Shown: one piece after another, positions 1-64,000 of the stretch
Layout: each line of letters opens with the position of its first letter
How positions within the stretch are numbered: the stretch's first letter is position 1
Source: Brevibacillus agri
Lineage (GTDB): Bacteria > Bacillota > Bacilli > Brevibacillales > Brevibacillaceae
DNA length: 64,000 nucleotides
Assembly (NCBI RefSeq): GCF_004117055.1
Contig: NZ_CP026363.1
Location: 3,464,001 to 3,528,000 of the forward strand
Reading direction: 5' to 3'
Notes under the pieces: generated by a model
Told to the model about the DNA's origin: nothing
The model's database searches: none
The model's input: only the letters and a program-made list of their open reading frames with translations
Translations under genes and position numbers: made by a program

Positions 1-639
1 TTCCGCGTTCAGCCCGTTGTATTTGGCAATGCGGGCGACGTTGGAATTGTTGCCGTAATATTTGCGGGACAGCATGAACAGCGTCTCTCCCTTTTGTACG
101 ACGTGCTTGACGACTTTTGGCTTCTGGGCTGGTTGTACCGGCTTCTGTTCAGGAGCTGGCTGTGCCGGAGCAGGAGCAGCAGATGCGCTCTCGGTTTTTT
201 GCTGGACGGGCTTGCTCTCGGTTTGCGGAGCTACTGCCGCGCTTGTGCTGGCCGGAGCGCTGCTTGCGGCAGTAGCAGGCGGCGAAGCGGCAACAGACGC
301 AGATTCAGTCTGCTCGGCTGGCTGCGCAGTCTCTGCGGGAGTAGACGGGAGCGCCACCGATGTTGGCTCGCTGGCGGCTGTTTCCGTTTCCGCTCCCGTT
401 TCTGCTTCGGCTGCCGCCGTCTTCGCTTCGCCTGCCTCTGGCGGCGTCAAGATCATGTCGACGGCTTCTGCCTGTTCCCGGGCTACATTCGCCTTGTACA
501 GCTCCAGGCCGATCAGCCCGAAAAAAACAAGTCCAAATACCAAGAGTCCCGACCGAACCCATGTTTTCAATCCCACTGACGCTTTTGGGCGGGTATGACG
601 GGAGCGTCGAGGCGGCAATTGGTTCGTCTGCAAATTCAC
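1..639 (-). CDS. LysM-domain membrane-anchored protein, YpbE-like (C-terminus cut by window edge)
   Basis: At least 213 residues, running off the left edge. The N-terminus is basic (residues 1-25), followed by one hydrophobic segment (about 29-46), a long Ala/Pro/Glu/Ser-rich linker (about 60-170) and the start of a LysM domain (HVVQKGETLFMLSRKYYG). This is the layout of a protein tethered to the membrane that reaches into peptidoglycan. The start is GTG at 639, overlapping the TGA of the CPBP gene, with a GGGGAGGAA site upstream. The order ypbB-recQ-CPBP-LysM matches ypbB-recQ-ypbD-ypbE of B. subtilis. Its function is not known beyond probable wall binding. Confidence 0.85.
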   Translation of the reverse strand, partial: MNLQTNQLPPRRSRHTRPKASVGLKTWVRSGLLVFGLVFFGLIGLELYKANVAREQAEAVDMILTPPEAGEAKTAAAEAETGAETETAASEPTSVALPSTPAETAQPAEQTESASVAASPPATAASSAPASTSAAVAPQTESKPVQQKTESASAAPAPAQPAPEQKPVQPAQKPKVVKHVVQKGETLFMLSRKYYGNNSNVARIAKYNGLNAE

Positions 640-1217
640 TCTTCCTCCCCCTTTTCCTTTTTCAAAGTCTTTTGCAGATAAAAGGCCAATGAAACATCAA
701 TGGCAATATGCGCGACGATGGGCGGCCACAAAGAGCCGTGCCAATCCATCAGCAGCCCCAACAGCCAGCTCGTGCCATACACGCTCGCGATTAACAGCGG
801 CTTTTTCAAATAGCGCACATGTACGAGCGTAAAGATGAGGCTCGTCCAGGCATTCCCGGCAAACGGCTGGATCACGCCGCGAAACAGCCATTCCTCGCCA
901 ATACCGACGATGACGCATACGAGCACCGTCAGGCTGGAAGACATGGCTCCAAACACTTTTTCGTTGATGCTGCCGTCGTCCTGCCAGCGTCTGGGTAAAT
1001 AGGTTTCCATGGCAATGCTGAAGAGCACAATCCCCGCTGCCACACCGCACGCAAGGCCGATTCCCTTCCACCCCGGGAAGCTGAACAAGCCAAGCGTCCC
1101 TTGCCATCCGTGGACCCAGAAGCTGCTTGCCGCTGCCGCCGCCAAAACCAACGCCTGGGTCAGCCACAGATTCAGCCGCAGCGTCGCTTCATCCACCTCT
1201 AGCCCACTTTCTTTCAC
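636..1217 (-). CDS. CPBP (CAAX-type) intramembrane metalloprotease, YpbD-like
   Basis: About 193 residues and strongly hydrophobic, with several membrane segments. The CPBP family signature is present: EEWLFRG (EExxxR), then FTLVHV, then AHIAID, which together supply the putative metal ligands. I chose GTG at 1217, just after the recQ stop and behind AAAGGAG; the longer reading frame would run back into recQ. The position after recQ matches ypbD of B. subtilis. Family members are membrane proteases or bacteriocin-immunity-like proteins; the substrate here is unknown. Confidence 0.8.
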   Translation of the reverse strand: MKESGLEVDEATLRLNLWLTQALVLAAAAASSFWVHGWQGTLGLFSFPGWKGIGLACGVAAGIVLFSIAMETYLPRRWQDDGSINEKVFGAMSSSLTVLVCVIVGIGEEWLFRGVIQPFAGNAWTSLIFTLVHVRYLKKPLLIASVYGTSWLLGLLMDWHGSLWPPIVAHIAIDVSLAFYLQKTLKKEKGEEE

Positions 1218-1234
1218 GTAATCGTTCTCTCCTT

Positions 1235-2743
1235 TTATTTTTTCGGCAAAAGCTTGTCCAATGCCTGCCGCAAACTCCAACTGTTTTGTGCTTCCGGCTG
1301 CATCAGCGCGGGCTGCTGCCCTTCGTAAGCTTGCCGCTGCAATCCGCAGCGCGAGCAGCAAAAACGGTCATAGCCGTGGTCTGCTTCGCCAAAGTATTGA
1401 TTCAAATGCTTGCGCAGACAACTGTCGGCGAGCACGTACGATACCATTTCGGACAACTTTTTTCGCTTGACGGCCTTTCGCTTTTCCGTCTCCTGCCAAA
1501 TATCATGGACGGGATTGGCTATTTCGTGTGTGCTGCTCACCTGCGCCCGGGACAGGGCACGCTCTGTATAAAAGGTGAGCATGGCCGCCATTTCCTCGGA
1601 CATGTCGATCATGGCCAATGCCTGGGCATCCAGGGCCGCTCCCCCGCGGTAATATTGGATAAACTGCTGGATTTGCACAGGAGTCGGGTATTCCTTGTCC
1701 AGCATGTACTGATGAATCTGGATGTCCTCCTGGGCGTACAGCAGCATGGCATAGCCGGGCCGTCCATCGCGGCCGATCCTGCCGATCTCCTGCGAGTACG
1801 CCTCCAGGCTTGCTGGCATCTGGTAGTGAATGACGTAGCGAATATCCGGCTTGTCGATGCCCATGCCAAATGCGTTCGTCGCGATGATGACGTCCAGTTC
1901 GCCCGCCAGAAACTGCGTCTGGATCAGCATCCGCTCTATGCTGTTCATGCCTCCGTGGTAACCGTCCACGCGCCTTTTCCCGTCGAGCTGATACGCAGCC
2001 ACGAGCACATCGACGGCCTGCCGCGTGCTGCAATAGACGATTCCCGGCCCTTCCAGCCTGTCCATCAGCTCGAACGTCAGTTGGCGCCGCTCGCTTTCCC
2101 CGTTCACTTCCGCCAGATCAAACGCGATGTTTGCCCGATTGAGCGATTGCACGACGACATGTTCCTGCGCAATCCCGAACAGGGAGCAGATTTCATTGCG
2201 CACCGCTGTCGTCGCCGTCGCGGTCACAGCCAGCACGGGCGGATTGCCGAGCTGTTTTAGCGTGTCCGGCAGCCGCAAGTAATCGGTGCGAAAATCGTGT
2301 CCCCACGCGGAGATGCAGTGGGCTTCGTCAATCGCCAGAAGCGACACCCGCGCGCGGCCCAGCACTTGCTGGACGTAGGGCTGCTGCAGCTTTTCCGGCG
2401 AAATGTACAGCAGCTTGCAGGCGCCAGCCGCGATCTTCTGCAACACTTCCCGCGCCTCTGCCGGGTCTTGCGTGCTGTTTAAATAGGCGGCAGGTATGCG
2501 CCTTTTCGTGCGCAGTTGCTGAACCTGATCGACCATGAGCGAAATGAGCGGGGAAACCACCACCGTGATACCCGGCAACAGCAAGGCAGGAAGCTGATAG
2601 GTGACCGATTTCCCGCCGCCCGTTGCCATCAGGCCGAGGACGCTCTGTCCGCCTAGCACTCGTTTTATGATAGCCGCTTGGCCCGGCCGGAATGCCTCGT
2701 AGCCGAAATACTCCTTCAAATAGTCGTGCAACTCTTTATCCAT
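1235..2743 (-). CDS. recQ: RecQ-family ATP-dependent DNA helicase
   Basis: 502 residues. It is a 3'-5' helicase of the superfamily 2 RecQ type, acting in recombination and repair. The Q motif region FRPGQ lies at 18-22, Walker A TGGGKS at 41-46, the DEAH box at 139-142, motif VI QEIGRIGRDG further on, and C-terminal cysteines (DSC...FCCSRC) typical of the RecQ zinc-binding subdomain. There is no obvious HRDC domain, so this is the short form, near the length of B. subtilis YpbC/RecQ. It overlaps the end of ypbB by 8 bases, indicating coupled translation. Confidence 0.93.
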   Translation of the reverse strand: MDKELHDYLKEYFGYEAFRPGQAAIIKRVLGGQSVLGLMATGGGKSVTYQLPALLLPGITVVVSPLISLMVDQVQQLRTKRRIPAAYLNSTQDPAEAREVLQKIAAGACKLLYISPEKLQQPYVQQVLGRARVSLLAIDEAHCISAWGHDFRTDYLRLPDTLKQLGNPPVLAVTATATTAVRNEICSLFGIAQEHVVVQSLNRANIAFDLAEVNGESERRQLTFELMDRLEGPGIVYCSTRQAVDVLVAAYQLDGKRRVDGYHGGMNSIERMLIQTQFLAGELDVIIATNAFGMGIDKPDIRYVIHYQMPASLEAYSQEIGRIGRDGRPGYAMLLYAQEDIQIHQYMLDKEYPTPVQIQQFIQYYRGGAALDAQALAMIDMSEEMAAMLTFYTERALSRAQVSSTHEIANPVHDIWQETEKRKAVKRKKLSEMVSYVLADSCLRKHLNQYFGEADHGYDRFCCSRCGLQRQAYEGQQPALMQPEAQNSWSLRQALDKLLPKK

Positions 2744-3854
2744 TCGTCTCCCCCTGCCTGCGGGCCAACGCCAGACGGATTTGCAAATAGCTGACGGCAG
2801 GCCCGACGTGGTCCTTGATGAGCCGCAGTCTGCTCGTTTGCAACGCTTCGCTTGCGGCGACGATCACGCTGCGCGTCTCGGGGGACAAATAGGCCGATTC
2901 ATCCCACTCCGGACAGCGCAGGGCAATTTCCACGAGATGATCTTCGACCGTGCTTTCTTTCATTTGCCGTCTGACGGCGATCTCCGCCTTGCTCCAGCCG
3001 CGCTGCACCATGGCATACGTCCGGGCCGCGCTGTCGCTCAACCGCGGATCGAGCTTGTTTTCCCGGGTGACCAGCCGGGAAAGCAGCGGAAACGCCTCTG
3101 CTTCCTTCATCAGCCGTTGCATCGAGGCAGCCAGCCCATAGCGGAACAACAGCGTCAGATAGACGCGCGTCACCTGCTGTTGCTTCGCCAGTTGTCCAAG
3201 CGTTTTTCCCACCTGCGAGATGCCGGATAGTTGAGTGACCAGCAGCTTTTGCACCTCGGGCGCAAGCGGCTCCCACAGCCGGTACAGCTCCTCGGCCAGC
3301 CCGTCTGTCCATACCGCTCTCGCCTCTTTCGGCTGCAACTGCTCCTTGACCCAAAGCTGGACGGATTTGTCGGTCACGACAGGCGTAAACCCAAGGTCTT
3401 TTCCCAGCATTTGCGACACCGTTTGCACCAGAAGGTGAAGCCGCTGCCAAAACGTCTCGATGCGCGAAGCGAAATCAAACTGCGTAAAGGGCGCAAACCA
3501 GACGGCGAAGCGGTATTTCTCATACGCCTCCCGGGCAGACTGGCAGCCTGTTTCGGTGACCAAAAACGTCGGCTTGGGGCTTGCCCCTTCCCCTTCCCGC
3601 TGTTGCAAATGCCCTTTTTGAAACAAAGTTGCAACAATTTTATCCCAATCCTCTTTTGAAAAACCGGGAAACATCCGATAATACGGATAAAGGTTGTACA
3701 AATGCACATCCTGCAGGGTCTGATTCGCTTTTCTGCCGCGCAGTATGTAGTAGGCTGACTGAAGCGTTCTCTCGTTCGCCAGAGGAATCATCGCATTCAG
3801 GGCGACAGCGCATAGAAGCTCAAGTTCCTCTGCCACACTGTTTTGACTGTTCAT
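2736..3854 (-). CDS. ypbB: YpbB-like protein with helicase-type helix-turn-helix C-terminus
   Basis: About 372 residues. The C-terminal third (about residues 270-335, with GWSKAEIAVRRQMKESTVEDHL) reads as the winged HTH found next to RecQ helicases. The rest is helical with no catalytic motif that I can see. The start is ATG at 3854, five codons inside the longest frame, because AAGGAG lies five bases upstream. It is the first gene of the ypbB-recQ operon, as in B. subtilis. It probably supports RecQ on DNA, but that is inference from the pairing. Confidence 0.82.
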   Translation of the reverse strand: MNSQNSVAEELELLCAVALNAMIPLANERTLQSAYYILRGRKANQTLQDVHLYNLYPYYRMFPGFSKEDWDKIVATLFQKGHLQQREGEGASPKPTFLVTETGCQSAREAYEKYRFAVWFAPFTQFDFASRIETFWQRLHLLVQTVSQMLGKDLGFTPVVTDKSVQLWVKEQLQPKEARAVWTDGLAEELYRLWEPLAPEVQKLLVTQLSGISQVGKTLGQLAKQQQVTRVYLTLLFRYGLAASMQRLMKEAEAFPLLSRLVTRENKLDPRLSDSAARTYAMVQRGWSKAEIAVRRQMKESTVEDHLVEIALRCPEWDESAYLSPETRSVIVAASEALQTSRLRLIKDHVGPAVSYLQIRLALARRQGETNG

Positions 3855-3941
3855 TGGTACTCCTTGCACTTTTCCTTTTTATTTTTGGCGGGCATGGCAG
3901 CCTGCACCATTTTTGCTGGATTGGATTTGGAGGATTTCTTT

Positions 3942-4859
3942 ATGACAAAACGATTGAAAAAGTCAGAATTTATGATGGCGTACATGATCATCATAACACT
4001 TGCATGCGGGGTTGGTGGATTTTTTTTCGGCGCCCATTATATGAAGTCATCGATTGAAGCCGAGCAGGCGGCTGCGCTGGAAGCCAAACAAAAAGAAGCG
4101 GAAAAGGAAAAGCTCCTGCGCGAGCAAAAGCTGTACAGCGAGCAGGACTTCATCCGCTTTTACTACGCCGTGTACGCGCCGGCGCTTGAACTGAAACAGG
4201 CGCATTTCGATGCGATGGCAAATTGGGGAAGCCTCGATCAGAAAGGCCGCTCTGACGCGTTGAAGCAGTTGGAAAAGCTCGCCGAGCAGACGCTGAAGGA
4301 GTTGGAAAAAAAGGTGCCGCTCCCGACCTCTCCGCTGCTGACACAAGCACACGCCAATTTTACGAACAGTGTACGGGCTTATTTGGATAGTATGGAGAGA
4401 ATCCGTTCCGATCAGAATAGTAATGCCGCAACGCCTGCTGCCATCGCTTCCAACTTGACTTTATCCCAGAACAGTTGGTTGACGGCCCAGGAAATGGTCT
4501 ATCATTCCGTCGCGGCCTGGGAATCGGCGTATGTCGAGAAAAAACCGATGCCACAAACAGCGCCTGCAACCGTTACGGCAGCGCAGTGGAAGCAGTACCC
4601 TTTTCACTACCGGACTTATTTGGCCGCCCTGTTCATGTCTGCGAACAAGCATTGGGACAGCTACAATCCGGAAGATTTGACCGCCCGCCTCGACCTGCTG
4701 CTTGCTTCCAGCGAGTCGCAAACGTTGGGAATCACGGATGTGGCAGCGGCAGTGAAGGTGTTGTATGCAACCGATGCCGTCCACTTTGGCGATTTCAAGA
4801 AGTTGAATGGCAAGCTTTACTCCGTACTGAACACCCCTGAAATCCCGCTTTACAAGTAG
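3942..4859 (+). CDS. Unknown membrane-anchored protein with helical extracytoplasmic domain
   Basis: About 305 residues, not recognised. It has a basic N-terminus, one membrane segment (about residues 11-31), then a Lys/Glu/Ala-rich coiled coil (about 35-65) and a helix-rich domain without cysteines or known motifs. ATG at 3942 is preceded by GGAGG; the longer frame starting at 3843 would overlap ypbB and has no good ribosome site. It is divergent from ypbB across 87 bases and about 100 bases ahead of fer, where B. subtilis has no gene as far as I recall. Function unknown. Confidence 0.75.
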   Translation: MTKRLKKSEFMMAYMIIITLACGVGGFFFGAHYMKSSIEAEQAAALEAKQKEAEKEKLLREQKLYSEQDFIRFYYAVYAPALELKQAHFDAMANWGSLDQKGRSDALKQLEKLAEQTLKELEKKVPLPTSPLLTQAHANFTNSVRAYLDSMERIRSDQNSNAATPAAIASNLTLSQNSWLTAQEMVYHSVAAWESAYVEKKPMPQTAPATVTAAQWKQYPFHYRTYLAALFMSANKHWDSYNPEDLTARLDLLLASSESQTLGITDVAAAVKVLYATDAVHFGDFKKLNGKLYSVLNTPEIPLYK

Positions 4860-4889
4860 TCGTACATTTTTAGACTGATTCAATCTTGA

Positions 4890-5168
<279 letters not shown>

Positions 5169-5182
5169 GATTCCAAGAACAA

Positions 5183-5217
5183 AACCTCTTACGTACTTTG
5201 TATGTAAGAGGTTTTTC
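5183..5217 (+). terminator. Rho-independent terminator of fer
   Basis: The arms AACCTCTTAC and GTAAGAGGTT flank a short loop and are followed by a T run, 14 bases after the fer stop. Confidence 0.9.
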
Positions 5218-5459
5218 AGTTTTCTCCCCTGAACGGCTGATCGACATTTTCCCGTTTCTTATTTTTTGATTTTTCGGTAAGATAAAATCATGCAGAAAAA
5301 CCGAACATTCCGGCGCATTTTTCCCATTTTTTGTGAGACTAATATCTTAACGTTCGGTTTTTGGTTGTTTTCTAGCTCTTACCCACTCCCTGATCGCTAT
5401 TATTCACGAACGATAAATCTATTTTTTTTGACATTGTTCATTTTTTCTTGTTTTTGTTC
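5218..5459. other. AT-rich non-coding region upstream of the serine operon
   Basis: I see no gene here. The stretch is rich in T runs and holds the PurBox-like inverted repeat (5296-5362) and a third CACGAACGAT copy near 5408. A TTGACA at 5429 has no convincing -10 partner. Confidence 0.6.
5296..5362. promoter_or_regulatory. Inverted PurBox-like repeats (candidate PurR sites)
   Basis: AAAAACCGAAC (5296-5306) and its exact reverse complement GTTCGGTTTTT (5352-5362) form an 11-base inverted repeat. The left copy with its flank fits the B. subtilis PurBox AWWWCCGAACWWT; the right copy differs at one position. The orientation is as in PurR control regions, but the gap is about 22 bases longer than the usual one. 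PurR regulation is inference; the repeats are seen directly. Confidence 0.45.
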
Positions 5460-5488
5460 TTGACGGTGTCATTTTGCCGTGATATCTT
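5460..5488 (+). promoter_or_regulatory. Sigma-A promoter of the T-box leader and serine operon
   Basis: TTGACG (5460-5465), a 17-base spacer and TATCTT (5483-5488). A start near 5495 would make a leader of about 340 bases, the usual size for a T-box leader. Confidence 0.65.
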
Positions 5489-5519
5489 TAGTACAAATCT
5501 TACGAAACACCACATCACC

Positions 5520-5807
5520 AACAGCGATGACGAAGAAATGCTGTGGCCCCGGAAATCCTCAGAGAGCCGATGATTGCTGCGAATCGGCGGTTTCTACCAC
5601 AGATAAGCACTTCCGAGCTGCTGCGCTGAACGGACGATTTTTCCCGTCCCAGTAGGTGCGAACGGTAGATCCGTTATCTCTACAGGTCATGTACCTGCCA
5701 AGGCTCCTTTTTGAGAAAAAGGGAGCGAATGAGGGTGGCACCGCGAAGCAAAGCCTCTCGTCCCTCACTGTTCTGTAATAGGAGCAGTGTGAGAACGGGA
5801 GGTTTTT
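5520..5807 (+). promoter_or_regulatory. T-box riboswitch, probable serine (AGC specifier)
   Basis: The leader has stem I with helix CTGTGG (about 5541-5546) pairing with CCACAG (5597-5602), the AGAGAGCC segment near 5561 typical of the distal part, and the T-box core GAGGGTGGCACCGCG (5731-5745). The specifier loop GATAAGCA contains AGC (5606-5608), a serine codon. The antiterminator bulge reads TGGC, pairing with an acceptor end GCCA, which fits the G73 of tRNA-Ser. Uncharged tRNA-Ser should therefore favour antitermination and expression of the downstream genes. The class is certain; the amino acid is inference from the specifier, the TGGC and the serA context. Confidence 0.92.
5754..5807 (+). 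terminator. T-box attenuator terminator
   Basis: CCTCTCGT pairs with ACGGGAGG, extended inside by CCCTCACTG against CAGTGTGAG, and a run of seven T follows. It is the alternative to the antiterminator formed by the T-box core. Confidence 0.9.
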
Positions 5808-5835
5808 TTATTGATTTATTTAGGAGGAGAGAGAC

Positions 5836-6990
5836 ATGTTCACTGACAAACTGATTTTGCGCATTCCCGGCCCTACCCCGATCCCCCCTCGCGTGCAGTT
5901 GGCGATGAGCCAGCCGATGATCGGACATCGCAGCGGCAAATTTTCCGCTCTGTTCGCTCGCACGGCGGAACGACTGAAGCCTTACTTCGGTACGACCCAG
6001 GACGTGTACATCCTGGCTGGCAGCGGAACCGCCGCGCTGGAAACAGGCGTCGTGAACACTCTGCAGCCTGGAGATGAGGCAGCGATTCTCGTCAGCGGCG
6101 CTTTCGGCGAGCGTTTCGCCAAAATTTGCGAGCGCTACGGCGTGGTTGCCCACCGTCTGGAGGTTCCTTGGGGGCAGGCCGTTACACCAGAGCTGCTGGA
6201 AGCTTTCCTCAAGGAAAAACCGCAAGTAAAAGCGGTATTCGCGACCTACTGTGAAACATCTACCGGGGTGCAAAACCCGATTGCCGAGCTTGCCAAAACG
6301 ATCCGTACCCATTCGGACGCGCTGTTCATCGTAGACGCGGTTAGCTGCCTGGGCGCTGTCCCTTGCGAAATGGACGCCTGGGGTGTCGACATCGTCGTGA
6401 CCGGCTCGCAAAAAGCGTTTATGCTGCCAACCGGCCTTGCTTTTCTGGCGGCGAGCGAACGCGCCTGGAAAGTCATCGAAGCGAACAAGCCGCTCGCTTT
6501 TTATCTCGACCTGAAGGCGTACAAAAAAAGCCTCGCCGAGCAAACAACGCCGTACACCCCTGCCGTCTCGCTCATTTTCGGTCTGGCCGAGGTGCTCGAT
6601 ATGCTCGACGAGGAAGGCTTGCCTGCGATCATCAAACGCCATGAGCTGATGCGCGACATGACCCGCGCAGCCATGCGGGCGTTGAACGTCAACCTGATGG
6701 CCGACGACGCTTACGCCGCTCTGACCGTCACTTCCTGCGATCCTCAAGGGGCGTTTGACGCAGAAGCGCTGCGCAAGGTGCTGACGAAGCAGTACAACGT
6801 CACCATCGCCGGCGGCCAACAGCATTTGAAGGGGAAAATTTTCCGCATCGGGCACATGGGCTATTGCGAGCCGCTCGATGTCCTGCAAGTGATTTCCGCG
6901 ATTGAAATGTCGCTCCACCAGATCGGTGCTCCAGTCGAACTGGGTGCCGGTGTCAAAGCTGCTCAGGAGGTGCTCATTGCACATGTATAA
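5836..6990 (+). CDS. Class V PLP aminotransferase (alanine-glyoxylate/serine-pyruvate type), probable serine biosynthesis
   Basis: 384 residues, fold type I. The pyridoxal lysine is in VVTGSQKAF (about residue 198) and the phosphate-binding region in LAGSGTAALE. It belongs to the alanine-glyoxylate/serine-pyruvate/PucG branch and not to the SerC branch. It lies directly behind a serine T-box and overlaps serA by 8 bases, so the likely job is amination of 3-phosphohydroxypyruvate or a related serine step. The substrate is inference from context. The ribosome site is AGGAGGAG. Confidence 0.88.
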   Translation: MFTDKLILRIPGPTPIPPRVQLAMSQPMIGHRSGKFSALFARTAERLKPYFGTTQDVYILAGSGTAALETGVVNTLQPGDEAAILVSGAFGERFAKICERYGVVAHRLEVPWGQAVTPELLEAFLKEKPQVKAVFATYCETSTGVQNPIAELAKTIRTHSDALFIVDAVSCLGAVPCEMDAWGVDIVVTGSQKAFMLPTGLAFLAASERAWKVIEANKPLAFYLDLKAYKKSLAEQTTPYTPAVSLIFGLAEVLDMLDEEGLPAIIKRHELMRDMTRAAMRALNVNLMADDAYAALTVTSCDPQGAFDAEALRKVLTKQYNVTIAGGQQHLKGKIFRIGHMGYCEPLDVLQVISAIEMSLHQIGAPVELGAGVKAAQEVLIAHV

Positions 6991-8566
6991 AGTTCTCATT
7001 ACTGACCCACTTAGCGAATTTGGTATCCAGCAACTGCTGGACGCAGAAGATGTCGAAGTCGTCCGCAAAACCAACCTCTCTCCTGCTGAGCTGATCGAAG
7101 TCATCGGCGACTACGACGCCTTGCTCGTCCGCAGCCAAACACAGGTGACAGCCGAGGTGCTCGCCGCCGGGAAGAACCTGAAAGCAGTCGGCCGCGCTGG
7201 CGTAGGCGTGGACAATATCGACATCGCCGCAGCGACTCAGGCGGGTATCCCGGTCATCAATGCGCCGGACGGCAATACGATTTCCACCGCCGAGCATTCC
7301 TTCGCCATGCTGATGGCAGTCGCTCGCAACATCCCGCAGGCGCACAAAAAGCTGGTCGACGGCACTTGGGACCGCAAAAGCTTCCAAGGAGTGGAGTTGA
7401 ACAAAAAAGTGCTCGGCGTCATCGGCATGGGCCGGATCGGCTCCGAGGTCGCCAAACGGGCCAAAGCGTTTGGGATGAGCGTCATGGGCTACGACCCGTT
7501 CATGACGGAAGAACGCGCGCAAAAAATGGGCGTCATCCACGCGACTGTCGATGAGATTTGCCGTCAGGCCGATTTCATCACCGTTCACACCCCGCTGACA
7601 AAAGAAACACGCCACATCATCAGCACGCGTGAATTTGCCAAGATGAAGGAAGGCGTGCGTCTCATCAACTGCGCGCGCGGCGGCATCATCGACGAGAAAG
7701 CGTTGTACGAAGCCATCACAAGCGGCAAAGTCGCCGGAGCCGCTCTGGACGTATTCGAGGAAGAGCCGCCTGTCGACAACCCCCTGGTCGGCCTGCCGCA
7801 AGTGGTCACGACCCCTCACCTGGGCGCTTCGACAGTGGAAGCGCAGGAAAACGTCGCGGTCGACGTTTCCGAGGAGATTTTGAAGGTACTGCGCGGCGAG
7901 CCGTTCAAAAACGCCGTAAACCTGCCGTCCATCCCTGCACACGTGATGGAAAAGGTGCAGCCGTACTTCCAGCTCGGTGAGAAGCTGGGCCATTTCCTCG
8001 CCCAAGTGACTGTCGGTTCGATCTCCGAGGTGGCAATCAAATACAGCGGCGAGCTGACCGACGTGGATACGTCGCCACTGACCCGTACCGTCCTGAAGGG
8101 CGTCTTGTCCTTCCGCCTCGGCGAAGTCGCGAACTACGTGAATGCGCCGCTGCTGGCAAAAGTGCGCGACATCACCGTTACCGAGCAAAAGGCGGCGCAA
8201 AACAAAGGCTTTACCAACCTGCTGACGGTTACCCTGAAGACGACGCAAGAAACTCGCACCGTTGCGGGTACGCGTCTCAACGGCTACGGCGCGCGGATTG
8301 TGAAAATTGACGACTTCGCCATCGACGTGGCGCCAGAAGGCTATCTGCTCTATATTCACCACAACGACCGCCCCGGTGTCATCGGACGCGTCGGTTCCAT
8401 CCTTGGCGAAAACAGCGTCAACATCGCGACGATGCAAGTAGGGCGCCGCGATGTCGGCGGAGACGCGATCATGATGCTGTCTGTAGACAAACCGCTGACC
8501 CCCGAGCTGCTCGATACGATGGGCGAGCTGGCCGAAGTGAAAAGCGTCACGCAAATTGAACTGTAG
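6983..8566 (+). CDS. serA: D-3-phosphoglycerate dehydrogenase
   Basis: 527 residues, close to B. subtilis SerA (525). It oxidises 3-phosphoglycerate to phosphohydroxypyruvate, the first step of serine synthesis. The NAD-binding motif GVIGMGRIGSEVA lies near 144-156, catalytic segments are NCARGG and TPHLG, followed by an ACT-like intervening domain and a C-terminal ACT domain (YIHHNDRPGVIGRVG) for feedback control by serine. The start is ATG at 6983, overlapping the end of the aminotransferase gene, with AGGAGGTG upstream; the longer frame lies inside that gene. It is expressed from the T-box-controlled promoter. Confidence 0.96.
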   Translation: MYKVLITDPLSEFGIQQLLDAEDVEVVRKTNLSPAELIEVIGDYDALLVRSQTQVTAEVLAAGKNLKAVGRAGVGVDNIDIAAATQAGIPVINAPDGNTISTAEHSFAMLMAVARNIPQAHKKLVDGTWDRKSFQGVELNKKVLGVIGMGRIGSEVAKRAKAFGMSVMGYDPFMTEERAQKMGVIHATVDEICRQADFITVHTPLTKETRHIISTREFAKMKEGVRLINCARGGIIDEKALYEAITSGKVAGAALDVFEEEPPVDNPLVGLPQVVTTPHLGASTVEAQENVAVDVSEEILKVLRGEPFKNAVNLPSIPAHVMEKVQPYFQLGEKLGHFLAQVTVGSISEVAIKYSGELTDVDTSPLTRTVLKGVLSFRLGEVANYVNAPLLAKVRDITVTEQKAAQNKGFTNLLTVTLKTTQETRTVAGTRLNGYGARIVKIDDFAIDVAPEGYLLYIHHNDRPGVIGRVGSILGENSVNIATMQVGRRDVGGDAIMMLSVDKPLTPELLDTMGELAEVKSVTQIEL

Positions 8567-8593
8567 GCGGTTTTTCCCGCTTCATTTTTCGCC

Positions 8594-8624
8594 GAAAAGA
8601 CCTGGCTGCGCGCCGGGTCTTTTG
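8594..8624 (+). terminator. Terminator of the serine operon
   Basis: AAAAGACC and GGTCTTTT arms with an inner GC/GC pairing, 27 bases after the serA stop. Confidence 0.8.
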
Positions 8625-8625
8625 C

Positions 8626-8654
8626 TTTACCCTCCATTTTGTTAGCGCTATAAT
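8626..8654 (+). promoter_or_regulatory. Sigma-A promoter of the permease gene
   Basis: TTTACC (8626-8631), a 17-base spacer and a perfect TATAAT (8649-8654), 37 bases before the start codon. Confidence 0.65.
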
Positions 8655-8691
8655 GGGACAAGATGATTTTACACCAAGAAAGGAGTTTCTT

Positions 8692-9975
8692 ATGACGAAC
8701 CAGGCGCTGTTCGCCATTGGCATCTTTTTAGTTACTTACGCATTTATTATTAGCGAAAAATTGCACAGAACGATCGTCGCCATGTGCGGCGGGATTCTCA
8801 TGGTGCTGTTTGGCATCGTCACCCAGGAGCAGGCGATTCATCACATCGACTTCAACACGCTCGGCCTCTTGATCGGGATGATGATTCTCGTAGCTGTGAC
8901 AGCGCAAACCGGCGTGTTCAAATACGTCGCGATTCGCGCCGCCAAGCTGGCAAAAGGCAAGCCAGTCCGCATTCTCGTCTACTTGAGCATCATCACCGCG
9001 CTCGCTTCTGCTTTTCTGGACAACGTCACGACGGTGCTCCTGATCGTCCCCGTTACGTTCAGCATCGCCAGACAGCTTGAGCTGAATCCGATTCCTTTTT
9101 TAATCAGCGAAATTATTGCCTCCAATGCAGGCGGTACCGCAACCTTGATCGGCGACCCGCCCAATATCATGATTGGCAGCTCCGTGCCCGAGCTTGATTT
9201 TATGGCGTTTTTGCTGAATTTGAGTCCGGTTATTGCCATCATCATGGCGCTGACCATCTTGTGCCTCGTTTTCATTTATCGGAAACAACTGCATACTTCT
9301 CCGGAGCTGAGCGCGAAGATCATGCAGTTGAACGAACGCGACGAAATTACCGATACGACCTTGCTGAAAAAATCATTGACCGTCATGGCTTTGACGATTA
9401 TCGGCTTCATGCTGCACGGGGCCCTGCATCTGGAATCCGCGACCATCGCGCTCACTGGCGCTTTTCTGCTTCTCCTCATCACCGGAGAGCATTACCTGGA
9501 GGACGCGATCAGCAAAGTCGAGTGGAACACGATTTTCTTTTTCATCGGCTTGTTTGTCCTTGTATCGGGTCTGGTCGAAACAGGCGTCATCGCGAAGCTG
9601 GCGAGCCAGGCGATCAACCTGACAGGGGCCGATCCGTTGAAAACGTCGCTGCTCATTCTGTGGATGAGTGCGATTGCTTCGGCGTTTGTGGACAACATCC
9701 CGTTCGTCGCGACGATGATCCCGATGATTAAAGAGATGGGGGCACTGGGCATTACCAACCTGGAGCCGCTTTGGTGGAGCCTCGCTCTCGGCGCCTGCCT
9801 GGGCGGAAACGGCACGCTCATCGGTGCCAGTGCCAACGTCATCGTCGCCGGTCTCGCCGCCAAGGAAGGGCATCATATCGGCTTTGTCAGCTTTATGAAG
9901 GTGGCTTTCCCGCTGATGATTATGTCGATTGTCGTCTCCCATCTGTACGTTTACTTACGCTATTTTGTCTGGTAA
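8692..9975 (+). CDS. ArsB/NhaD (ion transporter superfamily) membrane permease
   Basis: 427 residues, almost wholly hydrophobic with about 10-12 membrane segments. Two internally similar halves are visible, each with an Asn/Asp re-entrant motif (SAFLDNVTTVLLIVP near residue 105 and SAFVDNIPFVATMIP near 325) and Gly-rich segments (GGTATLIGDPPNIMIG, GNGTLIGASANVI). These are typical of ArsB/NhaD/P-protein permeases. The substrate (Na+/H+, arsenite or organic anion) cannot be told; no ars genes lie nearby. The start is ATG at 8692 behind AAAGGAG. Confidence 0.88.
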   Translation: MTNQALFAIGIFLVTYAFIISEKLHRTIVAMCGGILMVLFGIVTQEQAIHHIDFNTLGLLIGMMILVAVTAQTGVFKYVAIRAAKLAKGKPVRILVYLSIITALASAFLDNVTTVLLIVPVTFSIARQLELNPIPFLISEIIASNAGGTATLIGDPPNIMIGSSVPELDFMAFLLNLSPVIAIIMALTILCLVFIYRKQLHTSPELSAKIMQLNERDEITDTTLLKKSLTVMALTIIGFMLHGALHLESATIALTGAFLLLLITGEHYLEDAISKVEWNTIFFFIGLFVLVSGLVETGVIAKLASQAINLTGADPLKTSLLILWMSAIASAFVDNIPFVATMIPMIKEMGALGITNLEPLWWSLALGACLGGNGTLIGASANVIVAGLAAKEGHHIGFVSFMKVAFPLMIMSIVVSHLYVYLRYFVW

Positions 9976-9987
9976 GGAGGAAATGGT

Positions 9988-10263
9988 TTGCTCCACTACA
10001 CATTTGCTGAGAATGAAATCGAGATCACGGAGAAAAGCGCAGCGCAGGACACTACTTTTACGATTGCGGTCAAGTCCGAGGAAATGAGAACGCGGCTGAA
10101 GCAGGTTCGCCATTTTTTTGAGGAAAACAAAGATTACACCGATGTGCTGTTTTACTCGCGCCAGGACGGAACCTACGAAGTGATCGTCCGCCACGATCAA
10201 AAGCACGCGTTTCTCATTCACGCCTTCCGCTGCAAATGTTTGACCTCCTTGCGCTGGGCTTGA
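9988..10263 (+). CDS. Small hypothetical protein
   Basis: 91 residues from a TTG start behind AAGGAGG (8-base spacing), 12 bases after the permease stop, so probably co-transcribed with it. It is charged and soluble-looking, with no signal or membrane segment and two cysteines near the end (RCKCL). An ATG at 9983 is out of frame. I do not recognise the family. Confidence 0.7.
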   Translation: MLHYTFAENEIEITEKSAAQDTTFTIAVKSEEMRTRLKQVRHFFEENKDYTDVLFYSRQDGTYEVIVRHDQKHAFLIHAFRCKCLTSLRWA

Positions 10264-10292
10264 GCTTGCACACACGTTTGGACAAAATCACA

Positions 10293-10328
10293 AAGACTCC
10301 GCCGCTTTTCATTGCGGTGGAGTCTTTT
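10293..10328. terminator. Terminator between convergent genes
   Basis: AAAGACTCCGCCGC and GCGGTGGAGTCTTT arms. A T run follows on the plus strand; on the minus strand the tail is weaker but usable for the HAD gene. Confidence 0.85.
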
Positions 10329-10349
10329 TCGTACGCCGTGCGCTTGGCT

Positions 10350-11483
10350 TCACTTCAAGATGTCCAAAAGGCCGCGAACATCATCCAAAATGTAGTCGGC
10401 TTGCACTTCTTCAAATTTGCTGCGGGCCTCCTGGCCTGACAATCCGGTCAGTGTCGCCGCAAACCGGCAGCCGATGGAGCGAGCCGCGAGGAAATCGGCC
10501 AAGGAATCTCCCACGACCAGTACTTCGGCGCCGTTCGCGATCGGCAGCGGGTATTGCAGCACGTCACAGTCCGGTGTGGACAAGCCGAGCAAACCTTTTA
10601 CATACGAAAAAGGATGCGGCTTGGACAAGGGCACGTAGTTCGGGAAGTTCGCTTCTGCTTCGAGCACATGAGTGGCGGTCACTACACGCTCAGGGTCAAA
10701 CCAATCCAACAGGCCCATCTCGCGCAAAGGAACGTGTGTCTCGATGCTCGGACGACCTGTTCCAATGCCCAATGTGTACCCACGTTCTGTTAACGTGCGG
10801 AACAGCTCGACCATGTCTTTCGTCGGCACAATCGGGATTTCGTCAGTCAGGAAGCCTTTTTTGCCTGGCTGCATCGTTTCCCGTCCGATAGAGGCAGCCA
10901 CTCGCTCATCGCCCAAGTACCATTCCTGAAACGTCTCCTGCACCAACTGCCACAGGGCGCAGTTCGGCGAAAACATGTCGGTTTCCACTCCGCAACGTTC
11001 GCGGGCCAGCTCGTTCAAATACAACAGCAGGTCGGCCTTTTGCGCCGAGCTTCGCGCAAAGTCAGGGAGAAAAGCAGCGTAGTCGACCTGAAAATCAGGA
11101 GCGTAGACGGTTGCCCAGTCGCGCAGCCGGGCGAGCTCTTGCCGCTCAAGCGGAGCGGTGAGCAGGCTTGCCGCTTCCGGCACGTGTGGCTTGAGCGCTT
11201 CGATCAAACGAATCAACTGGTAGGAAAACGCGAGGAAAACCATATCCCAGTTGGAATTGATGCCGCGGGATTTGATGAAATCCAGCACTTCATCATGCGC
11301 GAACACTTGCTCACGGACGCGCCGAATCAGCGCTTCCTCGGGAGCCGGAGTAAACGTATCCCCTTGCAAACCGACGTACCCCGGACTGAACAAAAGCTCC
11401 CAGACTGTCAGCGCGGAAGCATCGAAGTAGCGTTCTTCGCTGAGCATAACCCCATCCACATCAAACAAGATCGTTTTTATCAT
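10350..11483 (-). CDS. HAD-superfamily hydrolase with large cap region
   Basis: 377 residues. HAD motif I is DVDGV at 8-12 (nucleophile D8, acid D10). Motif II is GIGTGRP, motif III is the Lys in LSKPHPF, and motif IV is VGDSLADFLAA, so the active site looks complete. The protein is much longer than PpaX or Gph phosphatases (about 215) because about 200 extra residues form a cap between motifs I and II. The substrate is unknown. It sits 14 bases after resE on the same strand, with its own AGGAGTG site, and may be read through from resDE. Confidence 0.8.
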   Translation of the reverse strand: MIKTILFDVDGVMLSEERYFDASALTVWELLFSPGYVGLQGDTFTPAPEEALIRRVREQVFAHDEVLDFIKSRGINSNWDMVFLAFSYQLIRLIEALKPHVPEAASLLTAPLERQELARLRDWATVYAPDFQVDYAAFLPDFARSSAQKADLLLYLNELARERCGVETDMFSPNCALWQLVQETFQEWYLGDERVAASIGRETMQPGKKGFLTDEIPIVPTKDMVELFRTLTERGYTLGIGTGRPSIETHVPLREMGLLDWFDPERVVTATHVLEAEANFPNYVPLSKPHPFSYVKGLLGLSTPDCDVLQYPLPIANGAEVLVVGDSLADFLAARSIGCRFAATLTGLSGQEARSKFEEVQADYILDDVRGLLDILK

Positions 11484-11497
11484 CTCTCTCTACACTC

Positions 11498-13288
11498 CTA
11501 TTTGTTTTTCGCCTGTACGGTCATCGCGATCGTAAAGGTCGTACCCTCTCCCAGCTTGCTTTGCACGCCGATTGTCCCGCCGTGCGCTTCGACGATGTTG
11601 CGCGCGATGGCAAGACCCAGTCCGGTCCCGCCTACGCGCCCGCGTGTCCGGGCCTTGTCGGCCTTGTAGAAGCGCTCGAACACAAACGGCAAATCCTCCT
11701 GCGGAATCCCGCTGCCTGTATCGCTGATCTCGATCAGCAAAGTCTTGTCGCCGCGCGCGCGGATGGTGACGCTGCCCCCGCTCGGCGTGTGCCTGAGCGC
11801 GTTGTCGATCAGGTTGGTCAACACCTGCTCCATCCGGTCCGGGTCGATGTAGACCTCGCTGTGCGACGTCGTCACATCCAAAAGCAGTGTAATCCCGCGC
11901 TCCCGGGCCAGGTTCGTGAACTTGCGCTGGATTCGCTCCAGGTACGGACGCAGCTCCACAATCTCCTGAAACAGCTCCACATGCCCGGCTTCCATCCGCG
12001 CCAGGCTGAGCAGCTCGTTGACCAGCTTGGTCATGCGCACCGACTCGTCGTAAATGATTTGCGCAAGTTCTTTGTGCTCTTCCGGCGTCGTCGCGATATC
12101 GTCGACTATCGCCTCGCTGTAGCCTTGCAACATGGACAACGGTGTGCGCAGCTCGTGCGACACATTCGCCACGAAATCGTTGCGCATTTTGTCCAGCTTT
12201 CGCTCCTGGGTGATGTCGCGCAGGACGGCTACAGCCCCGCGAATTTGCTCGCGGTCATTGAGCGGCACCATGACAAGCGCCCAGATGCGGCCCTGTACCG
12301 GAATGTCCTCCGTGACCTCCTGCCCGGTTTGCACGACCTGCTGGTAAAAGGCGAACAGCGGAACCTGCTCGTCCTTGTGCTCGAACTCCCAATCGCGCAA
12401 AAAGCGCTCTGCGGGCGGATTCGTGACGGCAATTTTCCCGTTGACGTCGATCATGACCACCCCGTCCACCATCGAGCGCAAGACGCTTGCGAGCTGCTCC
12501 TTTTCTTTGGACAAGGCGTCGACAAGCTGATTCAGCTTGCTCGCCATCGTGTTGAACGAGGCCGCCAGCTCGCCGGTTTCGTCCGTTGTTTTGATCGGAA
12601 CTTCCGCGTGAAAATCGCCTTCCGCGATCCGGTGCGCCGTCTCCTTCATTTGCCTGAGCGGAATCGTGATCCGCGACGACAGGAAAAAGGCAAACACCGT
12701 GGTAGAAACGAATGCAATCACGCCGACGACAAAAATTAAAAACCGCACTTCGTTTACGGTATCGTCAAAATCCTCAATCGCCTGGTACATCACCACAGCG
12801 CCCTGCTTGCCCGGCGCGACCTCCAACGGCACCGCCACCGCGAGCATTTGCACGCTGCTCATATGGTCGTTCGGATTGTTCGAGGCCACCTGCAAGTATA
12901 TTCGCTGCGGGGCGGGATGCTTTCCGGCCAGTGCCTCGGACAGATGCAACGCCTGGTCTTTCAGCAACTGCTCGACGGGAATGTCTGGCAAGCCGTTGCC
13001 TTCGCTTTTTCCGATGACCTGGCTGTTCTCATCCAGCACCACCATCCCGGTGTGGTGGACAAGGCCAAAGGTCGAAGCCATCTCCAATGCTTCCCGCTTG
13101 TCCGCGCTCGCTGCCAGCCCCTTGGACAATCCCTCTGCCAGCTCCTGCAAATTTTTCGTCTGCCGATTGCTGTAAAAGCTGTCAAACGACTGCACGAGCA
13201 GCAGGCTGAAGATCGTCAAAACGAGCGCAAACAGCGCAATAATCGTCATCCATAGCTTTCCAACAACGCTGCGAAAAATAACGTCCAC
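11498..13288 (-). CDS. resE: Sensor histidine kinase ResE
   Basis: 596 residues. It has an N-terminal membrane segment (10-30), an extracytoplasmic sensor domain (about 35-170), a second membrane segment (about 180-205), HAMP, PAS (about 265-350), a HisKA H-box VSHELRTPLS and a HATPase domain with NLIDNALRHT, DTGSGIP and GGTGLGLAI. It is the partner of ResD, sensing redox or oxygen limitation to control respiration genes. The GTG start follows directly on the resD stop, with GAGGTG as ribosome site, so the two are translated together. Confidence 0.93.
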   Translation of the reverse strand: MDVIFRSVVGKLWMTIIALFALVLTIFSLLLVQSFDSFYSNRQTKNLQELAEGLSKGLAASADKREALEMASTFGLVHHTGMVVLDENSQVIGKSEGNGLPDIPVEQLLKDQALHLSEALAGKHPAPQRIYLQVASNNPNDHMSSVQMLAVAVPLEVAPGKQGAVVMYQAIEDFDDTVNEVRFLIFVVGVIAFVSTTVFAFFLSSRITIPLRQMKETAHRIAEGDFHAEVPIKTTDETGELAASFNTMASKLNQLVDALSKEKEQLASVLRSMVDGVVMIDVNGKIAVTNPPAERFLRDWEFEHKDEQVPLFAFYQQVVQTGQEVTEDIPVQGRIWALVMVPLNDREQIRGAVAVLRDITQERKLDKMRNDFVANVSHELRTPLSMLQGYSEAIVDDIATTPEEHKELAQIIYDESVRMTKLVNELLSLARMEAGHVELFQEIVELRPYLERIQRKFTNLARERGITLLLDVTTSHSEVYIDPDRMEQVLTNLIDNALRHTPSGGSVTIRARGDKTLLIEISDTGSGIPQEDLPFVFERFYKADKARTRGRVGGTGLGLAIARNIVEAHGGTIGVQSKLGEGTTFTIAMTVQAKNK

Positions 13289-14005
13289 TTATTTCGGCAC
13301 CTCAAGCTTGTAGCCGACTCCCCAGACGGTCGCAATCATGTTGGCCGCCTGCGGAGAAACCCGGTTCAGTTTTTCGCGCAGCCGCTTGATGTGCGTATCT
13401 ACCGTGCGCAAATCTCCGAAAAACTCGTAATGCCAAACGTCTTTGAGCAGCTCCTCGCGCGTAAACACTTTGTCCGGCGACAGGGCGAGGTAGTGCAGCA
13501 GCTCGTACTCTTTCGGCGTGAGGCTCACTTCCTGGCCGCTCGCGATGACTTTGTGCGCGTCGTGGTCGATCGTCAGCTCGGGGAAAACAAGCACGGAGTG
13601 GCTGTTGAACGTCTCCGTCTTCAAGTAAGCGGTAGCGGAGGAACGGCGCAGAATCGCTTTGACCCGGTACATGACCTCGCGCGGGCTGAACGGCTTGACA
13701 ACGTAATCATCGACTCCCGCCTCAAAGCCATGCACACGGTTTGTTTCTTCGCCTTTTGCCGTGAGCATGATGATCGGGGTTGCCTTGAACTCGCGAATGC
13801 GCTGGCATACTTCGATCCCGTCCATCCCGGGAAGCATCAGGTCGAGCAAAATAATATCGTAATCGCTGCCGACAGCCATCTCGACAGCCTGTTCGCCATT
13901 GTCAGCCTCGTCGATGAGGAAGTTTTCCCTTTCCAGGTACATTTTCAGCAGGCGGCGAATGCGCTCCTCATCGTCTACTACGAGAATACGTGCCATTTTT
14001 TCCAT
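13289..14005 (-). CDS. resD: Response regulator ResD
   Basis: 238 residues of the OmpR type. It has a receiver domain with VVDDE, the phospho-acceptor Asp in LLDLMLPG and the Lys in VVKPFS, followed by a winged-helix DNA-binding domain (TVDTHIKRLREKLN, VWGVGYKLE). It is very close to B. subtilis ResD along its whole length. I chose ATG at 14005 because AGAGGTG lies seven bases before it; a GTG nine bases earlier lies inside that site. It activates respiratory and anaerobic genes, typically including the resABC operon upstream. Confidence 0.94.
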   Translation of the reverse strand: MEKMARILVVDDEERIRRLLKMYLERENFLIDEADNGEQAVEMAVGSDYDIILLDLMLPGMDGIEVCQRIREFKATPIIMLTAKGEETNRVHGFEAGVDDYVVKPFSPREVMYRVKAILRRSSATAYLKTETFNSHSVLVFPELTIDHDAHKVIASGQEVSLTPKEYELLHYLALSPDKVFTREELLKDVWHYEFFGDLRTVDTHIKRLREKLNRVSPQAANMIATVWGVGYKLEVPK

Positions 14006-14054
14006 GTTTAACACCTCTTGGCCTCATGATATCGTACAACGGTTTGAAGATAGT

Positions 14055-14084
14055 CCAAAAAGCTGGCAAAATCACCAGCTTTTT
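14055..14084 (-). terminator. Terminator between resC and resD
   Basis: AAAAAGCTGG and CCAGCTTTTT arms around an eight-base loop. It separates resABC from resDE, which implies a separate promoter for resD; TTGGAC with TACGAT 16 bases on is a weak candidate. Confidence 0.75.
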
Positions 14085-14095
14085 GAAGGGGTATG

Positions 14096-15325
14096 CTACA
14101 CGCCTGCGTAGGAGTGCAGACCGGCAATGACCAGATTGACCACGACCAGTGTAATTAAAATGATAACGAATCCGATGACGGACATCCAGGCTGATTTCGC
14201 ACCGATCCAGCCGCGCGATAGGCGCAGGTGCAAATACGCACTGTAAAACAGCCAGACGATGAGCGCCCATACTTCTTTCGGGTCCCAGCCCCAGAATCGT
14301 CCCCAAGCTTCCTGCGCCCAAATCATCGCAAAAATCAAGGCGCCCAGGGTGAACACAGGATAGCCGATACTGATGGCCCGGTAGCTGATTTCATCCAGCA
14401 GGTCAGGCTCGATGCCTTCCAGCGAAGGCTGGATCACAGCGCCGAGACGCTTGCGGAAAATCAGGCGCAGCCCGCCGTACAAAACGGTCCCGGTGATGAT
14501 CGACCAGAGCATCGTGTTCAGTTTGCGCGCGGCGTCCTTCCCTTCCATCCAGGTCGGCGCTTCGAACCACGGGTTCATCGGCCCGGCCTGAACGATTTTC
14601 GAATCGGCTGGGGCGACGATCGCGGGCATCGTGTACTCCACCTGTACTTTTTCCATCTGCCCGGCCGCGTTCATCTCCTCCATGTTCATTTCAAAAACGG
14701 TCTTTTGTTCCATTCTGGCAAATGTGGATTCCATCAAAATGAACCCGACGAGCATGAGAACGACAGCAAGCACGAACTCCAGCCACTTGGTGCTGCGCGT
14801 AGAAATATGTTGCGGCACCGTACGAATCAAATACATCAGCCCTGCTGCGAAACCGACTGCGAGAATCCCTTCCCCGAGCGCCGCTGTCGTCACGTGAATG
14901 TGCAGCCAGTAGCTTTGCAGCGATGGAATCAGCGGCGTCACTTCTTTGGGGAACACGTACGAATACGCCAGCATGATGACCCCGAGCGGAAGCACAAACG
15001 CCCCGATTACCGTCAGCTTGTAGATGCGATAAATAATCAGATAGGCCAGGATAATACAGTAATCCAAAAAGGCCATAAACTCAAACATGTTGCTCGTCGG
15101 GCTGTGCCCTCCGCCAATCCAGCGGGCAATCACATACCCTGTCTGCGCCAGAAAGCCAATGACCGCAAGCCAATAGGCAATCCGGCCATAGCGTTCCTCA
15201 TGTTGCTTCGGATCGCGTCCCGCCCAGTTTTTCCCCGTCATCGCCACCACAAACACAATCGACGAGATCACGTACAGCAAAAACGCGATATCCAGTAACC
15301 AGTCACTCAATTGTATGAGCTGCAC
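14096..15325 (-). CDS. resC: Cytochrome c biogenesis protein ResC/CcsB (System II)
   Basis: 409 residues, about eight membrane segments. The heme-handling WWD motif is present (WGRFWGWDPKEVWAL, about residue 335). With ResB it forms the System II synthase that exports heme and attaches it to apocytochrome c. The start is GTG at 15325 behind AAGGGGGT, 24 bases after resB. It corresponds to B. subtilis ResC. Confidence 0.93.
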   Translation of the reverse strand: MQLIQLSDWLLDIAFLLYVISSIVFVVAMTGKNWAGRDPKQHEERYGRIAYWLAVIGFLAQTGYVIARWIGGGHSPTSNMFEFMAFLDYCIILAYLIIYRIYKLTVIGAFVLPLGVIMLAYSYVFPKEVTPLIPSLQSYWLHIHVTTAALGEGILAVGFAAGLMYLIRTVPQHISTRSTKWLEFVLAVVLMLVGFILMESTFARMEQKTVFEMNMEEMNAAGQMEKVQVEYTMPAIVAPADSKIVQAGPMNPWFEAPTWMEGKDAARKLNTMLWSIITGTVLYGGLRLIFRKRLGAVIQPSLEGIEPDLLDEISYRAISIGYPVFTLGALIFAMIWAQEAWGRFWGWDPKEVWALIVWLFYSAYLHLRLSRGWIGAKSAWMSVIGFVIILITLVVVNLVIAGLHSYAGV

Positions 15326-15349
15326 GTCGAGAGTACCCCCTTGGAGCTT

Positions 15350-16978
15350 TTACGCCTTCGTTTTTTCTTCCATGGTTACAGGGAGCTGCAACTGCTCAAC
15401 CAAACCGTCCACTTCCCTGCGAAGCCCGAACCAGTTTTTGTTCGTATGCGCTGCCAGCAAAATCGTTCCATCCTGTGTCTGCACCCAGATGCGGCGATGC
15501 TGCCAGAAGAAGCCCATCGCGACACCGATCATAAAGATAAACGCCCCGAAGTAAATGAGCGGCACGGCCTTGTCGATCCGCACGTTCAAGCCGGAGATGT
15601 CGATCAGATCAGGCTTGTGGAAGGTCAGGCCGAAGCGGGCATCCGATTTTTGCGTCAAAACCGAGCCTTGCAAATAGACCAGCTTCTCGCTTTGCTGTGT
15701 AGCTTCATCCACAATCTCCAGCGCGACCATCGGATTTTTCGGCAGGTTCGTTTTCGTAGCAGGCTTGCCGTCGCTGCCCATTATGAAATCCGGGAAGTAA
15801 TCCAGGACTCGCACCTTGATTCCGGCGGCGACTTCTTGCTCTACTGCCGGATTGTACAGATCGACCTTGAACGCCCCCAGCTCCTTGTCTCCGTTTTTCA
15901 CGTCGACCAGCACAAAGTTGAGAGCGCCGAGCTGCATCTCCTGTACCCCTGACTGATAAATCGCAATATCTCCTTCGATCATCGGGTGGTTGACGATAAT
16001 CGGGCCTTTTTGCACTTCGACCAGATCGGGTTTCTTGCCCGGTACGTCCGCGTTTTTGTTCAAGTACAGGACGGCATCGGTCTGGAAGCTTTTCGGGATT
16101 ACGCCCCCGTTCAACTCCAGCTTCTCCGGCATTTCTTCCTCCGACCAGTACGTCGTCTGGTAGTTCTCGCTTTTTATGTAGTAGGGCGTCTCCGGGATCG
16201 CAACGGTTTGTCCCTCGCGCACCCAGACGAACTCGTCCAAGTAGAAGCCAGGGATATTGCGCATGAGCACACCGATCAGAAACAGGATCAAACCGATGTG
16301 GTTGATGTATGGGCCCCAGCGGCTGAAGCGGCCTTTTTCGGCCATGATCGCCCGCTCTGCCCGGAAAATCCGGTAGCCTTTTTTCTTCAGGACGGCGGCC
16401 GAGCGCTCCAGAAGCTCCGCCTGATCTGCGTCCGGCGCAAGCTCTCCTTCGCCAAACAGCTTCTGCCCCTTCAAAAACGACTTGTGCTGATTGAGCCGCG
16501 GCTTGCTGAGCGCCTTGTAGAGCGGAACGACCCGGTCGAGACTACAGATGACCAGCGAAGTTCCCAAAAGCACGAGCAGCGTCACGAACCACCAGGAGGA
16601 GTACAGATTGTGAAAGCCCAGCCCGTAGTAAACGGTTCCGAGCGTCCCGTACGTATCGGTATAGAAGCGCGCCACATCGGCTTCTGTCGGCACCGGAACA
16701 GGTATGTATTGCTGCTGCGGAAACACCGTTCCGACGGCAGAGGCAACCAGAATAACGATAATGATACCGATTGCAATTTTGACCGAGGAAAAAGTATTCC
16801 AGATTCGGTCGATCCACTTTTTCGTGTACGTCTGGGAACGCCGTGCCATCCCTTCGTAGCGCATGTCGGGAAACTGTATCTGCTCGAACACTTCCACATT
16901 CAACGGCTTCCCGCACGATTCACAGAGCAGCGTTCCGACGGGATTCGTATGTCCACATTCACATTTTCGCTGATCCAT
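15350..16978 (-). CDS. resB: Cytochrome c biogenesis protein ResB
   Basis: 542 residues. It has an N-terminal zinc-ribbon-like segment (CECGH...CESCG, residues 7-23), then membrane segments near 68-88, 125-145 and 213-233, a long extracytoplasmic domain and a last membrane segment near 480-500. It is the ResB half of the System II heme lyase. From memory the zinc-ribbon is shared with B. subtilis ResB, so it is not unusual. ATG start behind GAGGAG, 12 bases after resA. Confidence 0.92.
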   Translation of the reverse strand: MDQRKCECGHTNPVGTLLCESCGKPLNVEVFEQIQFPDMRYEGMARRSQTYTKKWIDRIWNTFSSVKIAIGIIIVILVASAVGTVFPQQQYIPVPVPTEADVARFYTDTYGTLGTVYYGLGFHNLYSSWWFVTLLVLLGTSLVICSLDRVVPLYKALSKPRLNQHKSFLKGQKLFGEGELAPDADQAELLERSAAVLKKKGYRIFRAERAIMAEKGRFSRWGPYINHIGLILFLIGVLMRNIPGFYLDEFVWVREGQTVAIPETPYYIKSENYQTTYWSEEEMPEKLELNGGVIPKSFQTDAVLYLNKNADVPGKKPDLVEVQKGPIIVNHPMIEGDIAIYQSGVQEMQLGALNFVLVDVKNGDKELGAFKVDLYNPAVEQEVAAGIKVRVLDYFPDFIMGSDGKPATKTNLPKNPMVALEIVDEATQQSEKLVYLQGSVLTQKSDARFGLTFHKPDLIDISGLNVRIDKAVPLIYFGAFIFMIGVAMGFFWQHRRIWVQTQDGTILLAAHTNKNWFGLRREVDGLVEQLQLPVTMEEKTKA

Positions 16979-16990
16979 ATTGCTCCTCGC

Positions 16991-17515
16991 TTACGGCAAG
17001 ATTTTGGACAGTTTGTCCGCAATCATCGCTTCATTTAGTTGTCCGATAAAAATTTCCTTCACTTCTCCATCAGGCGCGATGAAAAAGGTCGTCGGAATCG
17101 GACCGATCCGGTACAGCTTCGTAATTTGCGACTGGCGGTCCAGCAAAATCGGAAACTCGACGCCGAACTGCTTCACAAATGGCTCTACGGCAACCGGCGA
17201 CTCGCCGATGTTCACGCCGAGTACAACCAGTCCTTTGTCCTTGAACTTGCTGTATTGTTCCTGCAAGGCGGGCATTTCCTTTTTACAGGGCTCACACCAC
17301 GTCCCCCAAAAGTTGAGCACGACGCCCTTCCCTTTCAAATCGTCAAGGGCCAATTCTGGTCCATTGAGCTGCTCCAGGCTGAAATTCGGAGCGTCTCTCC
17401 CTACTTTTACCGCATTCGGGTCCTTCACGAAGCTGGAGTAGAGTGCAAAAACCAGGGCGACAAGCAGCAGACCCAATACCGCGATCCTGACATATGTACG
17501 ATTGCTTTTGTTCAT
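16991..17515 (-). CDS. resA: Thiol-disulfide oxidoreductase ResA
   Basis: About 174 residues. It has an N-terminal membrane anchor (about 9-29) and a thioredoxin fold with active site WCEPC and cis-Pro in IGPIPTTFF. It reduces the haem-binding cysteines of apocytochrome c outside the membrane before ResBC attach heme. The start is ATG at 17515, as it has a GGGAGT site and leaves a normal signal-anchor; three upstream ATG codons in frame are less likely. Confidence 0.92.
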   Translation of the reverse strand: MNKSNRTYVRIAVLGLLLVALVFALYSSFVKDPNAVKVGRDAPNFSLEQLNGPELALDDLKGKGVVLNFWGTWCEPCKKEMPALQEQYSKFKDKGLVVLGVNIGESPVAVEPFVKQFGVEFPILLDRQSQITKLYRIGPIPTTFFIAPDGEVKEIFIGQLNEAMIADKLSKILP

Positions 17516-17566
17516 GTTGCCCATACTCCCATCTACTACAAATAAATTGCAGGCATTATCCATTCT

Positions 17567-17595
17567 ATTATAGCGTTCCTAGATTTTCCGCCAGC
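17567..17595 (-). promoter_or_regulatory. Probable promoter of resABC
   Basis: A perfect TATAAT (17567-17572, minus strand) with only a poor -35 (GCTGGC at 17 bases). A weak -35 fits an activated promoter, as known for B. subtilis resA (PhoP/ResD); activator sites were not identified. Confidence 0.5.
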
Positions 17596-17624
17596 GCATA
17601 ACTTATGAACAGATTTTGAACGAA

Positions 17625-18374
17625 TCACAGTTTTGCCCCTCGGCCCCGCCTGTTTTGAATCAGTCCCTGCCTGAGCTTGTCTACTTCCTGCCGCGACAGC
17701 GGACGATACTGGCCTGGCCGCAAGCCTTCCAGCGTCAAAAAGCCGAGGCGAATGCGCTCCAGCGTCAAAACGGGATGGCCAATCGCGTCGCACATCCGCC
17801 GGACTTGCCGATTCCGTCCTTCGTGGATGGTCAGCTCGATAAGCGCCTTCGCATTGCCTGGCTCTGCCTTCACCAGTCTGGATGCCCCCGGCGAAGTCAT
17901 GCCGTCCTCCAGGCGAATCCCGGTCGCGAGCTTTTTCAGCTTTTCCTGGCTTGGCACGCCTTTTACCCAGGCGCGGTACACCTTGTCGATTTCATAGCTC
18001 GGATGGGCAAGCTTGTTGGCGAGATCGCCGTCGTTCGTCAGGAGCAGCAAGCCTGACGTATCATAGTCGAGACGTCCTACCGGATAGACGCGCTCTTTTA
18101 CTCCTGTCAGCAAGTCGGTCACTACCCGCCGTCCGCGGGGGTCGGTGACGCTCGTGATGACGCCTGTCGGCTTGTACAGCAAATAGTAGACGTGCTCTTC
18201 CAGCGCGATTTCCCGGCCTTTTACCGTAATCCGGTCAGTCGCTGGATCGACCTTCATCCCTTGCTCGCGAACGACCTGTCCATTCACCTGCACGTGTCCT
18301 TGTGCGATCAGTTCCTCACAATGCCGGCGAGAGGCGACTCCAGCATGCGCCAATACCTTTTGCAAACGTTCCAT
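17625..18374 (-). CDS. rluB: 23S rRNA pseudouridine synthase RluB
   Basis: 249 residues. It has an N-terminal S4 RNA-binding domain (residues 1-60, RLQKVLAHAGVASRR) and a RsuA-type catalytic domain with the nucleophilic Asp in GRLDYDTSGLL. It converts a uridine of 23S rRNA helix 89/90 to pseudouridine. It lies between spmB and resA exactly as in B. subtilis. A short basic tail (QNRRGRGAKL) closes the protein. Confidence 0.92.
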   Translation of the reverse strand: MERLQKVLAHAGVASRRHCEELIAQGHVQVNGQVVREQGMKVDPATDRITVKGREIALEEHVYYLLYKPTGVITSVTDPRGRRVVTDLLTGVKERVYPVGRLDYDTSGLLLLTNDGDLANKLAHPSYEIDKVYRAWVKGVPSQEKLKKLATGIRLEDGMTSPGASRLVKAEPGNAKALIELTIHEGRNRQVRRMCDAIGHPVLTLERIRLGFLTLEGLRPGQYRPLSRQEVDKLRQGLIQNRRGRGAKL

Positions 18375-18394
18375 TGTTGGATCACCTCTACAAC

Positions 18395-18423
18395 ATCATA
18401 CCCATTCTTACCAGTGTGGACAA
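18395..18423 (-). promoter_or_regulatory. Sigma-A promoter of rluB
   Basis: TTGTCC, a 17-base spacer and TATGAT on the minus strand, 21 bases before the rluB start codon. Confidence 0.6.
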
Positions 18424-18431
18424 GAAAAAGG

Positions 18432-18462
18432 GAAAAACTTCCCCGGCGTTCGAGGAAGTTTT
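18432..18462 (-). terminator. Terminator of the dacB-spmAB operon
   Basis: AACTTCC and GGAAGTT arms with a following T run on the minus strand, 25 bases after the spmB stop. It isolates the sporulation operon from rluB. Confidence 0.78.
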
Positions 18463-18487
18463 CTCATCCGACATGTCTGTTTTCGAT

Positions 18488-19021
18488 TCAGGAGAACACA
18501 TACGAGACGATCAGCAAGGAAAAAATGACCCCTGCCAGGTCAGACCACAAACCTACTTTCAGCGCGTAGCTCGAATTGCGAATCCCGACAGCCCCGAAGT
18601 AGACGGTCAAGACATACAGCGTCGTGTCCGTGCTGCCTTGCATCGTGGCAGCCAACCGGCCGAAAAACGAATCCGGCCCGTACTGGGCGATCAGATCGGT
18701 CGCAATCGCAAGCGAGCCCGTCCCGGTCAGCGGACGCAGCAGGGCGAGCGGCACGAGTTCCTCGGGAAAATGCAGCATGTCGAGCACAGGCTTGATTCCC
18801 CGCAAGAGCAAGTCCAGCGCACCCGACTCGCGGAACATGCTGACTGCGACCATCATCGCGATCAAATGGGGCAAGATGCGAATGGTCGTGGTCAGCCCCC
18901 CTTTTGCCCCTTCGACGAATGTTTCGTAAACCGGGACCTCTCTCTTCCACCCGTATAAAAGGACAAACGCGATCGTAACGGGAATCGCCCATAGCGAGAG
19001 CAGGGACACCCATTGGTACAT
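18488..19021 (-). CDS. spmB: Spore maturation protein SpmB
   Basis: 177 residues, four to five membrane segments, nucleoside-recognition (Gate) type family. RPLTGTGSLAIATDL and QGSTDTTLYVLTVYFGAVGI are the conserved stretches. SpmA and SpmB are needed for full dehydration of the spore core. ATG at 19021 behind AGGGGGA; the longer frame lies in spmA. Third gene of dacB-like-spmA-spmB, the same order as in B. subtilis, where the operon is mother-cell specific. Confidence 0.93.
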   Translation of the reverse strand: MYQWVSLLSLWAIPVTIAFVLLYGWKREVPVYETFVEGAKGGLTTTIRILPHLIAMMVAVSMFRESGALDLLLRGIKPVLDMLHFPEELVPLALLRPLTGTGSLAIATDLIAQYGPDSFFGRLAATMQGSTDTTLYVLTVYFGAVGIRNSSYALKVGLWSDLAGVIFSLLIVSYVFS

Positions 19022-19032
19022 ACGGTTTCCCC

Positions 19033-19623
19033 CTAACTGTGACGTCGTAAGTGACGATAGCGATACCAGCGGTCGATGAAAAGCGCCACGATCGTTGCGG
19101 CAAAGGAAGAGACAAGCGTCGTACCGACAATCTCCACCGGATTGACCGAGCCGTACTGCATCCGGATGGCAATCATCGTGGTAGGGATGATCGTGATGCT
19201 CGCGGTGTTGATCGCAAGTAGCGTGCACATCGCCGGGGAGGCGTGCTGCTTATCCGGGTTGAGCTTTTGCAGCTCTTCCATGGCTTTCAGTCCCATCGGC
19301 GTCGCCGCGTTGCCAAGTCCGAGCAGGTTGGCGCTCATGTTCGACAAAATATAGCCCATGGCAGGGTGCCCTTTTGGCACGTCGGGAAACAGCAGTTGGA
19401 TGATCGGCGCCAAGACTTTGGACAACAGCGCGAGCAGCCCTGATTTTTCTGCGACTTTCATGATGCCCATCCAGAAGGCAAGCACGCTCAGCAGGCCAAA
19501 GCATACCGTGACGCCCGTTTTTGCTCCTTCAAAGGCAGCGGCGTTGACCGCTTCCATCCGCCCGGTGACGGCTGCCACCACGATGCTAATGACAATCAGT
19601 CCGAGCCATATGACATTAAGCAC
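19033..19623 (-). CDS. spmA: Spore maturation protein SpmA
   Basis: 196 residues, the same length as B. subtilis SpmA. It is membrane-embedded with the conserved stretches HPAMGYILSNMSANLLGLGNAATP and INTASITIIPTT. I chose GTG at 19623, which overlaps the end of the dacB-like gene by 8 bases; the upstream frame lies inside that gene. Translation is probably coupled. Confidence 0.93.
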   Translation of the reverse strand: MLNVIWLGLIVISIVVAAVTGRMEAVNAAAFEGAKTGVTVCFGLLSVLAFWMGIMKVAEKSGLLALLSKVLAPIIQLLFPDVPKGHPAMGYILSNMSANLLGLGNAATPMGLKAMEELQKLNPDKQHASPAMCTLLAINTASITIIPTTMIAIRMQYGSVNPVEIVGTTLVSSFAATIVALFIDRWYRYRHLRRHS

Positions 19624-20785
19624 TCCACAGCCCCCCTGCCACGATGTCCCAGAGTTGCTTCCAAAACGCATGCGCGCCCGTCAGCGGCTGGCTGCTCGTC
19701 GGGGCGTCCGCGCGAACGAGCAGCGGAACCTGCCCGATCATCTGGTCCTTCAAATAAAGCTGCAAAAAGCCGACAAGCTGCCCATCCATCTTCGGGGTAA
19801 TCGTCGATTGGCCCACTACCACGCGCTGCTTAATCCCCGCCTCCTCCGCAGTCTGGAGCGGATAGCGAAACGCGTTTTGTGTCACCAGATGGGTCCCTGC
19901 TTCCATCGTGAGCGGCATCTCCGGCTGGACGTCCTGCCCTTCCCCGACCAGTTGCTTCAGCGGGAACTGGGCAAATCCGTAGTCCAACAGCTTCGCCGAA
20001 TCGTTCCAGTCATCCGAAGCGTTCAACGTAATCGTCGCCAACTGTCGCCCGTCGCGCGTGGCCGATGCTGCGAGGCAACGCTTCGCCAGCTTCGTATAGC
20101 CTGTTTTGACGCCGTCCGCTCCGTTGTACAGGTGCAGCATCTTGTTTTTGTTCAAAAGCCGTCTGTCCCACTCTTCCCCTTCCCAGGAGATATCCTTGAC
20201 TTTGGTGGACACGATCTGGCGAAAGACGGGATTGCGCAACGCATAGGCGGACAGCTTCGCCATATCTTCCGGCGTGGAGTAATGCTGGTTGCTGTCATCG
20301 AGCCCGTGCGGATTGGTAAAATTCGTATGCTCCATCCCGATCAAGGCGGCTTTTTCATTCATCAGATACGTAAAGCCGGGGACAGAGCCGCCGATATGGG
20401 TGGCAATCGTGACGGCAGCGTCGTTTCCGGAGCGCAGCATCAGACCGTAGAGCAGCTCTTCCAGCGTCAGCTTCTCGGAGCGCTTCAGGTAGATGGACGA
20501 GCCTTCTACGCCTACCGCTTCCGGTGGTACGGTCACCACATCGTCCAGCTTCCCGGTCTCAATCGCGACAATCGCCGTCATCGTCTTCGTCAGGCTGGCG
20601 ATCCGCATTTTTTTCGTGCCGTTTTTCGAGTAGAGAATCCGCCCGCTGGCAACGTCAATCAGGGCCGCCCCCTCGGCAGACAGGCTCGGCGGCGCTTGGG
20701 CTTCTGCGATTGATACCGGAGCCAACAGGAGCTGTATAAAAAGAAAAACGACGAGTCCGCCGGACAGAAGTTTTCGCACGTTCAT
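19616..20785 (-). CDS. dacB: D-alanyl-D-alanine carboxypeptidase, DacB-like (spore cortex)
   Basis: 389 residues. It has a signal peptide (about 1-29, ending AEA), a serine peptidase S11 domain with catalytic SLTK, then SGN and KTG, and a C-terminal beta domain. It trims the stem pentapeptide of peptidoglycan. The operon with spmAB points to PBP5*, which lowers cortex cross-linking. ATG at 20785 was chosen because GGGGAGG lies six bases before it. Sigma-E control is expected, but I found no convincing promoter in the 96-base gap after scpB. Confidence 0.9.
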   Translation of the reverse strand: MNVRKLLSGGLVVFLFIQLLLAPVSIAEAQAPPSLSAEGAALIDVASGRILYSKNGTKKMRIASLTKTMTAIVAIETGKLDDVVTVPPEAVGVEGSSIYLKRSEKLTLEELLYGLMLRSGNDAAVTIATHIGGSVPGFTYLMNEKAALIGMEHTNFTNPHGLDDSNQHYSTPEDMAKLSAYALRNPVFRQIVSTKVKDISWEGEEWDRRLLNKNKMLHLYNGADGVKTGYTKLAKRCLAASATRDGRQLATITLNASDDWNDSAKLLDYGFAQFPLKQLVGEGQDVQPEMPLTMEAGTHLVTQNAFRYPLQTAEEAGIKQRVVVGQSTITPKMDGQLVGFLQLYLKDQMIGQVPLLVRADAPTSSQPLTGAHAFWKQLWDIVAGGLWSA

Positions 20786-20881
20786 AAACGTCCTCCCCAT
20801 CCCAAAAGTACAACGATACACAGGTTTGTACATATATATGGGGACGAGTCGGGAGGTAGTACGAAAAACTGTCCGAACTGA

Positions 20882-21466
20882 CTAATCGTTTGTCTTTTCT
20901 TCCTGCTTGCCAAATAGCGCGGATGCTTCCATGCGGATTTCCTCGATATCCAGATTGACGGGCGGCTCCGGCAGATCGGAAATTTCGCGCAGGCCAAAAT
21001 GCTCGAGAAACTCTTTGGTCGTGGCGTACAAAATCGGGCGTCCGATCCCCTCGGCTCTGCCCGCTTCGCGAATGAGCTGTTTCGACAAAAGCGTATTAAG
21101 TGCCTTTTCGCACTTCACGCCGCGGATTTCTTCGATTTCCGAACGCGTCAAAGGCTGCTTGTAGGCAATGATGGCGAGCGTCTCCAATGCGGCCTGGGAC
21201 AGCGTCGACTGTCCCGGCGAGGTTGCCAGTCGTTCGAAATACGGAACATGCTCGGGCAAGGTGGTCAATTGATACGCCTTGGCCACTTCCACGATTTGCA
21301 CGCCGCGCCCTGCCCGGCGAAAGTCCGCTTTCATGTCCTCGATCAAATCAATGACCTCTTCTTCCGACACCTCGACGATTTCACTGATCTCCTTGGCATC
21401 AATGCCTTCATCCCCCGAGATGAACAGCAAGCCTTCGATCACGCCTTTCAGCTTGTCATAGTCCAT
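20882..21466 (-). CDS. scpB: Segregation and condensation protein B
   Basis: 194 residues. Two winged-helix domains (about 1-80 and 85-165) with the conserved LSQAALETLAIIAYKQPLTRSEIE and IGRPILYATTKEFLEHFGL. It is the kleisin-binding KITE subunit of SMC condensin in chromosome segregation. ATG at 21466 behind AAGGAG; it overlaps scpA by 11 bases. Confidence 0.95.
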   Translation of the reverse strand: MDYDKLKGVIEGLLFISGDEGIDAKEISEIVEVSEEEVIDLIEDMKADFRRAGRGVQIVEVAKAYQLTTLPEHVPYFERLATSPGQSTLSQAALETLAIIAYKQPLTRSEIEEIRGVKCEKALNTLLSKQLIREAGRAEGIGRPILYATTKEFLEHFGLREISDLPEPPVNLDIEEIRMEASALFGKQEEKTND

Positions 21467-22217
21467 CGTTTTGGGCTCCTTCCGCATCACATATCATGAT
21501 GTCCTGAAACAGTTGATTTTGAATACATGTAATGTGCTTTGCCTTCATCAACTCCAGCAAAGCGAGAAATGTCGTCACGATTTCCGAACGGGTCGCCCCT
21601 TTGGAAAAAAGCTGGGAAAAGCGCACCATTCCGCCGCCGACACGCACTAGCTGGCGAATTTGCGTCATCCTGTCCTTGATCGAGATTTCGTCACGGGAAA
21701 CCTTTGTCATCGGCTCCTTGTCTTTTGCTTTTTGCACCAGCTTTTCCAGAGCGTTAATCAGATCGTACAAGGTCACGTTTTTGACCGTGTGATCTTCCTC
21801 GCGCACGTACGGCGCCAGACTTTCCGCAGGCCGGGTAAACACCTGGTTGCGGCCGATTTCCATCTCGCGCAACTGCTCGGCCAATAGCTTGTAGCGCTTG
21901 TACTCCAACAGCCGCGCCACCAGTTCCTCGCGCGGGTCCACTTCCTCGACATCCATATCGAGAAACGGCTGAAACACGTGCTCCTCTTTTCTTGGCAACA
22001 GCATCTTGCTCTTGATCGAGAGAAGCGTCGCCGCCATGACGACAAACTCGCTGGCGACGTCCAATTGCAGCTCTTGCATTTGATCGATCGTCGCAAGGTA
22101 TTGCTCGGTAATTTCCGCTATCGGGATGTCGTAGATGTCCACTTCCGCCTTGTCGATCAGGTGCAGCAAAAGGTCAAGGGGCCCTTCAAAGGAATCAAGT
22201 TTGATGCTGTATGCCAA
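21456..22217 (-). CDS. scpA: Segregation and condensation protein A (kleisin)
   Basis: 253 residues. The N-terminal motif FEGPLDLLLHLIDK and C-terminal winged helix (ATRSEIVTTFLALLELMK) are diagnostic. It bridges the two SMC heads. The start is TTG at 22217 behind GAGGGG, 20 bases after the site-2 protease gene, so the three genes probably form an operon. Confidence 0.95.
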   Translation of the reverse strand: MAYSIKLDSFEGPLDLLLHLIDKAEVDIYDIPIAEITEQYLATIDQMQELQLDVASEFVVMAATLLSIKSKMLLPRKEEHVFQPFLDMDVEEVDPREELVARLLEYKRYKLLAEQLREMEIGRNQVFTRPAESLAPYVREEDHTVKNVTLYDLINALEKLVQKAKDKEPMTKVSRDEISIKDRMTQIRQLVRVGGGMVRFSQLFSKGATRSEIVTTFLALLELMKAKHITCIQNQLFQDIMICDAEGAQNDGL

Positions 22218-22237
22218 AAGACGTCCCCTCGTTTCCT

Positions 22238-22906
22238 TTAAATGAACACGCTCACGATGCCCGCTGCAATCTGTTGCACAAAGTTCAGCATCATGCCCAT
22301 AGGAACTCCGAAGATCATGGAGCTAACCCCCGGGATAAAGATCAAGAGCAGCAAAAGCCACGGGCCGTAAATTTCAAAGTTGTAAAAAGCGCCATCCCAG
22401 CGTCTCGGCGACAGGAAACGCACGATCTTGTACCCGTCGAGCGGTGGAACCGGCAGCAAGTTGAACACAAACAGACCGATATTGATGATGATACAGAATC
22501 GGAGCGTCGTCTCCAGCGCAAACGCCGCTTTGTCGCTCATGCCGTCCATCACGCCGAAAAGGCTTACGAGTATGTAAATGACGCAGAAAAGAATCGCCAG
22601 CACCAGGTTAATCAGTGGCCCCGCCGCTGACACGTACACAATGCCCAACCGCTTGTTCCCGCGAAAATGCAGCGGGTTGATCGGCACAGGCTTGGCCCAG
22701 CCGAACGGTCCAAACAGAATGAGGATCAAACCGAACGGATCGATATGCGGGATTGGATTTATCGTTAAACGGCCCTCATTTTTGGCGGTATCGTCGCCCA
22801 ACTTCCAGGCGACAAAGGCGTGCGCCCATTCGTGCAAACTGAAAGCGATAACGAATGCAATCATGCGAAACGGTACCGTTTTCCAATCAAAGTGAAAAAG
22901 ATCCAT
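22238..22906 (-). CDS. Site-2 protease family membrane metallopeptidase
   Basis: 222 residues with about six membrane segments. The zinc motif is HEWAH (residues 25-29) in the first part and the second motif is NLLPVPPLDGYKI near 160. Without PDZ or CBS domains it is the short, SpoIVFB-like form, similar to B. subtilis YwhC/YydH-type proteins. The start is ATG at 22906 behind AAGGGGGAA; the longer frame is not supported. The substrate is unknown. Confidence 0.87.
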   Translation of the reverse strand: MDLFHFDWKTVPFRMIAFVIAFSLHEWAHAFVAWKLGDDTAKNEGRLTINPIPHIDPFGLILILFGPFGWAKPVPINPLHFRGNKRLGIVYVSAAGPLINLVLAILFCVIYILVSLFGVMDGMSDKAAFALETTLRFCIIINIGLFVFNLLPVPPLDGYKIVRFLSPRRWDGAFYNFEIYGPWLLLLLIFIPGVSSMIFGVPMGMMLNFVQQIAAGIVSVFI

Positions 22907-23084
22907 TGGTTCCCCCTTAACAGCCTCTAAGGCAAAGCCGTTCCCCCCAAGCCAGCATATCATGCTATGTCGAGGCAGCTTGTTTACGCAGCTTGTGAAA
23001 AGTCCATCGGCTATGCTCGGCAAAAAATCGTCTACCCTATAGGATACCAGCAGATGGATAGGCTTACAAGTGTATTCGCGGCGC

Positions 23085-23120
23085 AATAAAAAGCACCGGC
23101 AAGCCTGTGCCCGCCGGTGC
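23085..23120 (-). terminator. Terminator of ppiB
   Basis: GCACCGGC and GCCGGTGC arms with a run of five T on the minus strand, 13 bases after the ppiB stop. Confidence 0.88.
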
Positions 23121-23133
23121 TGCAAAACGCTGA

Positions 23134-23568
23134 TTATTCGGCTCCGACTTTTACGGTTGCCATTTTGTCGCCTTGCTTGATCGCGTCGACATGCTCCATG
23201 CCGGAAGTCACGCGGCCAAACACAGTATGTACGCCATCGAGGTGCGGGAAGGAATCGTAGCAGATGAAGAACTGGCTGCCGCCTGTGTCTTTGCCTGCAT
23301 GCGCCATGGAGAGCGCACCGCGCAGATGCTTGTGCGGGTTTCCTTTTGTTTCACATTTGATGGTGTAGCCTGGCCCGCCTGTTCCTGTTCCATACGGGCA
23401 CCCGCCTTGAGCTACGAAGCCAGGAATGACACGGTGGAACGAAAGACCGTTGTAGAAGCCTTCGTTTGCCAGTTTTTCAAAGTTCGCAACGGTTCCCGGA
23501 GCTTCCTGATCGAACAGCTCCAGCTCGATTTGACTACCATTTTCCATGGTGATGTGCGCTTTTTTCAT
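23134..23568 (-). CDS. ppiB: Peptidyl-prolyl cis-trans isomerase, cyclophilin type
   Basis: 144 residues, a single cyclophilin domain. The catalytic Arg is in [14 protein letters not shown] and other signature parts are [19 protein letters not shown] and [12 protein letters not shown]. There is no signal peptide, so it is cytoplasmic. ATG behind GGAGG. In B. subtilis ppiB sits next to lysA; here a signalling gene lies between. Confidence 0.95.
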
Positions 23569-23604
23569 GGATGAGCCTCCAGACCTTGTAAAGTTAACGT
23601 TCCT

Positions 23605-23634
23605 ATTTTACCACGCGCAAAGGTCCCCGTCCAA
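23605..23634 (-). promoter_or_regulatory. Possible promoter of ppiB
   Basis: TAAAAT with TTGGAC 18 bases upstream on the minus strand. The -35 is weak and overlaps the last part of the spacer after the EAL gene. Confidence 0.4.
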
Positions 23635-23635
23635 T

Positions 23636-25903
23636 TTATACCTCCACGCCCGTCTGCTGCTCGCATTCGCGGTCGTGGACAAACACCGTGCCGGGATGCG
23701 ACTTGGCCGTTTTTTTCACATCTGCCGCCCGCCGTGCCACTGCTTCCGCGCTCGTGTACAGGTCTGGGCCGAGATCCACTCCGGCCATCGACATCGACAG
23801 TTGCACCTCTTCGCCCATCCGGCACTTTTCATAAATGTCCGCGAAGTACGACGAAAACGAATCAATCAGAAAAGCAATGAGCGCATCCACCCCGTGCGCC
23901 GACGTGATGAGAATAAAATCGTCGCCGCCGATATGGCCGATAAAATCGTTTCCGCTCCCGAACCGCCGGGACGCTTCACGCAGCAAATTCGCCGTCCGGA
24001 CGATAATTTGGTCCCCGACCTCAAAGCCGTAGCGGTCATTGAACCATTTGAACCGATCGAGGTCGCAATAGATGACCATCTGCGCCTCGCGCTGCTTGAT
24101 TCGCAAGTTCAGCTCGCGCTCAATCTGCACATTTCCGGGAAGTCCCGTCAGCGGATTGGCGGAGCTGGCCATTTCCAGCTTGATCGACGCCATCTTGTCG
24201 AGCAGGTTTTGCACGGTCACGATGCCGAGGTATTCATTTTGCTCGCCGACGATGATGACGACGTCGTACAGATGGTAGGCGTCCCGCGCCATGGCCCGCT
24301 TGGCTACCTCGTCCAGCCTGTCGGTTTTGCCGGCTTTGAGCGGATTCGTGTTCATGATGTGCGAAACAGGCCGCTCGTAGTAGAGCGCAATCCCGTACTG
24401 GCCGCCGAGAATTTGATAGAGGGAAAAGCGCATGACCAGCCCGATCGGCCGCCCCTCCTCCAGCACGACGACGCTTTCGATTCGCTGGTTTTGCTCAAAA
24501 ATTTCGTGCACCCGGCGGACGCGGACGTGCTTTTCCACACAGATCGTCTTCGCCAAAATCTCCGTCATGTCCGGCGTTACAATCAGCGCCTCGCGCTCGC
24601 CGTTCCTTCGTTTTTCCTGCATGTAGCGCAAAAAGTTCATCGCCTGGCCAGACACTTGCGCCATCCCCTTGTCCGGCTTGCCCAAGAAATAGCCTTGGCC
24701 GTAGACGACGCCTACGTCCATCAGCGTTTCCAGCTCGCGCTCTGTTTCGATGCCTTCCGCAATAATTTTGCAGTTGACCTTCTCGGCAAACGACACGAAC
24801 GTCTCCAGAAGCGCCTGCTTGATCGGGTCGACATCAATGTTGCGGATGAGCGACATGTCCAGCTTGATGAAGTCGGGGTAAATCTCCGCAATGGATTCCA
24901 GGCTGGAATACCCCGCTCCGGCGTCGTCTACCGCGATCAAATAGCCTTTTTTGCGATATTCCTCGATAATTTTGCGAAAAACGGCATAGTTGGTGATCGC
25001 GTGGCGCTCGGTAATTTCGAAGACGATGTTGTGCGGGTTGAGTCCGTAGTTGGCAAGCAGGCTCTGGACTTTGCCGCGCAGCAAAAACGGATCGTCAATC
25101 GCCCGCGGGTCCAGGTTGATAAACAGCTTTTCGTTCGGATTCAGGTAGCGCAGTTGCTCCAGCGCCCGTTTGCGGCAAATGTGCTCCAGGCGAAAAACCG
25201 TATCCGTCTCTTCCGCATAGCTGAACAACGTCGCAGGCGTGGCAAACGGGCTGTTTTGCGGGCCGCGAGCCAGCGCCTCCCAGCCCAGGGCGTGACCGTC
25301 GGGCAGATGAACGATCGGCATGAAATGCATGTGTACATTTTCTTCGGCAAGCAGCTTGTGAAACTGCGTCATGTGCGTATATTTTTCCGAGGTGATCCCG
25401 TACTTCGCCATGTGGACGGCGTGTTTGACAGAGGTGTACATCTCGCGCACGATATCGTGACCTGCAATCGGGGCGTACCCGATATGGACGCGCAAGTCCT
25501 CCCGATTGACGAAGCTGACCTGGCGATTGAGCTGCCGCTCCGCCACTTCCTGAAAATGAATGGAGAGCATGCGGCAATCTTCGTCGCTCACTTGCCCGCC
25601 AAACGAAACGTAAATGGCGAAATCGTCGCCCCACAGCTTTTGAATCGCCAAAATCCTCCCCTTGATTTCAAACGCCTGGCGGGCCACCGCCGGCAGTATG
25701 CCTTCAAAAATGTGCAGCACCCGCTTGGCGCTCGTATCGCCATAGCGCTGCTGCACTTCGGTCATTTTTACGATGTCTACGTAAAACAAGACGACATTGC
25801 GGCCTTTGTTAATTTCCTGCCGAATGACGGTCTTCATCCATTGACGCTTATCTAAGGAAAAATAAGGAAAGCGCCAAAATCGTCTGATGAGAGTCGACAG
25901 CAT
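23636..25903 (-). CDS. c-di-GMP signalling protein: degenerate GGDEF - EAL - CBS pair - GGDEF(GGDDF)
   Basis: 755 residues, soluble. Residues about 30-155 look like a worn GGDEF domain with WGDDF (91-95). Residues about 175-415 form an EAL phosphodiesterase with E209-A-L, FINLD, FEITER (295-300), DDAGAGYSS (326-334), KLD (347-349), AEGIE (382-386) and GYFLGKP, so the active site seems complete. Two CBS-like repeats follow (about 430-575), then a second GGDEF domain with NPLTGLPGN and signature GGDDF. CBS pairs usually bind adenine nucleotides, so energy charge may tune the enzyme (inference). No membrane segment. It lies between ppiB and lysA. Confidence 0.88.
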   Translation of the reverse strand: MLSTLIRRFWRFPYFSLDKRQWMKTVIRQEINKGRNVVLFYVDIVKMTEVQQRYGDTSAKRVLHIFEGILPAVARQAFEIKGRILAIQKLWGDDFAIYVSFGGQVSDEDCRMLSIHFQEVAERQLNRQVSFVNREDLRVHIGYAPIAGHDIVREMYTSVKHAVHMAKYGITSEKYTHMTQFHKLLAEENVHMHFMPIVHLPDGHALGWEALARGPQNSPFATPATLFSYAEETDTVFRLEHICRKRALEQLRYLNPNEKLFINLDPRAIDDPFLLRGKVQSLLANYGLNPHNIVFEITERHAITNYAVFRKIIEEYRKKGYLIAVDDAGAGYSSLESIAEIYPDFIKLDMSLIRNIDVDPIKQALLETFVSFAEKVNCKIIAEGIETERELETLMDVGVVYGQGYFLGKPDKGMAQVSGQAMNFLRYMQEKRRNGEREALIVTPDMTEILAKTICVEKHVRVRRVHEIFEQNQRIESVVVLEEGRPIGLVMRFSLYQILGGQYGIALYYERPVSHIMNTNPLKAGKTDRLDEVAKRAMARDAYHLYDVVIIVGEQNEYLGIVTVQNLLDKMASIKLEMASSANPLTGLPGNVQIERELNLRIKQREAQMVIYCDLDRFKWFNDRYGFEVGDQIIVRTANLLREASRRFGSGNDFIGHIGGDDFILITSAHGVDALIAFLIDSFSSYFADIYEKCRMGEEVQLSMSMAGVDLGPDLYTSAEAVARRAADVKKTAKSHPGTVFVHDRECEQQTGVEV

Positions 25904-25977
25904 GCTGGATCCTCCTCGCCACCTCCATTATGGCAGGGAAGGTTTAATTTTTCGTGAATGCGGAGTGAAGGTAATAT

Positions 25978-26010
25978 AAAAACCCTTCCGCAGCATGGTC
26001 GGAAGGGTTT
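25978..26010 (-). terminator. Terminator of lysA
   Basis: AAACCCTTCCG and CGGAAGGGTTT arms with TTATATT after them on the minus strand, 15 bases after the lysA stop. Confidence 0.85.
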
Positions 26011-26025
26011 GGTCTATTGATTCGC

Positions 26026-27348
26026 TTAGCGTTGCAACTGCGCCCGTTTTGGCAAAAGGTCGTGGCCGACTACATCCGCGTACGTCTCGCGTTTGACGAC
26101 CAGCTCGGCCTCTCCGTCCTTCACGAACACAACAGCCGGACGAGCGATGCGGTTGTAGTTGTTGGACATGGAATAGCCGTAAGCCCCTGTGCTGGTCACA
26201 GCCAAAATATCGCCCGCAACCGCTGGCGGCAGCTTCACGTCCCAAATCAGCATGTCGCCAGACTCGCAGCATTTGCCTGCAATCGAAACGACTTCGCTGG
26301 CAGGCTGGTTCATCTTGTTGGCAATCGCCGCTTCATACTGCGCATTGTACAGGGCAGGACGCAAGTTGTCCGTCATGCCTCCGTCCACCGCGACGTATTT
26401 GCGGACGTTCGGAATTTCTTTTTGGGAGCCGATTCGGTACAAAGTAGTGCCCGCGTCGCCCACGATGCTGCGGCCTGGCTCGATCCACAGCTCAGGGAGC
26501 GGAATTGCGCGCGCAGTCAGCTCTTCGCGAACGACATCGGTAATCGCCTTGATGTACGTTTCGGCTGGCTGCGGCGTGTCGCCCTCCACATAGCGGATTC
26601 CGAAGCCTCCGCCCACGTTCAATACTTCTGGCAGGAAGCCGTACTGTTCTTTTGCTTCGCCCAAAAGCTCTGTCAACCGCCTTACCGCGACGAGGAAGCC
26701 GTCTGTTTCAAAAATTTGCGAGCCGATATGGCTATGAACGCCCAATAAGTGCAGATGATTGCTCTCGTGTGCATAGCGGATCGCTTCCAGCGCCTGACCG
26801 TTTTGCACGTCAAAGCCAAACTTGGAGTCGATTTGCCCCGTGGAAATGTATTCGTGCGTATGAGCTTCCACACCTGGCGTCACGCGCAGGAGAACCGCAA
26901 TCTTTTCGCCGCGCTCCTCGGCCAGATCGGCAAGCACGTGAAGCTCATAAAAATTGTCTACCACAAAACAGCCGATTTTCGCATCCAGCGCCATCTTGAT
27001 TTCGTCTATCGACTTGTTGTTGCCGTGGAAGTGAATGCGCTCTGCCGGAAAACCTGCCTGCAGCGCTGTGTACAGCTCACCCCCCGATACGACATCGAGA
27101 GAAAGCCCTTCTTCCTCTACCAGTTTGCACATCGCCATCGTGCAAAACGCTTTGCTGGCGTACGCGACCTGAAACGAGAAGCCCGTTTGCCTGAACGCCT
27201 CTACAAAGCTGCGGCACTTTGTGCGAATGTGTGCCTCGTCATATACGTACAGCGGCGTGCCGTACGTAGCTGCCAGGCTGGTCGTATCACAGCCCCCGAT
27301 TTCCAGATGTCCCTGCTCGTTCACTCGACTTGTCCCGTGTAAAAACAT
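26026..27348 (-). CDS. lysA: Diaminopimelate decarboxylase
   Basis: 440 residues, fold type III PLP enzyme. The PLP lysine is in VAYASKAFC (about residue 62), the phosphate-binding glycines in LNVGGGFGI, and the substrate-side motifs are EPGRSIV and CCESGD. It makes L-lysine from meso-diaminopimelate. ATG at 27348 behind GAGGAG; the longer frame crosses the upstream terminator. No lysine riboswitch is visible in the short leader. It follows spoVAF as in B. subtilis. Confidence 0.95.
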   Translation of the reverse strand: MFLHGTSRVNEQGHLEIGGCDTTSLAATYGTPLYVYDEAHIRTKCRSFVEAFRQTGFSFQVAYASKAFCTMAMCKLVEEEGLSLDVVSGGELYTALQAGFPAERIHFHGNNKSIDEIKMALDAKIGCFVVDNFYELHVLADLAEERGEKIAVLLRVTPGVEAHTHEYISTGQIDSKFGFDVQNGQALEAIRYAHESNHLHLLGVHSHIGSQIFETDGFLVAVRRLTELLGEAKEQYGFLPEVLNVGGGFGIRYVEGDTPQPAETYIKAITDVVREELTARAIPLPELWIEPGRSIVGDAGTTLYRIGSQKEIPNVRKYVAVDGGMTDNLRPALYNAQYEAAIANKMNQPASEVVSIAGKCCESGDMLIWDVKLPPAVAGDILAVTSTGAYGYSMSNNYNRIARPAVVFVKDGEAELVVKRETYADVVGHDLLPKRAQLQR

Positions 27349-27400
27349 AATTGGCTCCTCCCAGTCTAAACCCGCCGATTCTAACAGCCCAGATCCTATA

Positions 27401-27434
27401 GAGAAAGGCAACTGACCCCAATGCGTCAGTTGCC
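27401..27434 (-). terminator. Probable terminator between spoVAF and lysA
   Basis: GGCAACTGAC and GTCAGTTGCC form a perfect 10-base stem, followed on the minus strand by TTTCTC. The short T tract makes it a moderate terminator. Confidence 0.6.
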
Positions 27435-27522
27435 ATACATAACAAGCATCGTAAGGCTTCCCCATCAATTTACTACAAGCCTGTGCTTTTGACAATGGGT
27501 GATGACATCCGTTTTCTGAATA

Positions 27523-28992
27523 TTATTGACGAGAGGAATTTTGGGAGCGAACGATACTCGGACGCCGGTTTTTGCTTGGAACCGCCAGGCGGACGACGAC
27601 ATCCTTCATCGCCTTGTAGTTAAAAGGAATGAGCGGCCACAAATAAGGCGTGTTGAGCGAGCGCGTCGCAGCCAGGCCGACCAGGACAGCGAGGAAGCCG
27701 ATCATCAGGCCCGGCGTCGAGAAGAAGCCGACCATCAAGATCAGGAAAATGCGCACCAGCCGATTCGCTAGGCTCAGCTCGTAGCTTGGCGTCGCAAACA
27801 TGCCGATTGCCGCCACGGCGAGGTACAAAATGACCTCCGGCGCAAACAGCCCGACTTTGATCGCGACATCCCCCACGAGAATCGCCGCCAAAAGCCCCAT
27901 CGCGACCGAAAGCGGTGTGGGGGTATGAATCGCGGCCATTCTCATCAAATCTAGCCCCAGCTCCGCCATAATAAATTGCGCCAGCAGTGGAATGTTGCCT
28001 TTATCCTTAATGCCGATGAAATGAAGCGGCTCCGGAATCATCGACGGATGCATTACCAGAAGCAGCCAGATCGGCAAAACGAACACCGAAACCAAAATTC
28101 CGAAGAAACGCACCCAGCGCAAGTACGCTCCCACGACAGGAGTCTGGCGGTATTCCTCTGCGTGCTGGACGTGATGAAAATAAGTCGCAGGAGTAATCAT
28201 GACGCTCGGCGATGTGTCTACGTAAATCAGCACATGTCCTTCCAAAAGGTGTACCGCCGCCACGTCGGGTCGCTCGGTATAGCGGACCAGCGGAAACGGA
28301 TTCAGCGTCTTCCCGATGATGAACTCCTCAATCGTCTTCTCCGCCATCGGAATCCCGTCGATCTGGATATTTTGCAGCCGTTCTTTCAATTCGTCCACCA
28401 GATCCGGGTTCGCTACATCTTGCAGGTACGCGACGGCGACATCCGTTTTGGTGCGCTCGCCAATCTGCATGATCTCGAATCGCAACCGCTCGTCGCGTAT
28501 CCGCCTGCGCGTCAGCACCGTATTCGTCACGATCGCCTCGGTGAAGCCATCGTGCGCCCCGCGAACAATCCGCTCCGTGTCCGGCTCCTGCGGCGTACGC
28601 GTGGGCAACACTTTCGCATCCATAATGATCGCATGGGGAGAGTGGTCGATAATCAGCCCGACCTGCCCGACCAGCAGCTTGTCCATAAACTCGTCTGTTG
28701 TATCGACTTTGACGAGCTGAAAAAACGGAATGAACTTGTAAAACAGCGTATCAAACAAATTGTCCGCGACGTCCCTGCCGCGCAAGTCGTTGATCTCCCG
28801 CATGATTTGCGTGACGAGCTGACTCTCCACAAACCCGTTTATGTAGTACATAAGCAGCTTCGTGTTGCCCACAAAAAACTCGTGGACGCCGATGTCAAAG
28901 CTTTTTCCTACCCCGAGCCTGTCGTTTAGATACTCCTTGTTTTCCTCAATTCGGTCCGAGATGGGGCGTCTTTTCTCCGTCACTGTCGCCAT
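27523..28992 (-). CDS. spoVAF: Stage V sporulation protein AF (GerA-family)
   Basis: 489 residues. It has a GerA-type soluble N-terminal part (about 1-280) and about five membrane segments after residue 290. It resembles the A subunit of germinant receptors and is the last gene of the spoVA operon. ATG at 28992 behind AAAGGAG, within the 3' end of spoVAEA (47-base overlap). It affects germination modestly in B. subtilis. Confidence 0.92.
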   Translation of the reverse strand: MATVTEKRRPISDRIEENKEYLNDRLGVGKSFDIGVHEFFVGNTKLLMYYINGFVESQLVTQIMREINDLRGRDVADNLFDTLFYKFIPFFQLVKVDTTDEFMDKLLVGQVGLIIDHSPHAIIMDAKVLPTRTPQEPDTERIVRGAHDGFTEAIVTNTVLTRRRIRDERLRFEIMQIGERTKTDVAVAYLQDVANPDLVDELKERLQNIQIDGIPMAEKTIEEFIIGKTLNPFPLVRYTERPDVAAVHLLEGHVLIYVDTSPSVMITPATYFHHVQHAEEYRQTPVVGAYLRWVRFFGILVSVFVLPIWLLLVMHPSMIPEPLHFIGIKDKGNIPLLAQFIMAELGLDLMRMAAIHTPTPLSVAMGLLAAILVGDVAIKVGLFAPEVILYLAVAAIGMFATPSYELSLANRLVRIFLILMVGFFSTPGLMIGFLAVLVGLAATRSLNTPYLWPLIPFNYKAMKDVVVRLAVPSKNRRPSIVRSQNSSRQ

Positions 28993-29563
28993 AGGCACCG
29001 CTCCTTTCCATGATCCATTGCACCGCCCTTTTGGTGATCGGGCAGCCGTTTTGCAAGCTGTCGCGCCCGTCCATTTTCCCGATGTCTCCGATGCCGATGA
29101 CATTGGGCAGCTTCAAGGTGTTCAAAATATCGACGGTGTCGCCGTAAATATGATGCTGCAGCTCTTGATCCGCATATCCGTCCTTGTCGACCGCCCCCTC
29201 TACGATCTGCCCCTGGTTGTCGACGGAATAGGCAACCGTCACACCGTGTACCCAGTTCGTATGAGAGGCGACTGCGAGCGCGCCAATCACTTCGATGTCC
29301 GGGTGGCTGGCGACGTATTCAATCGCCCGCTCCCCGCGCCCTTTGCCAAAATCGCCGTTGTCATCGAACATGACGATGACCGGATCGTGGGGCGCCATCT
29401 TGATGAGCTCCACCACCTGCTTGCCGGAAACAGGAGTCGGATTTCCCGCAGACAGCGAAATGCACCTGCCTCCCAGCTCTTTCGCGACGCTCTCCACTGC
29501 TTTTTGCGCGATATGGTCGCCGTCTGTCACCAGGATGACCTTGCGCCGCTGATCCTCCCTCAT
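28946..29563 (-). CDS. spoVAEA: Stage V sporulation protein AEA
   Basis: 205 residues, soluble. The conserved start is KVILVTDGDHIAQKAVE, followed by HDPVIVMFDDNGD and LPNVIGIGDIGKMDGRD. It is part of the spore-membrane SpoVA complex that moves dipicolinic acid. It follows spoVAEB by 21 bases and overlaps spoVAF. Confidence 0.93.
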   Translation of the reverse strand: MREDQRRKVILVTDGDHIAQKAVESVAKELGGRCISLSAGNPTPVSGKQVVELIKMAPHDPVIVMFDDNGDFGKGRGERAIEYVASHPDIEVIGALAVASHTNWVHGVTVAYSVDNQGQIVEGAVDKDGYADQELQHHIYGDTVDILNTLKLPNVIGIGDIGKMDGRDSLQNGCPITKRAVQWIMERSGAYGDSDGEKTPHLGPN

Positions 29564-29584
29564 TTGCTCACCGTCCCTGCTGCG

Positions 29585-29935
29585 TCAGCCTTTCGGTTTG
29601 AAGACGAGCGAAGCCAAAAAGCCGAACGCAATCGCAGCCGATATCCCTGCACTGGTGACTTCAAAAATGCCGGTAGCGACCCCGATCAGGCCGTTTTGCT
29701 CCGCTTCGCTGATCGCTCCGTGATACAGCGCATGTCCGAAGCTCGTAATCGGCACCGTGGCACCTGCTCCGGCAAAATCAATGAACTTGTCGTACACGCC
29801 GATAAAATCGAGCACAACCCCTGACACTACCAACGTACTCATCACGTGAGCCGGGGTGAGCTTGCCGACATCGAGAAGCAGTTGCCCGATGACGCAGACA
29901 AGCCCTCCGACGACAAATGCAATTACATATTCCAT
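29585..29935 (-). CDS. spoVAEB: Stage V sporulation protein AEB
   Basis: 116 residues, three to four membrane segments and a glycine-rich core ([17 protein letters not shown]) like SpoVAC, of which it is a paralogue. I used the second of two adjacent ATG codons (29935), which has the better spacing to AAGGAGG. It shares its first base with the spoVAD stop. Confidence 0.92.
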
Positions 29936-30960
29936 CATTGTCCTCCTTCGAGCGCAACCGCATGGGCGATGCACGGAATCGAATTGCCTTGCTGCGTGCT
30001 GACCGGACTGAGCAGAGCCCCCGTCGCGCATACCAGCACTTTTTTCAGCAAGCCGCGGTTCAACTGGTCCATAATGTAGCTGTAGGTCACAACGGCGCTG
30101 CTGGCGCAGCCGCTGCCGCCTGCGAATACGTCCTGATCCGGCGTGTAGATCATCAGGCCGCAGTCGTTGTACACCCCGTCCATATCGTAGCCTTCTGCGA
30201 GCATCAGCTCTTTGACGATCGGATAGCCGACAGACGCCAAATCGCCTGTCACGATCAGATCGTAGTCTTTCGGCTCTCGTCCCGTATCCTGAAAATGGGT
30301 CAAAAAGGTCGATACCGCCGCAGGTGCCATGGCTGAGCCCATGTCAAACGGGTCTTTTATGCCCATGTCCACCACTTTTCCCAGCGTCGCATACGTAATC
30401 CGCGGCCCCGTCCCCCCAATTCCAATCAGCCCGGCTCCCGCTCCCGTCACGGTCCATTGCGCGCTCGGCGGCTTTTGCCCGCCGTATTCGGTCGGATAGC
30501 GATACTGTCGCTCTGCCGTGGCGTTATGGCTGCTGCAGGCAGCTACTGCCCTGTCTGCGTAGCCTGCGTTTACCAGAGCCGTCGCCGTAGCCAGTGTCAG
30601 CATCGAGGTCGAGCACGCCCCGTACATCCCCAACAGCGGAATCTCCAGCTTTTCGGCCGTGAAGTTGGTCGTGATGTTCTGATTCAGCAGATCGCCTGCC
30701 AAAATGACATCGACGTCCTGGCCCGTCACGCCCGCTTTTTTCAGCGCGGTGGAGACGGCGTCCTCCATCAGCTTCCGCTCCGCATTCTCCCACGTATCCT
30801 GGCTTGCGTACATGTCGTCGTGAATCACGTCAAACAAGGAGGCCAGTGGCCCTTCGCCTTCCTTCGGCCCTACTGCGACCGCCGAGCTTTGCAGGCGGAC
30901 GTTTTGGTCGAAGCGCCAGGTCTGGCGGCTCACGCGTTTCTGTTGTGGATTGCTTGACAC
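29935..30960 (-). CDS. spoVAD: Stage V sporulation protein AD (DPA-binding)
   Basis: 341 residues, thiolase/ketoacyl-synthase-like fold. Conserved stretches include [46 protein letters not shown] and [13 protein letters not shown], nearly identical to B. subtilis SpoVAD, which binds dipicolinic acid. I prefer GTG at 30960, six bases after GGGAGGG; a TTG at 30978 overlapping spoVAC is the alternative. Confidence 0.94.
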
Positions 30961-30974
30961 AGACAGCCCTCCCG

Positions 30975-31460
30975 TCAAAAGAACATGTGATACAGGCTTT
31001 TTAAAACGCCCGCAACAAAGGCCGCCACCACCCCGAACACAATGACGGAGCCTGCGAGCTTGAACATGTTGCCGCCCACTCCGAGAACCAGTCCCTCGCT
31101 GCGATGCTCGATAGCGGCCGACGCGATGGAGTTGGCGAAGCCCGTTACCGGAACGGCAGAGCCCGCCCCGGCGTACTGGCCGATGTTGTCATAGACGCCG
31201 AGCCCCGTCAGCAGCACAGACAAAAAGATCAGCGTGGCAACTGTCGGATTGCTCGCGGTCTTCTCGGTAAAGCCGAAAAAATGGATATACATATTTTGAA
31301 TAACCTGTCCCAAAAGACAAATCGTTCCCCCGACCCAAAACGCCCGCAACGAGTTCAAGAGGACATTGCGCTTCGGCTGATACTTGGAAGCCTGCTGCTG
31401 GTAAAGCTGCTTCGTCATCTGCATCGATCCGAGCGATTTCGATTTCGTTTTGGTTGCCAT
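30975..31460 (-). CDS. spoVAC: Stage V sporulation protein AC
   Basis: 161 residues with a basic N-terminus (about 1-35) and about four membrane segments, including GQYAGAGSAVPVTGFANSI, the motif shared with SpoVAEB. In B. subtilis SpoVAC acts as a mechanosensitive channel for dipicolinic acid. ATG behind AAAGGAGTG. Confidence 0.93.
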   Translation of the reverse strand: MATKTKSKSLGSMQMTKQLYQQQASKYQPKRNVLLNSLRAFWVGGTICLLGQVIQNMYIHFFGFTEKTASNPTVATLIFLSVLLTGLGVYDNIGQYAGAGSAVPVTGFANSIASAAIEHRSEGLVLGVGGNMFKLAGSVIVFGVVAAFVAGVLKSLYHMFF

Positions 31461-31558
31461 GCCCTTTCACTCCTTTGTAAGTCCATAGATCCTGCCAGGT
31501 CCCCTACCTCTATCTTTCCTTCTTCAAACTTTGCCTATGAATAGCGGTATTTACCAAT

Positions 31559-31978
31559 TCACAGATGCAAGAGCCATTGCAGAAGCGAGCCGGTGACTTT
31601 GCCGAACACGACCGCCATCAACAGAAACAGCAGACTGCCATCCATGCTGATCCGCTTCGCCAAAATCGGAAAGACGTTCAGCACCTCGGTCAAGCCGGCA
31701 GCCAGTGTGCCGACAAATACGCCCGCAAACAGCCCGTAAAGCGAGGTAACGACGACTGGCATATGAGCTTTGACGTGAAAAAAGTCAATCAGCGTAAAAA
31801 AAAGCGCCCCCATCACCAAGGCCCATTCCAGTGCGCGAATATGACGGTGAGCGTTGGTCAGTTGCGTCAGCCTCGGGATAATGTCCAGCACGGTAATGAA
31901 GGCGACAAGCCCGCTCCCCACCGCAAGCCCGCCGCCCAGTCCAATCAAGACCAGCAAGCCGCATGCCCATACGCTCAT
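31559..31978 (-). CDS. spoVAB: Stage V sporulation protein AB
   Basis: 139 residues, about five membrane segments (GLGGGLAVGSGLVAFITVL, EVLNVFPILAKR). It overlaps the spoVAA stop in an ATGA junction and has no clear ribosome site of its own, so translation is likely coupled. It is followed by a 98-base gap before spoVAC with nothing recognisable. Confidence 0.92.
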   Translation of the reverse strand: MSVWACGLLVLIGLGGGLAVGSGLVAFITVLDIIPRLTQLTNAHRHIRALEWALVMGALFFTLIDFFHVKAHMPVVVTSLYGLFAGVFVGTLAAGLTEVLNVFPILAKRISMDGSLLFLLMAVVFGKVTGSLLQWLLHL

Positions 31979-32589
31979 AGCTTCGTTCGCTGGTTTTCTT
32001 TGTTCTCGTTCTGGATGTAGTACTGGTCGAGGCTTTGCTGGTACATGAACAGCTCCACTTCCAGGGGGCTTGGCTCTTCGTTGATTTTTTTCTCGAAAAT
32101 ATGGTTGAAAAACAAAATCATCCCCATGCCGATCCCGATCGAATACGGAATCTGCAGCCAGAGCGGCTGCTTGCTCTGCTCACCCGTGATGAGATAAAAA
32201 ATGCGCTCGTGCACCTCGCGCATGCTGACGTCCGTGTGGAAGTTCATAATCGCCAGGCCCGAGCCGATGAACAAAAGCAGCCAGACGAGCGCAACCAGCA
32301 CAGGGTTCGCTTTTTTCCGCGGGTTCAGCACTTCCACAATGATTTGCGGCGCTCCCTGGATTTCCAGCTCGACTTCCGGATAGACGGAGCGGACTCTCTG
32401 GATAACCTGCATGATGTCGATGACGATCAAGTTGCCGTCCGTCGGCTTGACCTGATAGATTGGCATTCGCTTTAACGCATCCTCGCGTTTCCCATCCCAA
32501 AAAAGCTGGCAAATATCCCCTAGCGTAATCATCGCCTCCGGCTTGACTGCCAGACGCTTTCTCAGACGGAGAAACAGCGCGTCTTTCAT
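31975..32589 (-). CDS. spoVAA: Stage V sporulation protein AA
   Basis: 204 residues, with a cytoplasmic N-terminal domain (1-90) and two membrane segments (about 97-117 and 145-165). First gene of the seven-gene spoVA operon. ATG at 32589 behind GGGAGGAG. Transcription from the sigma-G-type site at 32629-32657. Confidence 0.92.
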   Translation of the reverse strand: MKDALFLRLRKRLAVKPEAMITLGDICQLFWDGKREDALKRMPIYQVKPTDGNLIVIDIMQVIQRVRSVYPEVELEIQGAPQIIVEVLNPRKKANPVLVALVWLLLFIGSGLAIMNFHTDVSMREVHERIFYLITGEQSKQPLWLQIPYSIGIGMGMILFFNHIFEKKINEEPSPLEVELFMYQQSLDQYYIQNENKENQRTKL

Positions 32590-32628
32590 GAAAACTCCTC
32601 CCTGCCTAAAACGTGCTCATTTATCCCG

Positions 32629-32657
32629 TAGTATGTGCCCGCAGCCAAAATCCATAC
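32629..32657 (-). promoter_or_regulatory. Sigma-G promoter of the spoVA operon
   Basis: On the minus strand: GTATG (-35, consensus GHATR), a 17-base spacer and CATACTA (-10, consensus CATNMTA). It lies 40 bases upstream of spoVAA, matching the known forespore control of this operon. Confidence 0.8.
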
Positions 32658-32692
32658 CCTAAAAAAGGCTGCGGCTGCCATGTACAGGCAAA

Positions 32693-32726
32693 CCAAAAAC
32701 ACCCAAGCGCCAGGCTTCGGTGTTTT
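32693..32726 (-). terminator. Terminator of the spoIIA operon
   Basis: ACACC-G-AAGC and GCTT-G-GGTGT arms followed by TTTTT on the minus strand, 20 bases after the sigF stop and ahead of the spoVA promoter. Confidence 0.82.
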
Positions 32727-32745
32727 CCATCCTTCTATTCGGCTA

Positions 32746-33501
32746 TCAGTGTTCGATCTGATCCTTGATCGTTTGCAAAATGCGCTTCTCCAGACGGGAC
32801 ACCTGAACCTGGGAGATTCCGAGCCGCTCCGCCACCTCAGACTGGGTCTGGTCTTTGTAGTAGCGCAAATAGACAATGAGCTGCTCGCGCTCGCTCAACC
32901 GACTGATCGCATCCTTCAGCGCGATTTTTTCAAACCACTTGTTCACGCCTTCGTCGGCGATCTGGTCGATCAGCGTAATCGGGTCTCCGTCATTCTCAAA
33001 GACTGTCTCGTGAATCGAGGAAGGCGCCCGATTCGCTTCCTGGGCAAACACCACTTCCTCCGGCGTGATTCCGACGGCGTCTGCCACCTCGGCAATCGTG
33101 GGTGCGCGGCCAAATTGCTTGTACAGCTCATCCTTTGTTCGTCGCACCTTGTTCGCGGTCTCCTTGAGCGATCGACTAACCTTGACTGTGCCGTCATCAC
33201 GCAAAAACCGTTGGATTTCGCCAATAATCATCGGCACGGCATACGTCGAGAACCTGACGTCATAGGAAAGGTCGAATTTGTCCACAGCTTTCAAGAGGCC
33301 AATACAACCAATTTGAAACAAATCATCCGCTTCGTACCCTCGGTTGATAAAGCGCTGGACGACGGACCAGACCAACCGGATATTGCTGTTCACAAGAAGC
33401 TCGCGCGCTTCGGTGTCTCCAGCCTGGCTTTTGGCGATTAGCTCTTTCACTTGGTCATTGGTCAGAAATGGTTGACTCGCATTTTTGATATCGGCACCCA
33501 T
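32746..33501 (-). CDS. sigF: RNA polymerase sigma factor SigF (forespore)
   Basis: 251 residues. Region 2 has the DDLFQIGCIGLLKAVDKFD core-binding stretch and region 4 the helix-turn-helix KDQTQSEVAERLGISQVQVSRLE. It is the first compartment-specific sigma factor of the forespore. The start is ATG at 33501, two codons inside the longest frame, 11 bases after the spoIIAB stop, behind AGGGGTA. Confidence 0.95.
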   Translation of the reverse strand: MGADIKNASQPFLTNDQVKELIAKSQAGDTEARELLVNSNIRLVWSVVQRFINRGYEADDLFQIGCIGLLKAVDKFDLSYDVRFSTYAVPMIIGEIQRFLRDDGTVKVSRSLKETANKVRRTKDELYKQFGRAPTIAEVADAVGITPEEVVFAQEANRAPSSIHETVFENDGDPITLIDQIADEGVNKWFEKIALKDAISRLSEREQLIVYLRYYKDQTQSEVAERLGISQVQVSRLEKRILQTIKDQIEH

Positions 33502-33512
33502 TGGCACTACCC

Positions 33513-33962
33513 CTAATTTTGCAAGGCTTTGGCAAACGACAGGCGTTTGGTCAGACGAACGGTTGTCCCTTTACCAACAGCCGTCGCGACTTCCAAAGAA
33601 TCCATGAAATTCTCCATAATGGTAAAGCCCATTCCCGAGCGCTCCAGCTCAGGCTTGGTCGTATAAAGCGGCTGCATCGCCTGCTCCACATCCTCGATTC
33701 CTTTTCCGTTGTCCTCCACGACCAGCTCCACAGCTCCCTCGTCGATTCGCACAGAGATATGTACCACGCCCTCTGGATTTTCGTCGTAGCCGTGAATGAT
33801 GGCGTTCGTGACAGCCTCGGATACAACCGTCTTGATCTCCTCCAGCTCATCCATCGTGATGTCGAGCTGCGAGATAAACGAAGCGACCGCAATTCGCGCA
33901 AACGCCTCATTTTGGCTCAGTGCAGCAAACGATACGGACATAAAATTGCGCTGTACCTTCAT
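33513..33962 (-). CDS. spoIIAB: Anti-sigma F factor and kinase SpoIIAB
   Basis: 149 residues, GHKL ATPase fold: N box [12 protein letters not shown]1 box VEDNGKGI, G2 box [11 protein letters not shown]. It binds sigma-F with ATP and phosphorylates SpoIIAA. ATG follows directly on the spoIIAA stop, with GGGGGTG as ribosome site. Confidence 0.96.
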
Positions 33963-34313
33963 TTACGCCACCCCCAGAACAAGCAGAGCATCTGCTTCAT
34001 TTTCGCGGAACTTGATTACTTTGAACAGGCCAGACATTTCAAAGATCCGGTAAATGGTGGGGTTGATCGAGCATACGTACATTTCCCCCGAGCGGGCGGA
34101 TATTTGCTTGTAGCGCCCCAAAATCACGCCGATACCGGAACTGTCCATGAAAGCCAAATCAGCCAGGCTCAGTACGATATGACGAATGTTGGGTGTACGC
34201 AAAATATCATCCACTTTGCTGCGCAGCTCTTCGGCTGTATGATGGTCCAGCTCTCCCTGCAAGCGGATCACCAGCACGTCCTGCCGGGTCTCCATCGCAA
34301 TCCGTAAACTCAT
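33963..34313 (-). CDS. spoIIAA: Anti-sigma F factor antagonist SpoIIAA
   Basis: 116 residues, STAS fold. The phosphorylated serine lies in MDSSGIGV (Ser58, the same number as in B. subtilis). The unphosphorylated form frees sigma-F from SpoIIAB. ATG at 34313 was chosen, with GGAG ten bases upstream; the longer frame starts in the promoter region. Confidence 0.96.
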
Positions 34314-34349
34314 GGCTGACTCACTCCTTCTCCCTTGAATAACCCTCTC

Positions 34350-34377
34350 TTTCTGCTTCGCCCAAACCAATTCCTGC
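34350..34377 (-). promoter_or_regulatory. Sigma-H promoter of the spoIIA operon
   Basis: On the minus strand: GCAGGAATT (-35, consensus RNAGGAWWW), a 12-base spacer and GCAGAAA (-10, consensus RNNGAAT, last base off). It lies 37 bases before spoIIAA, as expected for this sigma-H/Spo0A-controlled operon. Confidence 0.72.
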
Positions 34378-34392
34378 CAGGCGACAAAAGAA

Positions 34393-34438
34393 CAAAAAAA
34401 TCGAGCAGCCGCGCCATCGCATTCGAGGCAACTCGATT
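34393..34438 (-). terminator. Probable terminator of dacF
   Basis: AATCGAG and CTCGATT arms enclosing a small inner GCC/GGC helix, with seven T after them on the minus strand. Read-through into spoIIA is possible late in sporulation, as known in B. subtilis. Confidence 0.7.
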
Positions 34439-34462
34439 CTTTTCGCGCTTCTTTGCTGTCTG

Positions 34463-35650
34463 TCAGTAACTAATCAAAACGCCCTTGGTGGTTCGCTTGA
34501 GAATCTCCCACATGCTTGCTTTATTCACTTGTTGCTCCGGGAACAGGTCAATCCGGTTTACTTCGCGGCCGTCTTTCGTGCGGATGAAAATATGGCCGAC
34601 GACCTGGTCCTTCGAGAGTGGAGCGTTGACGGAGCGGTTCATGACGACTTCTTTCGTGTACGTGTCCGCCGACTCGCCTTTTTTCATCAGCAGGCTGACG
34701 GCTTGTGGCGTCACCACGTTGACTTTGGGCGTCTGCCCTTTATCCACCGTGAGCGACTCCACCGTCTCGCCTTTTTTGTACATCGGCATCACCTGGAAAT
34801 GGGTGAAAGCGTAGTTGAACATCGTGGACACTTCGTTGTTGCGCGTCTTGACGTCAGGCTCGCCCATAACGACCGCGATGATGCGCATATTGTTGCGTTT
34901 GGCGGTAGCGGTCAGGCAGTACTTGGCCTCGCCTGTAAAGCCGGTCTTCAAGCCGTCTACGCCTTCGTAAAAACGGACGAGCCGGTTCGTATTGACCAAC
35001 CAGAACGGGCTTGCCGAGTCTTTGCGCAAATAATCCTGGTACGTCCCGGTAAACTTCGTAATCCCTTCGTGCTTCAGCAGCTCACGCGACATGATCGCGA
35101 TGTCTGCCGCAGAGGAGTAGTGATTTTCCGCAGGCAAGCCGTTAGAGTTGACAAAATGCGTGTTTTTCATCCCCAACTGCTTCGCCCGCTCGTTCATCCG
35201 GTTGACAAAGCTCTCTTCCGTTCCGGCGAGATGCTCTGCCATGGCGACTGAAGCGTCGTTGCCCGAGGCGATCGCGATGCCTTTTATCATGTCCTCTACC
35301 GTCATTTCCTCGCCGGGCTGCAAAAAGATTTGCGAGCCGCCCATCGACGCTGCTCGTTCGCTGGTTCTAACCTTATCGGTAAATTTAAGCTCTCCCCGCT
35401 CCACCGCCTCCATAATCAAGAGCATCGTCATCACCTTGGTGATGCTGGCGGGTGGCATTTTTTCGTTTGCATTTTTTTCGTACAACACCGTTCCCGTGTC
35501 TGCTTCAATCATGATCGCAGACGAGGCGTGCGGGGCAAAATTCATCTCGCTGTTTGGCGGAGCTGCTTTTTCTTTTGCCAACGCACCCATCGGAGAAAAG
35601 ATGGTCACACACATGATGAAGCAAGAAGCCAAGTATCCTATCCGTTTCAT
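34463..35650 (-). CDS. dacF: D-alanyl-D-alanine carboxypeptidase DacF
   Basis: 395 residues. Signal peptide about 1-25 (ALAKEK), then a serine peptidase S11 domain with SITK, SGN and KTG motifs and a C-terminal beta domain with an amphipathic end. It is the forespore-expressed PBP that acts on the spore wall precursors. ATG behind GGAGGGAAGGG. Its neighbour spoIIAA and its sigma-F-type promoter match B. subtilis dacF. Confidence 0.93.
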
Positions 35651-35678
35651 AGCAGTCCCTTCCCTCCATTCATGGTTT

Positions 35679-35708
35679 TATTCTCACCAAGGGGGTAGGA
35701 AAATATTC
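35679..35708 (-). promoter_or_regulatory. Sigma-F promoter of dacF
   Basis: On the minus strand: GAATA (-35, consensus GHATA), a 15-base spacer and GGTGAGAATA (-10, consensus GGNRANANTW, full match). It is 28 bases before the dacF start codon. Confidence 0.8.
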
Positions 35709-35710
35709 AC

Positions 35711-35747
35711 AAAAAAAATCCCTTCCGCATTTCGCAGAAGGGATTCG
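35711..35747 (-). terminator. Terminator of the chemoreceptor gene
   Basis: AATCCCTTCTGCG and TGCGGAAGGGATT arms followed by eight T on the minus strand, directly before the dacF promoter. Confidence 0.9.
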
Positions 35748-35749
35748 TT

Positions 35750-37822
35750 TTAGATCACAAAACGGCTGACATTTTCCGTCAATTCGTCTGCCATCTTTTT
35801 CAATTGTTCCACATTTTCGTTGATGCGCGCAATCGAATTCAACTGCTCGTCTACCGTCTCGACAACCCCGGAGATCGACTCGCTGATTTCGTCGGACATG
35901 CTGGCCAGACGCTGCATCGAATTGGTTACAACCTGATTGCCCGCAGCCATTTCCTCGGAGGTCGCCGTCATGGACTCGCTCTGCTCCGCAGCCGACTGAA
36001 TCTCCGCCACGATGTTTTGGAACGTCGTGCCCACAGACTCGACAGACTTCAAGCCGCCGCCTACCATCGTGACGATTTCGTCCATATGCTTGCTCATATC
36101 CATCGCTTCATCGTTAATCGAGTGAGCGATAGCGGCAATGCGCTCGGAGAAGGAGCTGCTCTCTTCTGCCAGCTTGCGCACCTCGCTCGCCACGACCGAG
36201 AAGCCGCGTCCTGCTTCGCCTGCGCGCGCCGCCTCAATCGCCGCGTTCAACGCGAGCAAATTTGTCTGTGAGGCGATGCTCGTAATCATTTCGACGATAC
36301 TGGTAATCTCGCGGGCCCGCTCGCGCAAGCTGTGCATTTGCGCGGCTGTGCGTTCCACCTCGCCTGTCGCGCGGCGTACCGTGTCAATGACGTCCTCGAC
36401 CAGTTGCATACCGCCCTGGGCGCGCTCAAACGTCCGCGTCGTCGCAATCGAAGTGGACTCCGCCGCGATCGCTACCTGCTCGACGCCTTGCGAGATTTCC
36501 GAGACGGTCGTCGCCGTCGCCTGCACCTCGTTCGTCTGCGTGGAAACCCGTTGCGCGATCGTCGAGATGTTGTCAGTGATGACGCTGATCGCCCCTTTGT
36601 TGTCCTGGGCGAACTGCGTCAGCTCGTCTGTCGCCACGTTCAACTGGGTTGCTTGTCCTTGCACGAGCGCAATCAGCTTGCGCAGCTCGGCAGCCATCTC
36701 GTTCATTTTGCGGCCTACCATCGCCAGCTCGTCATTGCCGTTTACGTTGACATGGACGTCGAAGTGGCCTGAGCCGATGCGATCCATGTCTCTGGCAATC
36801 GCAAACAGCGAGAGGCGAATCCGCTTGGCGAACCACCAGATCGCCCATACCGACAGCGCAATAATCGGCAGGCTGAACAGGACAAAGTACAGCCACATGC
36901 CATTCACTTCGCCGTACACTTCATCGCTGCCCGTCGACAGGACGACGTTCCACTTCAACAGGTGGATCGGCGCAAAGGCAGCGAAGGAATCTTTGCCGTG
37001 ATCGGAGTACAACAGGCTGTTGCTCATGTCATGCTTCATCAACTCCAGCATTTCCTCGTAGTCCGACTGCCCTGCGAGCACCAGCTTGTTGTTGTTTTGC
37101 GGGTTTTGGTGAGCAACGACCAGCCCGTCCTGCCGAACGACAAACGCATATCCGTTTTGCATGAAGGAGATTTCCGGAATTTTTTCCGTCATCTGGTCAA
37201 TCGTAAATCCGACGACGAACATGCGGCTCGTATCGCTGTTTTTCTCCCCGACAGGTGTCGCAATATAAAGAAAACTCTTATTAATGCCCTCAACAATTTC
37301 CTCGTCTGAAATGACCGTTTTCCCGGTACTCATGACCCGTTGGTAATACTGCTTTTGCTTGAAGTCAATCTCGTTTTTCCCGGTCAGGGAGTAGAGCGAC
37401 CTCCCGCTGCTGCTGTCTATCAAATAAATTTTGGATATTTCTTTATGCGATTGCCGCATCAGCGTGAACTGCTCCATAATCAACGGCTCCAGCTCTGTCA
37501 TCATGACGCGCTTGGCGGCAGCCGATTCTGTCGACTTCACGATTGTTTGAATCCAGTCTTCCATGCTGGCCGCGTGCTGCTCCGCCAGCATTTTCGCTTG
37601 CTTGGAAGTAATGGAGAGCAAAGTAGATTTTGAAAAAGAAAGCGCTATGTATTGCAACGAGCCAATAATGATAAGTACGAGAATCAAGCCAAAGACAATC
37701 ATCTTTGTTGCCAGGGAGCCCCGCAGTTTTTCTGTGGCGAGCAGGCTCTTGATCTTTCCTTTTCCAGAAAACGAAAACCCAGCCCCTTTCTTTTTCCATT
37801 TCGGCGACAAAAATCGGCTCAT
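35750..37822 (-). CDS. Methyl-accepting chemotaxis protein with dCache-type sensor
   Basis: 690 residues. A basic N-terminus precedes membrane segment 1 (about 40-62), an extracytoplasmic sensor of about 240 residues (dCache-like, with [11 protein letters not shown] and [16 protein letters not shown]), membrane segment 2 (about 308-330), HAMP and a signalling domain with the hairpin tip [29 protein letters not shown]. It should signal to CheA/CheW. It lies downstream of the opp genes, behind a hairpin; ligand unknown. ATG behind AGGAGG. Confidence 0.92.
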
Positions 37823-37939
37823 GATGCTGCCTCCTTTTCATACCCTACATTTTCTAGTGATGGTTTTGAAAAAAATACCCTTGAAAAAGGTTATCAACTG
37901 TACTTATACCCTGTTTTCCAAGTGGTAAAACCTCCCTTT

Positions 37940-37984
37940 ATGAAAGGAGCGAGTTCCGGGTCTGATGCATCCGAGAACTCGCTT
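37940..37984 (-). terminator. Probable terminator of the opp operon
   Basis: AGCGAGTTC and GAACTCGCT arms; the following T tract on the minus strand is short (CCTTTCAT), so read-through to the chemoreceptor is possible. Confidence 0.6.
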
Positions 37985-37998
37985 TCTTCATGAAAAGA

Positions 37999-38958
37999 TT
38001 AATTGTACAAGTGACAAGCAGCGAAGTGTCCGGGCTCGACTTCTTTCCATACTGGTACAGATGCAGCGCACTCCGGCATTGCTTTCGGGCAACGCGTGCG
38101 GAAATGACAGCCGCTTGGCGGGTTCATTGGGCTAGGTACATCACCTTGCAGCACGATGCGCTCGCGGTTGCGCTCCACCTCTGGGTCTGGGATCGGAATC
38201 GCAGACAACAGGGCTTGCGTATAAGGATGGAGCGGTTTTTCATACAAAGCGTCGCTTTCGGCCAGCTCGACCATTTTGCCCAGGTACATAACGGCAACGC
38301 GGTCGGAGATGTATTTCACCATCGACAGGTCATGGGCAATGAACATGTAGGTCAGGCCCATTCTTTCCTGAAGCTGCTCAAGCAGGTTGACAACCTGTGC
38401 CTGAACGGATACGTCGAGAGCGGAAATCGGCTCGTCACAAACAATAAACTTAGGTTCTACAGCCAGCGCACGGGCAATCCCGATACGTTGGCGCTGACCG
38501 CCCGAAAACTCGTGCGGGAAGCGGTTCATGTGCTCAGGGTTCAAGCTGACCAAAGAAAGCAGCTCCTGGATGCGTTCCTTGCGCTTTTGCCCGGTAGCAA
38601 GGCCGTGAATGTCAAGCGCCTCGCCGATGATATCCCCAACAGTCATACGCGGGTTCAAGGAAGCGTACGGGTCCTGGAAAATCATCTGCATGTTGCGGCG
38701 CATGGCCTTCATTTCCTGATGATTCAAATTCATGATGCTTTTGCCTTCAAAGAGGACGTCCCCGCCAGTCGCGTCATATAAACGAAGAATCGTACGACCC
38801 GCGGTGGACTTCCCACAGCCGGACTCCCCTACTACCCCGAGAGTTTCCCCCCGTTTGATTTCAAACGAGATATCATTCACAGCTTTCAGAGTATTATCGC
38901 CAATGGAAAAGAACTTTTTCAAGTTGCGTACTTCAATGAGTGTCTCACGGTTATCCAC
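37999..38958 (-). CDS. oppF: Oligopeptide ABC transporter ATP-binding protein OppF
   Basis: 319 residues. Walker [10 protein letters not shown], signature [10 protein letters not shown], Walker [10 protein letters not shown], and a C-terminal oligopeptide extension with cysteines ([14 protein letters not shown]) that in related proteins carries an iron-sulphur cluster. GTG start behind GGAGGAGGG. Second ATPase of the importer. Confidence 0.93.
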
Positions 38959-38972
38959 TGTTTACCCTCCTC

Positions 38973-39968
38973 CTACGATCCTGCGCGGTTCTGAGCGAGC
39001 GGGTGCTGCAGCCAGCATGCTGCTCGTTGGGTCGTGCTGATTTCGTTCAACTCAGGATCGATCTCCTGGCAAACACGCATAGCCGATTCGCAGCGAGCGG
39101 TGAAGCCACAGCCCACTGGCGGACGCAGAAGGTCCGGCGGTGTTCCGAAGATCGGAGTCAACGGCTCATCACGGTTCAAGTCCAGACGCGGCACAGAGCG
39201 CAGCAGACCTTTCGTGTACGGATGTTGCGGGTTGTAGAAAATGTCATCTACTGTGCCCGTTTCAATCACTTTCCCAGCGTACATGACGATTACGCGGTCG
39301 CACATCTCAGCAACAACACCAAGGTCATGCGTAATGAGGATAATGGAAGTACCCGTTTTCTTTTGCAAGTCTTTCATCAAATCCAAAATCTGAGCCTGAA
39401 TCGTTACGTCCAAAGCTGTTGTCGGCTCATCCGCTATCAACAGCTTGGGCGAACAGGCGAGAGAGATGGCGATCATCGCCCGTTGGCGCATCCCGCCGGA
39501 AAACTCGTGTGGATATTGCTCCACACGTTTTTCCGGTTGCGGGATACCTACCATGGTCAACAGCTCAATCGCGCGATCGCGAGCGGCTGCACGGCTCATG
39601 TTTTGGTGCTTGATAAGTCCCTCGGTAATCTGGTTGCCAATGGTCATCGTCGGGTTCAACGATGTCATCGGGTCCTGGAAAATCATCCCGATGTCTTTTC
39701 CGCGGATGGATTCCATTTCTTTATTCGACTTTTTGACAATGTTCTGTCCATTAAAGAGGATTTCGCCTTTTTTGATCTCGCCTGGCGGCATCGGGATCAG
39801 CTTCATGAGGGTTTGAGCGGTTACGGATTTACCGCAACCGGACTCCCCTACAATCGCTACTGCTTCCCCGCGATTTACGTGAAAATTAACGCCTCGTACT
39901 GCTTTGACTTCACCTGCATACGTATGGAAGGAGACATGCAGGTCTTTTACTTCGAGAATGCGTTCCAT
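38973..39968 (-). CDS. oppD: Oligopeptide ABC transporter ATP-binding protein OppD
   Basis: 331 residues. Walker [10 protein letters not shown], signature FSGGMRQRAMIAI, Walker B LLIADEPTTALD, and the C-terminal Cys-containing oligopeptide domain (CGFTARCESAMRVC). ATG behind AGGAGGGATCATC, 14 bases after oppC. Confidence 0.94.
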   Translation of the reverse strand: MERILEVKDLHVSFHTYAGEVKAVRGVNFHVNRGEAVAIVGESGCGKSVTAQTLMKLIPMPPGEIKKGEILFNGQNIVKKSNKEMESIRGKDIGMIFQDPMTSLNPTMTIGNQITEGLIKHQNMSRAAARDRAIELLTMVGIPQPEKRVEQYPHEFSGGMRQRAMIAISLACSPKLLIADEPTTALDVTIQAQILDLMKDLQKKTGTSIILITHDLGVVAEMCDRVIVMYAGKVIETGTVDDIFYNPQHPYTKGLLRSVPRLDLNRDEPLTPIFGTPPDLLRPPVGCGFTARCESAMRVCQEIDPELNEISTTQRAACWLQHPLAQNRAGS

Positions 39969-39982
39969 AACGATGATCCCTC

Positions 39983-40900
39983 CTATTTACGCAGGCGTGG
40001 GTCTACTGCATCGCGCAGACCGTCACCAAACAAGTTAAATGCCAAGATGGTCACGGAGATGAAAAGGGCCGGGAACATCAACCGCCACGGATAGTACTTC
40101 ATGGCAGGCAAACCTTCTGAGGACATCGTGCCCCAGGAAGCAACAGGCGCCGCTACCCCCAAACCGATAAAGGACAGGAAAGACTCTGCGAAAATCGCGG
40201 ACGGTACAGTCAAGCTGAGCGTAACGATGATTGGACCCAAAGCGTTTGGAATCAGGTGTTTAAAGATCAAACGGCCGCTGTCAGCACCAAGGGAGCGCGC
40301 TGCCAGCACGAATTCTTGCGATTTGAGCTGCAAAATTTGCCCGCGCACAATCCGGGCCATCCCAATCCACCCCGTTATCGTCAAGGCGATAATGATCGTG
40401 CCGACCCCGGGGGCTAAGACAACCATCAGCAAAATAACGACAAGCAAGTACGGAATAGCGAACAAAATATCAGCGAAACGCATCATGATCTCGTCTACTT
40501 TACCGCCATAGAAAACGGCAATACAGCCCCAGATGACCCCGATAATCAAGTCGATGAAGGCAGCAGCCAGACCAACTTCCAAGGAAATGCGAGCTCCGTA
40601 CCAAATCCGCACGAACATGTCGCGTCCAAGGTCATCCGTACCAAACCAGTGCTCAGCGGATGGCTTTTTGTTTTTGCCAGCCAAATCGGTTGTGAAATAG
40701 TCGTTGGAAGACACCATCGGAATGACGACAGCACATACCATCAGCGCGACGATAAAGATCAAGGAAGCCATCGCGACTTTATTCATTTTCAAGCGACGCC
40801 ATACATCCGCCCAGAAAGAGAGGCTCGGACGCTTGATCGCTTCTGCTTGGCGAAGATCGACCGAAATCGGTTCAAAATGCTCTTTTGTCAATTGCTGCAT
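39983..40900 (-). CDS. oppC: Oligopeptide ABC transporter permease OppC
   Basis: 305 residues, with one N-terminal membrane segment followed by five in the binding-protein-dependent transport domain; the EAA loop is AARSLGADSGRLIFKHLIPN. I prefer ATG at 40900 (nine bases after GGGAG) over the GTG at 40906 (four bases). Confidence 0.92.
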   Translation of the reverse strand: MQQLTKEHFEPISVDLRQAEAIKRPSLSFWADVWRRLKMNKVAMASLIFIVALMVCAVVIPMVSSNDYFTTDLAGKNKKPSAEHWFGTDDLGRDMFVRIWYGARISLEVGLAAAFIDLIIGVIWGCIAVFYGGKVDEIMMRFADILFAIPYLLVVILLMVVLAPGVGTIIIALTITGWIGMARIVRGQILQLKSQEFVLAARSLGADSGRLIFKHLIPNALGPIIVTLSLTVPSAIFAESFLSFIGLGVAAPVASWGTMSSEGLPAMKYYPWRLMFPALFISVTILAFNLFGDGLRDAVDPRLRK

Positions 40901-40907
40901 TTTCACA

Positions 40908-41840
40908 TTACTCCCTTCCTGCGTCTGCGAGTTTAATTCGTGGGTCTACCAAGGTGTACGCGATGTCCACAATCAGGATCATCACTACGAGAATGATGGA
41001 GTAGAAGACCGTTGTCCCCATGATAACCGTGTAGTCGCGGTTGGTGATGGACAATACGAATTCACGACCCAGACCAGGAACCCCGAAGATACGCTCGATA
41101 ACGAATGCACCAGTCAGGATGTTGGCAATCAATGGACCGAGGTAAGTAATAACCGGCAAGAGCGCGTTGCGAATTGCATGCTTCACGGTAATCGTAAAGG
41201 TGTGCAGACCTTTTGCTTTTGCCGTTTTGATGTAGTCTTGTCCAAGGACTTCAATCATATTGGAACGCGTCAAACGAGCGATAAAAGCCATTGGCGACGC
41301 GGCGAGTGCGAGAGATGGCAAAATCGTGTACTCGAAGCCTTCCCATTTTGCGATAGGCAAAAGACCCCATTGAATCGCGAAGAAATACTGATAAAATGAT
41401 GCCAAGATGAAACCTGGAACGGATAGCCCCAAAACTGCTATCACCATAGCGGAATAATCTTGCCACTTGTTATGCTTCAGTGCTGCAACCACCCCAAGGA
41501 TAATACCTCCGAAGATTGCCAAGAGCAATGCTTGTGCTCCCAAGTGCGCTGATACAGGGAAACCGCGATTAATCATTTCGTTTACCGTCGAAGATTTTTC
41601 TGTAAACGACGGGCCCAAATCCCAAGTAACGACACCCTTCAAATATTCGAAGTACTGCTCGTGCAGCGGCAAATTCAGCTTGTATTTGGCCTCGAGTGCC
41701 GCTTTAATCTCATCAGGAACGTTTTTCTCTGATGTAAATGGTCCACCCGGTACCGCTTTCATGATGAAGAAGGTGGCCGTTACAATCAGGAAGAGCGAGA
41801 TGAGCATGAAGATGATGCGCTTACCAAGATAACGGATCAA
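40908..41840 (-). CDS. oppB: Oligopeptide ABC transporter permease OppB
   Basis: 310 residues, six membrane segments, EAA loop KTAKAKGLHTFTITVKHAIRN. Starts with TTG behind AAGGGGGT. It is separated from oppA by 248 bases with two hairpins and from oppC by 7 bases. Confidence 0.92.
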   Translation of the reverse strand: MIRYLGKRIIFMLISLFLIVTATFFIMKAVPGGPFTSEKNVPDEIKAALEAKYKLNLPLHEQYFEYLKGVVTWDLGPSFTEKSSTVNEMINRGFPVSAHLGAQALLLAIFGGIILGVVAALKHNKWQDYSAMVIAVLGLSVPGFILASFYQYFFAIQWGLLPIAKWEGFEYTILPSLALAASPMAFIARLTRSNMIEVLGQDYIKTAKAKGLHTFTITVKHAIRNALLPVITYLGPLIANILTGAFVIERIFGVPGLGREFVLSITNRDYTVIMGTTVFYSIILVVMILIVDIAYTLVDPRIKLADAGRE

Positions 41841-41905
41841 CTAATTTACCCCCTTGACAGATTTGATTGCTTTCACGTCCCATCTTTACACTGCGGACGT
41901 TACCG

Positions 41906-41929
41906 ACACAGTGCAAAAATCGGCTGTGT
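41906..41929 (-). other. Short hairpin in the oppA-oppB gap
   Basis: ACACAG and CTGTGT arms around a 12-base loop. No T run follows on the minus strand. Confidence 0.45.
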
Positions 41930-42028
41930 AAATAACCCAAAAATGATCTCTTGCGTTGAAACTTTTCTCTCTATATTTTTCTTTTCCAGCTTGTTTGCGA
42001 GCTGGTATTTATGGGAAGGGACTGCATA

Positions 42029-42062
42029 GCAGAAGGTATATGGGTTTCCATATACCCTCTGC
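42029..42062 (-). other. Strong hairpin after oppA (likely mRNA stabiliser or partial attenuator)
   Basis: On the minus strand GCAGAGGGTATATGG pairs with CCATATACC-TTCTGC over nearly its full length. No T run follows, so it is not a classical terminator. It lies 26 bases after the oppA stop, as often seen where the binding protein is made in excess of the permease. Confidence 0.7.
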
Positions 42063-42088
42063 CGCAATACCCGATTCCTTCAGTTAGA

Positions 42089-43741
42089 TTACTCTACGTA
42101 TGCCCATTTCCAGTCGACGTCTCCCAGACCGCCAATGACAACGCCTTTGACGTTTTCTTTCTGTACCCAAGAGTTGGTATAGAAGTAAATTGGCATGATC
42201 GGCATTTCGTCCATCAAGATTTGCTCGGCATCTGCGAGAATTTTCTTACGCTTCTCCGGATCAGCTTCCAGAGCAGATTGGTTCAGGAGCTCTTTGAACT
42301 TCGGATTTTCCCAACGCGTATCGTTGTTTCCACCCAGTTTGTCCTTGTACAGCTCCAGGAAGTTGATTGGATCGTTAAAGTCGCCCAACCAGCCCATACG
42401 GCCTACTTGGAAGTTACCCGCATGCATGTCTTCCAGGTACACTTTCCACTCTTTGTTTTCCAGCTTCACTTCTACTCCGAGGTTTTTCTTCCATTGGTCT
42501 TGGATCGCTTCCGCAATCTTTTTGTGACCTTCGGAAGTGTTGTACGACAAGGTAATTGGCGGCAGCTTTGTCAGGCCTTTTTCTTTCATGCCTTCTTCCA
42601 AAAGCTTTTTCGCTGTTTCCAGGTCGTTGTCCTTGAAGTAGCCGTTCGGGTTCAGGACCATGGATGGCGGTACTGCCCCTGTTGCCGGGATTTGTCCGGT
42701 TTGCAGAATATTGTCAATCAGGGCTTGGCGGTTAATCGAGTAAGCAAAAGCTTTCCGAATCTTCACATTATCGAACGGAGGTTTTTCCACGTTGAACTTG
42801 TACCAGTACGTACCCGCGATTGGCTGGGTCGTAATTTTGCCTTGCTCCTTCAGCGCAGGAATCGCATCTGTCGGCAGCGCGCTCATTGGAGCACCCGCCC
42901 AATCCAGTTCTCCGTTTTCAAACATGGACAATTCGGTGTTCTCGTCCTCTACCATGGAGAACTCGATGCGATCGAGCTTCACGGCATCCTTGTCCCAATA
43001 GTTTTCGTTTTTCACGAGCACGAGCTTGCTTTTGTGCTCCCAGGATTCCATTTTGAACGGGCCGTTGCCCACGTGGGTTTTCGCTTCGCCAGCCCACTTC
43101 TCGTTGGCTTCGATCACTTTTTTGTTAACAGGGAAGTAGGTTGGGAAAGCAGTCAGCTCCAGGAAGAATGGAGTCGGATTTTCAAGCTTTACTTCCAAAG
43201 TCTTGTCATCCAGTGCCTTCACACCAACATCATCAAGCTTAGCTTCGTTTTTGTTCGCTTTTTCACCGTTCTTAATGTAGTAGAGCTGATAAGCGTAGTT
43301 TGCTCCGGTTTTCGGATCGAGTGCCCGCTTCCAGGCGTACTCGAAGTCGTGCGCTGTTACCGGATCGCCATTGCTCCATTTTGCGTCGCGAATGGTGAAC
43401 TTGTAGGTCAGCATGTCTTCAGAGACTTCCACTTTCTCGGCAGCCGCCTCATGAGGCTTTCCGTCTTCTCCGATGCGGGTGAGACCGTCAAAGGTAGCGC
43501 GGATAATCGCTGCGGAAGTAGTGTCTTCCGAAAGGCCAGGGTCAGCCGTAGGTGGCTCAGAGTGCAGGTTCAGTTTCAGAACTTGTGGTTTTTTCTCTGC
43601 CTCTGGTGTTGCCGCAGGCTGTTCGGTGCTCGAATTGTTTGACGGTTGTGCTGGAGTGGAAGCTTGCTGGCCACCGCAACCGGCCAATGCCGTACCCAAA
43701 ACTGCAATCGAGCTTACAAGTGCAAATACATTCTTTTTCAA
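42089..43741 (-). CDS. oppA: Oligopeptide-binding lipoprotein OppA
   Basis: 550 residues. Lipoprotein signal with lipobox LAGC (lipidated Cys near residue 22), then a Pro/Gln/Ser-rich linker and the SBP family 5 peptide-binding fold (PPTADPGLSEDTTSAAIIRATFDGL, KWSNGDPVTAHDFEYAWKRALDP). It captures peptides at the outer membrane face and delivers them to OppBCDF. TTG start at 43741 behind GGGGGG; the longer frame begins in the gap after the Lrp gene. Confidence 0.93.
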   Translation of the reverse strand: MKKNVFALVSSIAVLGTALAGCGGQQASTPAQPSNNSSTEQPAATPEAEKKPQVLKLNLHSEPPTADPGLSEDTTSAAIIRATFDGLTRIGEDGKPHEAAAEKVEVSEDMLTYKFTIRDAKWSNGDPVTAHDFEYAWKRALDPKTGANYAYQLYYIKNGEKANKNEAKLDDVGVKALDDKTLEVKLENPTPFFLELTAFPTYFPVNKKVIEANEKWAGEAKTHVGNGPFKMESWEHKSKLVLVKNENYWDKDAVKLDRIEFSMVEDENTELSMFENGELDWAGAPMSALPTDAIPALKEQGKITTQPIAGTYWYKFNVEKPPFDNVKIRKAFAYSINRQALIDNILQTGQIPATGAVPPSMVLNPNGYFKDNDLETAKKLLEEGMKEKGLTKLPPITLSYNTSEGHKKIAEAIQDQWKKNLGVEVKLENKEWKVYLEDMHAGNFQVGRMGWLGDFNDPINFLELYKDKLGGNNDTRWENPKFKELLNQSALEADPEKRKKILADAEQILMDEMPIMPIYFYTNSWVQKENVKGVVIGGLGDVDWKWAYVE

Positions 43742-43853
43742 CGCAATAACCCCCCGTACGTTTTCTTTTTTGTCTTTTTTCAGAAAATAAAGGACGAAAA
43801 AAACGAACATGGCCCGAAGCTTCCTGACTTCGGCTAGAAGGCATCAACCCCTT

Positions 43854-44324
43854 TCACTGCAGGGTCACCTCGTCATCGTGAACGATAGAGAAGGAATCTT
43901 TGTACTGCTTCAGTTCCAACGAAACATCCGCGCCTACAATCCCTTCAATTTGAGAGAGTCGTTCATTGACGAAAGTGATCAGCTCGTCATTGCTATGGAA
44001 ACACGCTTGGATAATCAAGTCGTGCTTACCGCTAAATGCACCCACAAACCGGACTGCAGAGAATTTGCTCAACTCTTCTGCCACATTTTTCTGTGAACCG
44101 AGTTTGGTGGTCAACCCGATGATTGCTTGTACTTTCAGCCCAAGCTTTGCCGGGTCGGGATGAATAACGAATTGAAAGACTCCATCTTGCAACAGACGGG
44201 TAATGCGAGATCGAATGGTTCCCTCGCTCACGCCAAGTTGATGCGCGATTTCTGTGTACGGGATTCGTCCGTCTTCCTGGAGGATTTGCAGAATCTGCTT
44301 GTCAACATGGTCCAACTTTCTCAT
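43854..44324 (-). CDS. Lrp/AsnC-family transcriptional regulator
   Basis: 156 residues. N-terminal helix-turn-helix (LDHVDKQILQILQEDGRIPYTEIAHQLG..., residues 4-50) and a C-terminal RAM domain (about 65-145) for amino-acid binding. It is immediately upstream of opp on the same strand and may control peptide uptake; this is inference. Its own ATG lacks a well-placed ribosome site: GGAGG lies 18 bases away, inside a short upstream reading frame. Confidence 0.88.
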   Translation of the reverse strand: MRKLDHVDKQILQILQEDGRIPYTEIAHQLGVSEGTIRSRITRLLQDGVFQFVIHPDPAKLGLKVQAIIGLTTKLGSQKNVAEELSKFSAVRFVGAFSGKHDLIIQACFHSNDELITFVNERLSQIEGIVGADVSLELKQYKDSFSIVHDDEVTLQ

Positions 44325-44414
44325 AAATACGTTTTTCCGGGAACCTCCATCCTTTTTTTACGAAACTCGAAAAAATCTTTAATAATTTGTCTGTTACATT
44401 AAAAGTAATCTGAA

Positions 44415-44443
44415 ATGATAGCGGTGTCAACGAAATTTGACAA
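44415..44443 (-). promoter_or_regulatory. Sigma-A promoter of the Lrp-family gene
   Basis: TTGTCA, a 17-base spacer and TATCAT on the minus strand, with AT-rich sequence upstream that could act as an UP element. TTGACA also occurs inside the spacer. Confidence 0.6.
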
Positions 44444-44588
44444 GTAGAATTATAAAACATTATAAAGTGTAGCCGAACAGTAAAAATTTTTTTATATTAT
44501 CAAACAAGCACTTCCTATCTCATATTGAAAAGGAAAATGACAATTTAATCAACTATATTTTCTCGAAAAACTGTATTTTTACACACAG

Positions 44589-44623
44589 AAAGAGTGTGCG
44601 CACCCCAGGCAGGCACACTCTTT
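44589..44623 (-). terminator. Probable terminator of the nucleoside salvage operon
   Basis: AAAGAGTGTGC and GCACACTCTTT arms with a 13-base loop, 33 bases after the pdp stop. The T tract is poor. Confidence 0.65.
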
Positions 44624-44655
44624 CCTTTGTTGATCCTTCAAGAAAAAGGCGCGAT

Positions 44656-45963
44656 TTACGCCTCGATGATTTTATAAATCAGCGGCTGGGCGGACGGAAT
44701 TGTTGTCGAAATAGAGAAGGCATTCCGCAATTCTTCCAGCGCGCTTTGCAAAAGCTGCTCGTCGTTGGCGTGGATCGTCATCAGCGCCTCGCCGGCCCGG
44801 ACTTCGTCTCCCCGCTTTTTGTGCAGCACGAAGCCTACCGCCAGATCGATCGGCATTTCCTTCGTCAGACGGCCAGCTCCCAGGACGACAGAGGCATGCC
44901 CTACCGCTTCGGCGTCAATCGCCTCCACATAGCCATCCTGCTCTGCGACAACCTGATGAATGATTTTCGCCTGCGGCAAACGGGATAGGTCGTACACGTC
45001 CTGTTTGTCGCCGCCTTGCGCTTCCACCATCTCGGCCAGCTTGTCCACGGCTTTGCCGCTCGTCATCAGTTCCTCCAGCTTGACGCGGCCTTCCTCAACA
45101 GTGGAAACGAGTCCACCCAAAACAAGCATGCGCGAGCCAATCGAGAGGGCAAGCTCGGTCAAATCTTTTGGCCCTCTGCCAGCCAGCGTCTCTACGGCTT
45201 CTTTCACTTCCAGCGCATTGCCCACGGCAAAGCCGAGCGGCTGGTTCATGTCGCTGATGACCGCCACCGTTTTGCGTCCGACCTGGCTGCCGATTGCGAC
45301 CATCGCGTTTGCCAGCGTTTCCGCTTCTTCCAGGCTTTTCATGAACGCACCCTTGCCGACTTTTACGTCGAGCAGGATGGCGTCAGCGCCCGCCGCAATC
45401 TTTTTGGACATGATCGAGCTTGCGATCAGCGGAACCGCTTCTACGGTCGCTGTCACGTCACGCAGCGCGTACAGTTTTTTGTCTGCCGGAGTCAGGTTGC
45501 CGGACTGCCCGATGACGGACACGCCAATATCGCGCACCTGCTGCAAAAACTGCTCGCGTGTGCGCTCTACCTGAAAGCCGCTAAACGACTCCAGCTTGTC
45601 GATCGTTCCTCCCGAGTAGCCCAGGCCGCGGCCCGACATTTTCGCTACGGGAATGCCTGCTGCTGCCACCAGAGGGGCGACGACAAGCGTCGTCTTGTCG
45701 CCTACTCCCCCCGTGCTGTGCTTGTCCACCTTGATGCCTGCCAGCGAGGACAAGTCGAGCTGCTCGCCCGAGCCTGCCATAGCCAGTGTCAAATCTGCTG
45801 TCTCGCGCGCTGTCATGCCGCGGAAAAAAACCGCCATCGCCCAGGCGGACATCTGGTAGTCAGGAATGGTTCCGTCTGTATATCCGTCTACGAGAAACTG
45901 TATTTCCTCGGTTGTCAGCTCGCCGCCGTCACGCTTTTTGGCAATCATATCGACCATCCGCAT
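44656..45963 (-). CDS. pdp: Pyrimidine-nucleoside phosphorylase
   Basis: 435 residues. The glycosyltransferase family signature is [22 protein letters not shown] and a Lys/Ser phosphate site [17 protein letters not shown]. It cleaves uridine and thymidine to the base and (deoxy)ribose 1-phosphate. Follows punA by 24 bases. ATG behind GGAGGGG. Confidence 0.94.
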
Positions 45964-45987
45964 AGAAAATCCCCTCCGCCTTGTTCT

Positions 45988-46797
45988 TTACAGTTTGGCT
46001 ACGATGCCGTTGACCAATGCCAGGAACTGCGTTTTTACTTTTTCGGTCGTCTCCATTACTTCATCGTGCGAAAGCGGCTGTTCGAGAATGCCTGCTGCCA
46101 TGTTGCTGATGCACGAAATGCCCAGCACTTTTACTTTCATGTGGCGCGCGACGATCACTTCCGGAACAGTCGACATCCCTACGGCATCTCCGCCGAGCAG
46201 ACGGAGCATGCGGATTTCCGCCGGCGTCTCGTAGCTTGGGCCAAGCAATCCTACGTACACGCCTTCGCGCAGCTTGATGCCTTGCTCGGACGCTACTTGA
46301 TGCGCCAGTTGGCGCAGCTCTTTGGAGTACGCTTCGGACATGTCAGGGAAACGCGCGCCCAGCTCGTCGTCGTTTGGCCCGATCAGCGGGTTGCGGAAAG
46401 TCATGTTGATATGGTCGGAAATCAGCATCAGATCGCCCGGATCGTAACCTTCGTTAATGCCGCCCGCCGCATTGGTCACGATGATCGTCTCCACGCCCAA
46501 AAGCTTCATCACGCGGATCGGGAAAACGACTGCATCCAGCCCGTGGCCTTCGTAGAAGTGGAAACGGCCTTGCATCGCCACTACTTGTTTGCCTTGCAGC
46601 TTGCCGATGACGAGCTGCCCTTTGTGTCCGACTACCGTGGACACGGTGAAGCCCGGAATTTCGTGGTACGGAATGACGACCGGATTTTCGATCTCATCGG
46701 CCAAAACGCCCAGCCCGGAACCCAATACCAGCCCGATCGTCGGCTTTTCCGCCAGTTTTGGTTCGATAAACGCTACTGCTTCTTGCAAATTTGCCAT
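45988..46797 (-). CDS. punA: Purine-nucleoside phosphorylase
   Basis: 269 residues, trimeric PNP class. Motifs: LGSGLG, GHKGQLVIG, MQGRFHFYEG, VTNAAGGIN. It releases purine bases and (deoxy)ribose 1-phosphate, which DeoB converts to the 5-phosphate. ATG behind GAGGAG. B. subtilis calls this gene pupG. Confidence 0.95.
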   Translation of the reverse strand: MANLQEAVAFIEPKLAEKPTIGLVLGSGLGVLADEIENPVVIPYHEIPGFTVSTVVGHKGQLVIGKLQGKQVVAMQGRFHFYEGHGLDAVVFPIRVMKLLGVETIIVTNAAGGINEGYDPGDLMLISDHINMTFRNPLIGPNDDELGARFPDMSEAYSKELRQLAHQVASEQGIKLREGVYVGLLGPSYETPAEIRMLRLLGGDAVGMSTVPEVIVARHMKVKVLGISCISNMAAGILEQPLSHDEVMETTEKVKTQFLALVNGIVAKL

Positions 46798-46857
46798 ATG
46801 TGAACACTCCTCTTCGGTTACGTTTCTTCTATATAAATGTTTATAATTACTTAACCT

Positions 46858-48030
46858 TTATACACGATTCAGGAAGCTTTTTCCGATTGCCGGAGCGGCC
46901 ACGCCAAAATTGTCCGCAATCGTCGCGCCGAGATCGGCAAATGTTTCGCGAATGCCCAAGTTTTCCCCTGTGCGTATGCCTTTGTGGTACACCAGGAGCG
47001 GAACGTATTCGCGCGTATGGTCGGTTCCGTGGTGGACCGGATCGTTGCCGTGGTCAGCGGTAATCACGAGCAGGTCGTTTTCTTGCATGGCGGCCAAAAT
47101 TTCCGGAATGCGGGCATCGAACTCCATCAGCGCCTGGCCGTACCCTTCCGGATCGCGGCGATGTCCGAACTTCGCATCAAAGTCGACGAGGTTGACGAAC
47201 GACAGACCTGTAAACGACTGCTTCATCGTGCCGATCAATTGGTCTACGCCATCCATGTTATCTTTGGTTCGGATCGACTGCGTGATTCCTTCCTCGGCAT
47301 AAATGTCGCTGATTTTGCCGATCGCGATCGAGGTCAGTCCGGCATCCTGCAAACGGTTCATCACGGTCGGCTCGAACGGCTTGACGGAGTAGTCATGGCG
47401 ATTGGCGGTGCGTGTGAAGTTGCCCGGCTCTCCGACAAACGGTCTGGCGATCACGCGCGTCACGGCAAACTCATCCCGCAAAGTAAGCTCGCGCGCCACC
47501 TGGCAAATGCGATACAGCTCCTCCAACGGCACGATTTCCTCGTGGGCAGCCACCTGGAAAACGCTATCAGCAGACGTGTACACAATGACAGCCCCTGTTT
47601 TCATGTGCTCTTCGCCCAGCTCGTCGAGAATATCCGTACCGGAAGCGACTTTGTTTCCAAGCACCTTCCGCCCGATGCGCTGTTCAAATTCCGCGATCAG
47701 CTCGGCTGGAAAACCGTCCGGATACGTCCGAAACGGCGTTGCGACGTGCAAGCCCATAATCTCCCAGTGGCCTGTCGTCGTATCTTTTCCCATGGAAATT
47801 TCCTGCATTTTCCCATAGTGGGCGGCTGGAGCTTCCGCAGCAGGGACGCCTTTTAGCGGGGCAATATTTCCGAGCCCGAGCTTTTGCAGGTTCGGCAAAG
47901 CAAAGCCTGCGACGCGCTCCGCGATATGGCCGAGCGTGTTGGCTCCTTCATCGCGGAATTTGGGAGCATCTGGCTGTTCGCCGATTCCCACGCTATCCAT
48001 AACGATCAGAAATACACGTGAATAACGCAA
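46858..48030 (-). CDS. deoB: Phosphopentomutase
   Basis: 390 residues, alkaline-phosphatase superfamily. Metal ligands lie in [16 protein letters not shown] and in [21 protein letters not shown]; the phospho-acceptor Thr is in [13 protein letters not shown]. It interconverts (deoxy)ribose 1- and 5-phosphates. The start is TTG at 48030 behind GGAGG; no in-frame ATG fits. B. subtilis drm. Confidence 0.95.
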
Positions 48031-48077
48031 TGTTAACGCCTCCAGTTCAAAAAATGGATAAAGTTTCATCCCAGGTC

Positions 48078-48091
48078 GTCAGACGTCTGAC
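48078..48091. promoter_or_regulatory. 14-base perfect palindrome upstream of deoB (candidate operator)
   Basis: GTCAGACGTCTGAC, 47 bases before the deoB start codon, flanked by further partly symmetrical bases. The size and place suit a dimeric repressor of the nucleoside operon. The regulator is unknown. Confidence 0.5.
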
Positions 48092-48109
48092 CTGATGGAG
48101 ATAAGCTTG

Positions 48110-48132
48110 CTCCGCCTCGGACTCGGGCGGAG
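48110..48132 (-). other. Hairpin between xerD and deoB
   Basis: CTCCGCC and GGCGGAG arms with a nine-base loop. No T run follows, so termination of xerD transcripts here is uncertain. Confidence 0.5.
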
Positions 48133-48198
48133 TCATCTGTGTTTCTTTTGTCTAGCGTTGTCGGGGGTATCTTCATCGTATCCCAAGCCGCATCGGCA

Positions 48199-49086
48199 TT
48201 ACGCTCGCGGATGCGTTTTGGCATAAATGTCCTTGATCCTCGTCCGGGTCACATGCGTGTAGATTTGTGTCGTGGAAATATCCGCATGCCCGAGCATCTC
48301 CTGTACCGAGCGCAAGTCCGCCCCGTTTTCCAACAGGTGGGTGGCAAAAGAATGACGCAAGGTATGCGGCGTAATCTCCGCCCGGATATTCGCTTTCGCG
48401 GCATAGCGCTTGATAATTTTCCAAAAGCCCTGACGCGTGATCTGCTTGCCCAAATGATTGAGAAACAAGGCTGACTCGCCCGTCCCCTTCACCAGCTTGG
48501 GACGTCCTGCCTGCAAATAGTGCCGGACCATCTGAATGGCGACGGAGCCAAGCGGAATAATCCGTTCCTTGGAGCCTTTTCCCATGCATTTGACAAAGCC
48601 CATATCCAGATTGACATCCGCTTTGTCCAGATTGACCAGCTCAGAGACGCGGATGCCTGTCGCATACAGCAGTTCCAGCATCGCCTTGTCCCGCAGCCCG
48701 GCCGGGTGATTGACAGGGGGACTGTCCAGAAGCCGCTCCACTTCGTCAACCGAGAGCACTTTTGGCAAGCGCTTTTCGATTTTGGGCGTCTCCAGGTGGA
48801 TCGAAGGATCTTTGTCGATGATTTTGTCCCGAACGAGAAACTGGTAGAAAGCGCGAATGGATGCCATATTGCGCGAAAGCGTCGCGGTTGCCCGCCCCTT
48901 TTCCCGCAGGACGAGCAAGTAGCCGATGATGTGCGTCCGCGTTGATTCCTCGATCCGGGTCACGCCCTGCTCGTGCAAATACGAGGTATAGGCGACCATG
49001 TCCCGCTGATACGATTCCAGGGTGTTGCGCGATAGCCCCTTTTCCACAGCGAGGAAATGGATAAATAGATCAATCAGACTGTCCAT
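48199..49086 (-). CDS. xerD: Tyrosine recombinase XerD
   Basis: 295 residues. SAM-like N-terminal domain and a catalytic domain with Arg in [21 protein letters not shown], and [15 protein letters not shown] giving R-K-HxxR-H-Y. It resolves chromosome dimers with its partner XerC/CodV. ATG at 49086 behind AAGGGG. Same neighbours as B. subtilis ripX. Confidence 0.95.
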
Positions 49087-49174
49087 GAAGCTGTCCCCTT
49101 CAGGTGATAAGTATCCTGTATTGCTTTCCACATCGAGTAAAAATCTCCTGCTGCCCGCACACAAAAAAGTGCAT

Positions 49175-49414
49175 TTACTCTCCCGTCAAATAAAACAACT
49201 GCAACCGCGCGAGGTAGCCGTCCAGGTCCTGTGTTTGCGGGGAATTAATCAGTTTCACGACCTTCACGGCATTCCCGTGCGGCTCGTGGTATGGGTCGGC
49301 CGGCAGCAATTTTTCCGCAAGCAACGTGATGATACCGTAAGAGAGCAATGAGCACGTCACGAATAACAGCAAAAAGCGAAGCGCCTCCATCATCCGGCGA
49401 TACGGGAACCCCAT
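49175..49414 (-). CDS. yqzK: YqzK-like small membrane protein (DUF4227)
   Basis: 79 residues, one membrane segment (about 12-34), then a short extracytoplasmic part. It sits upstream of xerD, as yqzK does in B. subtilis, where fur follows directly. Function unknown. Confidence 0.82.
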
Positions 49415-49471
49415 CTGTCCACCTCCCTGCTCTCTTCATATGTATGCACTTGTCTCTTCGCCCATGCGGCT

Positions 49472-50602
49472 CTACAGCGGAAGCTCCTGCAGCACATCGT
49501 CGAGCGGCGTGTACGGCAAGTTCAACGAACGGGCGACAGCCTCGTAAACGATATGTCCGTTTAGCACGTTGACCCCGCGCGCCAAGGCCCGATGCTGGGA
49601 AATCGCCGCCCGATACCCTTTGTTGGCGAGCAAAAGCCCGTACGGCAGCGTCACGTTGGACAACGCAATCGTCGAGGTGCGCGGTACCGCCCCTGGCATG
49701 TTGGCCACCGAATAGTGGACGACGCCATGCCGGACATACGTCGGGTCGCTGTGGGTGGATATGCGGTCGACCGTCTCGATGGAGCCGCCCTGATCGATTG
49801 CCACGTCGACAATGACCGAGCCAGGCGACATCGTCTTGACCATCTCCTCCGTGACCAGCCGCGGAGCGCGGGCGCCGGGAATGAGCACGGCTCCAATCAG
49901 TAAATCCGCGTCTTTTACCGCTTCGGCGATGTTGTAGGAGTTGGACATCAGCGTCTGCAGCCTGCCGCCAAACATTTCATCCAGTTCGCGCAGCCGGTTG
50001 GCGTTAATGTCGAGCAAACTGACATTGGCCCCAAGCCCGATCGCCATTCGCGCCGCATTCGTCCCGACGATGCCCCCGCCTACAATGACGACGCGCCCAG
50101 GCAAAACACCGGGGACCCCGCCCAAAAGGACGCCTTTTCCGCCGTGTGGCTTCTCCAGAAACTGCGCCCCGATCTGAACGGACATCCTCCCCGCCACTTC
50201 GCTCATCGGCATGAGCAGCGGCAGTGCCCCGCTGTCGGTCTGGATCGTCTCGTAGGCGATTGCCACCACTTTTTTCGCCCGCAACTGCTCGGTCAGCTCC
50301 CGCTCCGGCGCGAGGTGCAGATACGTAAACAGAATCAGGTTTTCCCGGAAGTACGGGTACTCGTCAGGCAGCGGCTCCTTGACCTTGCAGATCATGTCGG
50401 CGTTTTTCCACACTTCCTCTGCCGACGGCTGAATTTCCGCCCCTGCTGCGGCATAGTCTTCATCGGTAAAGCCGGAGCCTACTCCCGCCTGCGTCTCTAC
50501 CAGCACGCGGTGTCCTGCTTGCCTGTAGGAGCTGGCGCCAGCAGGAGTAAGCCCGACGCGGTTTTCGTTATTTTTGATCTCTTTCGGTACGCCAATAATC
50601 AA
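49472..50602 (-). CDS. ald: Alanine dehydrogenase
   Basis: 376 residues. N-terminal [20 protein letters not shown] and VKEPLP (catalytic Lys), substrate His in YLHLAPE, NAD site [13 protein letters not shown]. It oxidatively deaminates L-alanine to pyruvate. The start is TTG at 50602; AGGAGG lies 11 bases upstream, a long spacing. In B. subtilis ald is elsewhere; here it separates fur from yqzK. Confidence 0.94.
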
Positions 50603-50686
50603 AAGCCATCTCGCCTCCTGTCTCCATGTACTGTTCTAGGATGCCACAGGAAAACGTCGGCCATTACAAAAGCGCCGAAAGAGAAA

Positions 50687-50717
50687 AGAAAAAAACTTCT
50701 CCGTTCCCAGAGAAGTT
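50687..50717 (-). terminator. Terminator of fur
   Basis: AACTTCTC and GAGAAGTT arms with a run of seven T on the minus strand; the stem begins four bases after the fur stop. Confidence 0.85.
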
Positions 50718-50720
50718 GGC

Positions 50721-51185
50721 TTATTTGAAGTCCTCCACGTTTACTTTGTCAATGCAGCGACCGCAAATCCCGTAAAAGGTAAGACGGTGGTCGGTAATAG
50801 CAAAGTTGTAAACATTCTTGACCTTTTCTTCTGCACTGACAAGCAAGTCTTCAAAAATCTCGTCCACAGTGCCGCAGTTGAGGCAAATGAGGTGATGGTG
50901 GTGGTAAGCCGCATTGTCATCGCGAAGGTCGTATCTGGCTACCCCATCGCCGAAGTTCATTTTATGAAGGATTTTCAAGTCGCTCAAAAGCTCAAGAGTT
51001 CTGTATACAGTCGCAAGCCCGATTTCGGGCGCTTTATCCTTCACCAGCAAATAAACATCTTCCGCACTCAAGTGATCTTCTTCATTTTCCAGCAAGACGC
51101 GAACAGTGGCTTCACGCTGTGGTGTCAGCTTGTAGTTTTGTGAATGCAACTGTTGCTTGATCTTCTCTAATTTTTCTTCCAACAT
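50721..51185 (-). CDS. fur: Ferric uptake regulator Fur
   Basis: 154 residues. Winged helix (LTPQREATVRVLLENEEDHLSAEDVY, residues 20-45), metal ligands in YHHHHLICLNCG and a second structural Cys pair in CGRC. It is an iron-responsive repressor. ATG behind GGGAGGGG, own promoter at 51221-51250 with a Fur-box-like site upstream. Confidence 0.94.
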   Translation of the reverse strand: MLEEKLEKIKQQLHSQNYKLTPQREATVRVLLENEEDHLSAEDVYLLVKDKAPEIGLATVYRTLELLSDLKILHKMNFGDGVARYDLRDDNAAYHHHHLICLNCGTVDEIFEDLLVSAEEKVKNVYNFAITDHRLTFYGICGRCIDKVNVEDFK

Positions 51186-51220
51186 TAATGCCCCTCCCCG
51201 CTCGCATGAAACCTGTTCCT

Positions 51221-51250
51221 ATTATAGTAGAGGGGCGTCGAATAAGTCAA
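51221..51250 (-). promoter_or_regulatory. Sigma-A promoter of fur
   Basis: TTGACT, an 18-base spacer and perfect TATAAT on the minus strand, 35 bases before the fur start codon. Confidence 0.75.
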
Positions 51251-51267
51251 ATGCATGAGTTCTTACC

Positions 51268-51282
51268 TGATAATTATTCTTA
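51268..51282. promoter_or_regulatory. Fur-box-like site upstream of fur
   Basis: TGATAATTATTCTTA matches the 7-1-7 Fur box TGATAATNATTATCA at 12 of 14 fixed positions. It overlaps the spoIIM stop codon and begins 17 bases upstream of the fur -35. PerR, whose box is similar, is an alternative. Confidence 0.5.
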
Positions 51283-51906
51283 ATTGAGCACGAGCTGCAT
51301 CAGTCTCGGCGACACAAACGTCTCGAACAGAGCGGCCAGCGTCAGCACGCCCAGCATGGAAATGACCAGCACGGTATAGCCCATGAAATGCGGGGCAATG
51401 ACATCGCGCTTGCTCAACAGCCGGGTCTGGATCAGCCGGAGAGAAAAAGAAATTCCGCTCACGCCGATGATGAACAGAGCCGGAACGACGAGCAAATTTT
51501 GCGGGAGTACGCCGAGCATGGCGAACGTCACGCCTTTCCACTGCAACTGGCTGACTAAAAAGCCGACGGTAAATCCGACGACGACTCCTTTGAGAAACAG
51601 CATCAGCAAAATCATCGGCAGGCCGATAATGGATAAGCCCAGCACCCACATGATCGCGACCGTTTTCGCATAATGCCCGAACGACTGCTGAAAATGGGCG
51701 CTCGTCTCCGGGATGCCGCTCGTGCTCAGGCTGTTAAAAAAATATTGCAGAAAACCGTACAGCTCCTGCTTTTGCGAAAGTGGCAGCGAGTTGACGAGCA
51801 CGGCACCGAAAATAATCCCCATGGTAAACAGGACAATCGTAAACCAATAGAGCGACTGATGTTCTCTCATATAGGATTGGATAGTTTGTCCGACTCGTGA
51901 ACGCAC
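51280..51906 (-). CDS. spoIIM: Stage II sporulation protein M
   Basis: 208 residues, about five membrane segments (family of DUF95 type). Part of the SpoIIDMP machine that dissolves septal peptidoglycan during engulfment in the mother cell. GTG start behind GGGAGGGG. Lies between fur and the EndoQ-like gene as in B. subtilis. Confidence 0.93.
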   Translation of the reverse strand: MRSRVGQTIQSYMREHQSLYWFTIVLFTMGIIFGAVLVNSLPLSQKQELYGFLQYFFNSLSTSGIPETSAHFQQSFGHYAKTVAIMWVLGLSIIGLPMILLMLFLKGVVVGFTVGFLVSQLQWKGVTFAMLGVLPQNLLVVPALFIIGVSGISFSLRLIQTRLLSKRDVIAPHFMGYTVLVISMLGVLTLAALFETFVSPRLMQLVLN

Positions 51907-51940
51907 GGTTCGTCCCCTCCCGCTTCGCTGATTACTGTAC

Positions 51941-51969
51941 AGCTTATGCGCCGGAGACGGGGGCTATGA
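51941..51969 (-). promoter_or_regulatory. Possible sigma-E promoter of spoIIM
   Basis: On the minus strand: TCATAGC (-35, consensus KMATATT, 5 of 7), a 14-base spacer and CATAAGCT (-10, consensus CATACAMT, 6 of 8). Mother-cell expression of spoIIM is known in B. subtilis. Confidence 0.5.
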
Positions 51970-51972
51970 CAG

Positions 51973-53142
51973 TTAGGACAAGATCACCTTTCCGTAAGTT
52001 CCCGCGCCGCCTTTTTGCACGTTCAAACAACCTGCCCTGCCTGCCACGATCAGCTTGGCAATTTTTTCGCCGACGACATGTGCCAGTTCTTCCTCTGTCG
52101 CTCGGTGCACGACATTCATCTGCGTGCCAAACGCGTGATACAGCTTGGCGAGCAGCTTCGGCCCGACTCCCGGGATAAATTCCAGCGGAAACTGCTCGAT
52201 ATAAGGCGGGCGAAACGCAGGGTGCGCTCCGGCTTCCCGGTCTGCCAGCTCGTCGATGCGCGCAGCCACGCCGCGCACGATCCGCTTGTGTCCGCACTCG
52301 GGACATCTCCCTTTTGCGTCTGCTGGCAAAAGCGACTGGCAGCCCTGGCAAGCGGTTTGGTGGTATTTGCCCAGTTGCGGATGCAGGCCGTAATTCACCG
52401 TCACCCCTCTGCCGCCCTCGCGGCGAATCGCTTTTGCCCACTCGGCGAACGAACGCGCTTCCATCGCGATGCTTTGATACTCTCGGCCGATTTTGCCGAG
52501 GGAGTGCGCATCGGAATTGGTGAGAAACGTTTTGGCGTGCAGCTCGGACAGCCGATCCGCCATGTCCGTATTCGCGCTCAGCCCAAGCTCTACAGCGTAG
52601 ATGCGGGACGGGTCGAGCACATCCGCCAGCCGATCTGTACAGCTTCCGTACAGCCCTTTGTGCGGGGTGAAAATGTGCGCCGGAATGAGCATCCCGCCCA
52701 ACTGTTCCACGGCATCCTGCAGCTCGCCAATCCGGGCAGCCACGCGCTGGGAGCTGAGCTGGACATTTTTGCAGCGCTCGGCAAGCCAGCGGGTCCATTG
52801 CTGCATGTTAGCCAGCCTCGGCAAGTAGACGAGGAAGTGAGCCGCTCCCCGCCCCGGCTCCTTGATTTCCAGCTCGCAGCCGAGAATCAGCATCGTCCCT
52901 TTGTATAAAATCCCTCCGTCCGCATGCTCCGTCGCCGCTCCCGCCTCCAACAGAGACATTAGCTCGTCCTGCACCTCCGGCGAATGCGCGTCGATAATCC
53001 CGATGACATCCATTCCCTTTTTTTCCGAAGCTTCCTCCAAAATTTTCGTCAAGGTCATCTGGCGCGACGCGGTAATTTTCACGGGCTTTCCGGTCCACGT
53101 TCCGCCTATGTGGATGTGCATGTCGCAAAAATAAGTCTGCAT
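51973..53142 (-). CDS. Endonuclease Q family protein (PHP domain, YqxK-like)
   Basis: 389 residues. N-terminal PHP metal site (CDMHIHIGG), DAHSPEV, LTNSDAHSLG; zinc finger CQGC...CPECGHKR (about 270-295); C-terminal helix-hairpin-helix FIPGVGPKLLAKLYHAFG. EndoQ enzymes nick DNA 5' of deaminated bases (deoxyinosine, deoxyuridine), shown for archaea and some Bacillus species. It overlaps the nudF stop by one base (TAATG). In B. subtilis this is yqxK. Confidence 0.88.
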   Translation of the reverse strand: MQTYFCDMHIHIGGTWTGKPVKITASRQMTLTKILEEASEKKGMDVIGIIDAHSPEVQDELMSLLEAGAATEHADGGILYKGTMLILGCELEIKEPGRGAAHFLVYLPRLANMQQWTRWLAERCKNVQLSSQRVAARIGELQDAVEQLGGMLIPAHIFTPHKGLYGSCTDRLADVLDPSRIYAVELGLSANTDMADRLSELHAKTFLTNSDAHSLGKIGREYQSIAMEARSFAEWAKAIRREGGRGVTVNYGLHPQLGKYHQTACQGCQSLLPADAKGRCPECGHKRIVRGVAARIDELADREAGAHPAFRPPYIEQFPLEFIPGVGPKLLAKLYHAFGTQMNVVHRATEEELAHVVGEKIAKLIVAGRAGCLNVQKGGAGTYGKVILS

Positions 53143-53705
53143 TACCCGTTCAACTGCTTTCGGAGCAGCATGTTCTCCCAGGCAAACAGCGCCACTACCG
53201 TTTTCGCATCGCGAATCTCCCCGCTGCGGTGCAAGGCGTGCGCTTCCTCCAGTGTCAGCTCAAGCGCGTCCACGAACTCATCCTCGTCCGGCTTGCTCTC
53301 GCCTTTTTTCAGCCCTGTCGCGACAAACACATGCAAAATCTCGTCGGCGAAGCCTGGCGAGGTGTAAAACGAGCTGAGCGGCTCGTAGTGGCTCGCCACA
53401 TAGCCTGTCTCTTCTTCCAATTCGCGCTTGGCGCAAGTCAGTGGCTCTTCTCCCGGCTCCAGCTTGCCTGCGGGAATCTCGACAATCGTCTGCTCCAGCG
53501 GCTTGCGAAATTGCCGCACCGCCACCAGCTTGTTGTCATCCGTCAGCGCCATGACGGCAACCGCTCCCGGGTGATTGACGATCTCCCGCTTCGCTGTATG
53601 TCCGTTTGGCAAAAGCACCTCGTCGACCTTCAGACTGATAATCCGTCCCTCGTAAATCGGCTGGCTGGCAATCGTTTTTTCGTACAAGTGGTCTTGCTTG
53701 CTCAC
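53142..53705 (-). CDS. nudF: ADP-ribose pyrophosphatase (Nudix)
   Basis: 187 residues. The Nudix box GKLEPGEEPLTCAKRELEEETG is complete. It hydrolyses ADP-ribose to AMP and ribose 5-phosphate. I chose GTG at 53705 with AAAGGATG upstream, giving an N-terminus comparable to B. subtilis NudF; earlier ATG codons sit too close to the site. Confidence 0.92.
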   Translation of the reverse strand: MSKQDHLYEKTIASQPIYEGRIISLKVDEVLLPNGHTAKREIVNHPGAVAVMALTDDNKLVAVRQFRKPLEQTIVEIPAGKLEPGEEPLTCAKRELEEETGYVASHYEPLSSFYTSPGFADEILHVFVATGLKKGESKPDEDEFVDALELTLEEAHALHRSGEIRDAKTVVALFAWENMLLRKQLNG

Positions 53706-53810
53706 ATTCATCATCCTTTTTTTCAGCTTGGTCGTTCTAATTCGATTCCTCGCTCCATAAGTTGGGAGCATAAAGCTTGTCCACACTCATTGTATCGGAG
53801 GAGATTGTGA

Positions 53811-53951
53811 ATGAAAACCTATGTCAGCGAAAAGCAATTGCGGATGGTTGGAAAAGCATGGGAAATCAAGGCCGCTCTCCGCTCCTGGTCAAATAAAGAG
53901 CTAACGCTTCAAGAGTATTTGACGAAGCGGACAAACGCTGCTCGCCGCTGA
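53811..53951 (+). CDS. mciZ: Mother-cell inhibitor of FtsZ, MciZ
   Basis: 46 residues. The central stretch LRMVGKAWEIKAALRSW closely matches the VLVGKAWEIRAKLKEY region of B. subtilis MciZ (40 residues), which caps FtsZ filaments and blocks Z-ring formation in the sporulating mother cell. ATG at 53811 has a strong GGAGGAG site. It is divergent from nudF, as in B. subtilis. Its last 86 bases overlap the 3' end of the DUF3866 gene on the other strand. A sigma-E-like promoter (GCATAAA, 13 bases, CATTGTAT) is present but weak. The identification comes from sequence memory and position. Confidence 0.85.
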   Translation: MKTYVSEKQLRMVGKAWEIKAALRSWSNKELTLQEYLTKRTNAARR

Positions 53952-55074
53952 GCGCCTCCGCCGGATACGACAGGCTTTTCCCCAAAAGATCGGCGGCCAA
54001 AACAGCCGTCTGAAACGGAACCGGGTCCTCTCTCCAGCTTCTGCCCATTGTGGAAAAGGACAAGCCGTAGCCTTTTTCCAGCGCATCGAGGCGCGCGACA
54101 GACGGCGCTGGTCCATATGCCAGCCTGTGTCCGGCCCGGCTGTCTGTAATCGCTGCGAGCTGCTCTTCGATAATCGCATCGCGCTCGTCGCCAAGCCGCG
54201 GCAACGTCACCAGCACGGGGCAGAGGGCAAATCTGCCGAGGATCGCAGTCGTATGATGGCTGATGCCGTAATGGCGACTGCGCTGGTCGGCAAAGCTGAT
54301 GCGCGGAATAAAAAAAGGCGTGCCTCCCAGTGCCGACACGGCGTGAATCACTTCTGCCAACTGGACGCCGGAAAAACCGTAGGAAGTGCCCGTTCCCGCA
54401 ACGCCCGGGCCAAGCATGCAGACGATGACATCGGCCCGCTCCACATGGCGCGCGGCCAGCAAGCCGCTATGAATCGTCACCGCCTCGCGATCGCCGCCCC
54501 ACGCATGTCCCGTCGTAATCGTCGCCGTCAAGTTGCCCGACCGGGACAACTGTTGGACGTGACGGCTAAGCGCAATCGGCAGCGAAGCCGCATCGGGCAT
54601 GACATAGACTAACCGCAGTTGCGGATCGTTTTCTTTGAGCGCAAGTATTGCCGGCGGCAGCAGGCTGTGCAGCTCGCCGATGAGCACAGGCGTACCGTCC
54701 AGCGACAGGTCCGGCTGCCGAAACAAGTCGTGAAAAGGGCTGGCCTGTTCTTCGACCGCATCCACTGCCAACTGCCAGGGCGAATAGCGCATTTTCATAA
54801 TATGTCCCCATTTGCTCGGCATGACGTCGCGGCTTGCCTCTTCCCCAGTCTTGCCGACGACCAGATGAAACCCGCCCGTCCCGAGTTGCAGGCGCAGCGC
54901 CGTCGTATTGAGCAGGAGCGTATCGCCGATGCGGTAGTCCTCCTGGGCAAACGAAAGTGCCTTCTGCGGGCCAGCTTCCTCCCCGGCGCAAGCAGCCAAC
55001 TCGACCTCCAGCACTTGCATTCCCGCGTGCTTTTCTCCTATACGAATGACCGTGCCCGTCACCAGATACAGCAT
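53866..55074 (-). CDS. DUF3866 family protein
   Basis: 402 residues, soluble, no signal. It is a conserved Firmicutes family of unknown function; recognisable parts are KWGHIMKMRYSPWQL, VCMLGPGVAGTGTSYGFSG and DQRSRHYGISHHTTA. ATG behind GGGGGAGGAG. Its C-terminal 28 codons run through mciZ on the opposite strand. Confidence 0.82.
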   Translation of the reverse strand: MLYLVTGTVIRIGEKHAGMQVLEVELAACAGEEAGPQKALSFAQEDYRIGDTLLLNTTALRLQLGTGGFHLVVGKTGEEASRDVMPSKWGHIMKMRYSPWQLAVDAVEEQASPFHDLFRQPDLSLDGTPVLIGELHSLLPPAILALKENDPQLRLVYVMPDAASLPIALSRHVQQLSRSGNLTATITTGHAWGGDREAVTIHSGLLAARHVERADVIVCMLGPGVAGTGTSYGFSGVQLAEVIHAVSALGGTPFFIPRISFADQRSRHYGISHHTTAILGRFALCPVLVTLPRLGDERDAIIEEQLAAITDSRAGHRLAYGPAPSVARLDALEKGYGLSFSTMGRSWREDPVPFQTAVLAADLLGKSLSYPAEALSGEQRLSASSNTLEALALYLTRSGERP

Positions 55075-55144
55075 GCTCCTCCCCCTCGTCCCGCTCCTTC
55101 CTACAGTCTATGACAGACAACGTTTGTCCCAATCATCCATTCGC

Positions 55145-55181
55145 AAAAAAGCAAAAAGCGGAACCCCCATCGGGATTCCGC
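55145..55181 (-). terminator. Terminator of the mce-yqjE genes
   Basis: GCGGAATCCC and GGGGTTCCGC arms with TTTTTGCTTTTTT after them on the minus strand, 10 bases after the peptidase stop. Confidence 0.9.
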
Positions 55182-55191
55182 CAGCCTGTTC

Positions 55192-56316
55192 CTACTGTTC
55201 TTGTACTTCTGCGATGATAGCGAGCACCAGCTCGGCTGCTTTGTTCAGTTCAGCGATTGGCATGCGCTCGTTTTTCGTATGAATTTCCTCGTAGCCGATG
55301 GCAAAGTTCACGCTCGGGATGTTGTAGCCGTTGAACACGTTGCCGTCGCTGCCGCCGCCGCTTGCGACAAGCTCCGGATTGCGGTCAATGCGCTTGACTG
55401 CGCCGATCGCTTTTTGCACGACTGGCGTTTCTTCATTGAATTTGTAGCCGTGGTACATGAAGATGACGTTGTTCTCGCAAGTAGCGCCCATCTCGGCTGC
55501 CGCTTCCTCGAACGCTGTCGTCATTTTCTTCACTTGCGCTTCCAACTTGTCCATCACGAGACTGCGCGCTTCGGACCAGATTTCCACGTAATCGCTGACG
55601 ATGTTGTACGCCTTGCCGCCTTCGAAACGCCCGATATTCGCGGTGGTATCCGCGTCGATGCGTCCCAGCGACATGCGGGAAATCGCCTTGCTAGCAACGG
55701 TGATCGCGCTGATTCCATCCTCTGGGTTGACGCCAGCGTGAGCGGCTTTCCCATGGATTTTGGTGACGATCCGGTACTGACCCGCACCTGCCACCGTAAT
55801 TTTGCCGACAGGGCCTTCAGAGTCGAGAATGAAGCCCATCTCCGCCTTGAGCAAGCTTGCGTCCAACGCGCGGGAACCGACCAGACCGGATTCTTCCCCT
55901 ACGGTCAAGACAACCTGGATCGTTGGATGGGGCAAGTTTTGTTCCTTCAGCGTGCGAATGCCTTCAAAAATAGCAGCAATCCCCGCCTTGTCATCCGCTC
56001 CGAGAATGGTCGTACCGTCAGAGTAGATGTAGCCATCGCGGATTTGCGGCTTGATGCCGTTACCTGGCACAACGGTATCCATGTGGCTGCTGAACAAAAT
56101 CGCCGGACCGTTTCCTGTGCCTTCCAAGGTCGCAATCAAGTTGTTGGCGCCATGGCCTGTCTTCGCTGCTGCGTCATCCTCTTCGACCGTAAAGCCCATC
56201 TCGATCAGCTTTTGTTTCAGCACCTTGTTGATGGCTGCCTCGTTTTTCGTTTCGCTGTCAATCTGCACGAGCTCCAGAAACTCGTTTAGCAAACGTTCTT
56301 CGTTGATCGCACTCAC
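55192..56316 (-). CDS. yqjE: M20-family metallopeptidase, tripeptidase T-like (YqjE)
   Basis: 374 residues. Zinc ligands: FSSHMDTVVPG, LGADDKAGIAA, VGEESGLVGSRAL, LDSEGPVG, and the late His in GYEEIHTKNERM. Dimerisation domain in the middle (about 175-285). It probably trims short peptides in the cytoplasm. GTG at 56316 behind GGGAGG. Confidence 0.9.
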   Translation of the reverse strand: MSAINEERLLNEFLELVQIDSETKNEAAINKVLKQKLIEMGFTVEEDDAAAKTGHGANNLIATLEGTGNGPAILFSSHMDTVVPGNGIKPQIRDGYIYSDGTTILGADDKAGIAAIFEGIRTLKEQNLPHPTIQVVLTVGEESGLVGSRALDASLLKAEMGFILDSEGPVGKITVAGAGQYRIVTKIHGKAAHAGVNPEDGISAITVASKAISRMSLGRIDADTTANIGRFEGGKAYNIVSDYVEIWSEARSLVMDKLEAQVKKMTTAFEEAAAEMGATCENNVIFMYHGYKFNEETPVVQKAIGAVKRIDRNPELVASGGGSDGNVFNGYNIPSVNFAIGYEEIHTKNERMPIAELNKAAELVLAIIAEVQEQ

Positions 56317-56417
56317 ACTCGTTACCTCCCGATTACTTGCCCGATTTTGGTACATATTCACAAGTTCCAGTATACCGCAAAAAAATTTTTTCTACTACGA
56401 AATCGCTCGCGATTCTT

Positions 56418-56831
56418 TTACGCTTTTGGATACTGGCACAGCTCGTACAGGACGCCGCCCGCCGCCTTCGGATGCAAAAATCCGATCAGAGCGTCGTGCG
56501 CACCGGCTTTCGGCACTTCGTGAATGAGCGCCACTCCCTGCTCCTTCAACTGCTGCAATCGGCTTGCCACGTCATCTACGTCGAACGCGATATGGTGCAC
56601 CCCTTCGCCCCGCTTTTCGATGAACTTGGCAATCGGGCTGTCCGCCGAAAGCGGTTCCAACAGTTCGATCCGGCTTTCTCCGATCGCCAAAAACGCTACG
56701 TTTACTTGCTCACTCTCGACTTTTTCCGTCCCAACCAATGTCAAGCCCAACTGCTCGGTGTAAAAAGGGAGCGACTGCTCCAGACTTTTTACCGCAATTC
56801 CGATATGGGCAATCTTGTTTGGTGCGCTCAC
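56418..56831 (-). CDS. mce: Methylmalonyl-CoA epimerase
   Basis: About 137 residues of the glyoxalase/VOC fold. Metal ligands are the His in KIAHIGIAV, the His in GVHHIAFDV and the Glu in GGVLYELCQ. It interconverts (2R)- and (2S)-methylmalonyl-CoA in propionyl-CoA metabolism. GTG at 56831 suits the AAAAGGATG site better than the ATG pair inside it. In B. subtilis the order yqjC-yqjD-yqjE includes a carboxylase subunit; it is missing here between mce and yqjE. Confidence 0.85.
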   Translation of the reverse strand: MSAPNKIAHIGIAVKSLEQSLPFYTEQLGLTLVGTEKVESEQVNVAFLAIGESRIELLEPLSADSPIAKFIEKRGEGVHHIAFDVDDVASRLQQLKEQGVALIHEVPKAGAHDALIGFLHPKAAGGVLYELCQYPKA

Positions 56832-57027
56832 AGCCATCATCCTTTTCGCAAATGGTTGTCTCTTCGGCTACATTTCGGTACAATCCTGTTGAGGTCACGC
56901 ATTCGTGTTAAAGCTAAAAAAACAATCAAGGTTGTTCTCTTTTCATTCTAGCATAGCTAGAGTCGAAATTACCTGATATTTTCCTCTCATTTGGTCATTT
57001 TCCGATCTGAAAGGAGGTTTTTCCACC

Positions 57028-57114
57028 GTGAAATTTCAGTCGCTGTTTGCGAAAATCCTAATTGGCTTGCTGATTCTCTCCCTCGTTGTGCCTACGTTTT
57101 TTTACTACCTGTAA
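57028..57114 (+). CDS. 28-residue single-pass membrane peptide
   Basis: GTG start behind a strong AAAGGAGG site (10-base spacing). Sequence: a basic N-terminus (KFQSLFAK) and one membrane helix (ILIGLLILSLVVP), ending FFYYL. It is followed after 17 bases by a strong terminator, which supports expression. No family recognised. Confidence 0.6.
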   Translation: MKFQSLFAKILIGLLILSLVVPTFFYYL

Positions 57115-57131
57115 ACGCCTGCGGGTACGCC

Positions 57132-57175
57132 AAAAACCCCCTGCCGCAGCCAACATGCTGCGCAGGGGGTTTTTC
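57132..57175. terminator. Bidirectional terminator
   Basis: AAAAACCCCCTGCCGCAGC and GCTGCGCAGGGGGTTTTT arms, with T runs on both strands. It serves the small plus-strand gene and the large secreted protein gene. Confidence 0.92.
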
Positions 57176-57201
57176 CGTTCTACAGTAATGCTTGCCTGTT
57201 T

Positions 57202-59346
57202 TTACTTGTAAACGAAGACGCTGGATGTCTTCGCATCCCAGCCTACTTTGTAGCCGAGGTTGTCGGTTACGGTGCGAACCGGGATCATTGGCATTCCATT
57301 TTTCAGCACGACAGGCGTAGGCAGGGTGATTTCCTGGTTGCCCACTCTTGCTTTGTTGGAGCCAACGGTGAACTTCATCACTTTTGTTCCACTGATGATC
57401 GCCACAGTGGAATTGTTCCATTGGGTGGTCAGCGCGAGCGCTTCCTTGAAGAATTGCGCTGGTACCATTGTCGTATTGCCGTTTGCGATATAAGGCGCTA
57501 CTTGCAATGGATAGGTTTTACCGTGCAAGGTGAAGTTCGCTGTATTCACCTTGAACAGCGCTGCATTCGTCGGCACGGTCACGGCTGGCTGTTGCGGCTG
57601 TGGTGTCGGCTGCGGCGCTGGTTGAGCCGGAGCTGGCATTCCGACGCCTACTGCGCGCGCAAACAGCAATCCTTTTTCTTCAGACGTAAAGACGCTGATG
57701 CTGTATGTGTTTTTCACAGCAGGGTTTACGATGTTGGCAGCAGCATTGATGCTGATGTTTGCCGCTGTCGCTGCCGGAATGTCTTGCGAAGGGTAAATCA
57801 GCACGTTTTGGCCGCGCACCGCTACGTAGTTGGCGGCTACGCCGTTCACGGTTACGTTTGCCGGAGCGATGTACGCCGGAACCTTGTAACCTGCCGGGAA
57901 CACAAGCTCCACGAAGTCGCGCTGCTTCACAAGTCCTACGCCGAGACCTTTGATCGCCACATTGACACCTGTCGGCTTGCCAAGCGCTGTCGAGGTCAGC
58001 GCGATGGTCGCTGTGCTGTTATTCACCGTGTTGTTCGGTGTTGGTGTCGGAGTAGGTGTTGGCGCCGGGTTCGGTGTCGGATTGACAACAGAACCGCCAA
58101 TCGTGAACGACTTGGACTCCAAAGTCCGGCCAGCGGCTGTCGCCTTCAAGGTGTAGCTGCCCGCTGTTTTCGGGTTGGTGATCCAGGCAGAGAAGGAAAC
58201 GACTACTTTTACTTCGCTGGTGGCAGAGAAGTTGGACGGAGCCGTAATGTACACCTTGTTGCCGGAAGCGCTGACTCGCTTGGCCGTTTTGCCGTTCAAG
58301 GTAAAATCAGAGGCAGACAGAATGCCTGGAACCATATCGGCAGACGGGAATTCCAGAACGAGCTCTTCGTCCGCTTTCAACTGTTTGCTGCCGAAGTCGG
58401 CGTCAAAGGTGTAGCTGGAACGCGCTCCCGCAGACGGGTCGGACAGGTTGACCGTAAAGCTGTTGGTCGCTGTGCTGGTGCTGGAACCGGATTTGGTGAT
58501 TTCGAACTGTTCAGATTCGTATGTAACACCATCGTATTTGACTTTGTACGTGTATTTGCTGCCAGCGCTAGGGTTTTCGATGCCAGCAGACTTGCTGAAT
58601 TCGAGGGTGATGTAATCATCGCCGGCAACGGAGCTTGGAACCTTGATTTCCACCTCGTCATCTTTTACGCTGACGGTTTTCACCGAGTAGCCGTTCAACT
58701 TGACATCGCCCGCGTCGATTTTGGACGGCAGCATGTCTTCATCCGGGAAAATGACGGTGATGTACTCGTTGGTTTCCAGCTCGTCGCTGCCTTTCAGCGA
58801 GATTTTGCCCAGCTTGACGCTTGTCGCTTCGCCCGCTGCCTTGCTGCTGAGCGATACGGAGTAGTCCTTGCTGGAGCTGGAACTGCTGGAGCTGCTTTTG
58901 ATCGTGACTTCGGTGGATTCTTCATCTTCATTGCTGGTTGAAACATATACATCATAGGTTCCCTTGTCTTCAGGGTTTGTGATTCCGTCTTCAATAGTGA
59001 ACGAAATTTTGTCGCCATCTTCAAAGTCTTCGTTCACGGTAATGATAACTTTTTTACCGCTTGCTTTCGCGCTTTTGATTTTGAAATCCGCATCTATATC
59101 ACTAGAACTGATATTTTTGCTCACGGTATATTCGGAGTCAAACTCAACCGTAATGGTATCTCCTTTGGATAGATCGTCTTCCAGCGTGAAGCTGATGTCG
59201 TAAGAGCTATCCTTGTCAGCCCCATCGTTGTCCGCTTTGACGGTCACTTTTTTCAAAGCATGGGCTTCTTTCGGTACAGCGACAAAAGGTGTAGCGGCCA
59301 GCGCTGATGCCAGCACTATTGGCAGTGCTTTTTTACTCTTCTTCAT
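57202..59346 (-). CDS. Large secreted protein: four beta-sandwich repeats plus copper amine oxidase N-like domain
   Basis: 714 residues. Signal peptide 1-30 (ending AHA). Then four diverged repeats of about 115-130 residues (roughly 32-150, 160-285, 293-418, 440-570), each with a D/E-x-V/I-x-V/L-F-P/D core, a D/N-x-N-G turn and an ITNP/IENP/IVNP element. A Ser run (about 151-159) follows repeat 1 and a Pro/Thr linker (NPTPNPAPTPTPTP) precedes repeat 4. The last about 115 residues resemble the copper amine oxidase N-terminal (stalk) domain common in Paenibacillaceae surface proteins. No sortase motif or SLH domain. ATG behind GGGAGG. Confidence 0.85.
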   Translation of the reverse strand: MKKSKKALPIVLASALAATPFVAVPKEAHALKKVTVKADNDGADKDSSYDISFTLEDDLSKGDTITVEFDSEYTVSKNISSSDIDADFKIKSAKASGKKVIITVNEDFEDGDKISFTIEDGITNPEDKGTYDVYVSTSNEDEESTEVTIKSSSSSSSSSKDYSVSLSSKAAGEATSVKLGKISLKGSDELETNEYITVIFPDEDMLPSKIDAGDVKLNGYSVKTVSVKDDEVEIKVPSSVAGDDYITLEFSKSAGIENPSAGSKYTYKVKYDGVTYESEQFEITKSGSSTSTATNSFTVNLSDPSAGARSSYTFDADFGSKQLKADEELVLEFPSADMVPGILSASDFTLNGKTAKRVSASGNKVYITAPSNFSATSEVKVVVSFSAWITNPKTAGSYTLKATAAGRTLESKSFTIGGSVVNPTPNPAPTPTPTPTPNNTVNNSTATIALTSTALGKPTGVNVAIKGLGVGLVKQRDFVELVFPAGYKVPAYIAPANVTVNGVAANYVAVRGQNVLIYPSQDIPAATAANISINAAANIVNPAVKNTYSISVFTSEEKGLLFARAVGVGMPAPAQPAPQPTPQPQQPAVTVPTNAALFKVNTANFTLHGKTYPLQVAPYIANGNTTMVPAQFFKEALALTTQWNNSTVAIISGTKVMKFTVGSNKARVGNQEITLPTPVVLKNGMPMIPVRTVTDNLGYKVGWDAKTSSVFVYK

Positions 59347-59562
59347 GTTTTTCCTCCCACATTTACCTATAATCTGGAAATCATTCTCTAGCAGGTCGCT
59401 ACCAGTCTACCATAAATGATATCTGGAGGGAATCTCTTCTATGGAAGATAAGAGACTCCTTGGCTACTATTGCTAAGACGCATTCACCCGCGAAAAAGTT
59501 ACATGTAAAAATCGTTCATCGGAAAATTTTTTTGCTGGCGAATGCCCCTCTCTTCGGCAGCC

Positions 59563-59592
59563 ATAAAAAAACCAGGCCGGACCCGACCTGGT
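59563..59592 (-). terminator. Terminator of the bkd operon
   Basis: ACCAGG and CCTGGT arms with a run of seven T on the minus strand, 27 bases after the bkdB stop. Confidence 0.85.
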
Positions 59593-59619
59593 TGGCGTTG
59601 CTCGCTTTTTGGCGAGCGA

Positions 59620-60996
59620 TCAGTACAGCTTCGTATCCGGGCCGATGCTCTCCAGCTTTTGCTTGACGCTTTGCAGGAAGCGTCCGCAAATGAGTCCATC
59701 GAGCACGCGGTGATCCAAAGACATGCACAGGTTCACCATGGAACGCACGGCGATCATGTCGTTGATGACGACCGGACGCTTCACGATTGATTCCACGCTG
59801 AGAATTGCCGCTTGCGGCGAATTGATGATCGGCTGCGACAAAACGGAGCCAAACGAGCCAGTGTTGTTGACGGTAAACGTACCGCCCGTCATGTCGTCCA
59901 TCGTCAGCTTGCCGGCGCGTGTGCGTGCAGCCAGATCGTCGACAGCCTTGGCGATGCCGAGAATCGACTTCTGGTCGGCGTCCTTGATGACCGGAACGTA
60001 AAGCGCGTCCTCTGTCGCGACCGCAATGGAAATATTGATGTCTTTTTTCACGATGATTTTGTCGTTCGCCCATGTCGAGTTAATCATCGGGTATTCTTTC
60101 AGCGCTTCGACAACCGCCTTGATAAAGAACGGCAGGAAGGTGAGGTTGAGCCCTTCTTTTTTCGCAAACTCGGCTTTTGCCTGGTTGCGGAAGTTGACCA
60201 GATTGGTCACGTCCACCTCGATCATCGTCCAGGCATGTGGCGCCTCGTGCTTGCTTTGCACCATCCGGTTGGCGATCGTCCGGCGAATTGGCGTTACCGG
60301 AACGAGCTGATCGCCAGTCGCAACCGGAATGTCGACGGAAGGTGCTGGCGTCGCAGCAGGCGCTGTCGGAGCCGGAGCTGCTGTCGGAGCCGGAGTTGCA
60401 GCCGCTGGAGCAGGAGTCGCTGCCACAGGTGGTTGTGCAACTGCCTCTGCCACTGGCTCAGCCGGCTTTTGGCCGCCCGCGTCAATGATCGCTTGCACGT
60501 CTTTGCGCGTAATCCGTCCGCCTGCGCCTGTTCCCACGACGCGGGACAGATCAATACCATGCTGCTGCGAGAGCATCACGACGGCAGGCGAATAGCGCTG
60601 CTTCGTCCCGTCGTTTCCAGCCGCTTGCCGGGCTGCCGGAGCGGATGGTACAGCGGGTGCTGCTGCCGGGGCACTCGGTGCGGTGCTCGCCTGAATCGCC
60701 GCAGAAGCTGGTGCTGGCGCCTCTGCTGCTGCCGGGCTGGCAGACTCGCCTGCTGCACCACTTTCTTCTATATATAGGATCAATGTCCCGACCGCTACCG
60801 TTTCTCCTTCGGGAACGACGATCTCCGCGACTCGTCCGGATACGGTGGAAGGAACCTCCGCATTCACCTTGTCTGTCGTCACTTCCGCCAACGGATCGTA
60901 TTTTTTGACGGTGTCGCCAACATTGACCAACCATTTGCTGATGGTCCCCTCGGTCACACTCTCGCCGAGCTGGGGCATAAGTACTTTCGTTGCCAT
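59620..60996 (-). CDS. bkdB: Dihydrolipoamide acyltransferase (E2) of branched-chain 2-oxo acid dehydrogenase
   Basis: 458 residues. Lipoyl domain 1-77 with lipoyl-Lys in TTDKVNAEV (K43); Ala/Pro linker; E3/E1-binding domain about 135-170 (YSPAVVMLSQQHGIDLSRVVGTGAGGRITRKDV); second Ala/Pro-rich linker; catalytic domain from about 230 with HRVLDG near the end. It passes acyl groups from lipoate to CoA. Last gene of the bkd operon. Confidence 0.93.
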   Translation of the reverse strand: MATKVLMPQLGESVTEGTISKWLVNVGDTVKKYDPLAEVTTDKVNAEVPSTVSGRVAEIVVPEGETVAVGTLILYIEESGAAGESASPAAAEAPAPASAAIQASTAPSAPAAAPAVPSAPAARQAAGNDGTKQRYSPAVVMLSQQHGIDLSRVVGTGAGGRITRKDVQAIIDAGGQKPAEPVAEAVAQPPVAATPAPAAATPAPTAAPAPTAPAATPAPSVDIPVATGDQLVPVTPIRRTIANRMVQSKHEAPHAWTMIEVDVTNLVNFRNQAKAEFAKKEGLNLTFLPFFIKAVVEALKEYPMINSTWANDKIIVKKDINISIAVATEDALYVPVIKDADQKSILGIAKAVDDLAARTRAGKLTMDDMTGGTFTVNNTGSFGSVLSQPIINSPQAAILSVESIVKRPVVINDMIAVRSMVNLCMSLDHRVLDGLICGRFLQSVKQKLESIGPDTKLY

Positions 60997-61017
60997 GATC
61001 TTTGGTCCTCCTCGCCT

Positions 61018-62001
61018 TTAAAAGTTGGCCAACTCGCGCATTGCTTCCAATACTTTTTCCGGGTTGAGCATGAAAAATTTCTCCATCGGCGGGCTGTACG
61101 GCATCGCAGGTACATCCGGTCCGCACAGACGCTTGATCGGCGCATCCAGATCGAACAGGCAATGCTCAGCCACGATTGCCGCTACCTCTCCGCCGACGCC
61201 GCCCTCCTTGTTGTCCTCATGCACGATCAGCACTTTTCCGGTCTTGGACGCCGCTTCGACAATCGCTTCCTTGTCCAGCGGGTACAGCGTACGCAAATCG
61301 AGAACGTGCGCGCTGATGCCTTCCTGTGCGAGCTTCTCGGCTGCTTGCAGGCAGAAGTGCAGGGCAAGGCCGTAGGAAATGACGGTGATGTCCGTACCTT
61401 CCCGTTTGACATCTGCTTTTCCGATCGGCAGCACGTAGTCATGCTCCGGCACTTCGCCTTTGATGAGACGGTAGCAGCGCTTGTGCTCGAAGAACAGCAC
61501 CGGGTCCTCGTCGCGAATGGCCGCCTTGAGCAGACCTTTTGCATCGTACGGAGTGGAAGGCGCCACGACCTTCAAGCCGGGAACATTCGTAAACATCGCC
61601 TCAACCGACTGCGAGTGGTAGAGCGCGCCGTGTACGCCGCCGCCGAACGGAGCGCGGATCGTGATCGGGCAATTCCAGTCGTTGTTGGAGCGATAGCGCA
61701 TTTTCGCCGCTTCGCTGACAATCTGGTTCACGGCCGGCATGATGAAGTCGGCAAACTGGATTTCAGCAATCGGGCGCATGCCGTAAGCCGCCGCCCCGAT
61801 CCCTACTCCGACAATCGCGGATTCTGCGAGCGGCGTATCAATCACGCGCGCCTCGCCGAACTCTTCAATCAATCCGTTGGTCGCACGGAACACGCCGCCG
61901 CGCACCCCGACGTCTTCACCGAGGACAAATACATTCGGATCGCGACGCATCTCTTCGCGCATCGCCATCGTAATCGCATCAATAAACGAAATGACTGCCA
62001 T
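61018..62001 (-). CDS. bkdAB: Branched-chain 2-oxo acid dehydrogenase E1 beta
   Basis: 327 residues, transketolase-like pyrimidine-binding fold. Conserved: FVLGEDVGVRGGVFRATNGL, DTPLAESAIVGVGIGAA, FADFIMPAVNQI, MPYSPPMEKFFML. It forms the E1 heterotetramer with BkdAA. ATG behind AAGGGGGGAA, 13 bases after bkdAA. Confidence 0.94.
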   Translation of the reverse strand: MAVISFIDAITMAMREEMRRDPNVFVLGEDVGVRGGVFRATNGLIEEFGEARVIDTPLAESAIVGVGIGAAAYGMRPIAEIQFADFIMPAVNQIVSEAAKMRYRSNNDWNCPITIRAPFGGGVHGALYHSQSVEAMFTNVPGLKVVAPSTPYDAKGLLKAAIRDEDPVLFFEHKRCYRLIKGEVPEHDYVLPIGKADVKREGTDITVISYGLALHFCLQAAEKLAQEGISAHVLDLRTLYPLDKEAIVEAASKTGKVLIVHEDNKEGGVGGEVAAIVAEHCLFDLDAPIKRLCGPDVPAMPYSPPMEKFFMLNPEKVLEAMRELANF

Positions 62002-62014
62002 GAAAGTTCCCCCC

Positions 62015-63007
62015 TTAGTTCCCGTAGACGTGTGTCAATGTCGATTCAGGTGTCGGATACGGAGCGTTTTCCGCGTACTCGGTCGCCTCGTCTACTTCGA
62101 GCTGCACACGCGCCAGCATATCCGCTTCTGTATTTTCATCAAGCAAGCCGATTTCTCGCAAATAAGCGGCAAAAACGATCAGCGGATCTTTTTTCTTCGC
62201 TTCTTCTACCTCTTCCCGCGTGCGATACACGCGGTCGTCGTCGTCGCTGGAGTGCGGTACCAGACGATACATCACCGCTTCGATCAATGTCGGCCCTTCG
62301 CCGCGGCGAGCGCGGTCCACCGCTTCCTTCATGACGCGGTACACTTCAATCGGATCGTTGCCGTCTACGCTGACGCCCGGGAAGCCGTAGCCAATCGCCC
62401 GGTCTGCTACGCTTTCGCAAGCGAGCTGCTTTTTCAGCGGAACGGAGATCGCGTATTTGTTATTTTCACAGAAAAAGATGACCGGGAGCTTGTGCACGCC
62501 CGCGAAGTTGGCTCCCTCGTGGAAATCCCCCTGGTTGCTGGAGCCTTCGCCGAAGGAGGTGTACACGACAAAGTCTTTGTTTTGCATTCTGCCTGCCAGC
62601 GCCATGCCGACTGCGTGCGGAACTTGTGTCGTTACCGGGCTGGAGCCTGTCAGGATGTTGTATTTTTTACCGCCGAAGTGCCCTGGCATCTGGCGTCCGC
62701 CGCTGTTCGGGTCTTCTGCCTTGGCAAAAGCGGAGAGCATGCAGTCTCGCGCCGTCTGGCCGAATACGAGCACCAGACCGAGGTCGCGGTAGTACGGGCA
62801 CAAGAAATCTTTGTCTGTCTCCAGCGCGAAAGCCGCCCCTACCTGAGCCGCCTCCTGCCCCTGGCAAGAAATGACGAACGGCACTTTGCCCGCTCGATTC
62901 AACAGCCACTGGCGCTCGTCAATTTTTCGCGCGAGCAGCATGTAATAGTACATATCCAAGACTTGCGCATCAGTCAAACCAACTTGTTCATGCCGTTTGG
63001 TTGTCAT
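62015..63007 (-). CDS. bkdAA: Branched-chain 2-oxo acid dehydrogenase E1 alpha
   Basis: 330 residues. Thiamine diphosphate motif is GEGSSNQGDFHEGANFA to ENNKYAIS; the phosphorylation-loop region is PHSSDDDDRVYR. With BkdAB it decarboxylates branched-chain 2-oxo acids. ATG at 63007 behind GGAGGG; the longer frame lies in lpdV. Confidence 0.94.
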   Translation of the reverse strand: MTTKRHEQVGLTDAQVLDMYYYMLLARKIDERQWLLNRAGKVPFVISCQGQEAAQVGAAFALETDKDFLCPYYRDLGLVLVFGQTARDCMLSAFAKAEDPNSGGRQMPGHFGGKKYNILTGSSPVTTQVPHAVGMALAGRMQNKDFVVYTSFGEGSSNQGDFHEGANFAGVHKLPVIFFCENNKYAISVPLKKQLACESVADRAIGYGFPGVSVDGNDPIEVYRVMKEAVDRARRGEGPTLIEAVMYRLVPHSSDDDDRVYRTREEVEEAKKKDPLIVFAAYLREIGLLDENTEADMLARVQLEVDEATEYAENAPYPTPESTLTHVYGN

Positions 63008-63024
63008 CGTGGATACCCTCCTTG

Positions 63025-64000
63025 CTAATTGTGAATCGCTTTTCCATCTACGGCCTGGGCCGCTTCCATGATGGCCTCCGAGAGCGAAGGATGCGGGTGG
63101 ATGGTCTGTCCAATCTCCCACGGAGTCGCATCCAGCACCCGGGCAAGGCCCGCCTCGGAAATCATATCGGTCACATGCGTGCCGATCATGTGTACTCCTA
63201 ACAGGTCGTTTGTCTTGGCATCAACGACCAGCTTCACAAAGCCGTCATTTTCGCCGTGGATCAGCGCTTTACCCAATGGCTTGAAGCTGAACTTGCCTAC
63301 CTTCACGTCAAAGCCTTGTTCGCGCGCCTCTTTTTCCGTCAAGCCGACATTCGCCACTTCCGGACGGCTGTACGTGCATTTCGGAACCTTTGTGTAATCG
63401 AGCGGATGCGGATTCAGCCCTGCCATGTGCTCGACCGCCAAAATTCCTTCGTGCGAAGCGACGTGAGCGAGCTGCAAGCCGCCAATGACATCGCCAATGG
63501 CATATATATGCGATTCAGCCGTCTGGAAATGTTCGTTGACGACGATGACGCCGCGCTCGACCTTGATGTCCGTCGCTTCCAGGCCGAGGTTTTCCACATT
63601 GGCTTGACGCCCTACGGATACGAGAATTTTCTCGGCCGTAAACGTGTCCACGCCGTTTTTCGTCTCCGCGGAAATGACGACTTTGCCTTCGCCTTTTTCC
63701 AGTGTCTCCGGCAAAACTTTCGCGCCAGTGACGATGTTGACTTTGCGTTTTTTCAGCAAACGGGCCAGTTCCTTGCTCACTTCTTCGTCTTCGAACGGCA
63801 AAATCCGATCCGCGTACTCGACAATCGTAACCTCGACGCCAAAATCGTTCAGCATGGACGCCCACTCGACGCCGATCACACCGCCGCCTACGATGACGAC
63901 CGACTCAGGGAGTTTTTCCCATTGCAGCGCCTCGTCGCTGGTCACGACGTAGGACCCGTCAATCGTCAGCCCTGGAAGCGTGCGCGGACGAGATCCGGTC
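63025..64000 (-). CDS. lpdV: Dihydrolipoyl dehydrogenase (E3), N-terminus beyond window
   Basis: About 325 residues visible; in-frame sequence continues to the window end (TGSRPRTLPGLTIDGS before VVTSDEALQW), so the FAD-binding N-terminus is outside. NAD-binding VVIVGGGVIGVEWASMLND, then YAIGDVIGG and the C-terminal active-site His region HPHPSLSEAI. It re-oxidises lipoamide for BkdAB/BkdB. Its place before bkdAA matches lpdV in B. subtilis. Confidence 0.94.
   Translation of the reverse strand, partial: TGSRPRTLPGLTIDGSYVVTSDEALQWEKLPESVVIVGGGVIGVEWASMLNDFGVEVTIVEYADRILPFEDEEVSKELARLLKKRKVNIVTGAKVLPETLEKGEGKVVISAETKNGVDTFTAEKILVSVGRQANVENLGLEATDIKVERGVIVVNEHFQTAESHIYAIGDVIGGLQLAHVASHEGILAVEHMAGLNPHPLDYTKVPKCTYSRPEVANVGLTEKEAREQGFDVKVGKFSFKPLGKALIHGENDGFVKLVVDAKTNDLLGVHMIGTHVTDMISEAGLARVLDATPWEIGQTIHPHPSLSEAIMEAAQAVDGKAIHN

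Follow-up and report, generated by a model that had tools for sequence, protein, structure and literature searches.

The window, a stretch of 64 000 nucleotides, covers positions 3464001–3528000 of a single-contig Brevibacillus agri genome of 5.37 Mb. Its minus strand carries a gene for a protein of 714 amino acids that consists of a signal peptide, four repeats (R1–R4) and a C-terminal tail. The features of the locus, in window coordinates and with the source of each, are listed below.

57137–57169: inverted repeat rich in GC, flanked on each side by a T-run (read from the sequence; not in the terminator scan list); probable shared terminator
57202–59346, minus strand: focal gene, ATG start, encoding a 714-residue secreted multi-domain protein
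57205–57555, minus strand: tail, residues 598–714, net charge +8, with PF07833 at 607–711 (Pfam)
57631–58035, minus strand: repeat R4, residues 438–572, net charge +4, conserved (hhalign, AlphaFold2 model)
58087–58470, minus strand: repeat R3, residues 293–420, net charge +1 (hhalign, AlphaFold2 model)
58483–58872, minus strand: repeat R2, residues 159–288, net charge −8 (hhalign, AlphaFold2 model)
58891–59253, minus strand: repeat R1, residues 32–152, net charge −16 (hhalign, AlphaFold2 model)
59254–59346, minus strand: signal peptide, residues about 1–31 (read from the sequence; low pLDDT in the model)
59404–59432, minus strand: second conserved upstream site, TTCCCT-N17-TAGACT, its second hexamer preceded by TG (not in the promoter scan list)
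59474–59503, minus strand: conserved promoter site resembling those of ECF sigma factors, TGTAAC-N17-CGTC and then TTA (upstream alignment)
59570–59593, minus strand: terminator-like stem-loop after the upstream bkdE2-type gene (terminator scan)

The gene is found between a bkdE2-type gene and a VOC epimerase gene in ten of 11 loci. These two flank it directly in seven, and extra genes intervene in loci L016, L017 and L119; the remaining locus, L015, has neither neighbour within its flanks. The terminator scan of the region returned nine terminator-like sites against 4.5 expected from shuffled sequences. Since the stem-loop at 59570–59593 follows the bkdE2-type gene, the focal gene is probably monocistronic. 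On the plus strand, at 57028–57114 and convergent with the focal gene, there is a hydrophobic open reading frame of 28 amino acids with an apparently strong ribosome-binding site, which is also present in L009/L019 and L020.

The N-terminus, read by its letters, has the signs of a signal peptide (MKKSKK, a hydrophobic stretch and AHA-L), in agreement with the initial annotation of the protein as secreted. That annotation had also stated that the usual surface anchors are missing, and this was confirmed: the Pfam scan up to E = 1 gave no SLH domain in the 714 residues, the sorting motif LPxT[GASN] is absent from them, and the protein has no cysteine and therefore no lipobox. Copper amine oxidase activity was rejected, the catalytic domain being missing from the Pfam results up to E = 1. 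A tandem repeat at the DNA level was rejected as the source of the protein repeats; the single one reported lies in a Pro-Thr linker.

Repeats and C-terminal domain

Profiles of the repeats, built from an alignment of 32 homologues and compared with hhalign, show that R1–R4 are mutually homologous, with E values from 2e-29 (R2–R3) to 1e-8 (R1–R4) and probabilities of 95.7–99.8. Against the tail, every repeat gives a probability of at most 2%. R2 and R3 are the closest pair, with 33.6% identity (BLASTP). The ITNP, IENP, ITNP and IVNP elements, together with the tyrosine that follows, line up across R1–R4, and this tyrosine is the sole invariant column of a 20-row repeat alignment. In the AlphaFold2 model of the whole protein (mean pLDDT 77.4, with 581 of 714 residues at or above 70), well predicted beta domains are joined by linkers of low confidence; the pTM is 0.30 and the arrangement of the domains is therefore not fixed by the model. 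The description of four diverged, homologous beta-sandwich repeats with shared ITNP/IENP/IVNP elements thus holds by both hhalign and AlphaFold2.

Structure comparison, which covered mainly residues 28–287 (the R1–R2 part), gave matches to YweA (Z 9.7, r.m.s.d. 3.3, 114 aligned), to ClfB over R1–R2 (Z 9.2, 216 aligned, with an r.m.s.d. of 18.7 across two domains) and to BslA (Z 9.1, r.m.s.d. 3.4, 117 aligned). Pilins, cohesins and transglutaminase domains rank just below these in Z, and Foldseek returned many multi-domain proteins, all at low TM-score. The predicted model supports the assignment of the repeats to beta-sandwich domains, and the comparison places the R1–R2 part in the Ig-like class in general, with no specific fold match. 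The hydrophobins BslA and YweA share the general Ig-like beta-sandwich fold with R1 (Z 9.1–9.7), but neither they nor the MSCRAMM adhesins have a specific sequence match to the protein, and their Z-scores are tied with those of unrelated Ig-like folds. Besides this fold, an exposed hydrophobic cap characterizes hydrophobins of the BslA type. No credible relatives were found in the PDB by sequence, either with the whole protein or with the profile. The best phmmer matches there, to ribosomal protein L6 over R4 at E = 0.013–0.026, were taken as chance.

The repeats had been described as a family that was not recognized, and for the focal protein this is borne out: Pfam and NCBIfam up to E = 1 gave only weak sub-threshold matches and nothing credible. 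DUF2808 (PF10989), in particular, was not matched by the focal protein up to E = 1. A DUF2808 match at E up to 1 occurs in 20 of 28 homologues, however, and when eight homologues were scanned separately R1 passed the cut-off of 25.3 bits in four, with 40.5 bits for a paralogue (P0001), 32.0 for L017, 27.8 for L038 and 25.4 for L030. This suggests, rather than proves, membership of the repeats in a broader DUF2808-like group. The likeness lies in R1 of certain relatives, which scores above the Pfam cut-off; the difference is that the focal protein consists of four repeats and a tail and is itself without a match. DUF2808, reached through R1 of the relatives, is of unknown function according to its Pfam description. 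A link through DUF2808 to the cyanobacterial zinc protein ZepA was rejected; in the available text of the source, DUF2808 is mentioned solely in connection with a different exoprotein, All7597 (PMC10957091). Searches over open-licence PMC papers did not find the family in print.

The tail was correctly anticipated as a stalk-type, copper-amine-oxidase-like domain: it matches Cu_amine_oxidN1 (PF07833) with E = 3.7e-33 and 114.1 bits, against a cut-off of 24.2. The same domain is matched in 26 of 28 homologues, the other two being short copies in L017 that stop before the tail. According to AlphaFold2 and hhalign each half of the tail is a strand-helix-strand unit, both in one chain, and the halves are internally similar (probability 88.9, E = 2.4e-6, from shallow profiles). 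When the tail was modelled by itself, the fold prediction was too poor for use (pLDDT 45.7).

In the available text on the Paenibacillus lautus SOD (PaSOD; PDB 8IMD), the N-terminal domain assigned to PF07833 is a dimerization domain: two chains, each contributing seven strands and a single helix, pair as a homodimer (PMC10432803). It is the one PF07833-assigned domain with a solved structure that came to light in our searches. PaSOD resembles our protein in its PF07833 family and in being a predicted secreted protein of related Gram-positive bacteria. As far as that text goes, its domain is joined to SOD and spans Asn50–Leu124 (PMC10432803), a stretch short of the 108 positions of the Pfam model, whereas the focal protein has a full-length PF07833 match placed C-terminal to four Ig-like repeats. 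By sequence, 8IMD is matched without significance (E = 0.73) and ranks behind two lectins with E = 0.28–0.29. Two tail halves are present in one chain, and therefore pairing of the PaSOD type could be met within one chain; by this analogy the tail could be an internal pseudo-dimer. PF07833 is also shown in the figure key of domain architectures in the part of PMC3901451 that was available.

Seven other PF07833-type matches occur in the genome, and five were scanned for companion domains; of the remaining two, one is an exact duplicate located where the ends of the contig overlap and one is without a locus. Three of the five carry glycosidase or wall-hydrolase domains (Amidase_3 with AMIN, Peptidase_M23 with LysM, and GHL10) and two consist of PF07833 alone. 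In this genome PF07833 occurs in several secreted proteins, where its role may be wall association or dimerization. We know of no proof that it binds walls, and found none. The focal protein may carry its own module for non-covalent association with the wall.

The two ends of the contig (G000:C1) overlap, 1 to about 43900 corresponding to about 5329450–5374818 with 99.7–99.9% identity where tested, at both ends of the overlap; the two stretches differ by about 1.5 kb in length. We regard the overlap as assembly redundancy; genes there are therefore counted twice, as for the PF07833 amidase, where L004 and L005 are the same.

Distribution and polarity of the family

We searched 60 genomes, the window's own included, comprising 36 of the same family and 24 others. 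Full-length or nearly full-length matches were present in all 36 genomes of the Brevibacillus family, the nearest named relative found being Brevibacillus gelatini (L009) with 90% protein identity. Among the 24 others, 11 had matches and 13 had none, and the matches listed are in the tail region. A profile of the repeats alone, at E up to 1e-5, found 20 of 398 genomes of the phylum with the window's own included (19 of 397 others). From these, 19 distant loci were taken; the repeat scan found all again but L097. Nine distant loci have at least three repeats, partial ones counted, and in five of these nine Pfam confirmed PF07833 after the repeats. The arrangement of repeats followed by PF07833 is, as judged from these sequences, wider than Brevibacillus, and the repeat family, which is uncurated, occurs in more than one lineage of the phylum, several in all. 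Like the focal protein, L085, L086, L088, L093 and L095, from other Firmicutes genera, have three to five repeat copies and then PF07833, but they lack the acidic-to-basic polarity described below and have different neighbourhoods. A C-terminal SH3_3 domain is present in L093 and L095 and also in L114 and L115.

In L017 (3868–9193) there are three tandem copies of the gene, two of them without R4 and tail, so R1–R3 can exist as a unit. What is apparently the same genome holds another related copy with an internal TAG (G031:C33:170317–171585).

Both conservation and charge change along the chain. For R1, R2, R3, R4 and the tail, in that order, the mean pairwise identity is 0.49, 0.56, 0.61, 0.72 and 0.73, and the mean net charge is −25.2, −12.2, +0.4, +3.6 and +7.0. 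An acidic R1 goes with a basic R4 and a basic tail in all 31 full-length homologues, a set that includes the focal protein and leaves out the paralogue. The latter (47%; L002 1471–3495, at about 426500–428500 of G000:C1), which has the same four repeats and tail, shows the same polarity (−10, −2, +1, +2, +10). Six more distant homologues checked do not. We read the polarity as a possible basic, envelope-bound base and an exposed acidic tip.

Upstream sites

ECF promoters have the elements TGTAAC and CGTC with a spacing of 16–17 nucleotides. At 59474–59503 the aligned upstream regions read TGTAACTTTTT-N12-CGTCTTA, and TGTAAC with CGTC presumably fits promoters of the SigX or SigM type; our literature searches found nothing on the ECF promoter consensus. 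Of the 31 upstream regions, 25 have the strict pattern TGTAAC-N16/18-CGTC and 27 a looser one, leaving four without the site. It lies mostly 148–159 bases before the start codon, and at 186 and 192 in two copies of L017. None of 200 mononucleotide-shuffled sets gave the pattern (only base counts were kept, and the related regions are not independent). The T-rich form of the site has only two occurrences in the 5.37 Mb genome. The other one, at L050 4819–4848, is about 110 bases before a gene that, judged by eye, is oligoendopeptidase-like.

The genome has 26 matches to ECF-type sigma factors above the family cut-off, and the responsible gene was not found among them. We looked in 30 loci, the 26 over the cut-off among them, for an ECF sigma gene that has this promoter and so regulates itself, and the three loose-pattern hits were not convincing: in L071 the site precedes the sigma gene but reads CGTAT instead of CGTC, and in L076 and L083 it does not precede the sigma gene.

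Nearer the gene than the ECF-like site, TATGGTA[AG][AT]CT occurs in 19 of 31 upstream regions. We take the corresponding site at 59404–59432 to be a possible SigA promoter of the extended −10 type. An upstream RNA element or riboswitch was rejected, as the only Rfam match was sub-threshold, on the other strand and within the focal gene.

Proposed role and alternatives

We put the chances at about even that the focal protein is a wall-associated rod, with its basic C-terminal half as the base and its acidic domains pointing outwards, and partly under envelope-stress control. The signal peptide suggests export by the Sec route, after which the four Ig-like beta-sandwich domains would form an elongated chain. 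The conserved basic R4 and the PF07833 tail would provide a non-covalent hold on the anionic cell wall, and the variable acidic R1–R2, facing outwards, would contribute negative charge, or else bind cations or a partner. Transcription would depend in part on an ECF sigma factor of the envelope-stress type and in part, probably, on SigA. Wall binding, orientation, sigma control and function are inferred; the observations in favour of the reading are the PF07833 tail, the wall-enzyme companions of this domain, the gradient of charge and identity, the conserved ECF-like site and the terminator-like hairpins that flank the gene. The reading of a wall-associated rod is weakened by the lack of polarity in the six distant homologues and by the dimerization described for the PF07833-assigned PaSOD domain in the available text (PMC10432803), and its sigma part by the four of 31 regions without the ECF-like site and by the lack of a sigma gene pinned down among the 26.

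A bolder form of the wall-associated rod is a charged bristle, an ECF-driven stress coat in which PF07833 and R4 form a new non-covalent wall anchor beneath an acidic tip, with a sister copy on the spore; we consider this quite unlikely. If true, an acidic Ig-like tip would set surface charge or bind cations. The family offers a clean test case for PF07833, being present in 36 of 36 family genomes searched, without a catalytic domain, with a measurable polarity and with a probable stress promoter. The novelty is modest: the repeat is uncurated but the tail is known, the promoter is probably one for stress and the polarity is consistent. We see the focal protein as a poorly described surface protein common to the family, not as a system of a new kind.

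The initial annotation had drawn from the missing classical anchor the idea of a free fibre, and the protein could assemble in the medium into a fibre or polymer, its repeats stacking from one molecule to the next. The lack of SLH, LPxTG and lipobox speaks for this, as does the homodimeric PF07833-assigned domain of PaSOD in the text available (PMC10432803). It loses support because the domains that accompany PF07833 suggest the wall, and the tandem tail halves could pair within one chain; we regard a free fibre as improbable, and less likely than the wall-associated rod. The chance of an adhesin of the MSCRAMM or pilin type, its Ig-like domains binding a host, fungal or surface ligand, appears slight. 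R1–R2 do align with ClfB, FnBPA, EbpB and similar Ig-like adhesin domains, and MSCRAMM adhesins have paired Ig-like domains, but the Z-scores are tied: among the rows listed, at Z 7.8–9.7, BslA, transglutaminase, integrin and cohesin also occur within about 2. The LPxTG-type signal of the sortase-anchored MSCRAMM adhesins is, moreover, missing from our protein. It is also unlikely, if somewhat less so, that the protein is spore-linked, the family working in spore construction or germination, with the window gene as a vegetative or stress copy or as one that acts late in sporulation. In support of such a link, we note that the paralogue lies directly upstream of yabP–yabQ, an order seen in all four genomes examined (yabP 104.9 bits, cut-off 75.4; yabQ 82.1 bits, cut-off 32). 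Farther upstream of the paralogue lie spoVT and a SpoVB-like gene. In addition, SleB-like and YpeB-like genes adjoin the homologue in two of nine distant neighbourhoods, L114 (5085–9060) and L115 (2001–7505), whose homologues have the repeats, PF07833 and SH3_3; L115 also has SpoVT, and its Pfam Hydrolase_2 and YPEB_N matches pass. Against this, the NCBIfam cut-off is missed by the SpoVB-like gene, by both SleB-like genes and by one of the two YpeB-like genes, and inspection by eye of the other seven neighbourhoods, some cut by contig ends, turned up neither a SleB-like nor a YpeB-like gene. Among these seven, some contain genes resembling polysaccharide genes. The window gene itself stands between the bkdE2 and VOC epimerase genes and not among spore genes, and no sporulation-sigma promoter was recognized upstream of it by eye. 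Some members of the family may have a role in the spore.

L111, L112 and L122 hold five-repeat homologues beside genes that by eye resemble those of polysaccharide synthesis (a sugar transferase, a chain-length regulator and an O-antigen-ligase-like gene). The start codon of the paralogue may be TTG, and a GTTAC-N6-GTAAC dyad lies upstream of it in all four aligned genomes.
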